Assembly (NCBI RefSeq): GCF_900113715.1 | Contig: NZ_FOQK01000002.1 | Location: 62,001-126,000, forward strand | DNA length: 64,000 nt | Reading direction: 5' to 3' | DNA from: Pseudoselenomonas ruminantium | GTDB lineage: Bacteria > Bacillota > Negativicutes > Selenomonadales > Selenomonadaceae | In this document: in pieces, positions 1-64,000 of the stretch | How the letters are laid out: each line of letters begins with the position of its first letter | Position numbering within the stretch: the first letter of the stretch is position 1 | The notes under the pieces: model-generated | What the model saw: the letters and a program-made list of their open reading frames with translations, nothing else | What the model was told of the DNA's origin: nothing | Database searches by the model: none | Program-made: the position numbers and the translations under genes

Positions 1-2
1 TC

Positions 3-752
3 TGCGGCGTGCTCGAAGAAGAGGCTGTGGCGCTAAACGAGGTGTTCCTCAAGTGGATTACGACGAAGATGCCCTTTGTCGTGCTCAAGACCGCGATGAC
101 GCTTGACGGCAAGATCGCGACATCTGCCGGTGAGTCGCAGTGGATTACCAATGAGACTTCCCGGCGGCGCGTCCATGAGCTGCGCGATATCTACGATGGC
201 ATTCTCGCGGGAATCGGCACGGTGCTTAAAGACAACCCGAGCCTTACGACGCGGATTCCGGGGCGGACGGGCAAAAATGCCATCCGCATCATCGTCGACA
301 GTAAGGCGCGCACGCCGCTTACGGCTAAGGTCGTGACCGATGGTGCGGCGCCGACGATTGTGGCGGTGACGGAGCAGGCACCCAAAGAGCGCGTGCAGGC
401 GCTGAAGGAAGCTGGCGTCGAAATCCTGGTGGCAGGCAGTGGCGAACACGTTGATTTGCAACTGCTTTTGGCAAAACTTGGCGAGCGGGAAATCTGCTCG
501 GTATTTGTCGAGGGCGGTGGCCGCGTGAATTTCTCCCTGCTTGAGGCAGGTCTGGTAGACAAAGTCCAGGCGTTTATTGCGCCCAAACTTATCGGCGGGC
601 GCGAGGCGCTCACGCCGGTGGAGGGCGAGGGCTTTGCCAAGCTTTCGGATGCCGTGGAGCTTACGCGCGTGACGACGGAGCCGCTGGATGGGGATATTTT
701 GCTCACAGGTTATGTGGCACGGAGGCTTTTAACAGATAAAATAAAGTTATAA
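3..752 (+). CDS. ribD: RibD, reductase part (5' end outside window)
   Basis: Riboflavin biosynthesis deaminase/reductase; the visible part is the C-terminal reductase domain that uses NADPH to reduce the ribosylamino-pyrimidine to the ribitylamino form in the cytoplasm. The reading frame is open from the window edge, so the N-terminal deaminase domain lies upstream. Family features visible are VLKTAMTLDGKIAT, the SQWITNETSR segment, GIGTVLKDNPSLTTR and the late VEGGGRVNFSLLEAGLVDK. Ribosomal partners ribE, ribBA and ribH follow, but an IS607-type element separates ribD from ribE. The last few residues (after GYVARR) look AT-rich and may be supplied by the element end, so the native C terminus could be slightly altered. 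Confidence 0.93.
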   Translation, partial: CGVLEEEAVALNEVFLKWITTKMPFVVLKTAMTLDGKIATSAGESQWITNETSRRRVHELRDIYDGILAGIGTVLKDNPSLTTRIPGRTGKNAIRIIVDSKARTPLTAKVVTDGAAPTIVAVTEQAPKERVQALKEAGVEILVAGSGEHVDLQLLLAKLGEREICSVFVEGGGRVNFSLLEAGLVDKVQAFIAPKLIGGREALTPVEGEGFAKLSDAVELTRVTTEPLDGDILLTGYVARRLLTDKIKL

Positions 753-807
753 ATAGCTATAAAATATTCCTGATTATATTACAACTTATTAATATAATAG
801 TATTGAG

Positions 808-1249
808 GTGATGAACTTGGAATACTATACTATCAACAAGTTTGCTAAAATCATCGGAGTCACTCCGCAAACTCTGAGAAATTGGGACAGGAGCGGAAAA
901 CTCCATCCTCATCGCACTTCGTCAAACGGCTACAGATATTACTCAGAAGACCAATTAAATGCTGTGACGGGCATTCAAACGGCTCCTAAAAAGTTATCGG
1001 CTATTGCAGAGTATCAAGTCCCAAGCAAAAAGATGACCTTGAGCGACAGGTAGAAAATCTGAGAACATATCTATACGCACAGGGGCAGCCCTTTGAAATA
1101 ATCATTGACGTTGGTTCTGGAATCAATTACAAGAAGAAGGGGTTAGAAGCCCCAAGGCGAAGAAGATGATTCAGGAATTAGTGGGTGGTGATTCAGATGA
1201 TAAAGTCGGTCAGGATACGGCTGTTGCCGAACAACAAACAGAAAACTAA
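808..1249 (+). pseudogene. tnpA: IS607 TnpA serine recombinase, frameshifted and internally deleted
   Basis: The start (GTG 808 or ATG 811, after GAGGTG) encodes a MerR-type winged HTH: YYTINKFAKIIGVTPQTLRNW then SNGYRYYSEDQL. At about 985-1000 the frame shifts, and the other frame reads GYCRVSSPKQKDDLERQ, which holds the catalytic serine of the recombinase domain, and continues to GSGINYKKKGLE. Most of the catalytic domain is then missing. The sequence jumps to a third frame reading KAKKMIQELVGGDSD and ends at 1249, overlapping tnpB as in intact IS607 elements. A full TnpA is about 200 residues; only roughly 140 codons in three frames remain. Non-functional with high likelihood. Confidence 0.87.
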
Positions 1250-2498
1250 ACTGTTTCAGTTTGCGGGAGCTTCGAGGTTTGCCTATAACTGGGCTTTAGA
1301 TAAGCAGATGGATAATTTCAGAGAAGGCAGAAACCTTCAAAGTGATTATGACCTTCGCAAGGAGTTCACCGTTCTTCGTAATTCTGAAGAAAACGTGTGG
1401 CTTCTAGGCATATCCAATAATGTAACCAAGCAGGCTATCAAGGATTTGTGCATAGCGTACAAGAACTTCTTCCACAAGCAGAGGCAGGAAGGGTATGTCA
1501 AATATTCACCCAAGAAGCTGGCACATTTTGCTCGCATCGACAGGAAACCGACCGTCTATGACATGAACGGGCACCCTAAGTTTCGCAGCAAAAAGAATGG
1601 TGACTTTCGTTTCTATCAGGACAATGTAAAAATCCAGTTCACAGCTGCGCATGTTAAGCTGGAAAATATAGCTGGCAGCAGAAAAAAGAACCGTCAACGG
1701 CTCAACTGGATAAGGCTTGCTGAAAAGGGAAAAATTCCTGTAAAGGGAAGATACACCCAACCACGGATAACCTTTGACGGTGAAAACTGGTGGCTTTCCG
1801 TAGGAATCAGAACTTCTTATACGCTAAAGCCAATGCGAGGATTAAACTTCATTCGTAAACAGCTGGGACGTTCCTGCACAGAAGGTGTCGGCATTGATTT
1901 AGGTATCAAAGACTTAGCGATAATCTCGGACTCTACAGTAGTCAAAAATATCAATAAGTCTCATACAATAAGGAAACTCAAAAAGAAAAGACGCAGGTTG
2001 CAGCGTCAGGTATCGCGAAAATACCAGATGAACAAGAAAGGAGAGCGTTACTGCAAAACAAGCAACCTTATAAAAAGCGAAAAACGACTTTTACGAATCA
2101 ACCACAGGCTGGCTGACATCAGAGCCAATCATGTACATCAGGCGACGAGAATAATTATAAACCGAAAGCCAAGGTTTATATGCCTTGAAGACCTGAATGT
2201 GCAGGGGCTGATGAAGAATAAGCACCTGTCTGAAAAAGTTCAGGAACAGAATCTTTATGAATTCCGCAGGCAGATTGAATATAAGGCACATTGGGCAAGA
2301 ATTCCCGTGGTTATTGCTGACCGCTGGTTTCCAAGCTCCAAGACTTGCGTCGAGTGCGGATATGTAAATAAAGACCTGAAGCTGTCAGACAGGACATATG
2401 TCTGTCCCGTCTGTGGCAATGTGATAGACCGTGATTTTCAGGCGGCGTTGAATCTCAAACGCTATGGAGAAGAGGAGCTATTCAAATCTGCAAGCTGA
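1197..2498 (+). CDS. tnpB: TnpB, RNA-guided RuvC-like nuclease of IS607 type
   Basis: Full-length TnpB (433 residues from ATG 1197; in-frame GTGs at 1185/1188 also exist). The RuvC triad is intact: Asp in GVGIDLGIKD (about residue 234), Glu in FICLEDLNV (about 331) and Asp in DRDFQAALN (about 413). A zinc ribbon CVECGY...CPVCG sits just before the last Asp. The N-terminal part has the expected IRLLPNNKQKTKLFQFAGASRFAYNW pattern. TnpB proteins are RNA-guided DNA nucleases using an RNA from the 3' end of their own element to cut the excised donor site, favouring retention. Here it survives while tnpA is dead, so it may persist as a selfish or domesticated nuclease. Confidence 0.93.
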   Translation: MIKSVRIRLLPNNKQKTKLFQFAGASRFAYNWALDKQMDNFREGRNLQSDYDLRKEFTVLRNSEENVWLLGISNNVTKQAIKDLCIAYKNFFHKQRQEGYVKYSPKKLAHFARIDRKPTVYDMNGHPKFRSKKNGDFRFYQDNVKIQFTAAHVKLENIAGSRKKNRQRLNWIRLAEKGKIPVKGRYTQPRITFDGENWWLSVGIRTSYTLKPMRGLNFIRKQLGRSCTEGVGIDLGIKDLAIISDSTVVKNINKSHTIRKLKKKRRRLQRQVSRKYQMNKKGERYCKTSNLIKSEKRLLRINHRLADIRANHVHQATRIIINRKPRFICLEDLNVQGLMKNKHLSEKVQEQNLYEFRRQIEYKAHWARIPVVIADRWFPSSKTCVECGYVNKDLKLSDRTYVCPVCGNVIDRDFQAALNLKRYGEEELFKSAS

Positions 2499-2684
2499 CA
2501 CCAACAAGTCAATGCAGATATGTACCGATTCGTTAGTCGGGAATTTAAGCCTCTGGAGCGTTACATCAAACGTGAGTAGTCTGTTCTTCGGGACGGCAAA
2601 AGCGGACGTGAAATACCTCTTTCGAGGAAAGAACGAGGAATGAAACGTAAAAGTTAGCTTTTCTTATGAAATTTATAGCTTTTT
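2499..2684 (+). ncRNA. Candidate TnpB guide RNA (reRNA/omega RNA) scaffold
   Basis: About 190 non-coding bases lie between the tnpB stop and the right inverted repeat, where TnpB elements encode their guide RNA scaffold; in characterised elements the RNA also overlaps the 3' end of tnpB. Short foldable segments are visible, for example the pair around CTCTTTCGAG at about 2622. The guide would be the 15-20 bases immediately right of the element end, i.e. the region just before the ribE start at 2710. Placement follows family knowledge; I did not fold the sequence. Confidence 0.5.
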
Positions 2685-2709
2685 GTAAGTTTTCAGTAAC
2701 GGTGAGACG

Positions 2710-3345
2710 TTGTTTACTGGAATCATTGAAGAGGTCGGGCATATCCGGCGCATTGGCGGCGGGCAGCTCGCTATCGACTGCCAGAAGGTAGTTGGGGATG
2801 CCGCTTTGGGCGACAGCATTGCCGTAAATGGCGTCTGCCTTACCGTGACTTCGTTTGATAAGAATCATTTCACGGCAGATGTGATGCCTGAGACCATCCG
2901 GCGCACGTCGCTGGCGGAGCTTAAAAAGGGCAGTCCTGTAAACCTCGAGCGGGCACTGACGCTTTCGAGCCGTCTGGGCGGTCATATCGTCAGCGGCCAT
3001 ATCGATGGCACGGGCGAGATCCTTTCCTTTAAGGAGGAAGGCAATGCAATCTTGATGAAGATTGCGGCGGGGCCGGAACTTTTGCGTTATATCGTCGAAA
3101 AGGGTTCGGTGGCGCTCGATGGCATCAGCTTGACGGTGGCAGCCGTGACGAATAAGGATTTTACGGTCAGCCTTATCCCGCATACCCGCGAGGTCACGAA
3201 TCTTGGCAGTAAGAAGGCGGGCAGTACGATTAATATTGAAACCGATGTGCTCGGCAAATACGTGGAAAAGATGCTGGGCGGCAGCCAAGCACAGCCCAGC
3301 GCTGGCGGACTTTCGCGGGCGTTCCTGCTCGAGAACGGTTTTTGA
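2710..3345 (+). CDS. ribE: Riboflavin synthase alpha chain
   Basis: Dismutates two molecules of dimethyl-ribityllumazine to riboflavin. It has the typical length of 211 residues and two lumazine-binding barrels. Each repeat has its signature: MFTGIIEEVG, then NGVCLTV and GHIVSGHIDGTG in the first; GSVALDGISLTV and LIPHTREVTNLGS in the second. Start is TTG 2710, giving the canonical MFTGIIEE; only a weak GGTGAG lies ahead. The IS607-type element ends some 25 bases upstream, so the native translation signal and the coupling to ribD may have been changed. ribBA follows 16 bp downstream. Known as ribE in Bacillus, ribC in enterobacteria. Confidence 0.96.
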   Translation: MFTGIIEEVGHIRRIGGGQLAIDCQKVVGDAALGDSIAVNGVCLTVTSFDKNHFTADVMPETIRRTSLAELKKGSPVNLERALTLSSRLGGHIVSGHIDGTGEILSFKEEGNAILMKIAAGPELLRYIVEKGSVALDGISLTVAAVTNKDFTVSLIPHTREVTNLGSKKAGSTINIETDVLGKYVEKMLGGSQAQPSAGGLSRAFLLENGF

Positions 3346-3361
3346 ATGAAGGAGAAAGATT

Positions 3362-4573
3362 ATGGCAGATTTTGCAACAGTAGAGCAAGCCATTGAAGAT
3401 ATCAAGAATGGCAAGATGGTAGTGGTCGTCGATGATGAAGACCGCGAGAACGAGGGCGATCTTATCGTCGCGGCAGCGACGGTCACGCCCGAAGATGTCA
3501 ACTTTATGGCCAAATACGCCAAGGGCCTTATCTGCACGCCGATTGACGGCAAGCGCCTCGATGAGCTCAACATCGGCCAGATGGTCGTCAACAACACCGA
3601 CAACCATGAGACGGCGTTTACGGTTTCGATTGACGCCCATGAGACGGATACGGGCATCTCGGCCTATGAGCGTTGCCTGACGATTCGCAAGCTCCTCGAT
3701 CCGAAGGCGCGTCCGTCGGATTTCCGCCGCCCGGGCCATGTGTTCCCGCTGCGGGCGGTCGAGGGCGGCGTCCTGCGCCGTGCCGGCCATACGGAGACGA
3801 CGACGGATCTGGCACGCTTGGCTGGCTTTTATCCGGCAGGCCTTTGCTGCGAAATCATGGACGACGATGGGCATATGATGCGCACGCCGAAACTCATCGA
3901 GTTTGCCAAGGAGCATGGCTTGCATATGATTACGGTGCAGGCGCTCATCGAGTACCGCAAACGCACGGAGTCCTTTGTCGAGCAGGTCGCTGATGTTGAT
4001 TTCCCGAGCAAGTTCGGTCATTTCCGCATCAAGTCCTACGAGAGCAAGCTCGATGGCAAATGCCATCTGGCGATTGTCAAAGGCGATGTGGCCGGCAAGA
4101 AAGATGTGCTTGTGCGCGTTCATTCCGAGTGCCTGACTGGCGATGCGTTAGGGTCGCTGCGCTGTGACTGCGGCGACCAGCTCCATGCGGCGCTGGAGAA
4201 GATCGAAAAGGCTGGCGAGGGCGTCGTGCTCTACATGCGCCAGGAAGGCCGCGGCATTGGCCTCGCGAACAAGATGCGGGCTTATGCGCTGCAGGATAAG
4301 GGCCGCGATACGGTCGAGGCCAATGTCGAGCTCGGTTTTGCGCCGGATCTTCGCGATTACGGCATTGGTGCACAGATTTTGGCGGACCTGGGGCTTACCA
4401 GCATTCGGCTGATGACGAACAACCCGGCTAAGCGTGCCGGCCTTGAAGGCTATGGCCTGACCATTACGGAGCGCGTGCCGGTCATGATTCATGCCAATAA
4501 ATTCGATAAGAAATATCTGACGGTCAAAAAGGTCAAGATGGGTCATCTGCTTAACGATGACGTTCTGAAATAA
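3362..4573 (+). CDS. ribBA: Bifunctional DHBP synthase / GTP cyclohydrolase II
   Basis: Supplies both riboflavin precursors: dihydroxybutanone phosphate from ribulose 5-phosphate (N-terminal half) and the pyrimidine from GTP (C-terminal half). The DHBP synthase half shows [15 protein letters not shown] near residue 25 and [10 protein letters not shown]...GHTE near 120-142. The cyclohydrolase half shows the zinc-binding cysteines of [21 protein letters not shown], then RQEGRGIGL and [10 protein letters not shown]. At 403 residues it has normal length. ATG 3362 is preceded by AAGGAGAAAG. It sits between ribE and ribH in one operon with gaps of about 15 bp. Confidence 0.97.
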
Positions 4574-4588
4574 TAGGAGGAAGAAAAA

Positions 4589-5056
4589 ATGGCAAATGTT
4601 TTCGAAGGCTTTGTAACGGCAAAGGGATTGAAATTCGGTATTGTCGTAGCCCGTTTCAATGAGTTCATCACGAGCAAGCTGTTAAGCGGGGCACTCGACA
4701 CGCTCCATCGCCATGAAGGCAATGATGACGACATCGATGTTGCCTGGGTTCCGGGGGCGTTTGAGATTCCTGTCGTGGCCAAGAAGATGGCTGAAAGCGG
4801 CAAATACGATGCGGTCATCTGCCTTGGTGCGGTTATCCGTGGGTCGACGACACATTACGACTATGTCTGCAATGAGGTGTCCAAGGGCACGGCGCAGGTT
4901 GGCATGCAGACGGGTGTGCCGACGATTTTCGGTGTCGTGACGACGGAGAATATCGAGCAGGCTGTGGAGCGCGCTGGTACGAAAGCTGGCAACAAGGGCG
5001 TCGACAGTGCTATGGCAGCTATGGAAATGGCGAACCTGCTCAAGAAAATCGGTTAA
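4589..5056 (+). CDS. ribH: Lumazine synthase
   Basis: Condenses the ribitylamino-pyrimidine with dihydroxybutanone phosphate to the lumazine substrate of RibE; forms 60-mer or pentamer shells in the cytoplasm. At 155 residues it has the family length. Recognisable motifs are [53 protein letters not shown] with the active-site His, and [27 protein letters not shown] 4589 follows a clear AGGAGGAAG. Last gene of the riboflavin operon; the next gene begins 27 bp later and may be co-transcribed. Confidence 0.97.
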
Positions 5057-5083
5057 TCGCGTTTAGGAAAGAAGCTGTTTACG

Positions 5084-5641
5084 ATGAAAATTGGTATTAT
5101 CAGTGACACCCATGGTCATGAGGGTGCTTGGCAGACGGCCTTTGACAAGGCGTTCCACGATGCGGATATGATCCTGCATGCGGGCGATGTGCTCTATCAT
5201 GGCCCGCGCAACCCCATGAAGGCCGACTACAATCCAGCGGGGCTCGTAGGCAAAATCAACAATTGTCCGGTTCCGGTCATCATCGCTAAGGGCAACTGCG
5301 ATTCGTCCGTCGATGCCAGCTGCCTGGAGCTGCCCGTGCAGGCACCCTATGCCTATGTGGTTTACGAGGGCCTGCGCATCATCGTCACCCATGGCGACAG
5401 CGTCATGACCGATGAGGAAAAGGACAAGATAGCGGCCCATCTGAAGGCTGACCTCTTTGTAAGCGGTCATATCCATACGACCGTGCTTGAAAAGCGCGGG
5501 AATACGGTATTTTTAAATCCTGGGTCAGCGGCGCTCTCAAAGCGTGAAGATGGCCGCAATACCTATGCGGTGCTCGAAGATCGCACGATTCGGATTTTCG
5601 ATATCGATACCGATGAAGTATTGATGCAGCATACGATTTAA
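5084..5641 (+). CDS. YfcE/MJ0936-family metallophosphoesterase
   Basis: A 185-residue calcineurin-like phosphodiesterase. Metal-binding motifs appear in the normal order: SDTHGH (residues 7-12), HAGDVLYHG, KGNCDSS, THGDS and SGHIHT, followed by the NPGSAALSK segment that marks the YfcE group. E. coli YfcE hydrolyses artificial phosphodiesters; the natural substrate is unknown, so function beyond cytosolic phosphodiesterase is not assigned. It follows ribH by 27 bp on the same strand and may be read from the riboflavin operon. A palindromic repeat element follows the stop codon. Confidence 0.9.
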   Translation: MKIGIISDTHGHEGAWQTAFDKAFHDADMILHAGDVLYHGPRNPMKADYNPAGLVGKINNCPVPVIIAKGNCDSSVDASCLELPVQAPYAYVVYEGLRIIVTHGDSVMTDEEKDKIAAHLKADLFVSGHIHTTVLEKRGNTVFLNPGSAALSKREDGRNTYAVLEDRTIRIFDIDTDEVLMQHTI

Positions 5642-5646
5642 GTATT

Positions 5647-5749
5647 AGCCTTCCCCTTTGGGGAAGGTGCCCCGTAAGGGGCGGATGAGGTTAGAGGAAA
5701 GACCTCATCTGTCAGACTTTGTCTGCCACCTTCCCCAGCGGGGAAGGCT
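5647..5749. repeat. Palindromic intergenic repeat element, about 103 bp
   Basis: The outer arms 5647-5669 and 5727-5749 are near-perfect inverted copies, each itself a small hairpin built on CCTTCCCC/GGGGAAGG. An inner arm pair (GATGAGGT/GACCTCATC) lies between. The right arm runs into six Ts and could end transcription from the phosphoesterase gene. Such CCTTCCCC-type modules are common between genes in Firmicutes; this is the only copy I see here. Confidence 0.8.
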
Positions 5750-5769
5750 TTTTTAGGAAGGAAATAATC

Positions 5770-6648
5770 ATGAAAGACCATTTAGTAAAAGCAACGGCGG
5801 AAGGCGTGCGCATCTATGCGGCAGTCACGACGGATCTCGTCAACGAGGCTATCCGCCGTCATGACTGCTATCCGGTGGCGGCTGCAGCGCTTGGACGCAC
5901 GATGACGGCGGCGCTCCTGATGGCAGCCAACCTCAAGAACAAAGAAGCATTGACGATAAAATTCGATGGCGACGGCCCGCTCGGGAAAGTCACGGCTGAT
6001 GCAACGCCGGAGGGCTTTGTGCGTGGCTATATCGATGAACCGCATGTCAATCTGCCGCTCAACAGCCTCGGCAAAATCGATGTCGGCGGCGGTGTCGGCA
6101 AGGGCATGGTGTCGGTCACGCGCTTCACGGGACTCAAGAATCCGATCACAGGCAGCACCGAAATTACCGATGGCGAGATCGCCGACGACCTCACGAAGTA
6201 CCTCTACGTCTCCGAGCAGACGCCGTCCAGCGTCGGCCTGGGTGTGCTGGTGAATCCTGACTTCAAGTGCATCGGTGCGGGCGGCTTTATCATCCAGCCG
6301 CTGCCCGATGCCACCGACGAATGCATCGATAAGCTCGAGGCCAATCTGCGCACGGTGAACTCTGTTTCGCATATGGTCGAGCGCGGCCTCGATGCCAAAG
6401 GAATCATCGCGGAGCTCTTGCAGGGCTTTGATGTCAACTACATGACGACGACAGACCTGGCCTTTAAATGCCAGTGCTCGAAGGAGCGCATCAGTGAGGT
6501 GCTCTTGAGCCTGGGCAAAAACGATTTGCAGACGCTCGTCAACGATGGTCATGCCGAAGTCTGCTGCCATTTCTGCAATGAGAAATATGAGTTTTCGGGC
6601 GAGGAACTGCAGGCAATCTTTGACGAGTCCGAAAAGCGCCGTAAGTGA
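5770..6648 (+). CDS. hslO: Hsp33 redox-regulated chaperone
   Basis: Cytosolic holdase chaperone switched on by oxidation. From ATG 5770 (after AGGAAGG) it is 292 residues, the family length; an upstream in-frame start at 5719 would run through the palindromic repeat and is rejected. The N-terminal domain has RHDCYPVAAAALGRT and FDGDGPLGKV. The C-terminal redox switch is intact, with CQC in FKCQCSKERI and CCHFC in the next segment giving the CxC...CxxC zinc site. The next gene starts 2 bp after the stop, implying translational coupling. Confidence 0.96.
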   Translation: MKDHLVKATAEGVRIYAAVTTDLVNEAIRRHDCYPVAAAALGRTMTAALLMAANLKNKEALTIKFDGDGPLGKVTADATPEGFVRGYIDEPHVNLPLNSLGKIDVGGGVGKGMVSVTRFTGLKNPITGSTEITDGEIADDLTKYLYVSEQTPSSVGLGVLVNPDFKCIGAGGFIIQPLPDATDECIDKLEANLRTVNSVSHMVERGLDAKGIIAELLQGFDVNYMTTTDLAFKCQCSKERISEVLLSLGKNDLQTLVNDGHAEVCCHFCNEKYEFSGEELQAIFDESEKRRK

Positions 6649-6649
6649 T

Positions 6650-7363
6650 ATGCCGGAGGAAATCTTTTCGTTCGCAGGGCAGGTAGTGCATCTTCGGCAC
6701 AAGCGCATCAAGAACATGTACCTGCGGGTGCAAAGGCCTGACGGTCATATCGAGATTTCGGCGCCATTGTCCATGGATCGGGCGCAAATCGAGTCGTTCC
6801 TGCAGAAAAATTCTGCCTGGGTGCAGAAGAAACAGCAGGTATTGCGCGAGCGTATCGTGCAGCAGAAGTTGACTTGTCAGTATTTGACCGGTCAAAAGAT
6901 AATGGTCTGGGGAACTCCCTGCGAGCTTGTAGTGCGCAGGACAAAGGGGCGTGAGGCCTCAGTCTGTCGCAAGGGGGAACACATCCTCCTGACTGTGCCG
7001 GATTATGCGACGGCAGAACAAAGGCGCGACATCGTAAACGGCTGGTACCGGCAGCAGCTGGGGGTGGTTATCCCCAAGCTGCTGTCTCGTTGTGAAAACA
7101 TCGTCGGCAAAAAGGCCGCCGAATGCCGCATTCGCAATATGAAAACGCGCTGGGGCACCTGCAATGTCATAAAGGCCCGCGTCTGGCTCAATCTGCAGCT
7201 GGCCAAATACAAGCCTGAGGCCCTTGAGTATGTCATGCTTCATGAACTCACGCACCTTTGGGTACCTAACCACGGCCCCGCCTTCAAGGCGCGAATGGAC
7301 AAATACTGTCCCGACTGGCGCCGAATCCGCAAGGAACTCAATGAGAATGCAGATTTTTCCTAA
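6650..7363 (+). CDS. YgjP-like (DUF45) zinc metalloprotease
   Basis: A 237-residue protein from ATG 6650 with the UTP pyrophosphatase/WSS1-like metallopeptidase fold of the YgjP family. The C-terminal half has NMKTRWGTCNVIKARVWLNLQLAKYKPEALEYVMLHELTHLWVPNHG, including the HELTH zinc site and the downstream His. The start lies 2 bp after the hslO stop, so the pair is probably co-translated. Residues near 73-82 are LTCQYLTGQ, encoded by two tandem TTGAC-NN-GTCA palindromes at 6869-6895; this looks like an inserted loop. Substrate unknown; E. coli YgjP has been reported as a UTP pyrophosphatase. Confidence 0.88.
   Translation: MPEEIFSFAGQVVHLRHKRIKNMYLRVQRPDGHIEISAPLSMDRAQIESFLQKNSAWVQKKQQVLRERIVQQKLTCQYLTGQKIMVWGTPCELVVRRTKGREASVCRKGEHILLTVPDYATAEQRRDIVNGWYRQQLGVVIPKLLSRCENIVGKKAAECRIRNMKTRWGTCNVIKARVWLNLQLAKYKPEALEYVMLHELTHLWVPNHGPAFKARMDKYCPDWRRIRKELNENADFS
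6869..6895. repeat. TTGAC-NN-GTCA palindrome pair inside ygjP-like gene
   Basis: TTGACTTGTCAG at 6869 and TTGACCGGTCAA at 6884, 15 bp apart start to start. They are read in frame as LTCQ and LTGQ. Confidence 0.9.
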
Positions 7364-7380
7364 AAAATTAAAATTTCTTT

Positions 7381-7409
7381 GGTCGGCAGATTTGTCTGCC
7401 GGCCTTTTT
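7381..7409 (+). terminator. Intrinsic terminator after ygjP-like gene
   Basis: A hairpin with arms GGTCGGCAGA and TCTGCCGGCC and a short T loop is followed by five Ts, 18 bp after the stop. Confidence 0.85.
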
Positions 7410-7482
7410 GTATTCTAATAGTTTTTTTATACTGAAAGTGTAAACTACTTACTATAGTTATAAAAATGAAGAAGGTAGTTAC

Positions 7483-8172
7483 ATGTCAGAACGAACAGCA
7501 AAGCTAACGAAGAAATTCATTTGCACCGCTTGGGCGCTGTCGCTGGTGGGCGTAGGTGTGGTGGCAGAGATGTCCGAGGGAAGTAATGAGGATACAGAGC
7601 CTGCGGCCCAAAACGATATGGAAGTAAGTAATGATTCTGGGCAGGGTGTGGTCTATCCCGTGGATGACGAGCCCTATGCAGATCAGGAGCTTTTGGATAG
7701 CCATGGCCGGAAGTATACATTGCATCAAAATGAGGATGGCACAGAAACCGCCCGCTATGATAATGGCGAAGAGGTAACTTTTCGCCGGGATGAACATGGA
7801 AATGTCAATTACTGTTCGGGGACAGCACCGTTGGCGGCAGTACTGGCCAGTTATTTCCTGTTTCATGGGTTCGTGTATCCGTCTGGTTCTGTGAGCGCTG
7901 CTGGCTTTACAGCAAATGCGCCGCTACGAACCATTTCGGCGAGCTATCGGGCGGAGGCCATGCGCAAATACACGCCTGCAGGGGGAAAGATACAAGACAT
8001 CAAAACGCCTGTAGGCGTATATCAGGATAGGGAAAATCAGTCAGGTGGCAGCAGCTACAGCGGAGGCGGCTCCCGCACCAGAAAAAGTAGCGACAGCTCT
8101 AAGGGCAATAGCTCCGTGGGCAGTACGAAAAGTGGCTTTGGCAGTGCCGGGGCTAGAAGTGCGTCGTCGTAA
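7483..8172 (+). CDS. DUF1190 (YgiB)-like envelope protein
   Basis: 229 residues with one N-terminal hydrophobic segment (about 10-28), likely a signal anchor, then an acidic region, a HGRKYTLHQNEDGTETARYDNGEEVTF-type beta stretch, a second hydrophobic piece (about 125-150) and a low-complexity Ser/Gly tail ending GSTKSGFGSAGARSASS. That tail and its position directly before a YgiC-like ATP-grasp gene match the E. coli YgiB-YgiC pairing, where YgiB has DUF1190. Assignment rests on tail and gene order rather than overall similarity. Start ATG 7483 follows GAAGGTAG. Function unknown. Confidence 0.6.
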   Translation: MSERTAKLTKKFICTAWALSLVGVGVVAEMSEGSNEDTEPAAQNDMEVSNDSGQGVVYPVDDEPYADQELLDSHGRKYTLHQNEDGTETARYDNGEEVTFRRDEHGNVNYCSGTAPLAAVLASYFLFHGFVYPSGSVSAAGFTANAPLRTISASYRAEAMRKYTPAGGKIQDIKTPVGVYQDRENQSGGSSYSGGGSRTRKSSDSSKGNSSVGSTKSGFGSAGARSASS

Positions 8173-8184
8173 AGGAGAGTATGA

Positions 8185-9504
8185 ATGGCTATTGCAAATA
8201 AGATGCGGGATTGGATTGACGCGATTGACCGGAATATCATGCCCTTTGTGGACTATGAAGGGTATGATTACCGCTATCCGGCCGATGATATCCAGATTCT
8301 CCCTTGCCATAAAGCCGAGGAGCTCCGGCGGGTAAGTCAAATATTGTTTAATGTTTTCCAGAAGGCTGTGAAGGTCTGCCAGCACTGCGATAATGAGTTC
8401 CTGAAGAATATGGAGATACCTGAGGCGATTATCCCGTATTTGCATCAAAAAAATGTCCTGAACCTTCCTACCTGGTTTTCCCGTTTTGATTATGTGGTTG
8501 ACCGTTGGGGCCAGTTCAAGATGGTGGAGATAAATGCGGATACACCCTGCGCCGTGGTCGAAGCTTACTATGCCAATCGGTTAGCCTGTGACAATTTCGG
8601 CTGCCGGAATCCCAATGCGGCGGAATATACGGCTTTGACGAACTGGCTGGCCAATATTTATTGGCGTTCTGCTCCGGCCGTTGACCTGCATAGTGGCAGA
8701 GTTTCTGACAAGAGGCCGTTTATCTTCGCTTGCTTTGAAGATTATACGGAAGATTATGGGACGACAAGATTCCTGATGAAGGCGATGAAAGAAGGTGTCG
8801 GAAGACTTGCTCCCAAGGATGCGATTCGTTTTGAATCGTTTTATACCTTGCGAATTGATGAGACCAATCAGATTATTCTTCCCGACGGGCGGGCGGCCAG
8901 TGCTATCTATCGTTTGCATCCTATGGAAATACTCATTGATGAGACGACGGCAGACGGGGAGAGCCTTGGGACAGATTTGATGGACGGCTACAAGAACAGT
9001 AAGTTTACCATGTTCAACCCGCCGGAAGCCATCATCATGCAGTCGAAGGGATTCCAGGCCCTTATCTGGGCTTTGGCTCAAAAGGAGGCGGATATCTTCA
9101 CGGCTAAGGAATTAAGGACCATAAAGGCGTATATGCTGCCGTCGTATTTTGAGGAAGATGCCGAGAAGGGCATTGCGGAAAATCCCGATTGCTTATGGAT
9201 AAAGAAACCGTTATGGGGGAGGGAAGGCCTCGGTATCACAGTGGTTGATAAGAACGATACTGTGCAGATTTCCCGTGATGATATTGACATTGATGAGATT
9301 GTTCGCCGCGACAGCAGGACGGTTATGTGGCAGAAGTATGTTGACCAGGCAAGCATCAAAGTCCATACAGACGAAGGTCATTTGGAGGGTTATCAGACCA
9401 TATCGTGCTTTATGCTGGGGAATAGTGCCAGTGCCTTGTATTCCCGGTTCTCGCCTTATGAGATTGCGGCCACCGAGGCTTATTGGCTGCCGCTGGGTAT
9501 TTGA
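8185..9504 (+). CDS. YgiC/glutathionylspermidine synthase-like ATP-grasp ligase
   Basis: 439 residues, with the glutathionylspermidine synthase-type ATP-grasp fold. Motifs include WGQFKMVEINADTPCAVVEAYYANRLA, KSKGFQALIWAL-type helix and WIKKPLWGREGLGITVV, the nucleotide-binding lysine segment, then MWQKYVDQ. E. coli YgiC and YjfC lack the amidase half of GspSA and their peptide substrate is unknown, so no specific product is claimed. ATG 8185 follows AAAGGAGAG, 12 bp after the DUF1190-like gene; the two should act together. A bidirectional terminator lies 16 bp past the stop. Confidence 0.85.
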   Translation: MAIANKMRDWIDAIDRNIMPFVDYEGYDYRYPADDIQILPCHKAEELRRVSQILFNVFQKAVKVCQHCDNEFLKNMEIPEAIIPYLHQKNVLNLPTWFSRFDYVVDRWGQFKMVEINADTPCAVVEAYYANRLACDNFGCRNPNAAEYTALTNWLANIYWRSAPAVDLHSGRVSDKRPFIFACFEDYTEDYGTTRFLMKAMKEGVGRLAPKDAIRFESFYTLRIDETNQIILPDGRAASAIYRLHPMEILIDETTADGESLGTDLMDGYKNSKFTMFNPPEAIIMQSKGFQALIWALAQKEADIFTAKELRTIKAYMLPSYFEEDAEKGIAENPDCLWIKKPLWGREGLGITVVDKNDTVQISRDDIDIDEIVRRDSRTVMWQKYVDQASIKVHTDEGHLEGYQTISCFMLGNSASALYSRFSPYEIAATEAYWLPLGI

Positions 9505-9520
9505 AAAATCTTATACAAAT

Positions 9521-9557
9521 AAAGAAAGCGAAAGAGACGAGCTCTTTCGCTTTCTTT
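9521..9557. terminator. Bidirectional terminator between YgiC-like gene and rpmB
   Basis: Perfect 16-bp arms (AAAGAAAGCGAAAGAG and its complement) around a 5-base loop. The A-rich and T-rich flanks allow it to serve the convergent genes on both sides. Confidence 0.9.
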
Positions 9558-9589
9558 ATGATATATCAGCTTTTGATATTATGCGCAAA

Positions 9590-9781
9590 TTAGAGGGCAC
9601 GCTGAACCTTACCGGAACGCAGGCAGCGCGTGCAGACATTGACGCGTTTGACTTCACCGTCAACAACAGCGCGGACACGCTGGATGTTCGGTTTCCAAGC
9701 ACGTTTCGTCTTCAGGTGGGAATGGCTGACGTTGTTACCGGACAGCTCACCCTTTGCACAAACTTCGCAAACACTTGCCAT
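9590..9781 (-). CDS. rpmB: 50S ribosomal protein L28
   Basis: A 63-residue L28 of the cysteine-containing (zinc) form: CEVCAKG near the N terminus and CTRCLRSGKV near the C terminus, with HLKTKRAWKPNIQRVRA between, as in Firmicute L28. Component of the large subunit near the exit tunnel. Start ATG at 9781 follows AAGGAGGTG on the minus strand. It stands alone, with pepF upstream on the same strand about 110 bp away. Confidence 0.97.
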   Translation of the reverse strand: MASVCEVCAKGELSGNNVSHSHLKTKRAWKPNIQRVRAVVDGEVKRVNVCTRCLRSGKVQRAL

Positions 9782-9889
9782 GTGTTACACCTCCTTAACT
9801 GTCGGAGCATAGTAGCCCCTAACACACAATACAAGTATTTTAGCATAAATTTCACAGGGGTGCAAGTAGAAAACCTTGACAGGCAGAAA

Positions 9890-11689
9890 TTATTTGATAA
9901 TTTTTTCAAGCTGATCGAGACACTGGGAGAATTTCCTGAAGGTGATGGCGAAGGGCTCGCGGCTCGTCATATCGACGCCGGCATCCTGCAGCAGCTTGAT
10001 GGAGTAGTCGCTGCCGCCGCTGGCGAGGAAGCCAAGATATGCCTGCTGGGCGGCTTCTCCCTGCGTGCGGACTTTCTCCGAAAGCGTCATGGCGGCCGCG
10101 TAGCCTGTCGCGTACTGGTAGACGTAGAACGGGCGGTAGAAGTGCGGGATGCGTGACCACTCGGCGCGCAGCTCGTCGTCAAGCACGACGCCATCGCCGT
10201 AGTATTTCCGGTTGAGATCCATCCAGATGCCCTCGAGCTTGTCGGCAGTCAGGGCTTCGCCGTTTTCAACGGCTTCGTGCGTGAGTTTTTCAAACTCCGC
10301 AAAGAGCACCTGGCGGAATACCGTCGTGCGGATCTGCTCGAGATAGAGGTTCAGATAATAGAGGCGTTCTTTTTCATCGGCATGTTTCAGCATGTATTCA
10401 AGCAGCAGGTTTTCGTTGGTGGTCGAGGCTACCTCGGCGCAGAAAATCGTGTATTCGGAATTGGTATAGTCCTGGTTCTTGGCACTGTAGAAGCTATGCA
10501 TGCTATGGCCCATTTCGTGTGCCAGCGTGGAAATCGCATCGTAGGTATCGTGCCAGCTCATGAGTACGAAAGGATGGACGCCGTAGACGCCCCAGGAATA
10601 GGCGCCGCTGCGCTTGCCTTCGTTTTCGAGACGGTCTACCCAGCCGCCGTCGAGGCCGGCAAAGAGATCCGTGAGATACTGCTGGCCAAGCGGTGCGAGT
10701 GCCGCTTTTAAGATATTGCGGGCTTCCTCGTAGGTATAGGGAGTCTGCGGCTTGTCGACAACCGGAACGTAGAGGTCATACATATGGAGCTCGCTGGCGC
10801 CGAGCAGTTTCTTTTTGAGTTCCATATAGCGATGGAGCTCGGGCAAAAACTCATGGGTGACGTTTATCGTCTGCTCGTAGACGCTTACGGGAATATTGCC
10901 GGCATCGAGGGCGGCTTCGAGCATCGAAGGGTATTTGCGCGTGGTGCTAATGAACTGGCTGCTCTTGACCGAGGAGCTGTAAAGGCTTGCAAAGGTATTG
11001 CGGTAGGAAAGATAGGTGGTAAAGAGCTTGTGGAAGGCATCGGCGCGGACTTTGCCGTCTTTGGAGCGGATGAACTGCATATAGCGGCTCTCGGAGAGCG
11101 TCGTGAGCTTGCCGTCTTCGCCCAGGGTGTCGGGGAACTTCATATCGGCATTGGTCATGACCGTGTAGGTGTTGCGGGTCGTGGCACGGATCTCGCCGGT
11201 GCGGGCGAGGAAGGCTTCCTGCTCGGTGGTCAGCACATGTTCTTTGCCCCGCAGCAGGTCCTGGAACCGGAAGCTGTATTTGGCAAGCCCCGGCAGCGTA
11301 TCTGCCATAGTGCGGAGCGTCTCTTCGGGCAGGGCCAAGAGCTCGGGCTCGATGAAGGCGCAGGCTGCTGAGGCCTTGTCGAGGAGCGGCAGGCAGCTTG
11401 CAGTATCGGCCTGGTATTCCTGATTGGCCGTGTCGGTATCGGCCAGCATGCGGGCGTAGGCAAAGACAGCGCTGAGGCTGATCTCCATCGTATCGACTGC
11501 GGTCAGGCAGTCTAAGAGCTGCTGCGGGTCAGCAAGCTTTCCGGCGAACTGCTGGATTTTTGCCAGCTGGCTTTCGATGGCGTCGCGGGCCTTCTGCCAG
11601 TCGGCGCGGGTGGCGAAGATATCGTCAAGGTGCCATTTGTCTGCGGCAGGGATGTCCTCGCGGCGGGCCAGTTTATTTTGACTTGTCAT
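9890..11689 (-). CDS. pepF: Oligoendopeptidase F
   Basis: 599-residue M3-family zinc endopeptidase that cleaves short peptides in the cytoplasm. The catalytic HEMGH of LAHEMGHSMHSF lies near residue 387, with the third ligand Glu in the following EVASTTNE segment, and RQVLFAEFE and FYVYQYATG further on. Length is typical. The start codon is part of a TTGAC-NN-GTCA palindrome: positions 11678-11689 read on the minus strand as ATGACAAGTCAA, giving M-T-S-Q. A promoter with a consensus TATAAT lies about 40 bp upstream. Confidence 0.95.
   Translation of the reverse strand: MTSQNKLARREDIPAADKWHLDDIFATRADWQKARDAIESQLAKIQQFAGKLADPQQLLDCLTAVDTMEISLSAVFAYARMLADTDTANQEYQADTASCLPLLDKASAACAFIEPELLALPEETLRTMADTLPGLAKYSFRFQDLLRGKEHVLTTEQEAFLARTGEIRATTRNTYTVMTNADMKFPDTLGEDGKLTTLSESRYMQFIRSKDGKVRADAFHKLFTTYLSYRNTFASLYSSSVKSSQFISTTRKYPSMLEAALDAGNIPVSVYEQTINVTHEFLPELHRYMELKKKLLGASELHMYDLYVPVVDKPQTPYTYEEARNILKAALAPLGQQYLTDLFAGLDGGWVDRLENEGKRSGAYSWGVYGVHPFVLMSWHDTYDAISTLAHEMGHSMHSFYSAKNQDYTNSEYTIFCAEVASTTNENLLLEYMLKHADEKERLYYLNLYLEQIRTTVFRQVLFAEFEKLTHEAVENGEALTADKLEGIWMDLNRKYYGDGVVLDDELRAEWSRIPHFYRPFYVYQYATGYAAAMTLSEKVRTQGEAAQQAYLGFLASGGSDYSIKLLQDAGVDMTSREPFAITFRKFSQCLDQLEKIIK
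11678..11689. repeat. TTGAC-NN-GTCA palindrome on the pepF start codon
   Basis: TTGACTTGTCAT on the plus strand; its complement begins with the pepF ATG. Confidence 0.85.
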
Positions 11690-11725
11690 AGTATCGTCCT
11701 CTCTATTAGAAAGTTGTTCTCAATT

Positions 11726-11754
11726 ATTATAACACATACCAAGCGCAACTGTAA
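11726..11754 (-). promoter_or_regulatory. Promoter for pepF
   Basis: On the minus strand TTACAG (11754-11749), 17-bp spacer, TATAAT (11731-11726), with a TG just ahead of the -10. Confidence 0.6.
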
Positions 11755-11816
11755 TGTGATAGAATAAGTAGATATCATGTATACGGCTTATTCATATAGA
11801 TAGAAGGAGAAAGATT

Positions 11817-13589
11817 TTGACAGAAGATATTTTGTGGCTGGGCATCAATGCGAAGTATTCGCACACGTCGCTGGCCATCCGTTATCTGCGCGAGGCAGTG
11901 CCAGGCTCGCGAATCTTGGAGCTTACGATTAATCATCAGCTGTTGGCGATGCTCGGGGAAATCTATGAGCAGCAGCCCAAAGTCCTTGGCATTTCGTGCT
12001 ATATCTGGAATATCGAGGTCGTAAAGCGGCTGCTGCGTCTTTTGCCCGCGGCCCTTCCCGATACGGTCATCATCTGCGGCGGCCCGGAAGTTTCCTATGG
12101 TACGAAAGAATTCATGCGGGAATTTCCGATGGTTGACTATGTCCTGCGCGGAGAAGGCGAAGCAGCAATCCGCGCTTTGACAAGTCAGCTTTTGACATGT
12201 CAATTTGACCGGTCAAAAGTCAATGCGGCGCTTGACCAGTCAGAAATCCGCGGCATTGCCTGGCGCAGCCAGGATGGTACGATTCAGGAAGGGCATGATG
12301 TGACGGTGGCGGATCTTGCGGATGTGCCGTTTGCCTATCGTGAGGAGGAGATGGCAGACATCCGGGAGCGCATCCTTTACTACGAGACGTCGCGGGGCTG
12401 TCCGTTTTCGTGCGCCTACTGCCTGTCGTGTGCGACGGCAGGCGTGCGGTATCTGCCGCTCACGCGGGTCTTTTCGGAGCTGGACTTTTTCGTGCGTCAT
12501 GATGTACGGCAGGTCAAATTTGTCGACCGCACGTTCAACGCCAAGAAAAAGCACTTTCTGCCAATCTTGAAATACCTTTTGGCTCTGCCGGATTCGTGCC
12601 GTACGAATTTCCATTTCGAGGTGGCCATCGATTATCTCGACGAAGAGGTACTGACGGTGCTTAGCCAGCTGCCGAAAGGGCGCGTGCAGCTCGAAATCGG
12701 CATCCAGTCGACGAATGAGCAGACGCTGAAAGCCGTTTCGCGGGTCAATCACTGGGAAGATATCCAGGCGCATATCGAGCGCATCATGCGCTTCCATAAT
12801 ATGCATCTGCATGTCGATCTCATCATCGGCCTGCCCGGAGAGGGAATGGCGTCGTTCCATCGCTCGTTCAACGATGTCTATGCCTTGCAGACCGATATGC
12901 TGCAGCTGGGCTTTCTGAAATTCCTCAAGGGGGCGGCGATGATGAATCTCGTGACGCCCTATGGTTATCAGTACATGCCGATGGCGCCCTATGAAGTGCT
13001 GGTGACCGATGCGCTAAGCTACGGGGAAATTCGCTGGTTCCATAGTTTTGAGATGGTCTTTGAACTATACTACAATGCCGGCCGGTGCCGTAAGACGGCT
13101 GGTTACCTGATCCGTGAGGCCGAGCAGGGCGATGCCTTTGCCTTCTGGCAGAGATTCACCGATTGGTGGGAGGAAAAGGGGTTCCATAAGATTGGCCACA
13201 GCACGAAAAATCTCTATGGCTACCTGCGGGACTTTGCGTTAGCGGCCTATGACCTGCCGGCAGAGCTGTTGGATAATCTTCTGCGCTATGATGCACTGCT
13301 CGCCGACGGCGGCAAAATCCGCCCTGAGAACCTAAACTGGAACCGCCAGGCGTATCAGGACATCACCGCCGACTTCTGGAAAGGCGCACCGAGCCGCGTG
13401 CGCGAGTATCTGCCGGATTATGAATTTACCAATTGGCGGGATGTGAATAAGAAATACCATATCGAGGTTTTTGACTACAATATGATATTGACCGGTCAAA
13501 ATTTGACCCGTCAGCAGACGGCCCTGCTGTTTGACTATACCGCCGACGAGCCGGTTCGCCAGGTGATTGAGCTGGGCGTTGACAAGTAA
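11817..13589 (+). CDS. B12-binding-domain radical SAM protein (DUF4080 type)
   Basis: 590 residues, TTG start at 11817 after AAGGAG. The N-terminal cobalamin-binding-like domain (1-150) contains VLGISCYIWNIEVVKRLL and VIICGGPEVSYG. The radical SAM core has RGCPFSCAYCLSC (Cys 195, 199, 202), then the IGIQSTN and HVDLIIGLPGEG segments. The C-terminal part matches the DUF4080 arrangement. Reaction unknown. Six palindromes of the TTGAC-NN-GTCA family are in the gene: four encode residues about 121-142 (LTSQ, LTCQ, FDRS, LDQS), between the B12-like and SAM domains; two encode LTGQNLTRQ near the C terminus. Both places look like tolerant surface loops. Confidence 0.88.
   Translation: MTEDILWLGINAKYSHTSLAIRYLREAVPGSRILELTINHQLLAMLGEIYEQQPKVLGISCYIWNIEVVKRLLRLLPAALPDTVIICGGPEVSYGTKEFMREFPMVDYVLRGEGEAAIRALTSQLLTCQFDRSKVNAALDQSEIRGIAWRSQDGTIQEGHDVTVADLADVPFAYREEEMADIRERILYYETSRGCPFSCAYCLSCATAGVRYLPLTRVFSELDFFVRHDVRQVKFVDRTFNAKKKHFLPILKYLLALPDSCRTNFHFEVAIDYLDEEVLTVLSQLPKGRVQLEIGIQSTNEQTLKAVSRVNHWEDIQAHIERIMRFHNMHLHVDLIIGLPGEGMASFHRSFNDVYALQTDMLQLGFLKFLKGAAMMNLVTPYGYQYMPMAPYEVLVTDALSYGEIRWFHSFEMVFELYYNAGRCRKTAGYLIREAEQGDAFAFWQRFTDWWEEKGFHKIGHSTKNLYGYLRDFALAAYDLPAELLDNLLRYDALLADGGKIRPENLNWNRQAYQDITADFWKGAPSRVREYLPDYEFTNWRDVNKKYHIEVFDYNMILTGQNLTRQQTALLFDYTADEPVRQVIELGVDK
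12177..12243. repeat. Cluster of four TTGAC-NN-GTCA palindromes
   Basis: TTGACAAGTCAG 12177, TTGACATGTCAA 12192, TTGACCGGTCAA 12205, TTGACCAGTCAG 12232. Four copies in 67 bp, all inside the radical SAM coding sequence and without breaking it. Confidence 0.93.
13488..13514. repeat. TTGAC-NN-GTCA palindrome pair near the radical SAM gene end
   Basis: TTGACCGGTCAA 13488 and TTGACCCGTCAG 13503, again 15 bp apart and read as LTGQ-N-LTRQ. Confidence 0.9.
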
Positions 13590-13687
13590 GGTCTAGTGTT
13601 TCTGATTGTCAAAAAAACCATTTGGGTGTAAGATAGTATACAAGAAAGTATATAAGATAATATATAAGATAAGGGAGGGGCGTTGGC

Positions 13688-14674
13688 GTGGAAAATCGTC
13701 CTCCATATACGATAAATAATGAGATGCTCGGTTTGGTGGCAACGATATCGACCAAGCTGGGGCGCATCCTGCACTATCAGGATATGTCTGCTTATCCTCG
13801 CTTGCGCAGGAATAATCGCATTGAATCCATACATTCATCGTTGGCTATAGAGGCAAATTCCCTGACGCTGGGCAATGTGCGGGATGTCATTGCAGGGAAA
13901 GCTGTGGCAGGGCCGGAGCGTGAGATACGCGAAGTCAAGAATGCCTATGCTGCTTATGCTGAATTAGCTGGTCTAAATCCTTACCGCTTAGAAGAGTTGC
14001 TGCGCTTGCATGGCATTATGACAGCAGGATTGGTGCGGGAGTCCGGTAAATTGCGCAGTGGTGAGGAAGGTGTGTTTTCAAACGGCAAATGCATTTTTAT
14101 GGCACCGCTGGCAAGATTAGTGCCGGGACAAATGGAAGATTTATTTGCCTGGCTGCGGGAAGAGCGCGATCGCATCCAACCTCTACTGCTATCCTCAATA
14201 TTTCATTATGAGTTTGTCTTCATCAATCCCTTTGCTGATGGCAATGGTCGCATGGCAAGATTGTGGCAGACGGCTTTGCTTGCTCAGTGGCAGCCAATCT
14301 TTGCTTATTTGCCTATCGAGAATCAGATATACAAATATCAGAGCGAGTATTATGCAGCTATAAGCTCATCCTATCGGGCTGGGGAGTCCACGCCTTTTAT
14401 CATCTTTATGTTGCACATGATAGACGCGGTGTTGGATGAGCTATTGGAAAAAGATGTTTTGGACGAAGACAATGAATGTGTCAAAAAACTGTTGGCAGTC
14501 ATGGAATATGATATTTCCTATAAGGCGAAGGAACTGCAGGAATTGTTGGGGTTGAAAGCCACGGCAGGCTTGAAGCGCAACTACATTGAGCCAGCTATGA
14601 GGCAGGGATTGATTGCCATGACCATACCGGATAAGCCTACCAGCCGCAATCAGAGGTATTATAGGATTAAGTAA
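13688..14674 (+). CDS. Fic-domain protein lacking the catalytic histidine
   Basis: 328 residues with the Fic fold (normally AMP or other nucleotide-phosphate transfer). The N-terminal helix carries SIHSSLAIEANSLT, resembling the inhibitory S/T-x-x-x-E-G/N motif of self-inhibited Fic proteins. The active loop reads FINPFADGNGRMARLW: the usual HPFxxGNGR has Asn (residue 180) in place of the catalytic His, while the rest is intact. A C-terminal winged-helix region follows (KELQELLGLKATAGLKRNYIEPAMRQG). Start GTG 13688 after GGGAGGGG. It opens an accessory island. Either a pseudoenzyme, perhaps a DNA-binding regulator, or a recently inactivated gene. Confidence 0.9.
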   Translation: MENRPPYTINNEMLGLVATISTKLGRILHYQDMSAYPRLRRNNRIESIHSSLAIEANSLTLGNVRDVIAGKAVAGPEREIREVKNAYAAYAELAGLNPYRLEELLRLHGIMTAGLVRESGKLRSGEEGVFSNGKCIFMAPLARLVPGQMEDLFAWLREERDRIQPLLLSSIFHYEFVFINPFADGNGRMARLWQTALLAQWQPIFAYLPIENQIYKYQSEYYAAISSSYRAGESTPFIIFMLHMIDAVLDELLEKDVLDEDNECVKKLLAVMEYDISYKAKELQELLGLKATAGLKRNYIEPAMRQGLIAMTIPDKPTSRNQRYYRIK

Positions 14675-14700
14675 TCAATATTGGAGAGCATTTAAAGAGT

Positions 14701-14737
14701 AGCGCAAATCGCTACGCAGTGCGTATCGATTTGCGCT
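14701..14737 (+). terminator. Hairpin after fic
   Basis: Perfect 11-bp arms AGCGCAAATCG and CGATTTGCGCT around a 15-base loop. There is no good T tract, so termination is only likely. Confidence 0.55.
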
Positions 14738-14888
14738 GGTTGTATTAGACGTGTGATGCATACAAATTGTGAGTACGGAAAAAGTGATTATGTCAAATTT
14801 ATAGTGGATAGGGATGCAGAAGGCTTAGAGGGGTAAGCTTTGTTATGTGCTTATAATGTCAATTGCTTTGCAAAAAGAGGGGATAAAA

Positions 14889-16331
14889 ATGACTAAAGAT
14901 GGACGTTATTGTGTTTTTATTTCATATGCTTGGGGTAAAGATGGTAGTAGGAAAGAATGGGTGAATGCTTTAGCCACTAGACTAATGACGGAAAATGGGA
15001 TAGAGGTTATAGTGGACTTGTTTGATTTAAAAATAGGGAACGACAAAGACTATTTTATGGAACAAATTTTAAGTGATGCGGTGGATAATGTTTTAATAAT
15101 ATGTGATAAAGAGTATCTATGTAAAGCTAATAGCAGAAGTGGTGGAGTGGGGATTGAAACACAAATTATTACAGCTGAGGTTTACAATAAGGTTGATCAG
15201 ACAAAATTTGTTCCAATAGTAGTGGAGGTCGGAGAGGCTTTTGATAGTTACATTACGACTTACATAAAAACAAGAATAGGTATAGATATGTCTTCGATTG
15301 AAGCATATGAGCAAGGGTATGAAAAATTATTGCGACATATAAGCAATCAGCCTGAATATGTAAAGCCTAAGCTTTCTGGAAGTATACCTAATTTTAATGA
15401 AAAAAGCCATGCTTTATTGACAACATCAGCTGTAAGAGCATTGAAAACAGCAGTCATTGAAGATAAATACCTTAGTTTGGATTATAATGTGGATAAGTTT
15501 AAAAATGGATTTCTAGCAGAATTGGAAAAATATAGACTAAGAGTAGAGGATTTTTATGAACCATATGACGAAATAATATATAAGCATATTATTGATATGT
15601 TGAAATTGCGAAATGAATATATTTCTTTTATCAAAAGTATATGTATAAATAAGAATATTACTAAAGAAAATATTGGCTTAATAAAGAATATATTGGAAAA
15701 AACATTGGATTTTAATAATTTGCGTATTGATGAAAGCGGTTATCAAATACAATGCGATCATTATAGATTGTTTGCATATGAGATTTTTTTATACACTATA
15801 GCCATATTGCTTAGAAATGAAGCTTATAGTGAAGTAAGATATTTACTAGGAACAATTTATTTTTACTCTTATAGAGGTGATAATAGGGAAGGGGATGTAT
15901 CAGTATTTGCTGAAAATGAAATAAAGTCGATAGATGAAATGCGAAATGCTAGATTGGGGTTAAATAAATTTTGTTTATCTGCTTTTTTGATTGCCGAGAG
16001 AAGTAAACTTGCTAATGATGATTTTAAAAATGATTTGATTACAGCTGATTTGTTAACTTATTATATGCAGTCCTTTAAAGAGGAATGGTGGTTTCCAAGG
16101 ACATATGTCTATTATTCTAGTGGATATATTCCTAGAATATTTTCTGGATTGAAGTCTAAGAGAGAATTTAATAGCCTTAAAGATTTATATGGTGTGAATG
16201 ATAAAGATGAAATGAAAGATTGGCTTATGAAAGTGGGTTCAAAGGAAACTTATGGATATCCAAGGGCATGGAATAGAGTTCCGTCTGTTTCATGCTTTAT
16301 AAAGCCTGAGGATATTTGTAAATACGAATAA
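14889..16331 (+). CDS. TIR/SEFIR-domain protein, putative defence effector
   Basis: 480 residues from ATG 14889 (AAAGAGGGG upstream). Residues 5-150 fit a SEFIR/TIR-like fold: YCVFISYAWGKDGSRKEWVNALATRL, IEVIVDLFDLKIGNDKDYFMEQ, then DNVLIICDKEYLCKANSRSGGVGIETQII and KFVPIVVE. The remaining 330 residues, rich in Ile, Lys, Asn and Tyr, match nothing I recognise. Base composition is strikingly AT-rich compared with every flanking gene, a sign of recent transfer. Bacterial SEFIR/TIR proteins often act in anti-phage systems, with the TIR-like domain as the effector; here the partner, if any, would have to be in the C-terminal half. Function is inferred. Confidence 0.72.
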   Translation: MTKDGRYCVFISYAWGKDGSRKEWVNALATRLMTENGIEVIVDLFDLKIGNDKDYFMEQILSDAVDNVLIICDKEYLCKANSRSGGVGIETQIITAEVYNKVDQTKFVPIVVEVGEAFDSYITTYIKTRIGIDMSSIEAYEQGYEKLLRHISNQPEYVKPKLSGSIPNFNEKSHALLTTSAVRALKTAVIEDKYLSLDYNVDKFKNGFLAELEKYRLRVEDFYEPYDEIIYKHIIDMLKLRNEYISFIKSICINKNITKENIGLIKNILEKTLDFNNLRIDESGYQIQCDHYRLFAYEIFLYTIAILLRNEAYSEVRYLLGTIYFYSYRGDNREGDVSVFAENEIKSIDEMRNARLGLNKFCLSAFLIAERSKLANDDFKNDLITADLLTYYMQSFKEEWWFPRTYVYYSSGYIPRIFSGLKSKREFNSLKDLYGVNDKDEMKDWLMKVGSKETYGYPRAWNRVPSVSCFIKPEDICKYE

Positions 16332-16379
16332 TGATGTGTATCATGCATTTTAAATATTGTGGAGAGTGTTTTCATTACA

Positions 16380-17433
16380 AAATTGCAAACAGATGGAGAG
16401 AGTGCCAGTCAATTGGCTGAGTAGATAGCTGAATTGATTAAAAATGCCAAGCGGCATATTGCAGCTTAAGTCAATTCGGCTATGGTATGTACCTATTATG
16501 AGATTGGCCGTATGATTGTGGAGTATGAACAGCAGGGTAAGACGCGGGCTAGGTATGGAGCGAAAATCATACCAGAATTGGCTAAACGACTGACAGCACG
16601 ACTAGGAAAGGGATTTTCTAAGAGAAATTTGGCCAATATGCGCCAGTTCTACATTGTCTATTCTAAACAGTTTATTGACTTGAATGATGGAGACTTATCA
16701 ATTTTCCAGACAGTGTCTGGAAAATCAGAAGGTGTTTCGCCAATTTCACAGACACTGTCTGGAAAATTCTTTTGATGGGGATATTTAATTCCCAAGAACG
16801 TTTATTTTATGAAAGGGAAGCTTCTAACGAGCGTTGGAGCCTAAGAGAATTGAAATTCTGCATTATATGAACGGCTGGCACTGTCTAGAGATAAGAAGGC
16901 GGTAAGTGAATTATCCAGACAGGGACTGATTGTGGAAAGTCCGGCAGATATTGTCAAAGATCCGTGTGTATTGGGATTTTTGGGGTTGCCAGAGAATAGC
17001 AGCTATTCGGAGTCTAAGCTGGAAGAATGTATTATTGATGAATTGCAGAATTTCTTGATGGAGCTGGGAAAAGGGTATACTTTCGTGGGCAGGCAGGTAC
17101 ATTTGACTTTTGATGAACAGCATTTATATGTCGATTTGGTGTTTTTTAATCGCCTATTGCAATGTTTTGTGTTGATAGATTTGAAAATAGGTGATATTAC
17201 TCATCAAGACATAGGTCAAATGCAGATGTATGTGAATTATTATGACCGTAAAGTCAAATTATCAACCGGAAATCCTACTGTTGGTATTTTGCTTTGTAAG
17301 AAGAAAAAATGCTTTGGTGAAAATGACTTTGCCAAAGGACAATTCCCAGATTTTTGCCAGTAAGTATGAACTCGTCCTGCCGAACAAGGAGGAGCTTATG
17401 CGGCTATTAAAAGAGAATTTTAGTGAAAAATGA
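16380..17433 (+). pseudogene. Decayed yhcG-like (DUF1016) PD-(D/E)XK nuclease gene
   Basis: The N-terminal DUF1016 part is readable as AELIKNAKRHIAA then VNSAMVCTYYEIGRMIVEYEQQGKTRARYGAKIIPELAKRL...FSKRNLANMRQFY (to 16775), but TAG near 16420 and TAA near 16468 interrupt the frame. After 16775 the frame changes (ERLFYEREASNERWSLRELK is out of frame), then 16932-17363 encodes the nuclease domain with FVGRQVHLTFDEQHLYVDLVFFN and DLKIGDITHQDIGQMQMYVNYY. A last shift near 17340 is needed to reach KYELVLPNKEELMRLL, ending at 17433. YhcG-like genes frequently sit in defence islands beside restriction genes, as here. Confidence 0.85.
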
Positions 17434-17458
17434 CGTTGAAATAGTGATGGAGGGCATT

Positions 17459-19276
17459 ATGCCAGTTTTACAGTGGATAGGGAAAGACAAGGTTATCAAT
17501 CATCATTTGGATGTGCCTTTTCATGTGCTTAATCAAAAGTATAGCTTTGGCGAGGAGGATAGCAGCCGCCCTGAAGGAATAGCTTCGCGTCGCAACAAGA
17601 TTATTCATGGGGATAATCTGCTGGCGCTGAAATCGCTTCTGCCGGAGTATGAGGGACGCGTGAAGTGTATTTATATCGCTAACTCTAGTAGTGATGAGGC
17701 TTGTAATCGGAGTCATCAGACTCCAGGTTGTTGCTGCTCTTGGTTCCAGATCAGAAAGGCTTGCTGATGTCCATACAACAAGCAAAGCGGGTATTGATAT
17801 CAGCAAGCCTTTCTGATAGGCTGTTCATTCCAGCAACAAAAGACGTAAATTACATGTAAAGAAGGTGTATCCTTTATGATAGATGGTAATTTGGCATTCA
17901 AACTAGAGAAAGACTTTAACCCGCCGTACAATACCGGCAATGAGGGCTGGGTCTATAACGATAATGTTAATGACCCGCGCATTAAAAAATGGCTGGGAGA
18001 AGTTGTGGGCAAGGAAGGGGAAGACCTTTCCCGCCATGATAAGTGGCTGTGCATGATGTATCCCCGGCTGAAGCTAATGAAGAGATTGCTTTCTGATGAT
18101 GGTGTGATTTTTGTAAGTATTGATGATATTGAGGTAGCAAACCTACGGTTTATTATGGATGAGATTTTTGGAAAAGATAGGTTTGTTGCGCAATTAATAT
18201 GGAAAAGTCGACAGAATAAGGATAATCGTAATATCACTAACGTGTCTATTGACCATGAATATATATTATGTTATGGAAAGAAATTGCGTGGATGTGAGCG
18301 AAAGACTGACCAGTATAAAAATCCTGATAATGATCCTAGAGGTTTGTGGACGAGTGCTAACATGGTTGGCCTTGCTACCGCAGAGGCTCGGCCTAATTTG
18401 CATTATGATTTGATTGACCCTGTTACGGGAATTAATTATGGCCGTCCTGCGAAAGGTTGGCGTTATGACCGAAATACAATGTCTAAATTGATTGAAGAGA
18501 ATAGGATTTTATGGCCATCAACACCAGATGGTCGACCTCGGAAAAAGCAGTTTTTGTCAGAACTATCTGCTGAATATACAGGATATTCGTCCATAGTAGG
18601 AGAGAATTTCTACACGCGAGATGGGGCAAATGAGCAACTTCAAATTTGGGGAGAAGTGAAGTTTGATTTTCCAAAAAATGTTGGTCTGATAATGGAGTTG
18701 TTGGAACAGGGGACTGACAAGGATTCTATTGTTCTCGACAGCTTTGCTGGCAGTGGTACCACGGCTCACGCGGTGCTGAATCTTAATAAGGCTGATGGCG
18801 GCAACCGTCAGTTTATCCTGATTGAAATGATGGACTATGCCGAAAGCATTACGGCGGAGCGGGTGCGCCGGGTAATCAATGGCTATGGGGAAGGCAAGAA
18901 GGCTGTGGCCGGCACAGGCGGGGCGTTTTCTTTCTATGAGCTGGGTGAGCCGCTTTTGCGGAACGGCAATATCAATGATAACGTGAGCACGGATAAGCTG
19001 CGGGAGTATATTTACTTCACGGAGACGCATCAGCCCTTGGAAGCATCGCGGGAGGAAGAACCATACTATTTGGGGACGTATCTTTCTACGGCGTATTATT
19101 TCTGTTACGAGAAAGACAGCCGTATTGTCCTTGATTATGAACTCTTGGGGGCGGCAGTGAAGACTAGAGCCGAGGGGTACGTGATTTATGCGGATATCTG
19201 TGCTCTGTCGGAAAGCCAGCTCATGAAGTACAACATCACTTTTAAGAAGATTCCTCGGGATATTACCAGAATTTAA
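17459..19276 (+). pseudogene. mod: Type III restriction-modification Mod methyltransferase, interrupted
   Basis: The 5' part (ATG 17459 after GGAGGG) reads MPVLQWIGKDKVINHH...NKIIHGDNLLALKSLLPEYEGRVKCIYI up to 17677. The 3' part resumes at 17921 with PPYNTGNEGWVYNDNVNDPRIKKWL, so the break falls exactly at the catalytic (D/N)PPY motif IV. The rest has the expected order for a beta-class N6-adenine enzyme: SDDGVIFVSIDDIE, target-recognition region, then DSFAGSGTTAHAVL (SAM motif I) and the C-terminal segment. The inserted 237 bp contains in-frame stops; a new start at 17876 could make a protein from 17876 to 19276 with NPPY intact. Whether that product is active is open. res follows 10 bp later. 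Confidence 0.85.
17684..17920. other. About 237-bp insert at the mod motif IV
   Basis: Non-homologous segment flanked by a 4-bp repeat TAAC (17680-17683 and 17917-17920). It contains an almost perfect hairpin with 19-base arms, starting ATCAGAAAGGCTTGCTGAT at about 17746 and answered by ATCAGCAAGCCTTTCTGAT ending near 17818. No transposase is encoded. Removing the insert plus one TAAC would rejoin the two mod parts in frame with ANPPY. Confidence 0.65.
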
Positions 19277-19286
19277 GGAGGGCCGC

Positions 19287-21953
19287 ATGGAACTAAAGAA
19301 ATATCAAAAAGATGTGCTCAGTGACTTGCGCGCATACTTAAAGTGCTTGGTGGAGACTCCTGACCTGAATCAGGCGTGGAAAACGTATTGGGAGAGCAGG
19401 GATTTCCACGTAGGAAATGGCGGCATTCCTGACTATCGTCATGATTTGCCGGAGAGTCCCAATGTATGCATGAAGGTGCCAACTGGCGGCGGCAAGACTA
19501 TTATCGCTTGCAGTGCTGTGGCGGATATTTTTCATGGGCTGGGTTATAAGCCCGGTCAGCCCCGTATGGTGGTGTGGCTGGTGCCGTCGGATTCCATCCT
19601 GACACAGACGCTGGCTAATCTCGGTAATCCCATGCACCCTTACCATCAACGGCTGGAACAGGACAATCGGGGACAGGTGGAAATCTTCAATAAGGAACAG
19701 CTTTTATCCGGGCAAGGGTTTTCACTGGACAGCGTGCGGGCACAGCTTTCCTTGTGTGTGATGAGCTTTGCCTCCCTGCGTATCAATAGCCGCAAGAAGG
19801 ATGTGCGGAAGGTTTATCAGGAAAATGGGCAGCTCATGTCGTTCCAAAGTATCATCAGCGAAGAAGATTTGCTGCCGGATACGCCGGAAAGTTCCTTGAT
19901 TCAGACTTTGCGGGCTTTGCATCCTGTGGTTATTGTGGATGAAAGCCATAATGCCAAGTCTGACCTCAGCGTGGAAATGCTGAGCAACCTGAACCCTTCC
20001 TTTGTGCTGAATCTGACAGCTACACCACGGAAGGGCAGTAACATCATTTCCTATGTGGATGCCAGAGAACTACAGAAAGAGTCCATGGTAAAACTGCCGG
20101 TTATCGTCTACAATCGGCGGGAGCGGAAAGATGTGGTAAACGATGCCCTGCTATTGCGGGCGCGTTTGGAACAGACGGCCAAGGAGGAAGAGGCGAAGGG
20201 GAGTCCCTATGTACGGCCTATTATCCTTTTTCAGGCAGAGCCGAAGATTACCAAGGACAAGGCAACCTTTGAGAAGGTAAAGAAACGGCTGATGGAAAGA
20301 GGCATTCCTGAAGCAGAAATCGCCATCAAGACCAGCGAGGCGGATGATTTGACTGGCGTGGATTTGCTCTCTAGGGAGTGCCCCATTCGCTACATTATTA
20401 CCGTCAATGCGCTCAAAGAAGGCTGGGACTGTCCGTTTGCCTATATACTGGCAACTTTGGCCAATAAGACTTCGCAGGTGGATGTGGAGCAGATTTTGGG
20501 GCGCGTTCTGCGCCAGCCCTATACGCGGCTGTTTGCGAATAATGCGTTGAATATGTCTTATGTGCTGACCTGTTCCCATGATTTTCATGCTACCTTGAAA
20601 AATGTGGTGGCTGGCCTTAATCATGCCGGTTTTTCCGCAAAGGATTTCCGGGCCGTGGATTTGACGGCAGAAGAACAAGCCCAGACAGAAAAGCCGGAGC
20701 AGGGGGCGTTGGCGTTCTCTTGGGAAGAAAAGAGCGAACCTGTGCAGACCGGTGCTAGCGTTTCGGCGGAAGTTCGGGACGAAGATGATGACTTTGCCGA
20801 TATGCAGGGCCCAGAAATGTGGCGAGAGTCTGCGGGAGAATACAAGGCAGGGGATAAAACTACCGCTATGCTGGAAGAAGCTGCGCAGGAAGCTGCGGCT
20901 TATGTGCAAATGGCTGAGCAGAGCGAACGCAGTGGCCTGATGACAGGGGAGCTGGGGAACATGCAGAAACAGTATCGCTTGCAGGCTGAATTTGCCGAAG
21001 AGGCTTTAGCGCTCCGCTTGCCACAGTTCTTTTTGGAAACGGGCAATAATAATCTGTTTGGTGAGGGCAAGGAACTCTTAGAGCCAGAGAATCTGACCAA
21101 GGGATTCAGCTTGCGAAAAGAGGATACAGAGATAAATTTCCAGTTGTCCACAGGCGAGGTATATGAGGTAAATCTTGCTGAGCAGGGAGAAGCTATTCCA
21201 AAATATAAGCGTCTGGCACAGAAGGACAGCCAACTTTTTCGAGCATATTTGGCGGAGCTTGCTCCAGCAAAACGGCAGGAAGAATGTGTGGCACATATTG
21301 CCCTGATGTTGTCGAAGAACAATAACGGTACAGCGGACCCGGAAATCATGGATTATGTCAAACGGGTTGTGGACGGCATGACCACGGATGAGATTTCTGC
21401 TTTGGAAAATTCCCTGCCGTTTTATACGGAGAAGATTAGAGAAAAAATAGAGCTGCTTACCCGCAAGTATCAGGAGAAGAAGTTTTATGAATGGCTGGAT
21501 TTGGATAAAATTACCTGTCAGCCAAGTTTTCAATTGCCAAAGGTAATAACTCCGGCAGAGAGCAGTTCGTCCGTTCCGAAGTCCCTCTATGAAGCTGAAA
21601 AAGATGATATGAATCATTTTGAAAGTCAATTGCTGGATGCTATGGTGGAGTTGGATAATGTACGCTGGTGGCATCGGATTAACGAACGTAAGGGAATGCG
21701 GCTCAATGCCTTTATCAATCATTACCCGGATTTTATCGTCAAGACAGAGTCCGGTAAGATTCTCTTGATTGAAGCCAAGGGCGATTATCTGGATGGCGAT
21801 AACAGTAAGACGAAGTTGAAGCTGGGCCGTCATTGGCAGGCAAAAGCCGGGAATATGTATAAATACTTCATGGTCTTTGATAAAAAAGCAATTCAGGCGG
21901 ATGGAGCGTATACTATGGATAAATTTATTGGCGAGATTTTGCGGGAGTTGTAA
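19287..21953 (+). CDS. res: Type III restriction enzyme Res subunit
   Basis: 888 residues. The N-terminal SF2 motor shows MKVPTGGGKTIIA (Walker A, near residue 67), VVIVDESHNAKS (motif II) and LNLTATPRKG (motif III), then LKEGWDCPFAYILATLANKTSQVDVEQILGRVLRQPY (motif VI). The C-terminal nuclease has HYPDFIVKTESGKILLIEAKGDYLDGD, a PD-(D/E)XK site. In Type III systems Res cuts only in complex with Mod, after ATP-driven communication between two inversely oriented sites. It appears intact, so the interrupted mod decides whether the system works. ATG 19287 follows AAGGAGGG. Confidence 0.94.
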   Translation: MELKKYQKDVLSDLRAYLKCLVETPDLNQAWKTYWESRDFHVGNGGIPDYRHDLPESPNVCMKVPTGGGKTIIACSAVADIFHGLGYKPGQPRMVVWLVPSDSILTQTLANLGNPMHPYHQRLEQDNRGQVEIFNKEQLLSGQGFSLDSVRAQLSLCVMSFASLRINSRKKDVRKVYQENGQLMSFQSIISEEDLLPDTPESSLIQTLRALHPVVIVDESHNAKSDLSVEMLSNLNPSFVLNLTATPRKGSNIISYVDARELQKESMVKLPVIVYNRRERKDVVNDALLLRARLEQTAKEEEAKGSPYVRPIILFQAEPKITKDKATFEKVKKRLMERGIPEAEIAIKTSEADDLTGVDLLSRECPIRYIITVNALKEGWDCPFAYILATLANKTSQVDVEQILGRVLRQPYTRLFANNALNMSYVLTCSHDFHATLKNVVAGLNHAGFSAKDFRAVDLTAEEQAQTEKPEQGALAFSWEEKSEPVQTGASVSAEVRDEDDDFADMQGPEMWRESAGEYKAGDKTTAMLEEAAQEAAAYVQMAEQSERSGLMTGELGNMQKQYRLQAEFAEEALALRLPQFFLETGNNNLFGEGKELLEPENLTKGFSLRKEDTEINFQLSTGEVYEVNLAEQGEAIPKYKRLAQKDSQLFRAYLAELAPAKRQEECVAHIALMLSKNNNGTADPEIMDYVKRVVDGMTTDEISALENSLPFYTEKIREKIELLTRKYQEKKFYEWLDLDKITCQPSFQLPKVITPAESSSSVPKSLYEAEKDDMNHFESQLLDAMVELDNVRWWHRINERKGMRLNAFINHYPDFIVKTESGKILLIEAKGDYLDGDNSKTKLKLGRHWQAKAGNMYKYFMVFDKKAIQADGAYTMDKFIGEILREL

Positions 21954-22067
21954 CTTGTATTTCCGGGAATTAGCAATGGAATGCGAGTAAATGATATAGA
22001 AAAAGATATGCCGTTATGTTACAATGAAAGCAAGGAAAGATAGTGACTCCTTTTGGGGGTGAGAGCT

Positions 22068-22349
22068 ATGAAAATTGCACGAATAAGAGAAGCTGTCTTG
22101 CAAGTGGTGCTGCGTTATCCGGTCAGTCGGGTTACGCTTTTTGGCTCACAGGCCGCAGGACTGTCCAGAGAAGATAGCGATGTGGATTTGATCGTTGAGT
22201 TTTCCCAGCCAGTGTCGTTACTGACATTGGCTGGCATGAAATGCGACTTAGAGGAATTACTTAAGTGCAAAGTGGATTTGATTCATGGGCCAATCAGAGA
22301 TTCGGATATGATTGAGATTGGGCAGGAGGTCGTCCTGTATGCAGCATAG
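22068..22349 (+). CDS. mntA: MntA-like antitoxin nucleotidyltransferase
   Basis: 93 residues from ATG 22068 (GGGGGTGAG upstream), a minimal nucleotidyltransferase. The catalytic GS-x10-DxD motif is present in TLFGSQAAGLSREDSDVDLIVEF. It overlaps the next gene, a HEPN toxin, by 11 bp. In characterised HEPN/MNT pairs the MNT protein neutralises the toxin by adding AMP residues to a tyrosine of the RX4HXY motif. Part of the island that includes the Type III genes. Confidence 0.9.
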   Translation: MKIARIREAVLQVVLRYPVSRVTLFGSQAAGLSREDSDVDLIVEFSQPVSLLTLAGMKCDLEELLKCKVDLIHGPIRDSDMIEIGQEVVLYAA

Positions 22350-22677
22350 AGATAAGATTGTCTTGCAGAAAATCATTTCCGAAATTGATGTGGGGACACA
22401 ACTGTTAGGAAACAATAGTTTAGAGGCCTTCTTGCAGAATGAGATGATGAAGCGGGCTATCGGCATGACTGTAATCAATATTGGCGAATTGATAAAAAAC
22501 GTAACCGATGAAATGCGAAACGCACATCCGGAGGTTCCCTGGAAACAAGTGGCAGGTTTTCGCGATATAACGGCGCATAAGTATCAGACTTTACGTATGG
22601 AAGATGTATATCAGGTAGTGGTAGAAGATTTTCCTGTATTGAAAAAACAACTTGACGTTATAGTTTCATTGGGATAG
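22339..22677 (+). CDS. hepT: HepT-like HEPN toxin ribonuclease
   Basis: 112 residues from ATG 22339, whose Shine-Dalgarno GGAGGT is within mntA. The HEPN (DUF86) active site is complete: RDITAHKY fits R-x4-H-x-Y, preceded by the GMTVINIGELIKNV helix. Such proteins are RNases that halt growth when not modified by their MNT partner; the tyrosine in the motif is the expected modification target. Translational overlap with mntA supports a toxin-antitoxin unit. Confidence 0.9.
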   Translation: MQHRDKIVLQKIISEIDVGTQLLGNNSLEAFLQNEMMKRAIGMTVINIGELIKNVTDEMRNAHPEVPWKQVAGFRDITAHKYQTLRMEDVYQVVVEDFPVLKKQLDVIVSLG

Positions 22678-22682
22678 GTATT

Positions 22683-23150
22683 ATGATAGCTTTAAGACGC
22701 TTTGCGTTGTCGGATGCGGTAACTATTCAGTCCAAACGATATCCTGCGAAAACGCAGGCGGAAATTGCACAACTGATTCATGAATGGAATAAGACGACAT
22801 ATTCTGGCAGACGGTTTGCGATGCTTGCTATTGCGCATGGCGATGAAATCGTGGGCTCCTGCTCATGGTTTGAACACAGCAAAAGCGTTGCTTCCTTTGG
22901 TGTTGAAGTATGGGAAGGCGAACGGAAGAAGGGTTATGCGTTTATGGCTCTGACGCAGCTGCAGGAATGCGTGCGGGAAAACGGCTTTGCCATCGTTCAA
23001 GATCAGGTGCGGGCAGACAATGTTGCAAGTATTCGGCTGCATGAAAAATTGCAGTTTGAAACGGACGGTTATATCTATAAGAACCAAAAAGGCGGCGATG
23101 TTTTGCTGTATTTGAAGGCACTGACCGGCGGACAAATCTATAGCGCATAA
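22683..23150 (+). CDS. GNAT-family N-acetyltransferase
   Basis: 155 residues. Typical GNAT features are present: ALRRFALSDA at the N terminus, LAIAHGDEIVGSCSWFEH (beta 4 region), VEVWEGERKKGYAFMALTQLQECV, where the acetyl-CoA loop is a divergent GERKKGYAF, and VRADNVASIRLHEKLQFETDGYIYKN near the end. Substrate unknown. It begins 5 bp after hepT, so it could be part of the same transcript. A terminator follows at 23157. Confidence 0.82.
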   Translation: MIALRRFALSDAVTIQSKRYPAKTQAEIAQLIHEWNKTTYSGRRFAMLAIAHGDEIVGSCSWFEHSKSVASFGVEVWEGERKKGYAFMALTQLQECVRENGFAIVQDQVRADNVASIRLHEKLQFETDGYIYKNQKGGDVLLYLKALTGGQIYSA

Positions 23151-23156
23151 TGCAGG

Positions 23157-23189
23157 AAAAGCTCTTATTCAAAGCGAATAAGGGCTTTT
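23157..23189 (+). terminator. Terminator after the GNAT gene
   Basis: Hairpin AAAAGCTCTTATTC / GAATAAGGGCTTTT around AAAGC, followed by TATAAT. Confidence 0.8.
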
Positions 23190-23230
23190 ATAATATGTGT
23201 TTTGCGTAAAGGAGATGAAATTAATGCGGC

Positions 23231-23410
23231 ATTGATGGTACCGGCGATGCTTTGCTGGCGAGGTTTGCCGGGATTCCCGCAGAGAAGGGCTCAGAGAAGA
23301 CAGGCCGCAATCAGCCCATGAGCCTGCGCTTTGAGATGGGCGGCATCGATGTAAAGAAAGTGTATCGCTTCTTCTAGAAGGATTTGCATGACGATTATAT
23401 GCATGGGAAG
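23231..23410 (+). pseudogene. Fragment of a FAD oxidoreductase paralogue
   Basis: About 60 codons read IDGTGDALLARFAGIPAEKGSEKTGRNQPMSLRFEMGGIDVKKVYRFF, a TAG stop, then KDLHDDYMHGK. This is clearly homologous to the middle of the Tat-exported oxidoreductases at 55404 and 56980 (there DGTGDALLSRF...SEKTG.NQPMSLRFEMGG). Start, FAD-binding and C-terminal parts are missing. An orphan scrap more than 30 kb from its intact relatives. Confidence 0.9.
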
Positions 23411-23424
23411 ATAAATAGCAGTAG

Positions 23425-23465
23425 CGTCAAGCGGACGGCTGACACAGGCAGTCATCTGCTTGACG
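23425..23465 (+). terminator. Hairpin downstream of the oxidoreductase fragment
   Basis: Arms CGTCAAGCGGA and TCTGCTTGACG, one mismatch, followed by TTTCTGTT; likely a terminator surviving from the lost gene. Confidence 0.5.
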
Positions 23466-23547
23466 TTTCTGTTCCTTCATGATAATTTATCTTTTACAGG
23501 ATGCATATGGTGCACTAGAAAACACGCAATGGAGTAACTAATATTAG

Positions 23548-24513
23548 ATGGAACACGAAATCTATAAAACTTTTTCGGATTATTTGAAGGAACGTTATGG
23601 GGAGAAAGTCTATAAGCTGCCCGTAGCTCTGCCCGTTACTTGCCCGAATCGCATCGGCGCATGCGGAAACGGCGGGGCGGGCTGCACGTTTTGCGGCTCG
23701 ATTGGTGCGGGGTATGAGAATCTGCCGGCGGATATGACGATTACGGCGCAGATTGCGGCCAATAAGGCGCATATCATCCCCAAGTACAAGGCCAAGAAAT
23801 TCATCCCGTATTTCCAGAATTTCAGCAATACCTATGCACCGCTGGAGAAATTGCGGGGCTGGGTGCAGGAGGCGGGGGCTGGCGAGGACATCGTGGCAAT
23901 CTATATCGCGACGCGTCCGGACTGCGTCAGCGAGGAATATTTGGCGATGCTGCGGGCGGAAGCAGATAAGCTCGGCATTGATATCTGCGTGGAGCTTGGC
24001 CTGCAGAGCGTCAACTACCGGTCGCTGCAGAAAATCAACCGCGGCCATACGCTGGGGGAGTTCATCGATGCGACCCTCCGCATCAAGGCCCATGGCCTGC
24101 AGACCTGCACGCATCTTATCTTGAATCTGCCCTGGGACGACATGACCGATGTGGTGGAAGATGCCAAGATCCTGTCGGCCCTCGGTGTCGACCAGGTCAA
24201 GCTCCATGCTCTCTACATCGTCAAGGGCACCGAGATGGCACGCCAATATGAGGCCGGCGAGCTTACGCTGGTTTCGCGGGAGGAGTATGAGGCCCGCGTC
24301 ATCACCTTCCTGGAGCATCTGTCGCCAGACATCGTGCTCCAGCGCATCATCGGCCGCGCCCCAGAGACGAATACGCTCTTTTCCAATTGGCACACGGGCT
24401 GGTGGAAAATCCGCGACAACATCACGCATACGATGGCGGCGAATGGCCAGTACCAGGGACGCCTGTGCCGTTACCTCAACGGCCCGGCGGTGCGAAAGTT
24501 TTTGTCCGTGTAA
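23548..24513 (+). CDS. YhcC-type radical SAM protein (TIGR01212 family)
   Basis: 321 residues with the family's early signature VTCPNRIGACGNGGAGCTFCGSIGAG; the iron-sulfur cysteines are within it, in the widened CxxxxxxxxxxxxxxCxxC-like spacing of this group. Further on are IPYFQNFSNTYAP, VELGLQSVNYRSLQKINRGHT and the C-terminal HTGWWKIRDNI. E. coli YhcC is the relative; its reaction is not established. ATG 23548 follows GGAG about 15 bases upstream. High-GC native composition resumes here after the island. Confidence 0.9.
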   Translation: MEHEIYKTFSDYLKERYGEKVYKLPVALPVTCPNRIGACGNGGAGCTFCGSIGAGYENLPADMTITAQIAANKAHIIPKYKAKKFIPYFQNFSNTYAPLEKLRGWVQEAGAGEDIVAIYIATRPDCVSEEYLAMLRAEADKLGIDICVELGLQSVNYRSLQKINRGHTLGEFIDATLRIKAHGLQTCTHLILNLPWDDMTDVVEDAKILSALGVDQVKLHALYIVKGTEMARQYEAGELTLVSREEYEARVITFLEHLSPDIVLQRIIGRAPETNTLFSNWHTGWWKIRDNITHTMAANGQYQGRLCRYLNGPAVRKFLSV

Positions 24514-24594
24514 GCAGGATATTGCCCTGAAATGTCTAATATAACAGTATAAATCGATGTACTGTCAATGGTAGGCAATGAAAGGGGCGATACT

Positions 24595-24966
24595 ATGCAG
24601 GTTTGGATCGAACGGATTGGCCCGCTCGGCGAGAATGAACTTTACGCGTTTGGCCCGTCCTGGCAGGATGTCACCGGCCGGGTGGAGCTTGACGCCTTGG
24701 GCAATGGTGTGATACGCCGCAAACATGCGGCATTTTCGGAAAAGCAGATGGCGATCATTGCTGACCGGATTGACGGGTGGATCCGCGATCTGGGCAGCTG
24801 TCAGCTTTCCTGCATCAGTGCTGCCGACAAACTGGAGGATGAGCCGGAGCGCCGCTGCCGCTGGAAACCGCGGGCGGCGGACCTGCGTCCGCTGGACCTG
24901 CCGATGCGTTCGGTGGCGATTGCCCCCGACCATGCTGCTTGGGAGCAATACGAAACCTGGCTTTGA
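24595..24966 (+). CDS. Hypothetical protein, 123 residues
   Basis: Start ATG 24595 after AAGGGG. The protein begins MQVWIERIGPLGENELYAFGPSWQDVTGRVELDALGNGVIRRKHAAFSE and has a polar C-terminal half with ERRCRWKPRAADLRPLDLPMRSV. No signal peptide, membrane segment or family motif that I recognise. Codon use matches neighbouring native genes and a terminator follows immediately, so it is likely a real cytosolic protein. Confidence 0.65.
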   Translation: MQVWIERIGPLGENELYAFGPSWQDVTGRVELDALGNGVIRRKHAAFSEKQMAIIADRIDGWIRDLGSCQLSCISAADKLEDEPERRCRWKPRAADLRPLDLPMRSVAIAPDHAAWEQYETWL

Positions 24967-24976
24967 TGAGAGAATG

Positions 24977-25008
24977 GCGAGAATCTTAACGGGTTCTCGT
25001 CTTTTTTT
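24977..25008 (+). terminator. Terminator of the 123-residue gene
   Basis: Hairpin GGCGAGAATC / GGTTCTCGTC followed by seven Ts. Confidence 0.85.
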
Positions 25009-25060
25009 GGCAAGGGGATTAAAATTTCCTGTAAAAATAAGCAAATTATTCTGAAAAGTA

Positions 25061-25089
25061 TTGCTTTTGCCGTTGCGAGCCTTTATACT
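25061..25089 (+). promoter_or_regulatory. Promoter of the LysM-like gene
   Basis: TTGCTT, 17-bp spacer, TATACT; the gene starts 36 bp downstream. Confidence 0.5.
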
Positions 25090-25124
25090 AAGTGTAGGGA
25101 ATGGCTTATATGGAGGAATACAGT

Positions 25125-25412
25125 ATGAAAAAGGCAATTATCGCAATGATGGCTGTCTTTTGCCTTTGCTTTGTGGGAACGAATGCAGAAGCAGCTGGCA
25201 AGAACTGGAATTTTGTAGAGGAGTCGTATACGGTGCAGCATGGGGATACGCTGGAGGGAATTGCAGAGAAGTACATGAAGAAGAATACCTATGGCCCGCG
25301 CGAGCTGCGGGAGTTCATCGCAGGAATCAAGGAGCTCAATGATTGGCTGCTGAAGCGTGACGTTGCGGAGGGTGATACGCTGCGCATCAATTATTGGGAA
25401 AAGAAGAACTGA
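25125..25412 (+). CDS. Small secreted LysM-like protein
   Basis: 95 residues from ATG 25125 (TGGAGGA upstream). A signal peptide MKKAIIAMMAVFCLCFVGTNAEAA ends with an AEA-A cleavage site. The mature protein starts with a LysM-like half: ESYTVQHGDTLEGIAEKYMKK, and later ELNDWLLKRDVAEGDTLRINYW. LysM modules bind peptidoglycan glycan chains, so the protein probably sits at the cell wall. A single gene with its own promoter and a strong terminator. Confidence 0.78.
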   Translation: MKKAIIAMMAVFCLCFVGTNAEAAGKNWNFVEESYTVQHGDTLEGIAEKYMKKNTYGPRELREFIAGIKELNDWLLKRDVAEGDTLRINYWEKKN

Positions 25413-25425
25413 CAGGATAAAGAAA

Positions 25426-25457
25426 GGGCGCCATGCAATCGGTGATGCATGGCGCCC
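25426..25457. terminator. Bidirectional terminator
   Basis: Perfect 12-bp arms GGGCGCCATGCA / TGCATGGCGCCC with an 8-base loop. CTTTT follows on plus; TTTCTTTAT follows on minus. It can end both the LysM gene and a minus-strand RNA. Confidence 0.85.
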
Positions 25458-25592
25458 CTTTTGTCTGCGCAGCGCGTGTAGGGAAGCCGGCTGTAAGGTC
25501 GTCCGTTCCGTGGTTGGCGATCGGAAGCTGGATGACGCGAGCCGGCGCAAAGATAGGCGGGACAGGATCGCGAGCCAACCATATCCCTGTTG
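25426..25592 (-). ncRNA. Candidate structured small RNA, minus strand
   Basis: The 358 bp between the LysM gene and pflB hold no convincing protein gene. On the minus strand a perfect extended -10 (TATGCTATAAT, TATAAT at 25603-25598) would start an RNA near 25592 that runs to the terminator at 25426. Within it TGGTTGGC pairs with GCCAACCA, GCCGGCT with AGCCGGC, and ACAGGGAT with ATCCTGT, so a compact, possibly pseudoknotted fold is plausible. It does not show the SRP, tmRNA or RNase P signatures I know. Family unknown. Confidence 0.4.
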
Positions 25593-25771
25593 CTATCATT
25601 ATAGCATAAATCCCTGTCGCTGCGGGCAAAAGAGAGAAAAATAACGGGTATGATAGCTTGCGGTTATATCGTCTTAAGCATTTGTTATTTGTATTTATCC
25701 TCAATATGAGGTATTATGATTAGGTAATAAAAACACAGCGCGAAAAAGTTTGCGATGAGGAGGCATTATCC

Positions 25772-28027
25772 ATGCTTGAAAATAAACAGTGGGATGGTTT
25801 TTCGGGAAGCCTTTGGCGGGAAGAAATCAATGTGCGTGATTTCATCCAGAAGAACTATCAGCCCTATGATGGGGACGAATCGTTCCTGGCAGGCCCGACT
25901 GAGGCGACGAATAAACTTTGGGACAGACTGCAGGCGCTGCAGAAGGCCGAGCGCGAGAACGGTGGCGTCCTCGATATGGATGTGGATATCGTATCTAGCC
26001 TGACTTCCCATGGGGCAGGCTACATCGATGAATCCATGAAGGATTTGGAACGTGTGGTCGGCCTCCAGACGGATAAACCGCTGAAGCGTGCCTTCATGCC
26101 CTATGGCGGCATCAAGATGGCAGAGCAGGCCTGCCAGAACTATGGCTATGAGCCGAGTGCGAAACTTCATGAGATCTTCACGAAATATCATAAGACCCAC
26201 AACCAGGCCGTGTTTGATGCCTATACGCCGGAAATCCGCCGCGCCCGTCACAGCCACATCATCACGGGTCTGCCGGATACCTATGGCCGCGGCCGCATCG
26301 TGGGCGACTACCGCCGCGTAGCGCTTTATGGTATCGACCAGCTGATTGCCTTCAAGGAAGCCGATAAAGCCAATACCGGTATTGATGGGGTTATGACCGA
26401 TGAGGTCATCCGCCAGCGTGAGGAGCTCACGGAGCAGATCCGTGCGCTGCAGGGCATGAAGGAAATGGCTGCCATCTATGGCTTTGACATCTCGGCCCCG
26501 GCCAAGGATGCCCGCGAGGCCGTACAGTGGCTCTATTTCGGCTATCTGGCTGCCATCAAGACCCAGAACGGCGCCGCCATGAGTGTCGGCCGCATTTCGA
26601 CCTTCCTCGATATCTACATCGAGCGCGACATCCAGAACGGCAAGCTGACGGAAGCGGAGGCCCAGGAGCTCATCGACCATCTCGTCATGAAGTTCCGCAT
26701 GGTGAAATTTGCGCGCATCACGTCCTATAATGAGCTGTTCTCGGGGGACCCGGTCTGGGCGACGCTGGAAGTTGCCGGCATCGGCATGGATGGCCGCAGC
26801 CTGGTCACGAAGAACGACTACCGCTTCCTGCATACCCTTGAGAATATGGGCCCGGCTCCGGAGCCGAACCTCACGGTGCTCTATTCCTCGGCCCTGCCGG
26901 AGAACTTCAAGCGCTATGCGGCCAAGATTTCGGTGACGACGAGCTCCATCCAGTATGAGAACGACGATGTCATGAAGGTGGAGTGGGGCGATGACTACTC
27001 CATCTGCTGCTGCGTATCGGCAACCCAGACGGGCAAGGAGATGCAGTTCTTCGGGGCGCGTGCGAACCTGGCCAAGTGCCTGCTCTATGCCATCAATGGC
27101 GGTGTGGACGAGAAGTCCGGCGAGCAGATCGGGCCGGAGTACCGCGGTGTCACCGGGGATATCCTGGACTACGAGGATGTCGTGAAGAAATTCGACCGCA
27201 TGATGGATTGGCTGGCAGGCCTTTACGTCAATACGCTGAACCTCATCCAGTATATGCATGATAAGTATTATTACGAGGCCGCTGAGATGGCCCTTATCGA
27301 TACGGATGTGCGCCGCACGTTTGCTACGGGCATTGCTGGCTTCTCCCATGTGGTTGACTCCCTGTCGGCCATCAAATACGCCAAGGTCAAGGCCATCCGC
27401 AACGACGCGGGCATCGTGACCGATTACGAGACGACGGGGGATTTCCCGCGTTACGGCAACGACGATGAGCGTGCCGACGAGATTGCCAAGTGGCTCTTGA
27501 AGTCGTTCCTCGACAAGATCAAGTCCCGTCATACCTATCGCAACTCGGAGCCGACGACGTCGATCCTTACGATCACGTCGAATGTGGTCTATGGCAAATA
27601 CACGGGGGCAATGCCGGATGGCCGCAAGGCTGGCGTTCCGCTTTCGCCAGGTGCCAACCCGAGCTATGGTGCCGAGCAGAACGGCCTGCTGGCATCGCTG
27701 AACTCCGTGGCGAAACTGCCCTATGAGTGGGCCCTTGACGGCATCTCCAACACCCAGAGCATGACGCCGGAGGCCCTTGGCCATAACGACGAGGAGCGTT
27801 CCGCGCAGCTCGTGAATGTGCTTGACGGCTACTTCGACCAGGGCGCCCATCATCTGAATGTCAACGTCTTTGGCCGCGAGAAGCTCCTCGATGCCATGGA
27901 GCATCCCGAGAAGGAAGAGTATGCAAACTTCACGATCCGCGTCTCGGGCTATGCGGTCAAGTTCATCAACCTGACCCGCGAGCAGCAGCTCGATGTCATT
28001 GCGAGAACCTTCCATGCACACATGTAA
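25772..28027 (+). CDS. pflB: Pyruvate formate-lyase
   Basis: 751-residue glycyl-radical enzyme converting pyruvate and CoA to acetyl-CoA and formate, a central step of anaerobic fermentation. The catalytic cysteines lie in [27 protein letters not shown] (Cys 412-414; the adjacent pair is standard, a third Cys precedes). The radical glycine is Gly 726 in [18 protein letters not shown]. The substrate-binding [17 protein letters not shown] is present. ATG 25772 follows GAGGAGG. pflA overlaps the 3' end by 14 bp. Confidence 0.98.
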
Positions 28028-28769
28028 GGGGTATATCAATGCGGTAGAGAGCTTCGGCTCGGTGGACGGGCCGGGGCTTCGCTACATCTTCTTCCTGCAG
28101 GGCTGCCCGCTGCGCTGCAAGTACTGCCATAATCCCGAAACCTGGCAGGGCACAGGCGGCACGGAGATGACGGCCCCAGAGGCACTGGCTAAGGCCCTGC
28201 GCTACAAGTCCTATTGGAAAAATGGCGGTGGCATCACCGTGTCGGGGGGCGAGCCGCTGCTGCAGGCAGGCTTTGTCACAGAGTTGTTTACACTGGCCAA
28301 GGAGCAGGACGTTTCGACCTGCATCGATACCTCAGGCGCTGTCTTCTCGCGGGAAGAGCCGGTGTTTTCAAAGCTTGCGTCACTGCTGGCCGTAACGGAT
28401 ACGGTGCTCCTGGACATCAAGCATATTGACATGTCAAAACATCGGGATTTGACCGGTCAAGGCAATGGACAGATTCTTGCTTTTGCCAGATATTTGGCTG
28501 AAATCGGGAAACCGGTCTGGATCCGCCATGTCCTTGTGCCGGGCATCAACGATGATGCGGAAAGCCTTGCCAAATTGTCCAGCTTTGTGGCGGGACTTGG
28601 CAATGTCCAGCGCTTTGAGGTGCTGCCTTATCATCGCCTGGCTATCCATAAATACGAAGAGCTGGGAATCGACTACCCGCTTCCCGATGTGCCAGAGCCA
28701 ACGAAAGAAGCCGTGGCCAAGGCAGAAGCAATCCTGCGCACAAGTGAATATCAAGGCTATAAACGCTGA
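28014..28769 (+). CDS. pflA: Pyruvate formate-lyase activating enzyme
   Basis: Radical SAM enzyme that installs the glycyl radical on PflB. From ATG 28014, inside the pflB end, it is 251 residues; the longer frame from 27993 is less likely. The cluster motif [14 protein letters not shown] is near residue 29, with [14 protein letters not shown] further on and the conserved LLDIKHID. Directly after this, [21 protein letters not shown] is written by two palindromes at 28426-28460. Those residues are in the variable stretch following DIKH. A strong terminator ends the operon. Confidence 0.96.
28426..28460. repeat. TTGAC-NN-GTCAA palindrome pair inside pflA
   Basis: TTGACATGTCAA 28426 (read I-D-M-S-K) and TTGACCGGTCAA 28449 (read D-L-T-G-Q): the two copies are in different reading frames. 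Confidence 0.92.
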
Positions 28770-28780
28770 GTGATAGATAC

Positions 28781-28825
28781 AACAGAGGCTGCTGTACGTA
28801 ATATTTACGTGCAGCAGCCTCTGTT
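28781..28825 (+). terminator. Terminator of pflBA
   Basis: Long hairpin with arms AACAGAGGCTGCTG.ACGTAA and the complement, one mismatch, then GTTGTTGTT. Its core is shared with the terminator at 30367. Confidence 0.88.
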
Positions 28826-28930
28826 GTTGTTCTGGAAAAAAGCAAGCATCTGCCTATCCGTACAACATGACAATCCGGCAGGCAGCTGACCGGAAGGCCC
28901 GGCTATCGCCGGGGGGTAAGGAATTTCCCC

Positions 28931-28958
28931 TTGACAGATTTTTTGTATACAGTATAAT
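28931..28958 (+). promoter_or_regulatory. Consensus promoter of the MFS gene
   Basis: TTGACA, 16-bp spacer, TATAAT; leaves a leader of about 90 bases. The preceding 80 bp contain a GC-rich hairpin (GGCCCGGCTATCGCCGGG) of unknown role. Confidence 0.85.
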
Positions 28959-29007
28959 AAGTCACATGGCATTTACATATTTACAATATATTTTGCCAAT
29001 GGTTAAT

Positions 29008-29034
29008 CTATTGTCTTTTTTAAAAAGACAATAG
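29008..29034. promoter_or_regulatory. 27-bp perfect palindrome in the MFS leader
   Basis: Arms of 13 bp, CTATTGTCTTTTT and AAAAAGACAATAG, around a single T, ending 23 bp before the start codon and about 50 bp after the -10. Fits an operator or an RNA hairpin close to the ribosome site. Confidence 0.65.
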
Positions 29035-29057
29035 TGCATAGGAAGTGAGGAATCTTT

Positions 29058-30353
29058 ATGAATCTGGAAAACACCATAAGCAGTGCCAAGGCACCCGCCG
29101 GTACAAACTATCGCTGGAAAGTTGCCAGCCTGATCTTTCTGGTCAGTTTTGTCGCCTACATGGATCGCGTAAACCTTTCTGTCGCTACGCCGGTCATCAT
29201 GCAGGAATTCGGTTTCACCAAGATTGATATGGGGCTTATCCAAACCTGTTTCTTCGGCGGGTATGCGCTGATGCAGGTTCCCGGAGGCATTTTGGCAGAT
29301 CGCTTCGGCCTTCGCAAAACCGGTACATTTGCCATCCTCTGGTGGTCGATCTTTACCGCGCTGACTGCTCTGGCGCATGGAAAATTCAGCTTTGCTGCCG
29401 TTCGCCTGGCCTTCGGCCTCGGCGAGGGCCCAGTCTTCCCTTCGCTCGGTGCAGCCTGCTATAAGTGGTTCAACCACGCCGAAAAGGGCAAGGCCAGTTC
29501 CTCTATCCTTGGCGGCACCTTTTTCGGTCCGGTCGTCGGCCCACTGCTGACTGTCGCTCTGATGGGGTGGCTCGGCTGGCAGGGCGTCTTTATCATCTTT
29601 GGTATCCTCGGCATCGTCGTTGCCTATGCCTGGCACCACTACACCCGGGATACCCCGGAAGATTGCCCTTATGTAAGCGAAGAAGAAATCAACTACATCA
29701 ACGAAGCGCGCAGCGATCAAACGGAAAAAGCCGTAGCTCCGTGGAAGGAGCTTCTGATGAACCATCGGTTCTGGGCTGTCGGTCTTCAGTTCCTCGTCGT
29801 CGATTACATCATGTATGTTTTTCTTTCCTGGCTGCCCATGTTCCTCACCGAAGTATATGGGCTGAGCCTCAAAACCATGGGCTTCTGGACCTCCGTCCCC
29901 TGGATTGCCTTGACCTTCATGGTCTTCTTCGCCGGCTGGTTTTCTGACCGCTTGGCTGCGGGCAAGAACAGTGAACGCCAGTACACCATGCGCACGGTCA
30001 CCGCTATCTTTGGCATCGCAGTCACTTCCGTAGGTCTTTACGCAGCATCCCGCATGGCTTCCGTTGAAGCTGCTATCTTCTGGATGACGCTGGCTCTCGG
30101 CTCTCTTGGTTTTTGTATGAGTGCCACTTGGTCATCGGTCATGTCGCTGGGCGGCCGCTTCAGCGGCTCTGTTTCCGGCTGGATCAATCTCTGGGGCAAT
30201 ATCGGCGGCGTCCTCGCCCCGATTGTCACGGCCTTCCTCGTCGAGACATACGGCTGGAACAACGCATTTTCTATCACAGCGCTATTCGGTCTTATCGTAG
30301 TCGCCTGCTGGCTGGTCATCAAGCCAGGCAAGCAGCTTATCGCCGATAACTGA
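29058..30353 (+). CDS. MFS transporter, anion:cation symporter type
   Basis: 431 residues, twelve predicted membrane segments. YMDRVNLSVATPVIMQEFGF in TM1 and GGILADRFGLRKTG in the first cytoplasmic loop mark the anion:cation symporter group of the major facilitator superfamily (hexuronate, galactonate, glucarate and similar carriers). RLAFGLGEGPVFPSLGAACYKWF is the characteristic TM4 motif. The exact sugar acid or carboxylate is not predictable. It has a consensus promoter, a palindromic leader and its own terminator. Confidence 0.88.
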   Translation: MNLENTISSAKAPAGTNYRWKVASLIFLVSFVAYMDRVNLSVATPVIMQEFGFTKIDMGLIQTCFFGGYALMQVPGGILADRFGLRKTGTFAILWWSIFTALTALAHGKFSFAAVRLAFGLGEGPVFPSLGAACYKWFNHAEKGKASSSILGGTFFGPVVGPLLTVALMGWLGWQGVFIIFGILGIVVAYAWHHYTRDTPEDCPYVSEEEINYINEARSDQTEKAVAPWKELLMNHRFWAVGLQFLVVDYIMYVFLSWLPMFLTEVYGLSLKTMGFWTSVPWIALTFMVFFAGWFSDRLAAGKNSERQYTMRTVTAIFGIAVTSVGLYAASRMASVEAAIFWMTLALGSLGFCMSATWSSVMSLGGRFSGSVSGWINLWGNIGGVLAPIVTAFLVETYGWNNAFSITALFGLIVVACWLVIKPGKQLIADN

Positions 30354-30366
30354 TGCTATCCGCATG

Positions 30367-30427
30367 GCCACACAAAAAAGAGGCTGCTGCACGTAATATT
30401 CACGTGCAGCAGTTTTTTTGTGTGGCC
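30367..30427. terminator. Extended terminator after the MFS gene
   Basis: Nested hairpin: outer arms GGCCACACAAAAAA / TTTTTTTGTGTGGCC, inner arms CTGCTGCACGT / ACGTGCAGCAG. The inner core, including the loop AATATT, repeats the pflBA terminator. Confidence 0.88.
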
Positions 30428-30545
30428 GGCCTGTCTTTGCGGCTAAGGGAGGTCTTGATCTTGGGTTAATTTGTGAGTGCCATTACCTGCGGTTTGTCGT
30501 ATGCGCTGCTGCATTGGCTGTTCCGGCGGGAAATAAAGGAATGTC

Positions 30546-30583
30546 AAAATTATATTTGACAAAATATAATTTTACTGTATAAT
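30546..30583 (+). promoter_or_regulatory. Promoter with overlapping AT-rich dyad of the redox operon
   Basis: TTGACA at 30556-30561, 16-bp spacer, TATAAT at 30578-30583. A perfect dyad, AAAATTATATTT (30546-30557) and AAATATAATTTT (30562-30573) with 4 bases between, covers the -35. It resembles Fur-superfamily (for example PerR) boxes in base content; the regulator is not identified. Confidence 0.7.
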
Positions 30584-30659
30584 AGGGAGTGTAAAAAAGA
30601 AATGAAGGGTTTAGAGACGGATGTGTAGAAGAGTCTCTAAGCAAAGGAGAGCTGAAAAC

Positions 30660-30992
30660 ATGGACAAGCAGGAAATGATCAATGCCTTTCATATGATGTG
30701 GGACAACTTCCCGGAGCCCATCATGCTGATCACCAAAGATCGCCAGATCCACGCGGTGAATAAGAAAGCAGCTTCGCTGGGGCTCAATGATCAGATGAAA
30801 TGCTCGAGTATCGGCAAGCCGGAGCAGCATAAGGGCTGTCTCTGCAATCAGGCGGCAGATACGAAGCAGGCTGTCTACAAAGCCTACGAAGGGCAGTTTG
30901 GCCGGGCTTATGGTTTTTGGATTCCTGTGGCTGGGGCTGAGGAATATATCATCCACTTCGGCGTAGGTTCTACGTTCGAATATCCCATGTGA
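30660..30992 (+). CDS. Small PAS-like protein with a cysteine-rich loop
   Basis: 110 residues from ATG 30660 (AAAGGAG upstream). The N-terminal part MWDNFPEPIMLITKDRQIHAVNKKAASLGL has a PAS-like pattern; the middle has CSSIGKPEQHKGCLCNQAADTKQAV with four cysteines in total; the end is YGFWIPVAGAEEYIIHFGVGSTFEYPM. First gene of an operon of thiol-redox enzymes, so the cysteines may sense redox state or bind an iron-sulfur cluster or haem. That role is inferred. Confidence 0.6.
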   Translation: MDKQEMINAFHMMWDNFPEPIMLITKDRQIHAVNKKAASLGLNDQMKCSSIGKPEQHKGCLCNQAADTKQAVYKAYEGQFGRAYGFWIPVAGAEEYIIHFGVGSTFEYPM

Positions 30993-31048
30993 TGAAGGTC
31001 GCGTAAGTCTGTTTCCTCATTTTTATTCAGAGAGAAGGAGCTGATGGC

Positions 31049-31996
31049 ATGGAGAAAAAGCGGATCCACAAGGATATCGTTATTGTTGGTGCAGGTATGG
31101 CAGGGCTGACGGCAGCCCTGTATGCAGGGCGCATGAATCTGGACGTGCTGGTGCTGGAGAACGGCATTGTCGGCGGACAGATAGCCAATGCCACTGGTAT
31201 TGAGAACTATCCCGGTTTTGCCAAGGTTTCCGGCAAGGAGCTCATCGGCACTCTTCAGCAGCAGGCAGAAAGCTTTGGTGCAGTCATCGATGAGTTTGAC
31301 TCCATCGTGAAGGTAAGCCTCAAAGGGCAGCCGAAGCTGGTGGAAACAGAGGCATATATCTACGAGGCAGATGTGGTCATCATCGCTTCGGGCATGAACC
31401 GCCGCAAACTGCCGCTGCCGGAGGAAGCAAAGTATGCAGGCAAGGGCGTGCACTACTGCGAACTCTGCGACGGTCATATGTATCAGGACAAAGTCATCGC
31501 CGTCATGGGCGGAGGCAATGCGGCCGTAGATGCTGCCAATTTCCTCACCAAGCATGCCAGCAAGCTCTATCTGATACACCGTTCGGAGCTGCGGGCGGAT
31601 GAAGTCTCCCAAAAGCGGTTGAAGGAGAATCCCAAGGTGGAGATCTTCCTGCAGACGGAGATCAAGAGCCTGCAGGGAGAGGGACGCTTGGAGCGCATCG
31701 AGGTGCTGGACAAGGCCTCGGGGGAGACGCGCAGCCTGCCCGTGGATGGCATCTTTGTCAATATCGGCGTAGTGCCCAATACGGAGCTTTTCCAGGAAGA
31801 GCTGCCGCTTTCGGCCAGTGGCCGTATCGAAGCCGGTGAGGACTGCCGGACAGCCATTCCAGGGGTATTTGCCGCCGGGGATGTGCGGGAAAAAGAAATC
31901 CGCCAGCTGACTACCGCTGCCGCTGACGGCACGGTAGCCGCTTTGCTGGCTGAAAAATATCTAGTGAAATTGAAGGAGGGTAATGCAGTATGGTAA
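31049..31996 (+). CDS. Thioredoxin-reductase-like flavoprotein
   Basis: 315 residues. FAD-binding GAGMAGLTAALYAGRMNLDVLVLE at the N terminus, redox pair CELC (Cys 137 and 140), NAD(P)-binding GGGNAAVDAANFLTKHA, and the terminal FAD segment GVFAAGDVREKEIRQLTTAAADGTVAA. It reduces a small thiol protein using NAD(P)H; the glutaredoxin-like gene overlapping its 3' end by 7 bp is the obvious partner. Length and layout equal TrxB. A second trxB elsewhere would be expected for the housekeeping role. Confidence 0.88.
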   Translation: MEKKRIHKDIVIVGAGMAGLTAALYAGRMNLDVLVLENGIVGGQIANATGIENYPGFAKVSGKELIGTLQQQAESFGAVIDEFDSIVKVSLKGQPKLVETEAYIYEADVVIIASGMNRRKLPLPEEAKYAGKGVHYCELCDGHMYQDKVIAVMGGGNAAVDAANFLTKHASKLYLIHRSELRADEVSQKRLKENPKVEIFLQTEIKSLQGEGRLERIEVLDKASGETRSLPVDGIFVNIGVVPNTELFQEELPLSASGRIEAGEDCRTAIPGVFAAGDVREKEIRQLTTAAADGTVAALLAEKYLVKLKEGNAVW

Positions 31997-32220
31997 AAGT
32001 ATATTCGATCAATGATTGTCCTTGGTGTGACAAGGTGAAGAAGTATCTGAAGAGCAAGAATGTGGAGTTCGAGGAGCACAATATCGAGGAAAACGATGCA
32101 GACCGCGATGCCTGCTATGCGTTGACTGGGGACACCATGGTTCCCATCACGACGGCCAATGATAAGGATTATGTGCTGAGCTTCGACAAGGCTAAGCTGG
32201 ATGCCATGCTGGGCCTTTGA
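31990..32220 (+). CDS. Glutaredoxin-like protein
   Basis: 76 residues, thioredoxin fold with the dithiol site CPWC (residues 10-13), then [11 protein letters not shown] and TMVPITTA, where the cis-proline is in VPI as in glutaredoxins of the NrdH/mini-redoxin size. It overlaps the reductase gene by 7 bp and the next reading frame starts right after, so reductase, redoxin and peroxidase form a chain of electron transfer. Confidence 0.88.
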
Positions 32221-32255
32221 TAGATCGCGTGTCAGATGTAAGTGAGGAGAACGAT

Positions 32256-32801
32256 ATGGGTATTTATGATTTTGTGGTAAAGACCAACAAAGGTGTGGAA
32301 AAATCCCTGGCGGATTACAAGGGGAAGGTACTGGTCATCGTCAATACGGCTTCCAAGTGCGGCTTCACGCCGCAGTTCAAGGAGCTGCAGGATCTCTATA
32401 TGAAGTATAAGGGGCAGGGCTTGGAGATCCTGGGCTTCCCCTGCAACCAGTTTGCCGGCCAGGAGCCGGGCAGCAACAACGAAGTGCAGGAATTCTGCCG
32501 CTTGAACTATGGCGTGACCTTCCAGATCTTCGAGAAGGGCGATGTGCGTGGCGACACGGCGCAGCCCCTGTTCAAGTATCTGATTGAACAGCAGGGCTTC
32601 AAGGGCTTTGACGAGTCGCATCCCATCGCAGCAAAGCTGACGGAGGCGCTCCAGCAGAATTTCCCTGAGTACCTGGAAGGGGATTCCATCAAATGGAATT
32701 TCACCAAATTCCTGGTCGACAGGGAAGGCAAGGTGGTGGCTCGCTTCGAGCCGACCTATGATCCGGCCAAGATGGCGGGAGAGATTGAGAAGCTGCTGTA
32801 A
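32256..32801 (+). CDS. Glutathione peroxidase-family thiol peroxidase
   Basis: 181 residues from ATG 32256 (GTGAGGAG upstream). The peroxidatic Cys is in [16 protein letters not shown]; the catalytic Gln and Trp are in [12 protein letters not shown] and WNFTKFLVD. Bacterial members generally use thioredoxin-like partners instead of glutathione. The second cysteine in FPCNQF and another in QEFC offer resolving residues. Reduces hydroperoxides; last gene of the operon, followed by a terminator. Confidence 0.92.
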
Positions 32802-32840
32802 GCTGCTCCTCATGTTGTAAGGAAATCGGTATAGACAGGA

Positions 32841-32887
32841 AAGGGCCGTCGGCCTCACCTCCTTGGTGAAGACGACGGCCCTTTTGC
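32841..32887 (+). terminator. Terminator of the redox operon
   Basis: Arms AAGGGCCGTCG / CGACGGCCCTT with a 21-base loop that itself can pair, then TTTTGC. Confidence 0.85.
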
Positions 32888-33066
32888 TATGCGGAGGATC
32901 GCTGGTTTTGGCTGAAACGATTCCATAAACGCGGCCTTTCGATAACTAAAAAATAAAAGGGAAGCTGCCCGCTGATATAGAATGAGGTAAGTACGATAAC
33001 ATATATGCTATGGGTACTGACTCCAAGACGACATAGCGACAAGTGAATAGGCGAGGAGTGAAATGT

Positions 33067-34335
33067 ATGGATTCTGCTGTAATTACCTTATGTGTGCTTT
33101 GCGTAGCGGGGTTCTTCTTTGCTACGGAACTTATTCCCCTGGCGGTCACGGCCATGGGATCGGCTATTGTGCTGGGCTTGTTTGGGGTGCTTACGCCTGC
33201 CCAGGTGTATTCGGGGCTTTCCAATTCAACGGTGGTTTTGTTTGCGGGCATGTTCGTCATTGGCGCAGCCATGTTCCAGACGGGGCTGGCGCAGAAGATC
33301 GGCGTCACGGTCGTGAAGAAGGCGGGTACCGATGAGAAGAAGCTGATGCTGGCCTTGATGGTCATCACGATTATCCTTTCGGGTGTTTCGTCGAATACGG
33401 CGACGGTGGCCTGCCTGATGCCGGTGGTCGTGCAGATCTGCATTGCCGCACACATTCCCGTATCGTCGCAGCTCATGGGCATGGCGATCGCGGCCAATGT
33501 CGGCGGTACGCTCACGCTTATCGGTACGCCGCCGAACATCCTCATGAGTGCGACGCTGGAGACCTCCGGTTACAGCCCGTTTGGTTTCTTCGAGTTCGGT
33601 CTTATCGGTGTGCCGCTGTCCCTGGCAGGTGTCATCTACATGATGACGGTCGGACGGCGCCTGTGCCCGCATAATTACGCGGACAACAACCTGTTTGACC
33701 AGGAGTCGGCGGAGCCGGAGAATCCGCGCAAGATGTTCATCTGTGCCGCAATCCTGGTCTGTGTGGTCGTGGCGATGGTCTTGGAGAAGGATATCGGTGT
33801 GCCGATGCAGACGTCTGCCATCATTGGCGCCCTGGCCTGTGTGCTTACAGGCTGCGTGACAGAAAAGCAGGCCTATCAGGGGATTGACTGGGTCACGATT
33901 TTTCTGTTCGCCGGCATGCTGCCGCTGGCCAGTGCGATGGATAAGAGCGGGGCGGGCAAGATGATCGCCGATTTCGTGATCGGCCTCATCGGCACGGAGC
34001 CTTCGCCGATGGTCATTGTCGTGGCCATGTTCATCCTGTCCTGCGGGCTGACGCAGTTCATGAGCAATACGGCATCGGCCGCGCTGCTGGCGCCTATCGG
34101 GATTTCCATCGCCGAGTCCATGGGGGCCTCGCCGTATCCTGTGCTTATGACCATCGGTATTGCGGCATCCTGTGCCTTTACGACGCCGGTGGCGACGCCG
34201 CCGAATACGCTGGTGCTGGGGCCTGGCAAGTTCAGGTTCATCGATTATGTCAAGGTCGGTATCCCGATGGTGCTGGTGGCTTTGCTCGTGTGCATCTTTG
34301 TCATCCCGATTTTCTGGCCCTTCTTCCCAGGATGA
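33067..34335 (+). CDS. DASS/SLC13-family anion transporter
   Basis: 422 residues from ATG 33067, many hydrophobic helices. Divalent anion:sodium symporter signatures occur in both halves: SSNTATVACLMPVVVQI with IGTPPNILM, and QFMSNTASAALLAPIGISIAE with TTPVATPPNTLVL. Substrates in this family are dicarboxylates, citrate, tartrate or sulfate. ttdAB (L-tartrate dehydratase) is 15 kb away, and E. coli TtdT belongs to the same superfamily, but a tartrate role is only a guess. The next gene starts 41 bp later on the same strand. Confidence 0.88.
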   Translation: MDSAVITLCVLCVAGFFFATELIPLAVTAMGSAIVLGLFGVLTPAQVYSGLSNSTVVLFAGMFVIGAAMFQTGLAQKIGVTVVKKAGTDEKKLMLALMVITIILSGVSSNTATVACLMPVVVQICIAAHIPVSSQLMGMAIAANVGGTLTLIGTPPNILMSATLETSGYSPFGFFEFGLIGVPLSLAGVIYMMTVGRRLCPHNYADNNLFDQESAEPENPRKMFICAAILVCVVVAMVLEKDIGVPMQTSAIIGALACVLTGCVTEKQAYQGIDWVTIFLFAGMLPLASAMDKSGAGKMIADFVIGLIGTEPSPMVIVVAMFILSCGLTQFMSNTASAALLAPIGISIAESMGASPYPVLMTIGIAASCAFTTPVATPPNTLVLGPGKFRFIDYVKVGIPMVLVALLVCIFVIPIFWPFFPG

Positions 34336-34376
34336 GTATGCGGGTGCACTAGCCTTGTAAGCGAGGAGGAATATAC

Positions 34377-35711
34377 ATGGAACGCGAAAAGATAATCCGG
34401 GGCATTGAGGCGTTTGACCCCGAGCTCTTCGATTTTATCCAGATGGAACTGAAGACGCAGCGCTATACGCTGTCCCTGCTGCCGAACGAGAACTATGCCT
34501 CGCCCTTCTGCTCATATCTGAAGGGCAGCCTGCTCAGCAATACCTATATGGACTATCACGATGTGGTGACGTGCAGCCGGCTGGAGTCCCTGGCCATCGA
34601 GCGCGCGAAGCGGTTGTTTGGCAGCGAGGCGGCCATCGTGCGCATCAACAATCTGGTCGCAGCGTCGCAGATCGTCTTCCACAATTTCGTCAACACTGGC
34701 GATACCATCATGTCCTTCAACCTGCGCAAGCGGGAATACTGCTATACCGAGGATATGAAGTACAATTTCGTGAAATACAGCATCGAGCCGGAGACGCAGC
34801 ATCTGGATTACCGCCATATCGAGGCGCTGGCGCAGGAGTGCCGGCCCAAGATGATCATATTCTCGCCGACGAATTATCCGAAGGATGTCAACTACCGCAA
34901 GCTGGCGCAGATCGCGCATGGCGTGGGGGCCGTGCTATGGGTGGACATGAGTGCGGTCGTGGGACTGGTAGCCGCGAAATTGATGCATTCGCCGGTACCC
35001 CATGCCGACGTGGTGACGTTCTACACCCATGATACGCTGCGCGGACCCCAGAGCGCGGTGATCCTTACGAACAGCGAGAATGTGGACAGCCTCAACCAGA
35101 TTGCCATCAATACGGGGCATGTATATCTGCAGGAGAATGTCCTGGCGGCACTCTGCATCGCATTCCGCGAGGCGGAGACGCCGGAGTTTGGCAAGTATTG
35201 CCAGCAGTGCCTGAAGAATGCCAATGCGCTGATGGAATCCCTCAAGGACAATGGCCTCAATATCGTCTATCATGGGACGAACAGCCAATACGTAGCCCCC
35301 GAGGTGCATTGTGAAGACCGCGGCCCCTTCCTGTCGCAGGTCAAGCAGGCGGGCTTCATCGTCAAATGCGACAATATCATGACCTTCGATGATGATAAGA
35401 CGATCCCTGCGCTGCGGTTGTCGAGCCTGATCCCGACGACCCGCGGCATAAAGGAAGAGGAGATGGTCGAGGTCGGGCGGCTGCTGTCCAAGGCCATCGT
35501 GCCGGATCTCGACTCCAAGCAGATCGCCAAGATCCGCCAGTCCCTGGCGGAAATCGTATTCACCAAGCCGCTTTTTTCCGAGGAATGGCTGCCGCGCAAG
35601 AATATCATCAACCCGCTCTACAGTTCGCAGAATATCAACTATTCGCGGGAACTCTATGCGGCCAACAAGAAGAGTTTCCTCAAGCATCTGTTTGGCTTCG
35701 ATGAGGATTGA
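34377..35711 (+). CDS. Serine hydroxymethyltransferase-like protein without the PLP lysine
   Basis: 444 residues with the SHMT fold: LLPNENYASPFCSYLKGS, the phosphate-binding-like NNLVAASQIVFHNFVNTGDTIMS, WVDMSAVVGLVAAK and TFYTHDTLRGPQSAVIL. In true SHMT the last motif is THKTLRGP with the Schiff-base Lys; here it is Asp 219. The cofactor-stacking His of DMAHIAG is Ala 193. These two changes should abolish normal PLP chemistry while the fold is kept. ATG 34377 follows GAGGAGG. It follows the DASS transporter and may share its transcript. Role unknown; a regulatory or binding function is possible. Confidence 0.85.
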   Translation: MEREKIIRGIEAFDPELFDFIQMELKTQRYTLSLLPNENYASPFCSYLKGSLLSNTYMDYHDVVTCSRLESLAIERAKRLFGSEAAIVRINNLVAASQIVFHNFVNTGDTIMSFNLRKREYCYTEDMKYNFVKYSIEPETQHLDYRHIEALAQECRPKMIIFSPTNYPKDVNYRKLAQIAHGVGAVLWVDMSAVVGLVAAKLMHSPVPHADVVTFYTHDTLRGPQSAVILTNSENVDSLNQIAINTGHVYLQENVLAALCIAFREAETPEFGKYCQQCLKNANALMESLKDNGLNIVYHGTNSQYVAPEVHCEDRGPFLSQVKQAGFIVKCDNIMTFDDDKTIPALRLSSLIPTTRGIKEEEMVEVGRLLSKAIVPDLDSKQIAKIRQSLAEIVFTKPLFSEEWLPRKNIINPLYSSQNINYSRELYAANKKSFLKHLFGFDED

Positions 35712-35739
35712 GGCGGATGGGTGTTTTGTGTGTCCGCCG

Positions 35740-35768
35740 TTGACAGCGCTTCTCTGATGCACTATAAT
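35740..35768 (+). promoter_or_regulatory. Consensus promoter of the cobalamin riboswitch-cbiK transcript
   Basis: TTGACA, exactly 17 bp, TATAAT. Confidence 0.9.
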
Positions 35769-35804
35769 GAAAGCCGTGATATAAATCACGCATATAATTT
35801 CATA

Positions 35805-35965
35805 GTCAGGGAACAGGTGCTGTCTATGACAGCCGAAGAGAAAAGCCGGTCAAAACCGGCGCGGTCCCGCCGCTGTGAGGGGAGCGATCCTGCAAGATTG
35901 CCACTGGATATGAATCTGGGAAGGCGCAGGGGAGCGATGAACCGAGCCAGAAGAACTGCCTGTCC
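35805..35965 (+). promoter_or_regulatory. Cobalamin riboswitch aptamer
   Basis: Landmarks in order: ACAGGTGC (P1 5' side), AAAGCCGGTCAAAACCGGCGCGGTCCCGCCGCTGTGA core, the ATTGCCACTGG and CTGGGAAGGCG segments, and the B12 box GAGCCAGAAGAACTGCCTGT near 35944-35963. It precedes cbiK, a cobalt chelatase of B12 synthesis, and a terminator, so B12 binding is expected to end transcription. Confidence 0.93.
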
Positions 35966-35978
35966 GAAAGTCACCGTT

Positions 35979-36002
35979 TTGACTTGTCATTTGACCGGTC
36001 AA
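35979..36002. repeat. Two abutting TTGAC-NN-GTCA palindromes in the riboswitch expression platform
   Basis: TTGACTTGTCAT 35979 and TTGACCGGTCAA 35991 directly adjoining, between the B12 box and the terminator hairpin. Confidence 0.92.
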
Positions 36003-36055
36003 GCCACCTGCGAGCGATGGGAAGGGGACTGCTGACTATCCAACCACAGGATAGC

Positions 36056-36089
36056 AGGGGTCTTTTGGTGCGCCAAAAGGCCCCTTTCT
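36056..36089 (+). terminator. Riboswitch terminator
   Basis: Arms GGGGTCTTTTGG / CCAAAAGGCCCC around TGCG, then TTTCTATTT. Confidence 0.85.
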
Positions 36090-36119
36090 ATTTATCCAAG
36101 AAATAGGGGGATTCACATT

Positions 36120-37115
36120 ATGAAAAACTGGAAAAAAGCATTGGCTGTATCTCTTGCCTGCACGGCTGCCTGGGGCTTTGCTGCTCCGCAGACGGAGGCT
36201 GCTTATCAGCTGAACCCGGAAGTAAAGAAACCGACGATGGCACTCAAGACGGCCTCGGAAATCGGTGTGCTCAAGAATGAGAACCCGGAGCTTAAGAACC
36301 TTGCGGATAAGGACGCTATCGTGGTTATGACGTTCGGCACGACGTTCAAGGATACGCGCGCTAAGACCATCGATGCAACGGTCGATGCCATCAAGGCTGC
36401 TCATCCGAACGTGAAGGTTGTCACGGCTTATACGTCGCATATCATCATCAAGCGCGTACAGGAGAAGGAAGGCATCAAGTTCCCGACGCCGGAAGAGGCA
36501 CTCGAGCAGCTCAAGGCTGATGGTTACAGCCGTGTAGCACTGGTTTCCCTCGATGTCATCCCGGGCATGGAGTACAACTACGATATGGGCGTTTATCAGA
36601 ACTACAAGAACCAGTTCAAGAAGATGACGCTGGGTACGTCGCTGATGTACTGGCAGGGCCAGGAAGAGCAGGCCGATGATGTCACGGAAACCATCAAGGC
36701 GCTGTCCTCCCAGTTCCCGAAACAGGGCAAAGACGATGCTATCCTGATCATGGCTCATGGTACGCCGAACATTTCGAATGCGTATTACTCGGTCATCCAG
36801 GCAAAACTCGATGAGATGGGCTATAAGAACGTCTATGTCTACACGGTTGAAGGCTGGCCGTCCCTCGAGACTGTTATGCCGAAGCTCAAGAAGAACGGCA
36901 TCAAACACGTTACGCTGATGCCGCTGATGATGGTTGCTGGTGACCATGCCAACAACGATATGGCTGGCGATGAGGAAGATTCGCATAAGTCCATGCTGGT
37001 CAAAGAGGGCTTCAAGGTCGATACCTACATCCATGGTATTGGCGAGAACAAGAACATCCGTGACCTTTATGTTGCCCGTGCAAACGATGCATGGAATGCA
37101 CTGGAGGCAAAATAA
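36120..37115 (+). CDS. cbiK: Exported anaerobic cobaltochelatase CbiK
   Basis: 331 residues. A signal peptide MKNWKKALAVSLACTAAWGFAAPQTEAA precedes a CbiK domain. CbiK inserts Co2+ (or Fe2+) into sirohydrochlorin, an early step of anaerobic cobalamin synthesis. Core motifs: VVMTFGTTFKDTR, TAYTSHIIIKR with a metal-site His, LIMAHGTPN with a second His, VEGWPSLE with Glu and MPLMMVAGDHANNDMAGD with a third His. Most CbiK are cytosolic, but exported forms are known in Desulfovibrio, where haem or iron roles are discussed. Control by the upstream cobalamin riboswitch supports a link to B12 or cobalt. Confidence 0.93.
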   Translation: MKNWKKALAVSLACTAAWGFAAPQTEAAYQLNPEVKKPTMALKTASEIGVLKNENPELKNLADKDAIVVMTFGTTFKDTRAKTIDATVDAIKAAHPNVKVVTAYTSHIIIKRVQEKEGIKFPTPEEALEQLKADGYSRVALVSLDVIPGMEYNYDMGVYQNYKNQFKKMTLGTSLMYWQGQEEQADDVTETIKALSSQFPKQGKDDAILIMAHGTPNISNAYYSVIQAKLDEMGYKNVYVYTVEGWPSLETVMPKLKKNGIKHVTLMPLMMVAGDHANNDMAGDEEDSHKSMLVKEGFKVDTYIHGIGENKNIRDLYVARANDAWNALEAK

Positions 37116-37134
37116 GACCATCTTTATGGTAAGA

Positions 37135-37167
37135 GAGGCGCGTGGGCATAGCTCACGCGTCTTTTTT
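37135..37167 (+). terminator. Terminator of cbiK
   Basis: Hairpin GAGGCGCGTGGGC / GCTCACGCGTC around ATA, then six Ts. Confidence 0.85.
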
Positions 37168-37212
37168 AGACGCATTCTTCGCAAAGAAATCCGTAAATCG
37201 CGGACATTTTTC

Positions 37213-37241
37213 TTGACGCAGCGGGGATAAATACTTATAAT
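37213..37241 (+). promoter_or_regulatory. Promoter of xpt-pbuX
   Basis: TTGACG, 17-bp spacer, TATAAT. A second TATAAT lies 6 bp further on. Confidence 0.82.
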
Positions 37242-37263
37242 TAGCGTATAATCTGATAGCAAC

Positions 37264-37370
37264 GAAACTGCATGGCTGACGGTTCAGTGGAATTGACCAC
37301 GGGCCGTGCAGTTCGGGAAAATGCCGACCGTCTGGGCACCTTTTTAGGGGCTCGGACTGTCGGCATTTTT
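37264..37370 (+). promoter_or_regulatory. Structured leader of xpt-pbuX, ZTP (pfl)-like
   Basis: Helix AACTGCATGGC / GCCGTGCAGTT encloses TGACGGTTCA and a GTGG...CCAC hairpin followed by GGG. Downstream comes CCGACCGTCTGGGCA, close to the CCGCCTGGGCA that marks ZTP riboswitches. The second element is part of a long terminator hairpin (about 37319-37366) ending in five Ts, so ligand-controlled termination is plausible. The classic purine-riboswitch core is absent. Confidence 0.55.
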
Positions 37371-37394
37371 AGTTAGCATGGAGGGAAGATTATT

Positions 37395-37970
37395 TTGGAA
37401 CTGCTGGAGAGGAAGATTCAGGAGGAAGGCATTGCCCTGCCAGGCAACGTGCTCAAGGTGGATTCGTTTTTGAACCATCAGATCGATCCGGAGCTGTCGC
37501 TGGCGATGGGCAGGGAGTTTGCGCGTTTGTTCCGCGATGCGGGCATCGACCGTGTGCTGACGGTGGAGGCATCGGGCATTGCCATCGGTGTCATGGCGGC
37601 TATGGAGCTCGGCGTACCGCTGGTCTTTGCGCGCAAGAAGAAATCGGTGCTGATGCATGAGCCGGTCTATAAGCATGAGGTTTACTCGTTCACGAAGAAA
37701 GAGACGTCAGAAATCATCGTGCTGCAGAAGTATCTGCCGGCTGGTGAGAATGTGCTGGTCATCGATGATTTCCTGGCCAATGGCGAGGCGGCACTGGGAC
37801 TGGCGAGCATCGTTGAGGAGGCAGGCTCGAAGGTGGCTGGCATCGGCATTGCCATCGAGAAGGCCTTCCAGCGCGGCCATCAGCGCATCATCGACAAAGG
37901 GTATCACCTTGAGGCTCTGGCAAGCATTGCTTCGCTGGACGATGGCAAGATTACGTTTGTAGAGAAATAA
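37395..37970 (+). CDS. xpt: Xanthine phosphoribosyltransferase
   Basis: 191 residues, TTG start at 37395 after GGAGG. Converts xanthine plus PRPP to XMP in purine salvage. Typical features: MELLERKIQEEGIALPGNVLKVDSFLNHQIDP at the N terminus, FARKKKSVLM, and the PRPP site VLVIDDFLANGEAALGL. Length equals B. subtilis Xpt. It is followed at about 20 bp by the permease gene, forming the classic xpt-pbuX operon. Confidence 0.95.
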   Translation: MELLERKIQEEGIALPGNVLKVDSFLNHQIDPELSLAMGREFARLFRDAGIDRVLTVEASGIAIGVMAAMELGVPLVFARKKKSVLMHEPVYKHEVYSFTKKETSEIIVLQKYLPAGENVLVIDDFLANGEAALGLASIVEEAGSKVAGIGIAIEKAFQRGHQRIIDKGYHLEALASIASLDDGKITFVEK

Positions 37971-37989
37971 ATTTGTGGGGGAATTCATT

Positions 37990-39342
37990 GTGACGAACGC
38001 GATTCATCCGGTTGACCAGAAACTGCCGTTTTTGCGCACGCTTATCTACGGGGCTCAGCATGTGCTGGCCATGTATGCTGGTGCGGTAGCTGTGCCCTTG
38101 GTACTTGCCGGGGCCATCGGGCTTTCGACGGAACAGCTCATTTATCTCATCAATGCCGATCTCTTCACCTGTGGGATCGCTACGCTCGTGCAGGCATTGA
38201 GCATCCGCGGTGTCATCGGTGCGAAGCTGCCGATCGTGCAGGGCTGCACGTTTACGGCGGTCACGCCGATGATCATCATCGCGAACACCCATGGCGGCGG
38301 GGCAGCTGGCCTGCAGGTCGTCTATGGCTCGGCTATCTTTGCCGGCATTGCCTGCTTCATCATCAGCAATTTCTTCAGCAAGATGCTGCGGTTCTTCCCA
38401 CCGGTGGTCACGGGCTCGGTCATCACAATCATCGGTCTGTCGCTGCTGCCGGTAGCGGTCAACTGGATCACGGGGCCGAATCCTGCGGCTGCTGATTACT
38501 GTGACCCGTCAAACATCGCTCTGTCGCTGGCGGTGCTGGCAATCATCCTCTTCATCTACCGCACCTGCAAGGGCTTCCTGGGGCATATTTCAGTGCTGCT
38601 GGGCCTGGTGATCGGCACGGGGATTGCAGCTGCTTTCGGCATGGTGGATTTCCATGCCGTCAGCGAAGCGGCAGTGCTCGGTGTCACGACGCCCTTTGCC
38701 TTTGGCCTGCCGGTATTTGAGCCGGTATCGTGCCTCATCATGACGCTGGTCATGCTCGTGACGATGGCCGAGACTACGGGCGATGTCATGGCCATCAGCT
38801 CGATCGTCAAAAAGCCGATGACGGAGGAGATGCTCACCAAGGCCCTGCGGGCCGATGGTTTCTCGACGGCTCTGGGCGGTGTGTTCAATACCTTCCCGTA
38901 TACGGCTTTTGCCCAGAACATCGGCCTTATCAGCATGACGGGAATCCGCAGCCGCTATATCGTGGCGACCAGCGGCGTGTTGCTGATGATCCTCGGGCTC
39001 TTCCCGAAGCTGGCGGCTGTCGTCGCCTGCATCCCGACGATGGTGCTCGGCGGTGCTGGCCTGGCGATGTTCGGCATGGTAGCGGCAAGCGGCATGCAGG
39101 CGCTCTCGCAGGCGGATTTGCAGAAGAAGGGCAACTCGATGGTCGTGGCTATCAGCGTAGCTGTGGCGCTTATCCCGCTGGGGGTGCCGTCCTTCTACAG
39201 CCATTTCCCGCAGTGGGTGCAGCTCATCGGCAACAGCGGCATCACGATCGGCAGCATCATGGCCATTGTGCTCAACGTACTGCTCTGCGAGCGCAAGCCG
39301 AAGCAGAGTGAGTCGGAGCACGAGGCAGCTTTCGATCTTTAA
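37990..39342 (+). CDS. pbuX: Xanthine permease
   Basis: 450 residues from GTG 37990, which has GGGGGAA at a good distance; GTG 37975 is an alternative. Nucleobase:cation symporter-2 family with about 14 membrane segments. Signatures include LIYGAQHVLAMYAGAVAVPL (the QH motif of TM1), GAKLPIVQGCTFTAV, ETTGDVMAISSIV and the AFAQNIGLISMTGIRSRYIV region. Pairing with xpt indicates xanthine, perhaps also uric acid, as substrate. A terminator follows directly. Confidence 0.93.
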   Translation: MTNAIHPVDQKLPFLRTLIYGAQHVLAMYAGAVAVPLVLAGAIGLSTEQLIYLINADLFTCGIATLVQALSIRGVIGAKLPIVQGCTFTAVTPMIIIANTHGGGAAGLQVVYGSAIFAGIACFIISNFFSKMLRFFPPVVTGSVITIIGLSLLPVAVNWITGPNPAAADYCDPSNIALSLAVLAIILFIYRTCKGFLGHISVLLGLVIGTGIAAAFGMVDFHAVSEAAVLGVTTPFAFGLPVFEPVSCLIMTLVMLVTMAETTGDVMAISSIVKKPMTEEMLTKALRADGFSTALGGVFNTFPYTAFAQNIGLISMTGIRSRYIVATSGVLLMILGLFPKLAAVVACIPTMVLGGAGLAMFGMVAASGMQALSQADLQKKGNSMVVAISVAVALIPLGVPSFYSHFPQWVQLIGNSGITIGSIMAIVLNVLLCERKPKQSESEHEAAFDL

Positions 39343-39362
39343 GGGAATCTCCCGCTGACGGC

Positions 39363-39400
39363 AACTGGCAGTCCCAGACAGAAGGGGCTGCCAGTTTTTT
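39363..39400 (+). terminator. Terminator of xpt-pbuX
   Basis: AACTGGCAGTCCC / GGGGCTGCCAGTT then six Ts. Confidence 0.87.
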
Positions 39401-39534
39401 GTCATGCGTTTGTTACATGTATACATATATACCTCTTTTATGACGCTTTTAATTGTGCTATAATGTTCTTTGTGATTGTACATTACAGGTGTACAGTTGC
39501 GAAAAACATTTACCCTATAAGGAGCATTCATACG

Positions 39535-41559
39535 ATGAAACAAAATGACAATGAGTTTATGCAGCACGATCTACGGCTTCCTGAACTTACGGTTCGCGGT
39601 ATGCTGCTCGGTGCTATCCTGACGGTTATCTTCACAGCATCGAACGTCTACCTGGGCCTCAAGGTCGGCCTGACCTTTTCCTCGGCTATCCCCGCCGCGG
39701 TGATTTCGATGGCGGTCCTCAAGATGGCGAAAGATTCCAATATCCTTGAGAACAACATGGTGCAGACACAGGCTTCCGCCGCAGGAACCTTGTCGGCCAT
39801 CATTTTCATCATCCCCGGCATGCTGATGATCGGCTATTGGCAGGGCTTTGAATTCTGGCAGACGCTGCTGGTATCGGCCTGCGGCGGCTGCTTGGGCGTG
39901 CTGTTCACGATCCCGCTGCGCCGCGCGATGGTCGTCCATAGCGACCTGGCCTATCCGGAAGGCGTGGCTGCGGCTGAGATCTTGAAGGTCGGCAGCAATG
40001 CTGCGGCAGCTTCTAAGCAGGGCAGCGGCCTTAAGGAAATCATGTCGGGCGGTATCGTGGCTGGTGTTGTCGCGCTGCTTTCCAATGGCTTCCAGGTCCT
40101 CTCGGGGGGACTGTCCCTCTGGTTCCATGTGGGCCGCGGCATGACGCAGTTCCCCATCGGCTATTCGACGGCGCTGGTCGGTGCCGGCTATCTCATCGGC
40201 ATTGCCTCGGGACTGGCGATGCTCGTCGGTATCCTGATCGCCTGGGCGGGCTTCGTGCCATTCTACACGATCACGAGTGCACTGCCTGATGGCATGACGA
40301 TGCAGAAATTTGCCGGTGCGGTTTATCAGGAGCGCGTCCGTCTGATCGGCGCTGGTGCCATGGGCGTGGCCGCTATCTGGACCCTTATCACGCTGGCCGA
40401 GCCGGTCATCGAGGGCGTCAAGGAGTCCATTGCCTCGGTCCGCATGTCCGATGGCGAGAAGGACAAACACCGCATGGACATCGATATGTCCATCAAGAGC
40501 ATCGGCCTGGTATTCGCGTTGACGGTTGCCGGCCTGCTGGCGATTTTCTATGCCTTTGTCAGCCCTGAGGGCCTGCCGCTGATGCAGAACCTCACTTTTG
40601 TCCTCGTCGGCGTCGGCGTGGCTGTGTTCATGGGCTTCTTTGTCGCCGCAGCCTGTGCCTATATGGCCGGTCTCGTCGGCACCTCCTCGAGCCCGATTTC
40701 GGGTATCGGCATCCTGGGCATCATCGTGGCATCGCTTGTGATGTATGCCCTTTGCACGTCGTTTGGCATTTTTGACTTGCCGGGCGGCGAGAAATTCGCT
40801 ACGGCGACGGCTATCTTTACGACCTCCATTATCATGGCTATTGCCTGCATCTCGAACGATAATATGCAGGATTTGAAGACCGGCTATCTGGTCGGTGCTA
40901 CGCCGTGGCGCCAGCAGGTGGCTCTGCTGCTCGGCTGCGTAGTCGGTGCTCTGGTCATCGCCCCGGTGCTCAACCTCCTCTATGAGGCCTATGGTTTCCC
41001 TGGTGCGCTGCCGCGTCCGGATATGGACCCGTCCCAGGCACTGGCTGCCCCGCAGGCCGCACTCATGACGACGATTGCCCAGGGCATCTTCTCGAGCCAG
41101 CTTGCTTGGGAGTACATCTACCTTGGCATGGGTCTGGGCGTTCTGCTCGTCATCACCGATCAGATACTCAAACGCAATACGCGCAATCTCTGCCTGCCGC
41201 CACTGGCTGTCGGCATGGGCATCTATCTGCCGCCCTCGGTACAGACGCCACTGGTCATCGGTGCCATCATGGGCTACTTCCTCAATAAGAAGCTCAAGGA
41301 GCGCAAGGGCGAGGAAGGCCGGAAAAATGGCATGCGCCGTGGTACGCTGTTCGCTTCGGGCCTTATCGTCGGCGAGTCGCTGGTCGGTGTCGCGCTGGCT
41401 GGTGTCATCGTCGTCTCGGTCACGAGCGGCGGCAGCGACAGCCCGCTGGCACTGGTCGGCAAGGATTTTGCCGATACGGCCGAAATGCTGGGCCTTGCTG
41501 TCTTCCTCGTGACGCTGGCCATCTTCGGCAAGACGGTGCTGGGCAATAAGAACAACTAA
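39535..41559 (+). CDS. OPT-family oligopeptide transporter
   Basis: 674 residues from ATG 39535 (AAGGAGCATT upstream). The beginning ELTVRGMLLGAILTVIFTASNVYLGLKVGLTFSSAIPAAVISMAVLK is the OPT N-terminal signature, followed by NNMVQTQASAAGTLSAIIFIIPG and some 14-16 membrane helices. A long cytosolic loop (SDGEKDKHRMDIDMS) divides the halves. Prokaryotic OPT carriers take up peptides or metal chelates with protons; substrate not predictable. The 190-bp upstream region has TATAAT at 39459 and a TGTACA...TGTACA dyad near 39478-39496. Confidence 0.93.
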   Translation: MKQNDNEFMQHDLRLPELTVRGMLLGAILTVIFTASNVYLGLKVGLTFSSAIPAAVISMAVLKMAKDSNILENNMVQTQASAAGTLSAIIFIIPGMLMIGYWQGFEFWQTLLVSACGGCLGVLFTIPLRRAMVVHSDLAYPEGVAAAEILKVGSNAAAASKQGSGLKEIMSGGIVAGVVALLSNGFQVLSGGLSLWFHVGRGMTQFPIGYSTALVGAGYLIGIASGLAMLVGILIAWAGFVPFYTITSALPDGMTMQKFAGAVYQERVRLIGAGAMGVAAIWTLITLAEPVIEGVKESIASVRMSDGEKDKHRMDIDMSIKSIGLVFALTVAGLLAIFYAFVSPEGLPLMQNLTFVLVGVGVAVFMGFFVAAACAYMAGLVGTSSSPISGIGILGIIVASLVMYALCTSFGIFDLPGGEKFATATAIFTTSIIMAIACISNDNMQDLKTGYLVGATPWRQQVALLLGCVVGALVIAPVLNLLYEAYGFPGALPRPDMDPSQALAAPQAALMTTIAQGIFSSQLAWEYIYLGMGLGVLLVITDQILKRNTRNLCLPPLAVGMGIYLPPSVQTPLVIGAIMGYFLNKKLKERKGEEGRKNGMRRGTLFASGLIVGESLVGVALAGVIVVSVTSGGSDSPLALVGKDFADTAEMLGLAVFLVTLAIFGKTVLGNKNN

Positions 41560-41569
41560 AAAGACGTTC

Positions 41570-41611
41570 AAAAAAAGCTGCCGTGCAGGGCTTCCTGCGC
41601 GGCAGCTTTTT
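41570..41611. terminator. Terminator of the OPT gene
   Basis: AAAAAAAGCTGCCGTGCAGG / CCTGCGCGGCAGCTTTTTT around GCTT. Confidence 0.9.
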
Positions 41612-41738
41612 TGCTATGCGGGGCTCCGGAAGATAGCAGGCAGAAGCCGGCAGGATCTTTCCAGGAAAACTGGTTGCTATTTTCATAGGAGGGAAGTACA
41701 ATGGCAATAGAATATATGAGGAAAGGCAGGCGATAGAT

Positions 41739-42524
41739 ATGTTGCCGATGGAGATATGGCAGGGGCTGCTCATTCCGCTGCTGGGAACGGGGCTTGGCGC
41801 TGCTTGTGTATATATCTTGAAACGTGAACTGTCGGCGGGGGTACAGAAGGCACTGATGGGCTTTGCGGCGGGCGTCATGGTGGCCGCGTCGATCTGGAGC
41901 CTTTTGATCCCGGCGATGGAGGGTAGTGCGGAGCTGGGACGGCTGGCTTTCCTGCCGGCGTTTATCGGCTTCTGGGCGGGGACGCTGTTCCTGCTGCTGC
42001 TCGACCATGTCATCCCGCATCTGCATCTCGATGCGGACAAGGCGGAGGGCATGGCCTGCAGCCTGCCGAAGACGGCGATGCTGGTGCTGGCGGTGACGCT
42101 GCATAACATTCCGGAAGGCATGGCAGTAGGCGTGGTCTTTGCGGGCTGGCTCGCGGGCAATGCGGATATCACGCTCAGCGGTGCCTTCGCGCTGTCCATC
42201 GGCATTGCCATCCAGAATTTCCCCGAGGGGGCGATCATCTCGTTGCCGCTGCGGGCCGAGGGCATGAATAAGCACAAGGCCTTTGGGGCAGGACTGCTCT
42301 CTGGCGTGGTGGAGCCGCTAGGGGCTGCCTTGACCATCGTGGCGGCAAGTTTTGTCGTGCCTATCCTGCCATACCTGCTGGCTTTCGCTGCGGGTGCCAT
42401 GCTCTACGTCGTGGTGGAGGAGCTCATCCCCGAGATGTCTGCGGGCGAGCACAGTGACATTGGCGTGCTCGCGTTTGCTGCGGGGTTCACCGTGATGATG
42501 GCGCTGGATGTAGCACTGGGATAA
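41739..42524 (+). CDS. ZIP-family metal transporter
   Basis: 261 residues, eight likely membrane segments. The metal-binding helices carry HNIPEGMAVGVVFAG and the following QNFPEGAIISLPLRAEG, matching the HNxPEG and xNxPEG motifs of ZIP proteins, and VEPLGAAL and VVEELIPE further on. A short His loop DHVIPHLHLDADK is typical of GufA-like members. Imports Zn2+, Mn2+ or Fe2+. Convergent with the next gene, with only 6 bp between stops. Confidence 0.9.
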   Translation: MLPMEIWQGLLIPLLGTGLGAACVYILKRELSAGVQKALMGFAAGVMVAASIWSLLIPAMEGSAELGRLAFLPAFIGFWAGTLFLLLLDHVIPHLHLDADKAEGMACSLPKTAMLVLAVTLHNIPEGMAVGVVFAGWLAGNADITLSGAFALSIGIAIQNFPEGAIISLPLRAEGMNKHKAFGAGLLSGVVEPLGAALTIVAASFVVPILPYLLAFAAGAMLYVVVEELIPEMSAGEHSDIGVLAFAAGFTVMMALDVALG

Positions 42525-42530
42525 GCGGCC

Positions 42531-43793
42531 TCAAGGCTCGCTCTGCCAGTGCCTGCCTTCTGCTATCGTGTCTTGGAGGCGCTGCTGGAGATCGCGGAAC
42601 CGGTAGAATCCGTCCGGAGTGGCAGTAAGGCCCTTTAGGCGCAGGGGGATGCGGGCCGGCGGCGCCTCGGTGGTCAGCGGCGTGCGCTGGCGCAGCTGCT
42701 GCGCGTTGGCGTAGATGAGGGACAGGGAGGCGTATTCTTCGCCGCCCTGTCCCTGACGTTTTTCGATGACGAACTTGGCGCCGATGGGGGTCTTGGCCTC
42801 GATGCTGTCCGGCAGAGTGTAGTCTTCAACGCCCAGCGCGGGCAGGACTTCTGCCAGGTTGACATCGTGGCCGCAGAGGAAGGTGATCTTGCGGTGGCTG
42901 TTGGCAAGCTCCTGCTCCATGACAGCAAGCAGCGGATAGGCCATGGCCTTGGCACAGGTGGGCTGAGAGAACAGCGAATTGATGCCGAGTTCCTTCAAGG
43001 CGGCGATGTCTTTCCAGTCCTCGCGGGTCAGCGGATGACCGAAGGCGGCGGCAAGGTCGTTTTCTTCCTCGTAATATTGCAGGGTCAGCGCATCGCTGGC
43101 TGGCACCAGGGCACCCCAGGGCGTGCGGAGACCTGGCCCGCCATTTTTTGCCGGGGCGATGTCTTTGCGGGTATAGTCAAGGGGACCATGCTGCTGGGCA
43201 TAGGTTGACCGGTTAAAGTCAAGGGTCTGCATGAGCAGCTGGCAAGAGCGCTGGCCGCGTTCCTGCAGGGGGCCTTCAAGTCCTGACCTGTCAAATTCGT
43301 TCCGCACTTGCTGGCGGAACCGCTCGCTGTCCGGCGGGGCAGGCAGGAATACGGGATCGGCCTCATTGACTTGCTGGTGGTGCTCGATGGCTACGTCAGC
43401 AAGGGGCAGCAGGCCGCTGGCAAAATAGCGTGCGGTGGCGATGGTGCGCTGGAACGAGTTGGCGTAGAACCGCACTTCATCGGCGGCAGGCGGCGTGTTC
43501 CGCTCCAGCAGTTTTTCTTCTTCCAGCCATTGGCGGAAATACTGGCCCATCAGCAGTTCCAGCTCGGCGCCGCGGGGCGAGAGCTCGCCGGGGGCGCACT
43601 GCCAGGCGAACCAGGCATGGGGGGTGAGCTTGGCGAGGGTGGAATCACGTCCGGCCAAGGGGGCGCGGATATTGTGGCGGCTGAGGATAAGCACCTGCTT
43701 GAGCGGATAATCGGCTTTGCCGGCCGCCTGGCTGGCAGCTGGCAAAAGGAGCAGCAGGCAGAGGCTGAGGACAGGCAAGAGTTTCTTTTCCAT
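42531..43793 (-). CDS. Periplasmic histidine acid phosphatase, glucose-1-phosphatase-like
   Basis: 420 residues from the ATG at 43793. A signal peptide LLPVLSLCLLLLLPAASQAA directs export. The catalytic motif SRHNIRAPLAG corresponds to SRHNLRAPLA of E. coli Agp (RHGxRxP family), and the proton donor is in CGHDVNLAEVL, followed by TPIGAKFVIEKR as in Agp. Other members are phytases, so phytate cleavage cannot be excluded. TTGAC-type palindromes in the gene write LDFNRST and FDRSG (43205-43216, one mismatch, and 43283-43294). No partner gene is close. Confidence 0.88.
   Translation of the reverse strand: MEKKLLPVLSLCLLLLLPAASQAAGKADYPLKQVLILSRHNIRAPLAGRDSTLAKLTPHAWFAWQCAPGELSPRGAELELLMGQYFRQWLEEEKLLERNTPPAADEVRFYANSFQRTIATARYFASGLLPLADVAIEHHQQVNEADPVFLPAPPDSERFRQQVRNEFDRSGLEGPLQERGQRSCQLLMQTLDFNRSTYAQQHGPLDYTRKDIAPAKNGGPGLRTPWGALVPASDALTLQYYEEENDLAAAFGHPLTREDWKDIAALKELGINSLFSQPTCAKAMAYPLLAVMEQELANSHRKITFLCGHDVNLAEVLPALGVEDYTLPDSIEAKTPIGAKFVIEKRQGQGGEEYASLSLIYANAQQLRQRTPLTTEAPPARIPLRLKGLTATPDGFYRFRDLQQRLQDTIAEGRHWQSEP
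43205..43294. repeat. TTGAC-NN-GTCAA palindromes in the phosphatase gene
   Basis: TTGACCGGTTAA 43205 (one mismatch) and CTGACCTGTCAA 43283. Confidence 0.7.
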
Positions 43794-43850
43794 GGGGATG
43801 ACATCCTTTCTTTGGGAAAATATATTGGTTTTAGGGGGCGGAGACAATCA

Positions 43851-43940
43851 AGACCGTAATCTACTATTATTCAGCCACGGGCAACTTGCTCTATGTGGCA
43901 AGAGAATTGCAGAAGGCAATACCTGAGGCCGAGGTTTGCT
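43851..43940 (+). pseudogene. Flavodoxin-like 5' gene fragment
   Basis: About 30 codons read KTVIYYYSATGNLLYVARELQKAIPEAEV, the FMN-binding start of an EFR1-type flavodoxin/ferredoxin protein. A good ribosome site (GGGGGCGGAG) is ahead, but the start position is ATC instead of ATG. Similarity ends at about 43940 where a thiD remnant begins on the other strand. Confidence 0.7.
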
Positions 43941-44135
43941 CGGTAAGGAACGCAGGGGGGACGGGCAGGATGCCAGTCACCTGCTGCGTATTTTGGGCTG
44001 TCAACGCCGTGATGGCGCTCATGGCATAGACGCCATGCATGGTCATGGTCTTGATATCGGCTTGTATGCCTGCACCGCCGCTGCAATCGCTGCCGGCAAT
44101 CGTCAGGACGGCCGGTATTTTTTTGTGGTGTGCAT
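43938..44135 (-). pseudogene. thiD: thiD 5' fragment
   Basis: From ATG 44135 (GGAGGGAA upstream) the sequence encodes, after a one-base shift in an A7 tract, KKIPAVLTIAGSDCSGGAGIQADIKTMTMHGVYAMSAITALTAQNTQQVTGILPVP. This is the N-terminal quarter of hydroxymethylpyrimidine (phosphate) kinase of thiamine synthesis. Coding similarity ceases at the flavodoxin fragment. The remaining three quarters of the gene are absent. Confidence 0.88.
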
Positions 44136-44312
44136 ATGGGTTCCCTCCTTTGCTGCTGTCTTGGGTGATAGCGCCTTCATTATACCCTTTATCTCCAGGC
44201 GGGGCAACCGAGGGCCGCAGGCAGGAATTGGCTGTGCCGTCAGCGAATATTAGGATAAAAATCATGATGACTGCTTTTCCTGTGCAAGGGCAGGGCTGAA
44301 GGGGGGATTTTT

Positions 44313-44996
44313 ATGGTTCGTGATGTGCGTTTTGTGGTGGATATTGTCCTTTTTGTCCTGCTGACCACGATATTCAAGCGGCATGTCATCTCGGCGGACT
44401 ATCATGTCTGGGCGGGGATGCTGGCCTGCGGCATGATTGCCGGTCATGTCTGGCTGAACCGCATCTGGCTGCGGCGGTTCGCGAGCAAGCGGAAGAAGGA
44501 GTCCGACTGGCTGAGCTTTGCGCTGATGTTCGTCTTTGCGGTGCTGCTGGTCACGGGCATTTTGACCGCCAAGCCCTTTGGCATCGAGCTGCATGCTCTC
44601 AAGCCGTATCATAAGTGCCTGGGAGGTATTTCCCTGCTGCTGGTGGCGGCGCATATCGGGTTCCATTGGCAGTACCTGCGGGTGAATTTCCTGCGGTCGT
44701 TCCGTCTGTGCCGGCTGGTGCCCAAGGCGCTGACGACCATGCTGCTTATCGGGGCACTGTGCCTTGGCGGCTATGGCTTCGTGGATTCGGGCTTTGCCAA
44801 GTGGATTGCGGCACCGTTTACGGTGGCAGCCCGTCCGGCAGCTGATGCGGCCCAGCGGCGGCCGCACAAGCCACGGCCGTTCAGCTGGGAGCGGCTGGGC
44901 AAGTCCATGGCGGAGATCGCGGGGATGATGTTCCTGGGGGCCTATGTGGTCAAATGCGCACGGAAGCCGCCGGGCAAGAAATCCGGCAAGGGCTAG
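44313..44996 (+). CDS. DUF4405-type membrane protein
   Basis: 227 residues with four or five hydrophobic helices. Histidines recur in helices or at their ends: RHVISADYHVWAGM, GHVWLN, LKPYHKCLGG, AAHIGFHWQYL. This pattern suits a cytochrome b561-like four-helix protein holding haem, as proposed for DUF4405 relatives. The C terminus is basic and cytosolic. Start as annotated; no clear partner, although the GGDEF gene starts 77 bp downstream. Redox function is inferred from the His pattern only. Confidence 0.72.
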   Translation: MVRDVRFVVDIVLFVLLTTIFKRHVISADYHVWAGMLACGMIAGHVWLNRIWLRRFASKRKKESDWLSFALMFVFAVLLVTGILTAKPFGIELHALKPYHKCLGGISLLLVAAHIGFHWQYLRVNFLRSFRLCRLVPKALTTMLLIGALCLGGYGFVDSGFAKWIAAPFTVAARPAADAAQRRPHKPRPFSWERLGKSMAEIAGMMFLGAYVVKCARKPPGKKSGKG

Positions 44997-45072
44997 CAAG
45001 AAGGAGTTTGTTTCACGGGCCGGGAATAAAAAATATATGAGACTTTATTCCGAACCAGAGGAGAATTGCCGT

Positions 45073-47256
45073 ATGAAAGCACTGCTGTCCTTGTTTATCT
45101 GTCTATCTGTGCTGGTGGGCCTGCCAGCTGCAGTCCTGGCGGAGAGCCCTGCGGGGGCGACCATCCGGCTGGGGGTTGTGCCGCCAGACAGGAGCGTCGC
45201 CAATGCCCGTGTCCTGTGGCAGTATTACATCGGTTATCTGGATGAATTGTCCAAGCATAACGATAGCCAATATGAGCTGGTGGATCTATCCGGCAGCAAT
45301 ATCTTTTCCCCGCTGCTGGCTGGCGATGTGGATATGATGCTGTCATTGGAATATCTGGGCTTTCTGGCCAAGCACGACGGGCTCATTTATAGTGACAGGG
45401 ATTTTGGTTACGATATCGTGGGGCTCTATACGCGCCCCGAAGAAGACCGATTTGGGGCCGGCGACCTGAGCAGTTTGGAAAATGCCCGGGTAGGCGTGCT
45501 GGCTGCGCACAGCTTGGAAGCCCGCCTGCAGCAGTTCCAGCAGGAGTACCGCGTGCAGCTTGCCGTGCAGACCTATGCAGACCATGCGTCGCTGGTGGCG
45601 GCGTTGGCCGCAGGCGACGTGGATATGGTGGTGGATACGGCTGCCCAGAGCTATGGACAGGAGAAATTCTTCCTTGCCTTTGCCCGGGTGCCCATGAAGA
45701 TCGTGACGACGGCTGGGCAGCAGCCCAAGCTCAGGGAAATGGAGCAGGCTCTGCAGCGGCTCGATACAGAGAATCCGCATTTTGCATCGCAGCTGTCGCA
45801 AAAGCTGGCGGAGAATCTGGACTTCCAGCTCGTGCATTACACGCCGGCCGAGAGGCAGTTCATCAACAGCCTGCCACCGCTGCGGCTTGTGGTCTATGGC
45901 GGCGTCCGTCCCTATATCGAATATGATGACAACCGGGACAAGGCCAGCGGTATCTATCCGGACCTGATCGCGGCGATTACGGAAAACTCCGGGGTGAAAT
46001 TCGAATACATCCATGTGCTGACCTATGACGACGCCCTGAATATGCTGAAGACCGGCAAGGCGGATGTCATGCTGGATATCTTTGCGGGGTCAGCAGTCCA
46101 CCAGCCATTCCTCTATACCAATCCCGTGCTGGAGATCCCGTATACCCTGGTGGGCAAGATGTCTGCGCCCCCTGACCGCGATGAGAACATAACGCTGCTG
46201 CTTCCCTATGCCGATGCCTCGTTCATGGCCTTTCTGGAGCAGAAATTCCCGCACTGGCAGATAAAGAACTCCCGTGCCGATGTGATCGATACGCTGCAAC
46301 AGGTGGACAACCATAGCGATGCGCTGGCCTTGGTGCGCAACTCGATCTTGGAGATCGATCGCCCCTTGAGCTTCTACCCGCATTTGGCGATAATCCCCGA
46401 TACGTCCATCAATATCCCCATGAGTCTGGCGCTTTCGCCGCGCCAGCCGCGGATGCTGCAGACCATCCTCAACAAAGCGATCACGCAGATCAATCCTGAG
46501 ACCCGGACCAGCATCACGCAGAAACATATCATTGCCACGAAACCGGTTTTCTCGCTGCAGCATTTGTTGGCGTTCTATCCGCTGCAGACGGGGCTGATGG
46601 GCGGCCTGGTCGCACTGCTGCTGGTCGTGATTGCCGTGATAAACCGGCATGAGGTATCGATGCGCAAGGCCAAGGATCTGCTGCAGGAGAAGAATCTCAT
46701 GCTTATGGCGACGGTCAAGGAACTCATGGCGGCCAATAAGAGCAAGCGGCTCTACAAGGAAATGGCGCAGAAAGATGCGCTCACGGGTGTCCTCAACAAG
46801 CGGGGCATCGAGGAGGCGGGGGCAGAGGTGCTGGCGTCGTCTCTGTCTGAGGGCTGCTGCCATGCCCTGCTGATCATCGACCTGGATCATTTCAAGGAAG
46901 CCAATGATACGTTGGGACATCAGCGCGGCGATATGATCCTGCGCCAGTTTGCGCTGAGCCTTATCCATGTGGTTCGCTCGCGGGATGCTGTGGGCCGCTT
47001 TGGCGGGGATGAGTTCATCCTCGTCTTGAACGATCTGCCGGCGGCGATGGTCACGACGGTGGCCAAACGCATCAATGAAGCGGCGCACAATCTTGAGACC
47101 GATAGGGAGAAGTGCACGCGCCTGAGTGCCAGCATCGGCATCGCGCTGGCGCCATTGCATGGCAGGGATTACCAATCGCTGCTGCACACGGCCGACCAGG
47201 CCCTCTACCAAGTGAAGGAACGGGGACGGGATGGCTGGCTCGTAGCATCATCTTAG
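45073..47256 (+). CDS. Diguanylate cyclase with two periplasmic-binding sensor domains
   Basis: 727 residues from ATG 45073. Signal peptide (about 1-24), a PhnD/TauA-like binding domain (about 30-255: IRLGVVPPDRS...GDVDMMLSLEYLGFL), a second SBP_bac_3-like domain (about 275-510: LRLVVYGGVRPYIEYDD...GIYPDLIAAITENSGVKFEY), one membrane helix (about 523-543), a short coiled linker and a GGDEF domain. The active site is FGGDEF, and the inhibitory RxxD (RSRD) precedes it by five residues, so product inhibition is expected. It should convert an external small-molecule signal into cyclic di-GMP. Confidence 0.92.
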   Translation: MKALLSLFICLSVLVGLPAAVLAESPAGATIRLGVVPPDRSVANARVLWQYYIGYLDELSKHNDSQYELVDLSGSNIFSPLLAGDVDMMLSLEYLGFLAKHDGLIYSDRDFGYDIVGLYTRPEEDRFGAGDLSSLENARVGVLAAHSLEARLQQFQQEYRVQLAVQTYADHASLVAALAAGDVDMVVDTAAQSYGQEKFFLAFARVPMKIVTTAGQQPKLREMEQALQRLDTENPHFASQLSQKLAENLDFQLVHYTPAERQFINSLPPLRLVVYGGVRPYIEYDDNRDKASGIYPDLIAAITENSGVKFEYIHVLTYDDALNMLKTGKADVMLDIFAGSAVHQPFLYTNPVLEIPYTLVGKMSAPPDRDENITLLLPYADASFMAFLEQKFPHWQIKNSRADVIDTLQQVDNHSDALALVRNSILEIDRPLSFYPHLAIIPDTSINIPMSLALSPRQPRMLQTILNKAITQINPETRTSITQKHIIATKPVFSLQHLLAFYPLQTGLMGGLVALLLVVIAVINRHEVSMRKAKDLLQEKNLMLMATVKELMAANKSKRLYKEMAQKDALTGVLNKRGIEEAGAEVLASSLSEGCCHALLIIDLDHFKEANDTLGHQRGDMILRQFALSLIHVVRSRDAVGRFGGDEFILVLNDLPAAMVTTVAKRINEAAHNLETDREKCTRLSASIGIALAPLHGRDYQSLLHTADQALYQVKERGRDGWLVASS

Positions 47257-47273
47257 GAGATGGATCCGTGGAC

Positions 47274-47303
47274 AAAGCCTATTGCTGCTGGCAATAGGCT
47301 TTT
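47274..47303. terminator. Bidirectional terminator between GGDEF gene and ttdR
   Basis: AAAGCCTATTGC / GCAATAGGCTTTT around TGCTG. The ttdR stop codon lies inside the stem. Confidence 0.88.
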
Positions 47304-48199
47304 AGTTTGCCCACGAAGGTGCGGGCAGCATGGGAAAGGTAGCGGTTCCTGCGCCAGGCAATGACGACCTGCCGCTGGGGATGGGTGTCGATGGCGGCGT
47401 AGCAGGGGGGCTCCTGGGGGCGGAAGCCCTCTATCAGCGGGGCGGGCAGCAGGGCGGCGCCGAGGCCTGCTCCGCTGAGGGACAGTGCGGTTTCGAGACT
47501 GCGGGTTTCCAACAGGCTCTGGGGCGTGAAGCCTGCTTCGTGGCAGAGGGCATAGAGCTGGCTGTGCAGTTTCTGCTCGGGGTGCATGGTGATGAACGGC
47601 GTATCCTTGAGCGCTGCAAGAGGCAGCTGGGGCAAAGGCTGTGCTGGTGTATGCGGCAGGCTGTAATGCTGGGACAATGGATGCATGGGCGGCAGGGCCA
47701 GCAGCAGGTCCTCAGCAAAGAGGTTTTCCGTCATGAAATGGCTGGTGTCGATGGGCTGCAGCGACAGGATGACATCGGTCTGCCCTGCGAGGGCCAGTTC
47801 CTCGAGCTGGCGCGTGGTGTTTTCGAGCAGCTCGACAGTGATCGAGGGATACTGCCGCTGGAAAGCGGGCAGGAACCGCGACAGCAGGTAGGTGCTGCGG
47901 AAGGGGGAACTGCCGATGATGATGTGACCCGCAGACCGTTGCAGCATATCATCGGCACGCTGCTGGAACTCTTCGTCAAGTGCCAGGATGCGGCGGGCCG
48001 TGTCAAGGTACAGCTCACCTAGGGGCGTGGGACGCAGCGGCGTGAGGCTGCGGTCAAAAAGGGGGGCACCGAGCTTCTTCTCGATGCCGGCAATCGATTG
48101 GGAGAGGGATGGCTGGGAAATATAGAGCTTCTGGGCGGCGCGGGAAATCGAGCCTTCCTGTGCGACGGTCAGGATGTAGCGGAATTGGCGGAACTCCAT
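47279..48199 (-). CDS. LysR-family regulator, TtdR-like
   Basis: 306 residues. N-terminal winged HTH: MEFRQFRYILTVAQEGSISRAAQKLYISQPSLSQSIAGIEKKLGAPLFDRS, then a ligand-binding domain with HIIIGSSPFRSTYLLSRFLPAFQRQYPSITVELLE. It is divergent from ttdAB, the same arrangement as E. coli ttdR-ttdABT, so tartrate-dependent activation of ttdAB is the likely job. A dyad fitting a LysR site lies in the gap. Confidence 0.88.
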   Translation of the reverse strand: MEFRQFRYILTVAQEGSISRAAQKLYISQPSLSQSIAGIEKKLGAPLFDRSLTPLRPTPLGELYLDTARRILALDEEFQQRADDMLQRSAGHIIIGSSPFRSTYLLSRFLPAFQRQYPSITVELLENTTRQLEELALAGQTDVILSLQPIDTSHFMTENLFAEDLLLALPPMHPLSQHYSLPHTPAQPLPQLPLAALKDTPFITMHPEQKLHSQLYALCHEAGFTPQSLLETRSLETALSLSGAGLGAALLPAPLIEGFRPQEPPCYAAIDTHPQRQVVIAWRRNRYLSHAARTFVGKLKAYCQQQ

Positions 48200-48218
48200 G
48201 GGAAAAACCTCCTCGGTT

Positions 48219-48234
48219 ATAAGTGCAGACTTAT
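48219..48234. promoter_or_regulatory. Candidate LysR operator
   Basis: Perfect dyad ATAAGT-GCAG-ACTTAT, containing T-N11-A, between ttdR and ttdA. Confidence 0.65.
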
Positions 48235-48344
48235 GCTTACTATAATTATATTGGTATTCGACTTATATGGAAAGCAAAATTATAATAAGAGCAACGAAAG
48301 CAATTCCAAGGATTGTGTTATTGTGTGCGGAGAGGAAGGATAGT

Positions 48345-49244
48345 ATGACGAAAGAACAGGCGGTAGCCCGGATGACGGATACCATCGCGAAGTTTTTGGC
48401 CTTTTCCGGCAAGTGCCTGCCCGATGATGTGCGCGCGAAGCTGGCAGAGCTGGCTGCGCAGGAGGAAGAGCCGCTGGCCAAGGCAATCTATCAGACGATG
48501 CGGGAGAATCAGGAGCTGGCGCAGAAGCTCAACCGCCCGAGCTGCCAGGATACGGGAGCCATCCAGTTCTTCATCAAATGCGGCGCTGGCTTTCCCTATA
48601 TGGGCGAGCTGCCGGTGCTGCTGCGGGAGGCTGTGATCCAGGCGACGAAGGCTGCGCCGCTCCGGCATAACGCCGTGGAGACCTTTGATGAGTACAATAC
48701 GGGCAAGAATGTCGCCCTCGGCATCCCTTCGCTGTTCTGGGATATTGTGCCGGGGCGCGATGACTGCGAGATCTATACGTATATGGCTGGGGGCGGCTGT
48801 TCTTTGCCAGGACAGGCCAAGGTCCTGATGCCGGGTGAAGGCTATGAGGGCGTCACGAAGTTTGTTCTCGACGTCATGACGAGCTATGGCCTCAATGCCT
48901 GCCCGCCGCTTCTGGTCGGCGTTGGCATCGGCACCTCAGTGGAAGTGGCGGCCCTGCAGTCCAAATGGGCCCTCATGCGGCCGCTGGGCTCGCATAACCC
49001 GAATCCCAAGGCCGCCAAGATGGAAAAGCTTTTGGAGGATGGCATCAACAAGCTGGGCCTGGGCCCGCAGGGGCTGCGCGGCAAGAATTCCGTCATGGGC
49101 GTCAACATCGAGAACAGCGCCCGTCATCCGTCGGTCATTGGCGTGGCGGTCAACGTCGGCTGCTGGTCGCATCGCCGCGGGCATATCGTTTTTGACCGGG
49201 AGCTCAACTACACGATCGATTCGCATGCGGAGGTGGATTTCTAA
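48345..49244 (+). CDS. ttdA: L(+)-tartrate dehydratase alpha subunit
   Basis: 299 residues from ATG 48345 (GAGAGGAAGG upstream). With TtdB it dehydrates L-tartrate to oxaloacetate via a [4Fe-4S] cluster. Very similar in layout to E. coli Ttd[82 protein letters not shown] and [14 protein letters not shown]; three cysteines are placed for the cluster. Class I fumarase alpha subunits are related, but the beta subunit and the LysR neighbour favour tartrate. Confidence 0.9.
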
Positions 49245-49855
49245 TGGCAAAGAAGATACTTACGACACCCATCAGTGCCGAGGATTTGGAAGATATCCAT
49301 GTGGGGGATGTCATCTATCTGACTGGTGAGCTCACGACCTGCCGTGATGTGGCCCATCGCCGCGTCATCGAGGAAAAGCGCCCGCTGCCTGTCGACGTGC
49401 GCAATGGTGCGATCCTGCACGCAGGCCCGATTATCCGCAAGCATGGTGAAGATGACTACGAGATGGTCACGGTCGGCCCGACGACCTCGATGCGCATGGA
49501 GAAATTTGAGGAAGCGTTCATCCGGGAAACCGGTGTCCGGCTGATCATCGGCAAGGGCGGCATGGGAGATGGCACGATGCGCGGCTGCCGCGAGCATAAG
49601 GCGCTGCATTGCGTATTCCCCGCTGGCTGCGCGGTGGTGGCAGCCGATTGCGTCGAGAAGATCATCCAGGCCAACTGGATGGATCTGGGCATGCCCGAGA
49701 CGCTGTGGACGAGCAAGGTCAAGGAGTTCGGCCCGCTCATTGTCTCTATCGACACCCATGGGCGCAACTTGTTCGAGGAAAACAAAGTCATTTTCAACGA
49801 GCGCAAGGAAAGGGTATACGAAGAAATCTGCCGAGAGGTAAGATTCATCAAGTGA
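49244..49855 (+). CDS. ttdB: L(+)-tartrate dehydratase beta subunit
   Basis: 203 residues, start overlapping the ttdA stop (TAATG). [38 protein letters not shown] at the N terminus, [32 protein letters not shown] in the middle and [18 protein letters not shown] near the end match E. coli TtdB almost word for word. Its terminator 6 bp later is built from the TGACCGGTCA palindrome. No tartrate transporter is adjacent. Confidence 0.92.
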
Positions 49856-49860
49856 ATACA

Positions 49861-49922
49861 GGCAAAAATGACCGGTCAGACTGGCACCGCTTGACGCGCC
49901 AATCTGACCGGTCATTTTTGCC
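49861..49922. terminator. ttdAB terminator built from the palindrome family
   Basis: A perfect 20-bp inverted repeat, 49861-49880 and 49903-49922. Each arm contains a whole TGACCGGTCA (49869-49878, 49905-49914), and the loop holds TTGACGCGCCAA, a one-mismatch copy. TTTTTGCC follows the core. Confidence 0.9.
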
Positions 49923-50057
49923 TATCCGGGGCCTTGGCGGCAGCGTGAGCTTTTTTATCGCCTGCGAGGAAGGAACTGGCTGGTGGTGCGGCGAATCCAT
50001 AGAATGAATAGCTATAAGATCAGGCAGGCATGGGGCCTGCTTGAGAGGGAGACATCG

Positions 50058-52313
50058 ATGGAAAAGATCAAAGCATGGATTCGTCAGATCAAGGCGGCGA
50101 GGCAGAAAAGTATCAGGAATCAGGTGCTTGTGCTGGTGTTGGCATGTGGCCTGCTGATATTTTTGAGCGTCAGCGCCTTGTCTTTGTATGCGCTGGAAAG
50201 CACGCGCACCGCACTGGAAAATCATGGCAGGAGCGTCAGCCGCCTGGTATCCGACTCGGTGGGGGAGTCGGCCGAGGAAAATGCCAAGGACTGGCTGCGG
50301 CAGTTCGCCGAGGCGCAAGCCAGCTATATTGACCGGGAGCTCGAGATCAATGGTGAGGATGTGACCATCCTCGCCCAGACCATGACGCGCATCCTGACGC
50401 ATCCGGAGTATTACCGGCCGCGTCAGCTGCCGTCGTCGGACAATCCCGAGGATATCGTTTCGGGGATATCGTATATCCATTACAGTCCCGCGCTCAAGCG
50501 GCAGGAGATGCCAGCGCCTATAGCGCAGGAGATCGGGCTGGCGGGGAATATCGTCGATGCGCTGGAGCCGCTGAGCCTGACCTATAAGAATTACCGCACG
50601 TCTTTGCTGGCGGCCTCCAAGCATGGCTACATGATCTGCGTCGACATCATCCCTGGCGCGGTGGGGAAAAAATCGATATTCCCCTCGGCGGCGAAGAAGG
50701 CCGATTTCCTGGCAAACTATGACCCGCGGGAGCGGCCGTGGTATAAGCTGGCACAGCGGGAAGATGCACTGAGCTTCACCGAGGTTTATCTGGGCGAGGA
50801 TGGCTATCTGGAGGTCTCCTGTGCGATGCCGTACTATGATGCCGATGGCTTTGCCGGTGTCGTAAGCATCGGCGGCAGTGTGGAGGACATCCATAAGCAG
50901 GTGATGGATGTGGCTGCTGGCATCAAGGGCATCTGCTTTGCGTTGGACGATAAGGGCAACATCGCCTTTTCCTCTGAGCAGGAGGGGATACTGGCGGCTG
51001 TGCCGGAATATCTCGATATCCGGCAGTCCGGGGAGAAAACGCTGGCCGAGGCGGCCGGACACATGGTGGCTGGTGAAAGCGATGTCATGCGCGTGACCGT
51101 AGAGGGCAAGGAATACTATCTGGCCTATGCGCCGATGAACAAGCTGCATTGGAGCTTCGGCATGCTGATCGGTACCGATGTAGTCATGGCGCCAGCGCAG
51201 CAGGCCAGCGGCGACGTGCAGGCGAAGATGGAAGGCTTTGAAGAGGATGTGCAGCAGATCTTCCTGGCGACGGCAGGCAAGGAGGCACTGCTGCTGATTC
51301 CGCTGCTGCTCCTCGCGTTTTACAGTAGCGGCGTTATGGCTGCCCGGGTGACAAAGCCCATCCGTCAGCTGGCAGCAGGGGTGAAGGAGATCACCGCCGG
51401 CAACCTGAACAAAAAATTGGACATGAATGAGAGCAATGAGATCGGCCATTTGGCCATCTGCTTCAATGCCATGACCGATGAGCTCCAGCGGCATATGAAG
51501 GAGCTGGAGCAGGCGACGGCCAAGGCAGAGCGCGCGAAGACGGAGCTGGAAGTAGCTGCGAGCATCCAGGCCGGCATGCTGCCAGAGGCTATCAAAGCGG
51601 AGCGCTATAAGGGGCAGGTAGACCTTACCGCGATGATGCATCCGGCCAAGGTCGTTGGCGGCGATTTCTACGATTTCTACTTCATGGACGAGGACAACCT
51701 CGTAGTGACGATTGCCGATGTTTCGGATAAAGGCGTTCCGGCGTCCTTGTTCATGGTGATTGCCAAGACCCTGCTGAAGGATCAGGCCCTGATGAAAAAA
51801 TCAGCGGCCCGGCTGGCCGACATCGTGGCGGCAGCTAACGATGCGCTGGCGGCAAGCAATCGTGAGCTGATGTTTGTGACCACCTTCATCGGTGTGCTGC
51901 ATCTGCCTACGGGCCGGTTCACCTATGTGAATGCGGGCCATAATGCGCCAATCAGGGGAAGGGGGCAGGACTGGGAGTATCTGCCCATGGCCAAGGACCC
52001 CATCCTGGGCGTGCGCAGCGGGCTGGCGTTCACAACTCAGCAGCTTACCTTGACACGCGGCACAGCCGTCCTGCTTTATACCGATGGCGTGACTGAGGCG
52101 ATGGATGAGCAGCATGAGCAGTTCGGCGAGGCGCGGCTGCGGCAGACCTTGGCAGACATGGAGCCTGGCTTTGACGCAGCCGGGATGCTGAACAGCGTGC
52201 AGGCTGCCGTCAAGGGACATGCCGGCGCGGCAGAGCAATCAGACGATATAACCATGCTGGGCTTTGTGTATCATGGACCGGCAGAGGACAAGGGAGGACG
52301 ACAGGATGACTGA
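50058..52313 (+). CDS. Membrane-bound SpoIIE-type PP2C phosphatase with Cache sensor and HAMP
   Basis: 751 residues from ATG 50058. Membrane helix near 25-45, a large periplasmic Cache-like sensor (about 50-405; DPRERPWYKLAQ and SCAMPYYDADGFAGVVSIGG), a second helix near 410-430, HAMP (TKPIRQLAAGVKEITAGNLNKKLDM), coiled coil, then a PP2C-like serine phosphatase with VVGGDFYDFYFMDEDNLVVTIADVSDKGVPASLFM and SDDITML. The STAS gene overlaps its end by 8 bp. In RsbU/RsbV-type modules the phosphatase dephosphorylates the STAS protein, so an external signal would control a partner-switching pathway. The kinase is not in view. Confidence 0.92.
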   Translation: MEKIKAWIRQIKAARQKSIRNQVLVLVLACGLLIFLSVSALSLYALESTRTALENHGRSVSRLVSDSVGESAEENAKDWLRQFAEAQASYIDRELEINGEDVTILAQTMTRILTHPEYYRPRQLPSSDNPEDIVSGISYIHYSPALKRQEMPAPIAQEIGLAGNIVDALEPLSLTYKNYRTSLLAASKHGYMICVDIIPGAVGKKSIFPSAAKKADFLANYDPRERPWYKLAQREDALSFTEVYLGEDGYLEVSCAMPYYDADGFAGVVSIGGSVEDIHKQVMDVAAGIKGICFALDDKGNIAFSSEQEGILAAVPEYLDIRQSGEKTLAEAAGHMVAGESDVMRVTVEGKEYYLAYAPMNKLHWSFGMLIGTDVVMAPAQQASGDVQAKMEGFEEDVQQIFLATAGKEALLLIPLLLLAFYSSGVMAARVTKPIRQLAAGVKEITAGNLNKKLDMNESNEIGHLAICFNAMTDELQRHMKELEQATAKAERAKTELEVAASIQAGMLPEAIKAERYKGQVDLTAMMHPAKVVGGDFYDFYFMDEDNLVVTIADVSDKGVPASLFMVIAKTLLKDQALMKKSAARLADIVAAANDALAASNRELMFVTTFIGVLHLPTGRFTYVNAGHNAPIRGRGQDWEYLPMAKDPILGVRSGLAFTTQQLTLTRGTAVLLYTDGVTEAMDEQHEQFGEARLRQTLADMEPGFDAAGMLNSVQAAVKGHAGAAEQSDDITMLGFVYHGPAEDKGGRQDD

Positions 52314-52650
52314 TCTGGCAATGACCTTTGCCCAGGCAGAAAAAGGCAGCTGGCATATCTGGCAGCTGGCAGGAAGGCTGGACCGCGCGACAGCAGCGCA
52401 GGTACAGGCAGAAGGTGAGACGCTGCTGCAGCAGACAGACCGGCTGGCGATTGACTTGTCAGAGCTTGCTTATATTTCCAGTGCGGGAATCCGGGTATTG
52501 CTGCTGCTGGCCAAGCAGGCAGAGGATGCGTCGCAGCCTTTCTGCCTGTGCTCCCCGCAGGGTATCGTGCGGGAGGTGCTGGAAATATCCCGGATGGATA
52601 TGTTCCTCTCCATCTGCCCGTCTGTGGATGCCTTGGAAGAAGGTGCATGA
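52306..52650 (+). CDS. STAS-domain anti-sigma-factor antagonist-like protein
   Basis: 114 residues from ATG 52306. The STAS core has GRLDRATAAQVQAEGETLL and LAIDLSELAYISSAGIRVLLLLAKQA, where the serine in YISSAGI is the expected phosphorylation site. It overlaps the SpoIIE-type phosphatase gene, its likely enzyme. Residues I-D-L-S-E are written by a TTGAC-type palindrome at 52451. After the stop a short ATG frame (52651-52671) ends at once, so an RsbW-like kinase, if ever present, is missing. Confidence 0.88.
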   Translation: MTDLAMTFAQAEKGSWHIWQLAGRLDRATAAQVQAEGETLLQQTDRLAIDLSELAYISSAGIRVLLLLAKQAEDASQPFCLCSPQGIVREVLEISRMDMFLSICPSVDALEEGA

Positions 52651-52741
52651 CATGGAAAAGGATACGTTATGAGCGGGCGGGGCTGTTCGGCAGAGCGGCT
52701 AACCATTTGAACTTGTCGCTGCTGGTGAGCAGCCAGGAATG

Positions 52742-52785
52742 AAAAAGGTGTGGACAGATGCGAGGGCATCTTGTCCACACCTTTT
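52742..52785. terminator. Bidirectional terminator between STAS gene and znuA-like gene
   Basis: AAAAAGGTGTGGACAGATGC / GCATCTTGTCCACACCTTTTT around a short loop. Confidence 0.88.
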
Positions 52786-52792
52786 TATTTGG

Positions 52793-53701
52793 TTATTGCA
52801 GAGCTTCTTTGAGCGTTTCCATATTCTTGCGCATGGTCGTAAGGTAGGCGTCCATGGCAGCTTCGTTGGCCTCACCAGTCACTACCGGGTCAAGGGTATA
52901 GATCTTGGCTCCGGTTTCGCGGGCGATGGTCTGAGCAGCGGCAGGGGAATACTGCGGCTCGGTGAACAGGACTTTGGCTGTGAGGGGCTTGACCTGTTCG
53001 ATGACGGCCTGCAGCTCGGAGGGGGTAGGTTCCGTGCCCGGCTCACGTTCGATGACCGTCAGGATGTGCAGGCCGAATTCCTTGGCAAAATACGGGAAGG
53101 CCTCATGGAAGGTCACGATGTCCTTATGGGGGACGTTGTCGAGGGTTTCGTGCATTTCCTTTTTGAGGGCCTCGAGCTTCTGGATATAGGCATCGGCATT
53201 GGCCTGATAGGCATCAGCGTGCTTCGGGTCAGCTTCCTTCAGCTGGGCGGTGATGTTCTTGACCTGTTCGATGCTCGACGTGATGCTGAGCCAGACGTGC
53301 GGGTTCTCCTCATCGCCATCTTTCAGCAATTCGATGCCTTTTGACGCGTCAATCACCTTGAGGTCCTTCTGTTCCTTGATGACCTTGCCGAGGAAGTTTT
53401 CCATGCCAGCACCGTTGGCGATGAGGGCATCGGCCTTCTCCAGGGTCTTCATATCCTCGGTGGTCAGCTGGTAGTCATGCAGGCAGCCGGTCTGCGGCTT
53501 GGTCATATTGGTGACCGTGACGCCGTCAATGCCCTGGGTGATGTTGATGGCGTCGATGTACATGGGATAAAAGGTAGTGACAATGTGGAAGCTGCCGTCC
53601 TTGGCGGCGTCCGGTGAAGAGCTCGTGCTGCCCGCGCCACAGCCGGTGAGCATCAGGCAGAAGGCGGCGAGCAGGCAGAAAAACGAAGTTTTGCATTTCA
53701 A
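52793..53701 (-). CDS. znuA: Zinc ABC transporter substrate-binding lipoprotein
   Basis: 302 residues. Lipoprotein signal ending LTGC, then a cluster A-1 metal-binding protein: FHIVTTFYPMYIDAINITQ, CLHDYQLTTEDMKTLEKADALIANGAGMENF with a metal His, DEENPHVWLSITSS with a second, TFHEAFPYFAKEFGL with a third, and TEPQYSPAAAQTIARETGAKIYTLDPVV. Zinc is the likely ligand given the Zur gene upstream; manganese is possible. No ATPase or permease gene is adjacent, so the rest of the transporter is elsewhere. Confidence 0.9.
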   Translation of the reverse strand: MKCKTSFFCLLAAFCLMLTGCGAGSTSSSPDAAKDGSFHIVTTFYPMYIDAINITQGIDGVTVTNMTKPQTGCLHDYQLTTEDMKTLEKADALIANGAGMENFLGKVIKEQKDLKVIDASKGIELLKDGDEENPHVWLSITSSIEQVKNITAQLKEADPKHADAYQANADAYIQKLEALKKEMHETLDNVPHKDIVTFHEAFPYFAKEFGLHILTVIEREPGTEPTPSELQAVIEQVKPLTAKVLFTEPQYSPAAAQTIARETGAKIYTLDPVVTGEANEAAMDAYLTTMRKNMETLKEALQ

Positions 53702-53729
53702 AGTGATGACCTCCTAGAAAAGAAAATAA

Positions 53730-53753
53730 GTAAATAGTAATATTACTATTTAC
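53730..53753. promoter_or_regulatory. Candidate Zur operator
   Basis: Perfect 24-bp palindrome (arms GTAAATAGTAAT / ATTACTATTTAC), 29 bp ahead of the znuA-like start. It shares the GTAAT-ATTAC core geometry with known Firmicute Zur boxes, and a Zur-like gene is adjacent. Confidence 0.75.
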
Positions 53754-53774
53754 GATTATAGCATGCAAAATAAA

Positions 53775-53819
53775 AATGACAAGAGCAGTTTGATAATTTT
53801 TATCATTGCTCTTGTCATT
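53775..53819 (-). terminator. Terminator of zur
   Basis: AATGACAAGAGCA / TGCTCTTGTCATT with an inner TGATAA/TTATCA pair. On the minus strand it is followed by TTTATTTT. Confidence 0.85.
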
Positions 53820-53850
53820 GACTTGTCAACGCTTGCCCTTGACTTGTCAA
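53818..53850. repeat. Two TTGACTTGTCAA palindromes at the end of zur
   Basis: Identical copies at 53818 and 53839, between the zur stop codon and its terminator; the second touches the final codon. Confidence 0.9.
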
Positions 53851-54284
53851 TCTTTATGTTTTTTCTGCTGGCACTTTTGGCAGAGCCCGTAGAACTCGAA
53901 GATATGGCCCGTGATCGCAAAGCCTTTTTTCGCAGCCTCCTGCGCATAGGCATCGGTCATCGGGCAGACATCGATGCATTCGGTATGACCGCATTCGGTG
54001 CAGACCAGATGATGGTGATGATGGGCCGCATCGGCAAGCTCATAGACATTGCCGGAGCTGCGGAAGATCTCGTGGACGATGTCGAGCTCTGTCAGCAAGG
54101 AAAGGTTGCGGTAGATCGTATCGAGCGATACGTCGGGCTGCTGCTTGCGGACTTCTTCACGGATCTGTTGGGCGGTCGGGAACGGCGGGCAGGCGGAAAA
54201 GGCCTGCAGGACGGCGCGGCGCTGTGGTGTTATTTTATAGCCCTTGTCCCGCAAGCGGTCAAGGGGCGTTTGTTTTTTCGTCAT
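53847..54284 (-). CDS. zur: Zur-like Fur-family regulator
   Basis: 145 residues. Winged HTH: RLRDKGYKITPQRRAVLQAFSACPPFPTAQQIREEVRKQQPDVSLDTIYRNLSLLTELDIVHEI. Metal sites: AHHHHHLVCTECGHTECIDVCP and FYGLCQKCQQKKHK, the latter CxxC with the former forming the structural zinc site. The adjacent zinc-binding lipoprotein with a palindromic operator supports Zur identity over Fur or PerR. A minus-strand TATAAT lies about 40 bp ahead. Confidence 0.88.
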   Translation of the reverse strand: MTKKQTPLDRLRDKGYKITPQRRAVLQAFSACPPFPTAQQIREEVRKQQPDVSLDTIYRNLSLLTELDIVHEIFRSSGNVYELADAAHHHHHLVCTECGHTECIDVCPMTDAYAQEAAKKGFAITGHIFEFYGLCQKCQQKKHKD

Positions 54285-54439
54285 AGGTTATCCCCTCGGT
54301 TGTCATGTTCTGCTGTCTGTTATTATAACGTCATTGTTCAAATTTTGCCAAGCGTAAAATAAAAGGAAAGGCTGTAGACGGTTTATGAGATTCAAGTTAG
54401 CAGGAAAATAAGGAAACGTGCGGAATACTAAGGAAAGCT

Positions 54440-55254
54440 AAATCAGTGCCAACCTGTACGATAAGGGCAGTCAAACCTGTATCTTTGCGCCCTATAAGTC
54501 TTTTACGTTCCATGGCGTCAAGGTGGCCGTCGTGGGGCTGACGACACCGGAAACGGCTTATAAGACGAATCCCGACAACGTAGCGGCCGTTACCTTTGCC
54601 AATCCCCTTGTGATTGCGAGGAAACTCCTGCCAAAACTGCGGGCTGACCATGATGTGGTAATCGGCCTGATGCATATGGGCGTAGATAAGAGCTCGGCAA
54701 TCACCTCCGAGCGCATTGCCAAGGAGGTGCCGGGCTTTGATGTGATCATCGATGGCCACAGCCATACGACGCTGCCCCAAGGGCTGAAAGTAGGCAAGAC
54801 CTTGATTTGCCAGACGGGATATTATGGGCATGATTTAGGCAAGGTGGAGCTTGTGGTCAAGGATCATAAAGTACGCAAGGTGCAGGGCATGCTGCTGGAT
54901 CGGCAAGGGGTAGAGAAACTGGCAGCTAAGCCTAGCGATGGCGTGGCGCAGACCCTGAGCGAAATCAAGACGCAGGTGGATAAAGAGATGCAAGAAGTCG
55001 TAGCGGAAAGCCCGCGGGAACTGACGAGTGAGCGGGCCATCGTGCGCAAGCAGGAATCTGAGCTTGGCAATCTGGCCGCCGATGCGATACGCCATGCTGC
55101 TGGCGCAGATATCGCCTTTATCAACGGTGGCAGCCTGCGTAGCAATCTGCCCAAGGGAAAGGTGACAGATACTTATGATGCAATCATGTCTGGCCTGGAT
55201 AAACTTCAGGCGGAATATACGGCGAACAATGCGGCAACAGAAATATCTGCATAA
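54440..55254 (+). pseudogene. 5'-nucleotidase (UshA family) remnant
   Basis: The frame opens after a TAA near 54440 and reads SANLYDKGSQTCIFAPYKSFTFHGVKVAVVGLTTPETAYKT, LMHMGVDKSSAITSERIAKEVPGFDVIIDGHSHTTLPQG and, in the C-terminal domain, ESELGNLAADAIRHAAGADIAFINGGSLRSNLPKGKVT, then a short unrelated tail. The first metal-binding DxH region and signal peptide are missing, as is most of the C-terminal substrate domain. Internal in-frame starts exist (54523) but would give an incomplete enzyme. Truncated at both ends. Confidence 0.87.
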
Positions 55255-55274
55255 ATAATAGCGGCAAGGAGAGT

Positions 55275-55300
55275 TTGACTGGTCAAGTTTGACCGGTCAA
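55275..55300. repeat. TTGAC-NN-GTCAA pair between ushA remnant and FAD gene
   Basis: TTGACTGGTCAA 55275 and TTGACCGGTCAA 55289, 14 bp apart, followed by seven Ts; may serve as a terminator. Confidence 0.9.
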
Positions 55301-55403
55301 TTTTTTTGCCTTTTAGCAGGGATTGTAGCAAAAAGAAAGAAATATAGAGATGTAATGTCAGATTATTTTCTTTTTTCAAATATTACTATAGGGGAGGCGT
55401 ATT

Positions 55404-56924
55404 ATGGAAAAATCCTTTTCGATTCCGATTTCCCGCCGCACATTCATGAAACTGGTCGGCATGGGGACTGTAGGGATGCTGGCTGGAGCGGCTGCTCCTG
55501 GCGGCGAAGCCGCAGCTGCACCGCTGGGGGCAAGTGGCGAAGGTCTGCCGACGATTCTGACTGCTGATGTCTGTGTGGTTGGCGGCGGCTCGGCGGGGAC
55601 GGCTGCTGCTGTCAGTGCCGCACGCAAGGGCGCGAAGGTTGTCCTGGTTGAACGGGGGATTTCCCTTGGCGGTCTGGCGACCCAGGGATGTGTATTTCCC
55701 TGTATGCCAACCTTTGTCGATGGTAGTGACACGCCTTATATCACGGATCTGAACAAACGCATGGAAAAGCAGGGGGCATCGCCATCCCTGGGGATAGATA
55801 CCGATACCTATTATGGTGGTGGCAGGTCACAATTTGTGCCAGAATATCTTTCGTATGTCTACGATGAGATGTGCGAAGAGGCTGGTGTTGAGATCCTTTA
55901 CAATGCTGCCTTAGCGGGAGCTGTGAGTGATGGCGGCAAGATCACTGCCTGCATCGTCCAGACGCTAGAAGGCCTGGCTAAGGTAGAGGCCAAGGTGTTC
56001 ATCGATGGCACGGGCGATGCCTTGCTTTCCCGGTTTGCCGGCGTTCCTGTAGAAAAGGGCTCAGAAAAGACGGGACATAACCAGCCGATGAGCCTGCGTT
56101 TTGAGATGGGCGGCGTTGATGTCGGCAAGGTCTTCCAGTTCTTTCAAAAGGAATTGAAAGATGATTATACACGAGGCCTGTTCGTTGATATTGTGGAGAA
56201 CGCTCTGAAAGAGAAGAAACCGCCATTCTTTGAGTTTGCCAAGTGGAAAAAGAATGAGAAATTCTTCCAGGGGGGTGTTGCTCGCGGGGAACTGACCCAG
56301 GATGATATCCTGTATATCCAGGCCTTTGCGATTCCTGGCAAGCCCACTGTAATGTCGATGAACTGTCCGGAGATGCCGCCACTGAACTTCAGTGCTACTG
56401 ATGCCGTTTCTTACAGCAAGGCGGTATCCTTCGGCCGGAAGATGATGCGCCGCTTAGCTGGATTCTTCAGCAAGAATATTCCTGGCTTTGAGCACGCCTA
56501 TATCTGCCGCGAGGCAAGCATGGTGGGCGTGCGCGAGTCCTGGCGGGTTCGCGGAAAATACTATATGGAGGCCGAGGACTACCTGAAGGCCCATCATTTT
56601 GCGGATGCAGTCTGCCGCACGGCCTATCCGATTGACATCCACGATGTGAAACTTGATCTCTTTGAAAAACTGAAAAAAGGAGAGTATTACGAGATTCCCT
56701 ATCGTGCCTTGGTAACGAACGAGAGGTCCAATCTGCTGGTTGTGGGGCGCTGTGCCAGCGGCAGTTTCGCCGCGCAGGCGTCCTTCCGCATACAGCCGAC
56801 CTGTATGAGCATGGGCGAGGCAGCCGGCATTGCTGCCGCTTGGGGGCTTTCCCAGAACGTAGCTATAAACGAAATCAAATGGGAAGAGATTCCAGAAAGT
56901 ATGCGCAGTTATGTAAGCAAATAA
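55404..56924 (+). CDS. Tat-exported FAD-dependent oxidoreductase, copy 1
   Basis: 506 residues. The N terminus has a twin-arginine signal, SRRTFMKLVGMGTVGMLAGAA, cleaved after the Ala-rich stretch. The mature part begins with a Rossmann FAD site VCVVGGGSAGTAAAVSAARKGAKVVLVERG and fits the FAD_oxidored (PF12831-like) group: GGLATQGCVFPCMPTF, FIDGTGDALLSRFAG, YICREASMVGVRESWRV and the closing QPTCMSMGEAAGIAAAW. Donor and acceptor are unknown; a periplasmic reductase or dehydrogenase is inferred. ATG 55404 follows GGGGAGGCG. A close paralogue follows after 55 bp. Confidence 0.9.
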   Translation: MEKSFSIPISRRTFMKLVGMGTVGMLAGAAAPGGEAAAAPLGASGEGLPTILTADVCVVGGGSAGTAAAVSAARKGAKVVLVERGISLGGLATQGCVFPCMPTFVDGSDTPYITDLNKRMEKQGASPSLGIDTDTYYGGGRSQFVPEYLSYVYDEMCEEAGVEILYNAALAGAVSDGGKITACIVQTLEGLAKVEAKVFIDGTGDALLSRFAGVPVEKGSEKTGHNQPMSLRFEMGGVDVGKVFQFFQKELKDDYTRGLFVDIVENALKEKKPPFFEFAKWKKNEKFFQGGVARGELTQDDILYIQAFAIPGKPTVMSMNCPEMPPLNFSATDAVSYSKAVSFGRKMMRRLAGFFSKNIPGFEHAYICREASMVGVRESWRVRGKYYMEAEDYLKAHHFADAVCRTAYPIDIHDVKLDLFEKLKKGEYYEIPYRALVTNERSNLLVVGRCASGSFAAQASFRIQPTCMSMGEAAGIAAAWGLSQNVAINEIKWEEIPESMRSYVSK

Positions 56925-56979
56925 ACACGATCGGCATATGAAGAAAAGAGATGAGGATAGTAAGTTTTAGGAGGAGCAT

Positions 56980-58503
56980 ATGGAAAAATCGTTTTCGATT
57001 CCGATTTCCCGCCGTGCATTCATGAAACTGGTCGGGATGGGGACCGTAGGTGTGCTGACAGGAGCGGCTGTCCATAGCAGCAAAGCCGCAGCTGCACCAA
57101 TCGGAGCAAGTGGCAAAGGGCTGCCGCCGCTTCTGAGTGCTGATGTCTGCGTGGTTGGCGGCGGTGCCGCGGGAACGGCAGCGGCTGTCAGCGCTGCACG
57201 CAAAGGCGCGAAAGTTGTCCTTATCGAACGTGGTATTTCCCTTGGTGGTCTGGCGACGCAAGGATGCGTTTTTCCCTGCATGCCAACTTTCGCCGAGGGC
57301 AGTGACACGCCTTATATCACGGATCTGAACAATCGCATGGAAAAACAGGGAGTATCACCCTTTCAAGATGTCACAGACAGCGATACCTTTTACGGTGGCG
57401 GCAGAGCGCGATATGTGCCGGAGTATCTTTCTCTTGTCTACGAGGAAATGTGCGCGGAGCAGGGAGTGGATATCCTTTACAATGCAGCCTTAGTGGGGGC
57501 GCAGACCGATGGGGGGAGGATCACCGCTTGCATTGTCCAGACGGTAGCAGGGCTGGGAAAGGTAGAGGCCAAGGTGTTCATCGATGGCACAGGCGATGCC
57601 TTGCTTTCCCGGTTTGTGGGCATTCCCGTCGAAAAGGGCTCGGAAAAGACCGGACGCAACCAGCCCATGAGCCTGCGCTTTGAAATGGGCGGTATTGATA
57701 TGGCGAAAGTCTATCATTTCTTTCGCGATGAGTTAAAGGACGGCTGGAAAACTCCATTGTCTGACAGACTCATAATAGATGCCTTGAAAGACGGAAGGAC
57801 ACCCTTCGTGGAATTCGATAAGATGAAAACCACGGCGAAATTCTTCCAAGGCGGTGTGTCGCGGGGCGAGCTGACAAAGGATGATGTCGTGTATATTCAG
57901 GCCTTCTCAATTCCGGGCAAGCCTGACGTAATGTCCATGAACTGCCCGGAGATGCCAGCACTGGAATTCAGTTCCACCGATGCGGTTTCTTACAGCAAGG
58001 CGGTATCCTTCGGCCGGAAGATGATGCGCCGTCTGGCGGCTTTCTTCATCAAGAATATCAAGGGCTTTGAGCATGCCTATATCTGCCGCGAGGCAAGCAT
58101 GGTGGGCGTGAGGGAGTCCTGGCGGATTCGTGGGAAATACTATATGGAGGCCGAGGACTACCTGAAGGCCCATCATTTTGCGGATGCAGTCTGCCGCACG
58201 GCCTATCCAATCGACATCCACGATGTGAAACTTGATCTTTTCAAGAAATTGAAAAAAGGCGATTATTACGAGATTCCCTATCGTGCTTTGGTAACCAACG
58301 AGATGTCCAACCTGCTGGTTGTGGGGCGTTGTGCCAGCGGCAGTTTCGCCGCGCAGGCGTCCTTCCGCATACAGCCGACCTGTATGAGCATGGGGGAGGC
58401 AGCCGGCATTGCTGCTGCCTGGGGGCTTTCCCAGAATGTTGCCATAAACGAAATCAAATGGGAAGAGATTCCAGAAAGTATGCGTAGTTATGTAAGCAAA
58501 TAA
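56980..58503 (+). CDS. Tat-exported FAD-dependent oxidoreductase, copy 2
   Basis: 507 residues, tandem paralogue of copy 1. Same Tat signal (SRRAFMKLVGMGTVGVLTGAA), same FAD motif GGGAAGTAAAVSAARKGAKVVLIERG. The last 170 residues are almost identical to copy 1, including the DNA, while residues 110-300 differ considerably (for example around KDGWKTPLSDRLIIDALKDGRTP). This contrast suggests gene conversion of the 3' part or selection for different substrates in the middle domain. SD AGGAGG before ATG 56980. Confidence 0.9.
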   Translation: MEKSFSIPISRRAFMKLVGMGTVGVLTGAAVHSSKAAAAPIGASGKGLPPLLSADVCVVGGGAAGTAAAVSAARKGAKVVLIERGISLGGLATQGCVFPCMPTFAEGSDTPYITDLNNRMEKQGVSPFQDVTDSDTFYGGGRARYVPEYLSLVYEEMCAEQGVDILYNAALVGAQTDGGRITACIVQTVAGLGKVEAKVFIDGTGDALLSRFVGIPVEKGSEKTGRNQPMSLRFEMGGIDMAKVYHFFRDELKDGWKTPLSDRLIIDALKDGRTPFVEFDKMKTTAKFFQGGVSRGELTKDDVVYIQAFSIPGKPDVMSMNCPEMPALEFSSTDAVSYSKAVSFGRKMMRRLAAFFIKNIKGFEHAYICREASMVGVRESWRIRGKYYMEAEDYLKAHHFADAVCRTAYPIDIHDVKLDLFKKLKKGDYYEIPYRALVTNEMSNLLVVGRCASGSFAAQASFRIQPTCMSMGEAAGIAAAWGLSQNVAINEIKWEEIPESMRSYVSK

Positions 58504-58534
58504 ACATAAAGGAAAGGTTAAGGAGGAGACTATC

Positions 58535-59221
58535 ATGCAAAAGAAGAAAATCGTGACGGCTGTTGCTGTTGCTGCGTTTGGCGTAAGCCTTGGCATTGGT
58601 GCGATGACGGCTCAGGCAGAGTTCCGCCCGGCTACGCAGGGAGCCATGGAGACCCGTACTGGCGTGCCAGTGGGACCAGGACAGGATTCGGCTGAGGATA
58701 AGCTGCCAGCCTCGGAGCGTTTTGTGAGTTCGAAGGATATGGGCTCACAGCTTGAGTATCAGCTTTGCCTGCCGCGTTGGTATGACTCGAGCAAGTCTTA
58801 CCCGCTGATTGTCGTCATCAATGATGTGGCCGGGGAGACCGATGGCAGAGCCCTGCTGAAACAGCCGGATGGTGTCAGCGCCTGGGTGGACGAGCTGGAG
58901 AAAAACCAGCAGTATGCGATCGTGCTGACTATCCAGACTACGCAGGCTTCTGATGCGCGCATCGGTCATCTGACGAGCACGGAAGGCATGAATGTCCTGC
59001 GGGGAATCTTAAAGGATGTCCGCCAGAACTATGGCGTCAATAAGGATGCTATCTATGGCATCGGCGAAAATAAAGGTGCCTGGGCTATCCAGCTCATCAA
59101 TGAACAACTGCCGAGCTATTTCAAAGCATTCTATAACGATGAGAATACGGCCGATGGCAAGATCGATAACAAGGTAATCCATGACTGGCTGATGAAGGAA
59201 ATGGCATCGCAGGCCAAATGA
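58535..59221 (+). CDS. Exported alpha/beta-hydrolase-like protein without nucleophile serine
   Basis: 228 residues with signal peptide MQKKKIVTAVAVAAFGVSLGIGAMTAQAEF. The rest resembles the N-terminal two thirds of prokaryotic esterase/PHB-depolymerase-like hydrolases: LEYQLCLPRWYDSSKSYPLIVVIND, then LKDVRQNYGVNKDAIYGIGENKGAWAIQLI. At the nucleophile elbow, normally G-x-S-x-G, the residues are G-E-N-K-G. No catalytic His segment remains at the C terminus; such a segment (GAGHAD) occurs as debris at 59530-59560. Likely a pseudoenzyme or truncated gene. SD AAGGAGGAG. Confidence 0.7.
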   Translation: MQKKKIVTAVAVAAFGVSLGIGAMTAQAEFRPATQGAMETRTGVPVGPGQDSAEDKLPASERFVSSKDMGSQLEYQLCLPRWYDSSKSYPLIVVINDVAGETDGRALLKQPDGVSAWVDELEKNQQYAIVLTIQTTQASDARIGHLTSTEGMNVLRGILKDVRQNYGVNKDAIYGIGENKGAWAIQLINEQLPSYFKAFYNDENTADGKIDNKVIHDWLMKEMASQAK

Positions 59222-59291
59222 TGGCATTGGGAGAGCAGGCGAGGGGCTGAGTTGATTCAGCCCCTTGTGCCTTATAAAAGGAGGTGATGGG

Positions 59292-59625
59292 ATGTTTCTG
59301 GGCGAAAAGGGGAAATACAGGCTCGTGCAAAATTGTGTCCTTTGTGGTGCTGTTCCGTGTGATACGGCCTGCCCAGAAGGGCTGGCACCCGCACGGCAGC
59401 TGCGGAGCCAGCATTCCCATCCTTGCGAAACTCACGCCGAATGTGGCGCGCATGAGCCCCGAGGCTGAAGCGGCCCTTAGCGGCGGTGCGGATGGACTTT
59501 CGGCTATCAACACCATCAAATGGATTGTGCCAGGTGCTGGCCATGCTGACGCCAAGAATACGGCACCAAAAGAGTATTTTACGCATGTCTTTGACTTTTT
59601 AGAGACCTATATGCGAGCAGATTGA
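59292..59625 (+). pseudogene. Mosaic of three gene fragments
   Basis: From ATG 59292 (GAGGTGATGG) the first frame reads FLGEKGKYRLVQNCVLCGAVPCDTACPEGLAPARQLRS, the ferredoxin-like start of a dihydropyrimidine-dehydrogenase (PreA/PreT)-type protein. From about 59405 another frame reads ASIPILAKLTPNVARMSPEAEAALSGGADGLSAINTIKW, the flavin TIM-barrel part of PreA. From about 59524 the same frame becomes VPGAGHADAKNTAPKEYFTHVFDFLETYM, the C terminus of an alpha/beta hydrolase. The joins have no linker. Confidence 0.78.
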
Positions 59626-59645
59626 GCGGTCAATTGACAAGTCAA
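59622..59645. repeat. Abutting palindromes ahead of the third FAD gene
   Basis: TTGAGCGGTCAA 59622 (one mismatch) and TTGACAAGTCAA 59634, adjoining without gap, ending 20 bp before the start codon. Confidence 0.85.
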
Positions 59646-59665
59646 ATTTGAATGGAGGTACTTCC

Positions 59666-61153
59666 ATGGGAAAATCTTTTTCGATTCCGATTTCCCGCCG
59701 TGATTTCATGAAAATGGCCGGTATGGCCGCCATAGGGGTCCTGGCAGAAGGCGCGATTGGCGGGACAGATACCGTAAGCGCTGCAGGGAGTAAGGCAGGC
59801 ACCATAAACTATGGGGGCAAGGAAATCCCGGTGCTGTTTTCGGTAGATGTTTGCGTGGCTGGCGGCGGCCCCTCGGGAACAGCAGCGGCCATTATGGCGG
59901 CGCGCAATGGGGCCAAAACCGTGCTGATCGAGCGTGGCGTGGCCCTCGGGGGCCTGGCCGTGCTTGGCTGCGTCTATCCCTTTATGGATACCCATGCGCC
60001 GGACAGCGATACGCCCTATGTGGCCGAGGTCAAGGCGCGCCTGCGCCAGCATGGCATCGAGCCTTTTGATGGCGTGACCCAGCAGACCTGGCATAATCCG
60101 GAGACGCTGACCCTCATCTATGATGAGATGTGCAGCGAAGCTGGCGTGAACGTTCTCTTTCAGACGGTGGTGGTCGATACGGTGGTAGAGGGCCAAAAAC
60201 TTACGGCCTGCATCGTCCAGACCATTGCGGGCCTGGCAGCCATCCAGGCCAAGACCTTTATCGACAGTACTGGCGATGCCTATCTTTCGCGTTCGGCAGG
60301 TGTTCCTTATGAGCGTGGTTACGAAAAGACCGGGAACAACCAGCCGCTGTCCTTCCGTTTTGAGATGGGCGGCATCGATGTCGGCAGGCTTTATCAGCAT
60401 GTGGCCGTGGAGCTCCAAGAGGACTGGTGCAAGTCTAAGCCGCCGTACTTTGAGATCGCCGAGGCCATGCACCGCAAGCAGCGGTATAAGCTCGAAGATC
60501 TGATGGCAAAAGGTGTGGCAAGCGGCGAAATCACACAGGAAGAGGCCGAGTACATGCAGGCCTATACCATTATTGGCAAGAATGGTGTCATGAGCATGAA
60601 CTGCCCGGAGATTCCTGTGAAGTTTTCGGCCACCGATCCCGTTTCCTATAGCAAGGCCGTAGCCTATGGCCGCCGCATGATGCATAATATCGCTAGCTAC
60701 CTCATCGCCCATCTGCCCGGGTTTGAGAAGGCCTTCATCAGCCGGGAGGCGGCCATGCTGGGAGCCAGGGAGTCTTGGCGCATCCGTGGCAAGCATTATC
60801 TGGTGGAGGACGATTATCATAGCCAGAGCCGCTTTGCCGACGCGGTCTGCCGTACGGCCTGGTTCATCGATGCCCATGGGGAAAAGGTTTCGGAGAAGCT
60901 GCCCAAGGGCGGCTATTATGAGATCCCTTATGGCTCATTGGTGACGGAGGAGGTAGAAAACCTTATCGTGGCGGGACGCTGCATCAGTGCCAGCTTCATC
61001 CTGCAAGCCTCGATGCGCATTCAGCCCACCTGCATGAGCATCGGCGAAGCCGCGGGCATTGCGGCGGCCTGGGGGCTCAAAAAGCATATCGCGGCCAATG
61101 CGATTGCCTGGGATAAGATTCCCCCCGAGAAACGCAGCTATGTCAGTAAATAA
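59666..61153 (+). CDS. Tat-exported FAD-dependent oxidoreductase, copy 3
   Basis: 495 residues from ATG 59666 (TGGAGGT upstream). Tat signal SRRDFMKMAGMAAIGVLAEGA, FAD motif VCVAGGGPSGTAAAIMAARNGAKTVLIERG, GGLAVLGCVYPFMDTHAPDSDTPYV, FIDSTGDAYLSRSAGVP, ISREAAMLGARESWRIRGK and the same C-terminal QPTCMSIGEAAGIAAAWG. More distant from copies 1 and 2 than those are from each other. It uses Ser where the others have Gly in the ST/GTGDA loop. Function as for copy 1. Confidence 0.9.
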   Translation: MGKSFSIPISRRDFMKMAGMAAIGVLAEGAIGGTDTVSAAGSKAGTINYGGKEIPVLFSVDVCVAGGGPSGTAAAIMAARNGAKTVLIERGVALGGLAVLGCVYPFMDTHAPDSDTPYVAEVKARLRQHGIEPFDGVTQQTWHNPETLTLIYDEMCSEAGVNVLFQTVVVDTVVEGQKLTACIVQTIAGLAAIQAKTFIDSTGDAYLSRSAGVPYERGYEKTGNNQPLSFRFEMGGIDVGRLYQHVAVELQEDWCKSKPPYFEIAEAMHRKQRYKLEDLMAKGVASGEITQEEAEYMQAYTIIGKNGVMSMNCPEIPVKFSATDPVSYSKAVAYGRRMMHNIASYLIAHLPGFEKAFISREAAMLGARESWRIRGKHYLVEDDYHSQSRFADAVCRTAWFIDAHGEKVSEKLPKGGYYEIPYGSLVTEEVENLIVAGRCISASFILQASMRIQPTCMSIGEAAGIAAAWGLKKHIAANAIAWDKIPPEKRSYVSK

Positions 61154-61181
61154 GCATTGAATATAGAGAGGAGCGTTCTTT

Positions 61182-62003
61182 ATGTATCGGACAAAGAAAA
61201 TCTTGGCATCTGTTCTGGCAGGTCTGCTGCTTGGCAGCACGGGCTATGCGGCCGCGGCTGATCGGGAAAGCATTGCGCAGGTAGCGCTCTTGCAGTCGCT
61301 GGCTCAAGGATATTTTGGCGGCACAGTCACATCCGGGCAGCTGCGTGCGCTTGGCGATACGGGAATCGGTACGTTCGAGGGATTAAATGGCGAGATGATC
61401 GTGCTCGATGGCAAGGTCTATCAGGCGCTGGGCGATGGGCGCGTCATCGTTGCCCCGGACAAGACGATCATCCCGTATGCCACCGTGACTTTTTTTGACC
61501 AGGATATTGCCGTTAGCCTCAAGGATATCAAGGATAAGGCAGCCTTTGAAAAGGTCTTGAACGATACCGTCCAGAAACAGGGCGCCAACAGTTTCTATAT
61601 GGTGAAACTCCATGCGCAATTTGATTCGGTGCTGTTCCGGAGCGAATATGGCAGCAAGGAGCCCTATCCTACGCTGGTGGAAGCTTTGAAGGGGAAACAG
61701 ACGGAGTTTACGGAGAAGAACATCAACGGCACCTTGGTGGGCCTGTATTGCCCCAGCTATATGGCGGGACTCAACTCGCCGGGCTGGCATTTCCATTTCT
61801 TGTCGGACGACAAGAAAAAGGGCGGTCATATCTTAGAACTCACGCTGAAAGAAGGGACTATCTATCTGGACAAGACGGATAAGTTCACGATGATACTGCC
61901 TGATGACAAAAAGTTCCATGATATCAATCTGGCTAAGGATATGAAGGAAGATATCCGCAGTGCGGAGCAGGATACCAAGAGCAGTCTGCAGGGTGGAAAA
62001 TAA
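61182..62003 (+). CDS. Exported acetolactate decarboxylase
   Basis: 273 residues. Signal peptide TKKILASVLAGLLLGSTGYAAAA, then a full acetolactate decarboxylase domain: GTFEGLNGEMIVLDGKVYQ, IPYATVTFFDQD, VKLHAQFDSVLFRSE and VGLYCPSYMAGLNSPGWHFHFLSDDKKKGGHILEL with the zinc-binding histidines (HFHF and GGH). The enzyme converts acetolactate to acetoin, normally inside the cell; secreted forms exist in some Bacillales. The C-terminal KDMKEDIRSAEQDTKSSLQGGK is an unusual charged tail. 28 bp after FAD copy 3, so likely the same operon. Confidence 0.92.
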   Translation: MYRTKKILASVLAGLLLGSTGYAAAADRESIAQVALLQSLAQGYFGGTVTSGQLRALGDTGIGTFEGLNGEMIVLDGKVYQALGDGRVIVAPDKTIIPYATVTFFDQDIAVSLKDIKDKAAFEKVLNDTVQKQGANSFYMVKLHAQFDSVLFRSEYGSKEPYPTLVEALKGKQTEFTEKNINGTLVGLYCPSYMAGLNSPGWHFHFLSDDKKKGGHILELTLKEGTIYLDKTDKFTMILPDDKKFHDINLAKDMKEDIRSAEQDTKSSLQGGK

Positions 62004-62568
62004 ACAGACTACGGCCTGGGTGTCAATGCATGAAAAGGACGGAAATGGTCAGTGGCAGCAAGTCATGACTACGCCGGGCTATATCGGCAAGAATGGCTTG
62101 GGCAAGACCAAGGAGGGCGACAGCAAGACGCCGGTGGGCGTCTTCCGTTTCAACAAGGCCTTCGGTATTGCCCCTGACACTGGCTGTGCCATTCCCTATA
62201 CGCAGGTAGATGAACATATCTATTGGTCTGGCGACATGCGTCCCGGCATGAGATATAACGAGATGGTGGATATCCGCAAGTTCCCAGGCCTTGATAAAGA
62301 AGCCAGCGAGCATATCGCTGACTATACGGTTCACTATGTCTACTGCTTGAACATCAGCTACAATGAGGCTGGTGAGCTTGGCAAGGGTTCGGCCATTTTC
62401 CTGCACTGCACGGCGCCGATGAAACCATACACTGGCGGCTGCGTAGCCATCCCACAGGACAAGATGCGCTTTGTGCTGCAGAGGGTACGCCCTGACTGTG
62501 TGGTATTGATTGATTCCCTCAAAAATATCGCCCCGTCTGTGGCGGCTGATTGGGGCGTGTTGCAATGA
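61990..62568 (+). pseudogene. L,D-transpeptidase (YkuD) gene missing its 5' end
   Basis: The reading frame lies against the end of the acetolactate decarboxylase gene without a start or signal peptide of its own. It encodes TTAWVSMHEKDGNGQWQQVMTTPGYIGKNGLGKTKEGDSKTPVGVFRF and the active site IFLHCTAPMKPYTGGCVAIPQDKM, with the catalytic Cys in GGCVAI. Such enzymes cross-link peptidoglycan or attach proteins outside the membrane and need export. An ATG at 62028 exists, but the product would stay in the cytosol. Further debris follows to 62700 (FSNNYIWEETMGDAICRNVFA), family unknown. Confidence 0.8.
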
Positions 62569-62711
62569 ATTCCCTTCTTGTAGAGCGTAGGAAGAAGGCA
62601 GGAGGTACAGCCGCAGCGTCGGTAAGTTCAGCAACAACTATATCTGGGAAGAAACCATGGGCGATGCTATTTGCCGGAATGTATTTGCGTAGAAATAATG
62701 GAGGTCCCTAA

Positions 62712-63392
62712 ATGTCAGTAAAGAGTATGCAGGCACGAGTCAATCCCGTATATCTAACCGCTAAGACAGCTGTGTGCTTGATGGAAAGGGCGAAAATACC
62801 AGGGGCTGAGGAGATTGCCTGTGCCTTGGCTTTAGACGATAAGGCACTGCTGCAAAATATGAAGGATGAAGAAACCATCCTGGGCAATGCGCTGGTGGTT
62901 GAGGCCAAGTATCGCACGATGTGCCGCTTGATTGAGGCGTCTGGGATTATGACCTCTGTAGATTTGCCCTGCGGCTATACGCCAAAGGCAATTTATATGA
63001 CGGAACATGGCAGGAAATTTGTTGGACTGGATCTGCCAATCGTCATACAGGAAATAGAACCGATTATCCGTCAATTGGCTGGCCAAGCGGAAAATGTGAC
63101 CTTCTATGGAGTAGACGCTACCAATTACAGCTCATTGAAAGCTGCCTTGTATGATGTTAGCGGGCCCTTATGTATCTCAACCGAGGGCATGATGATGTAT
63201 TTCAGTGATGACGAGGCTGATACCGTCATCGCCAATATCCAATGCCTGCTAAGCGAATATGGCGGCTGCTGGATAACGCCTGACCCTGAATATGCGCTGC
63301 AGTTTTGCGGCACTTTCCAGGCCGTTTTCGGCGAAGAATCGCTGGCGAAACTCATGGCGACAAGGGACACGGCTCAAGGCCAAGAAGATTAA
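62712..63392 (+). CDS. SAM-dependent methyltransferase (PPM-like), C terminus frameshifted
   Basis: 226 residues with a leucine-carboxyl-methyltransferase-like arrangement: NPVYLTAKTAVCLMERAK, ALVVEAKYRTMCRLIEASGIMTSVDLPCGYTPKAIYM (SAM site), KFVGLDLPIVIQEIEPII and STEGMMMYFSDDEADTVIANIQ. The frame stops at 63392 after RDTAQGQED; in the +1 frame the sequence continues smoothly KINLGEHMPELSVYKQL into the STAS gene. An extra C in GGCCAAG near 63380 would explain it. Substrate unknown. Confidence 0.78.
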   Translation: MSVKSMQARVNPVYLTAKTAVCLMERAKIPGAEEIACALALDDKALLQNMKDEETILGNALVVEAKYRTMCRLIEASGIMTSVDLPCGYTPKAIYMTEHGRKFVGLDLPIVIQEIEPIIRQLAGQAENVTFYGVDATNYSSLKAALYDVSGPLCISTEGMMMYFSDDEADTVIANIQCLLSEYGGCWITPDPEYALQFCGTFQAVFGEESLAKLMATRDTAQGQED

Positions 63393-63405
63393 TCTTGGGG
63401 AACAT

Positions 63406-63846
63406 ATGCCGGAATTAAGCGTTTATAAGCAGCTTGCTCCAGAGCAGATTGTGCGCTTTAAGGAGGCCATGAGGCATTGTCATTATTGGGTCATTACCCT
63501 TGACGAGACAAAGGGATTACACGATACGGCGAGGTTCATGGAAGAGCAGTCCTTTGCGATGGAATATGCGTTGGAAAAGGGAATCCTGCACCTGTCGTTG
63601 TGTGGTAGGCTTGATACCATCTCAGCACCGCAACTGCTGCTGGTGTGGGAGAAAGCCAATCATGGCGGAAACATTGAAGGGATAAGGATTGATTGTACCC
63701 GACTGAAGTATATATCATCGGCAGGAATCCGCTTGCTGCTTGAGATACAGGAAAACTGCGGCAGACCTCTAGGTTTTTCTGGAGTCAATGCAAAAGTAAA
63801 AGAAATCTTGCAGCAGAATGGTTTGGCGGAGCTGAATGAAAGCTGA
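63406..63846 (+). CDS. STAS-domain protein, probably once fused to the methyltransferase
   Basis: 146 residues from ATG 63406, though the open frame extends upstream into the methyltransferase gene. The first 45 residues (MPELSVYKQLAPEQIVRFKEAMRHCHYWVITLDET) look like the end of a methyltransferase domain. Residues 55-146 are STAS: GILHLSLCGRLDTISAPQLLLVWEKAN and IRIDCTRLKYISSAGIRLLLEIQENCG with the phosphorylatable Ser in YISSAGI. Suggests an anti-sigma-antagonist-type output attached to a methyltransferase. Confidence 0.75.
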   Translation: MPELSVYKQLAPEQIVRFKEAMRHCHYWVITLDETKGLHDTARFMEEQSFAMEYALEKGILHLSLCGRLDTISAPQLLLVWEKANHGGNIEGIRIDCTRLKYISSAGIRLLLEIQENCGRPLGFSGVNAKVKEILQQNGLAELNES

Positions 63847-63868
63847 ATGGTGGGAAGGTGGAACAGTT

Positions 63869-64000
63869 ATGCTGAAAAAAGTTGCGCTGGTTAATCGGAT
63901 ATGCCTGCTATTGCTGGCAGTATTGATGCTGGTGGGGACAAATGCGGAGGCTGGTCATCTTCAAGCAGGCCCAGCTTATCGTTCATGATGACAATGCGGA
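63869..64000 (+). CDS. Start of an exported protein, cut by the window edge
   Basis: ATG 63869 (GGAAGGTGG upstream) begins a signal peptide MLKKVALVNRICLLLLAVLMLVGTNAEA. After GHLQAG the frame closes at TGA near 63986, while another frame continues AQLIVHDDNA. Either a frameshift or a short product; too little is visible to name it. Confidence 0.45.

What the first reader, a model, noticed from the sequence alone, without database searches (positions are those of the whole stretch)
12177..12243. Palindromes inserted in frame inside a radical SAM protein
Four copies in 67 bp encode LTSQ-L-LTCQ-FDRS...LDQS at residues about 121-142, exactly between two folded domains. Of the three frames, one gives LTxQ, one gives (F/L)D(R/Q)S and the third would contain a TGA stop; only the two open frames are found in coding sequences. 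The same peptides appear in the YgjP-like protein, PflA and the phosphatase.
Basis: partly seen in the sequence, partly recalled or inferred. Interest (0 to 1): 0.75.

Follow-up and report, generated by a model that had tools for sequence, protein, structure and literature searches.

The report
Terminus-half DNA palindromes in Selenomonas
The repeated palindromes inside this gene are not inserted pieces but copies of a short DNA mark that has evolved about 200 times in these rumen bacteria, mainly in the half of the chromosome copied last, so they probably are docking sites for an unknown protein that organises or positions that half.

Summary
The four palindromes exist as described (core TGACNNGTCA, full form TTGACNNGTCAA), far above chance, and only two reading frames are used. 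The insertion interpretation is wrong: across 20 orthologues the stretch has no gap, and site-free relatives have the same protein length there, so the sites arose by base substitution. Arms are conserved while the two central bases drift, so selection acts on DNA.

The genome has 177 full copies against 1 for the reversed-motif control. The motif is nearly confined to this Selenomonas group: 19 of 22 genus genomes have 44-214 copies; of 237 class genomes outside the genus, one exceeds 14.

The main discovery is position. In two chromosome-sized contigs the sites concentrate in the half around the replication terminus (GC skew; opposite ParB) and are sparser near the origin, also in intergenic DNA. 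Two draft genomes agree. Neighbouring sites sit mostly 12-15 bp apart.

Best reading: binding sites of an unidentified dimeric protein marking the terminus half. They work like MatP/matS but are not members: no MatP in 22 genomes, a different site, more copies, tandem arrays. No Noc paralogue in six site-rich genomes. The binder and its function remain inferred.

The parts
12177..12188 (.). palindrome copy 1, TTGACAAGTCAG (core 12178-12187), clade A only
12192..12203 (.). palindrome copy 2, TTGACATGTCAA; centre is AT, TT, TG or AA among relatives; clade A only
12205..12216 (.). palindrome copy 3, TTGACCGGTCAA; position shared by clades A and B
12219..12223 (.). lone half-site GTCAA; GTCA is kept in all 17 site-bearing orthologues, GTCAA in 15 (G149 and G150 read GTCAG)
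12232..12243 (.). palindrome copy 4, TTGACCAGTCAG (core 12233-12242); position shared by clades A and B
13488..13514 (.). two more palindromes near the 3' end of the same gene (cores 13489, 13504, spacing 15)
11817..13589 (+). host gene: B12-binding radical SAM protein with DUF4080 domain, 590 aa
6869..6895 (.). tandem pair outside any ORF of 80 aa or more, spacing 15
11679..11688 (.). single core over the start codon of an oligopeptidase F-type gene (MTSQ)
35980..36002 (.). tandem pair in a 104-aa ORF, spacing 12
38502..38511 (.). single core in a Xan_ur_permease gene
43284..43293 (.). single core in a histidine phosphatase gene (FDRS)
49869..49914 (.). two cores at the N-terminus of a 224-aa ORF without Pfam match, spacing 36
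52452..52461 (.). single core in a STAS-domain gene
53341..53352 (.). single palindrome in a ZnuA-type gene
53818..53850 (.). tandem pair in a 199-aa ORF without Pfam match, spacing 21
55275..55300 (.). tandem pair outside any ORF of 80 aa or more, spacing 14
59634..59645 (.). single palindrome outside any ORF of 80 aa or more

Best explanation
TTGACNNGTCAA is the binding site of a sequence-specific dimeric DNA-binding protein that marks the terminus half of the Selenomonas chromosome. About 50-200 sites per genome, often in tandem pairs and triplets 12-15 bp apart that suggest neighbouring dimers touch, arose and are kept by base substitution, in genes only in the two frames and places the protein tolerates. 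The bound array probably organises the late-replicating half (terminus domain, SMC exclusion or unloading) and/or ties it to the division site, as matS/MatP does in enterics and ZapT in Caulobacter. Shown here: over-representation, DNA-level conservation, substitution origin, tandem spacing, terminus-half concentration. Inferred: a dimeric binder, cooperative binding, and the organising or division role. The binder is unidentified.
For: Over-representation; most enriched gapped palindrome in the G146 sample and the window. Substitution origin. Arms kept in 101 of 108 cases versus 765 of 1039 non-palindromic TGAC/GTCA tetramers, p = 4.9e-7; centre positions 78 and 82%, arm positions 94-100%. 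G146 (one contig, 40 stretches, all counted): 91 cores in 23 stretches within 0.8 Mb of the skew maximum, 14 in the 17 others, p = 1.4e-5 (the 0.8-Mb limit was chosen). With the terminus set only by ParB's antipode and sites collapsed to clusters: 53 of 68 in that half, p = 4e-6, density 150, 117, 81, 33, 33 per Mb with distance. Origin supported by ParB at 507 kb and parS at 494-508 kb. G143: 62 of 74 collapsed sites in the half opposite ParB; if all 19 unlisted sites were in the origin half, p = 0.0017. Clade A draft G150: a 685-kb contig with the skew switch has 124 cores in 400 kb sampled and 65 of the genome's 188 full sites. Window genome: 28 cores in 8 stretches mapped under 0.8 Mb from ter, 2 in 9 mapped at or beyond. 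Intergenic DNA shows the same bias: 0.654 versus 0.148 per kb in G146, 0.284 versus 0 in G143. Orthologue pairs lying in different halves: 4 of 22 have any site, always in the terminus copy (8 sites versus 0). Spacing 12-15 bp in 71 of 101 neighbours within 60 bp.
Against: No binder found. Bias is graded, not absolute: G146 has 16 full sites below 1.0 Mb, more than the 7 of the reversed motif in its whole genome, and orthologue pairs both in the origin half hold some cores. The 20-stretch core sample of G143 alone is not significant by rank correlation (25 versus 8, Spearman p = 0.26). Three G000 stretches mapped under 0.8 Mb have no site (L163, L171 and the short L176). The relocation test rests on 4 informative pairs, one of them (0.81 Mb) just over the limit, so it is not significant alone. 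The conservation test counts the same sites in several relatives and takes sites from one genome. No dif site was recognised. Copy number far exceeds matS, and three genus members nearly lack the motif, so the system is dispensable or replaceable. No Hi-C, ChIP or microscopy.
Confidence: 0.6

Rival explanations
1. A short mobile palindromic element inserted in frame into genes (first reader; like Rickettsia palindromic elements, recalled).
For: Same short sequence at many places and in proteins, with copy number differing between relatives.
Against: No gap in the stretch across 20 orthologues; site-free orthologues have equal length; centres vary at conserved sites; over 162 sites only weak base preferences are shared beyond the 12 bp.
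Confidence: 0.02
2. Operators of an ordinary transcription factor with a large regulon.
For: Per kb, sites are denser between genes than inside them. In G150 a MarR-like ORF (three sites) and a TetR-like ORF (two) have sites just upstream.
Against: 207 of 317 cores lie inside ORFs. Spacers between convergent genes, which should lack promoters, are as rich in G150 (2.06 per kb convergent, 1.50 divergent, 1.37 tandem) and G146 (0.63, 0.36, 0.47); the other sets are too small or uneven, and in the sampled G000 contig heads 9 of 10 are divergent. A regulon does not predict terminus-half concentration.
Confidence: 0.1
3. An iterated sequence maintained by drive or DNA exchange, like HIP1 of cyanobacteria or DNA-uptake signals, with no positional role.
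For: Clade-specific short palindrome, mostly in genes, made by substitution.
Against: Terminus-half concentration also in intergenic DNA; tandem 12-15 bp packing; uptake signals are usually non-palindromic and spread widely (recalled).
Confidence: 0.12
4. Nucleoid-occlusion-type sites (Noc or SlmA kind).
For: Scattered palindromes of similar size, with an uneven ori-ter distribution (PMC4726725, passages).
Against: Noc and SlmA sites are under-represented in Ter, these are enriched there; six site-rich genomes have only one ParB_N-domain match, the ParB that the site-poor genomes also have. SlmA-like TetR proteins were not searched.
Confidence: 0.06

Closest known systems
matS sites of MatP (E. 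coli Ter macrodomain)
   Same: Short gapped palindrome with similar half-sites (E. coli GTGACATTGTCAC; a P. thracensis variant GTTACNNNGTAAC, PMC8669397 passages; here TTGAC..GTCAA), concentrated in the terminus region.
   Different: Two-base, not three-base, centre; outer base differs; 44-214 full copies over about half the chromosome instead of 23 in 800 kb (PMC3330122 abstract); tandem arrays; no MatP family member in 22 genomes.
ZapT of Caulobacter crescentus
   Same: Terminus-biased binding sites mostly within open reading frames (PMC7188993, passages).
   Different: ZapT has 10 ChIP positions and no consensus motif was found; it is a MerR-family protein; whether Selenomonas has a counterpart was not tested.
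Noc (NBS) and SlmA (SBS) nucleoid-occlusion sites
   Same: Scattered palindromes with a strongly uneven ori-ter distribution.
   Different: The distribution is the reverse: NBS and SBS are under-represented in Ter (PMC4726725, passages).
HIP1 of cyanobacteria
   Same: A short palindrome highly repeated in a clade.
   Different: HIP1 is GCGATCGC, linked to methyltransferases (PMC4390886, start of abstract in search listing); no positional concentration known to me (recalled).

Membership tests
MatP/matS | MatP protein in the genome | tested here: not met
   PF06303 found in 0 of 22 genus genomes (15 of them at least 90% complete); the E. coli control rings
MatP/matS | site GTGAC-NNN-GTCAC type, 13 bp | tested here: not met
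   the enriched palindrome has a two-base centre and outer T/A; matS letters from PMC8669397 passages
MatP/matS | sites concentrated around the replication terminus | tested here: met
   graded rather than exclusive
MatP/matS | protein bound to sites organises Ter and contacts divisome or SMC | not testable with these tools
   needs ChIP, Hi-C or microscopy
Noc nucleoid occlusion | ParB paralogue besides ParB | tested here: not met
   G000, G149, G150, G157, G158 and G160 have one PF02195 match each; some other genomes have further, weak matches
Noc nucleoid occlusion | sites under-represented in Ter | tested here: not met
SlmA nucleoid occlusion | SlmA-type TetR protein | not tested
   no such search was run
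KOPS | polar, strand-biased motif | tested here: not met
   the motif is its own reverse complement (read directly; searches find equal counts on both strands)
HIP1-type iterated palindrome | cognate methyltransferase | not tested
   no methyltransferase search was run
inserted palindromic element | extra bases relative to empty orthologue | tested here: not met
   no gap in the stretch across 20 orthologues
transcription-factor operator | promoter location | tested here: not met
   65% in ORFs; convergent spacers as rich as divergent in G150 and G146, not in the small G000 set

The most novel reading that the evidence does not exclude
Selenomonas has an undescribed terminus-organising system, outside the lineages of MatP and ZapT, in which an unknown protein coats tandem TTGACNNGTCAA arrays across the last-replicated half of the chromosome; it arose or was lost several times within one family, so terminus-marking codes can be written into coding DNA and replaced quickly in evolution.
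Probability: 0.5. Interest if true: 0.88.

Novelty: new variant of a known kind. Interest (0 to 1): 0.8.

Why it matters
Terminus organisers are known in few lineages; [quoted passage not shown] A genus-level, densely repeated terminus mark in Selenomonas gives a direct handle (known DNA bait, site-poor relatives for contrast) to find an independent system, and shows a chromosome-scale positional code shaping protein sequences: here helices of a radical SAM enzyme.

Tried and rejected
Insertion: rejected by alignment. RNA hairpin role: considered and dropped, since arms keep exact letters while the centre varies, as for a protein site; not tested by folding. A different palindrome in site-poor relatives: none stood out in 200 kb of G162 and 199.7 kb of G144, a limited sample. 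dif consensus (recalled) as terminus marker: only scattered two-mismatch hits, little better than the reversed pattern. ParB/Noc paralogue as binder: rejected. Gene neighbours of parAB in five loci (two site-poor, three site-rich), read by eye: no extra DNA-binding gene seen in the site-rich ones. The reversed-motif excess in G177 (20 copies) is one identical 12-mer AACTGCGCAGTT spread over the chromosome, apparently unrelated. Autoregulated candidate binder: 17 ORFs of 330 aa or less have at least two sites upstream; a TetR-like and a MarR-like ORF in G150 stand out, but neither has a homologue (tblastn E 1e-15) in any other sequence held, and the family labels are by eye, so they are weak leads. 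One search stopped with an error after printing most of its table; the rest was redone. One search printed nothing through an index mistake and was redone.

Literature: searches of the open PMC library. None of six spellings of the motif occurs. One search (Selenomonas ruminantium with palindrom) listed all 8 of its papers, none of them on such a site by title. Searches matched 199 and 351 papers on looser terms, of which 8 and 5 were listed; none of those listed mentions Negativicutes or Selenomonas. Subscription papers are not covered.

Full report
What is there. Window 11817-13589 (+) encodes a 590-aa protein with a B12-binding domain (8-121), a radical SAM domain (189-352) and DUF4080 (382-572). 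Its codons about 121-142 carry four TGACNNGTCA cores (12178, 12193, 12206, 12233), and two more lie near the gene's end (13489, 13504). The best orthologues are Selenomonas (L005-L014, 76-94% identity), then Clostridium and other Bacillota at 33-40% (L015-L021), so the window is from the Selenomonas ruminantium group. The chromosome of G143, 3,003,680 bp, has the length I recall for strain TAM6421; that name is not tested.

More than chance. TTGACNNGTCAA: 13 in the window, 0.03 expected; 177 in the genome against 1 for the pattern read backwards. TGACNNGTCA: 24 against 0.59 expected; genome 421 against 18. A scan of gapped palindromes (half-sites of 4 and 5, gaps 0-8) puts this motif first in the G146 sample and the window. 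In G143 it is first for half-site 4, and for half-site 5 it is second to TGACCGGTCA, its own variant with centre CG. Flanks beyond the 12 bp carry only weak A/T preference over 162 sites, and centres favour AA/TT, CG, AT and CA/TG.

Not inserted. All 22 genus genomes have a match to the protein, 20 of them an orthologue (G151 and G155 gave only weak paralogous matches). The codon alignment of these 20 has no gap between the first and last site column of the stretch (421-523); one codon differs in length further downstream. Seventeen carry sites there, three (G162, G161, G144) do not, with the same length (four-sequence view). Columns 449 and 476 carry sites in both major clades, 421 and 436 only in clade A (seven genomes), 514 only in clade B (nine of ten). 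Sites near the 3' end come and go (columns 1735, 1753, 1768, 1816; one at 1496). At fixed sites the central two bases differ between species. So sites form by point substitution. The AlphaFold model (15 sequences, mean pLDDT 85.2) makes residues 115-127 and 132-141 helices with block pLDDT 86-93, so the sites recode existing helices rather than add a loop.

Selection on DNA. Aligning G000 sequences to six clade A relatives (110,792 aligned bases, 90.4% identical), palindrome arms are kept in 101 of 108 cases against 765 of 1039 for the same tetramers outside palindromes (Fisher p = 4.9e-7). Arm positions are 94-100% identical, centres 78 and 82%; the bases just outside the core (90 and 94%) are also well kept. 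Sites are taken from G000 and the same site can count in several relatives, so the cases are not independent. In ORFs only the two stop-free phases occur, 207 of 207.

Where it occurs. In the genus, 19 of 22 genomes (the window's own included) have 44-214 full copies, and G144, G161 and G162 have 2, 6 and 4. Of 252 genomes of the class at 90% completeness or more, 15 are of the genus; of the other 237 only G126 (another genus, 53 copies) exceeds 14. On the radical SAM tree G161 and G162 fall in an unresolved fork with site-bearing genomes, while G126 sits outside beside G127, which has 1 copy (several open or weakly supported forks and long branches). So repeated gains or losses are likely. 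The genes of G126, G127 and G172 carry no core, nor do the seven distant loci L015-L021; the other five outgroup orthologues (L211-L215) were not scanned for sites.

Position on the chromosome. G146 is one contig of 2,831,713 bp. In 40 evenly spaced 20-kb stretches, GC skew turns positive between 0.51 and 0.56 Mb and negative between 1.77 and 1.82 Mb. ParB is at 507 kb, and three exact parS sites plus one near-match lie at 494-508 kb and nowhere else in the sample (parS letters recalled), so the origin is there. The 105 cores have a circular mean at 1.946 Mb, near the antipode. Counted as 68 clusters, 53 fall in the half opposite ParB (20 of 40 stretches, p = 4e-6), with density 150, 117, 81, 33 and 33 clusters per Mb in successive 0.3-Mb steps away from the antipode. 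The listing of the first 100 of 214 full sites gives 16 below 1.0 Mb and 84 between 1.03 and 1.76 Mb.

Replication of the result. G143 has ParB at 2.986 Mb; 86 of its 105 full sites are listed, three of them below 750 kb. They depart from uniform over 0-2.7 Mb (73 clusters, KS p = 1.1e-4). With neighbours thinned to 74, 62 are in the half opposite ParB; if all 19 unlisted ones were in the origin half, p = 0.0017. Against this, the smaller core sample of G143 gives 25 versus 8 with a non-significant rank correlation (p = 0.26). In clade A, the 685-kb contig of G150 spans the skew switch and has 124 cores in the 400 kb sampled and 65 of the genome's 188 full sites. Of 20 G000 stretches, one was masked and two had no mapped orthologue; of the remaining 17, placed by 1-10 orthologues each, eight with median under 0.8 Mb from ter hold 28 cores (three of them none) and nine at or beyond hold 2. 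The window maps to about 0.4 Mb from ter, mostly through G150. Other G143 replicons: 5 cores, 1 full, in 157.6 kb readable.

Not gene content. The bias holds in intergenic DNA: G146 31 cores in 47.4 kb versus 5 in 33.8 kb, G143 7 in 24.6 kb versus 0 in 22.6 kb. Of 22 reciprocal-best orthologue pairs lying in different halves (0.8-Mb rule, 100-bp flanks included), four have any core, always in the terminus copy (8 versus 0). Eighteen have none, many are near-identical or just over the limit, and pairs both in the origin half do hold some cores, so this test only points the same way.

Arrays. Of 101 neighbour spacings up to 60 bp over four genomes' samples (some orthologous arrays may be counted more than once), 71 are 12-15 bp. 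This close packing points to contacts between adjacent dimers (inference).

How it most likely works. A protein dimer reads TTGAC on each side of a two-base gap; arrays give avidity; the map of sites tells the cell which DNA is terminus-proximal. By analogy with MatP (MukBEF is unloaded at matS, PMC8669397 passages; MatP links Ter to the Z-ring through ZapB, PMC7188993 passages) I infer terminus organisation or division coupling. MatP itself is absent (0 of 22, E. coli control positive), and six site-rich genomes have no second ParB-family protein. The binder is not identified.

Verdict. It works like matS on present evidence of distribution, but fails MatP/matS membership on protein and site.

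Noticed in passing
G177:C1 (L198-L207 and further places): Twenty identical copies of AACTGCGCAGTT spread over this other genus's chromosome; probably an unrelated dispersed repeat.
   Followed up: partly
L147:9692-10174 and upstream (G150): MarR-like gene (label by eye) with three tandem sites and a fourth imperfect one just before a promoter-like -10 box; a weak candidate for the binder.
   Followed up: partly
L145:15632-16294 and upstream (G150): TetR-like gene (label by eye) with two abutting sites upstream.
   Followed up: partly
G126 (genus g17): 53 copies of the motif in a different genus whose neighbour on the tree, G127, has 1.
   Followed up: partly
L101, L102, L104 (G143 1.35-1.37, 1.50-1.52 and 1.80-1.82 Mb): Low-GC stretches near the terminus of G143 with 1, 1 and 0 cores; perhaps recently acquired DNA that has not yet gained sites.
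   Followed up: no
G146 and G143 samples: CGATATCG is also in excess (47 against 10.5 expected; 24 against 5.9), cause unknown.
   Followed up: no
window 12219-12223: A lone half-site GTCAA kept beside the palindromes; lone half-sites are about twice as dense as background 10-30 bp from sites.
   Followed up: partly
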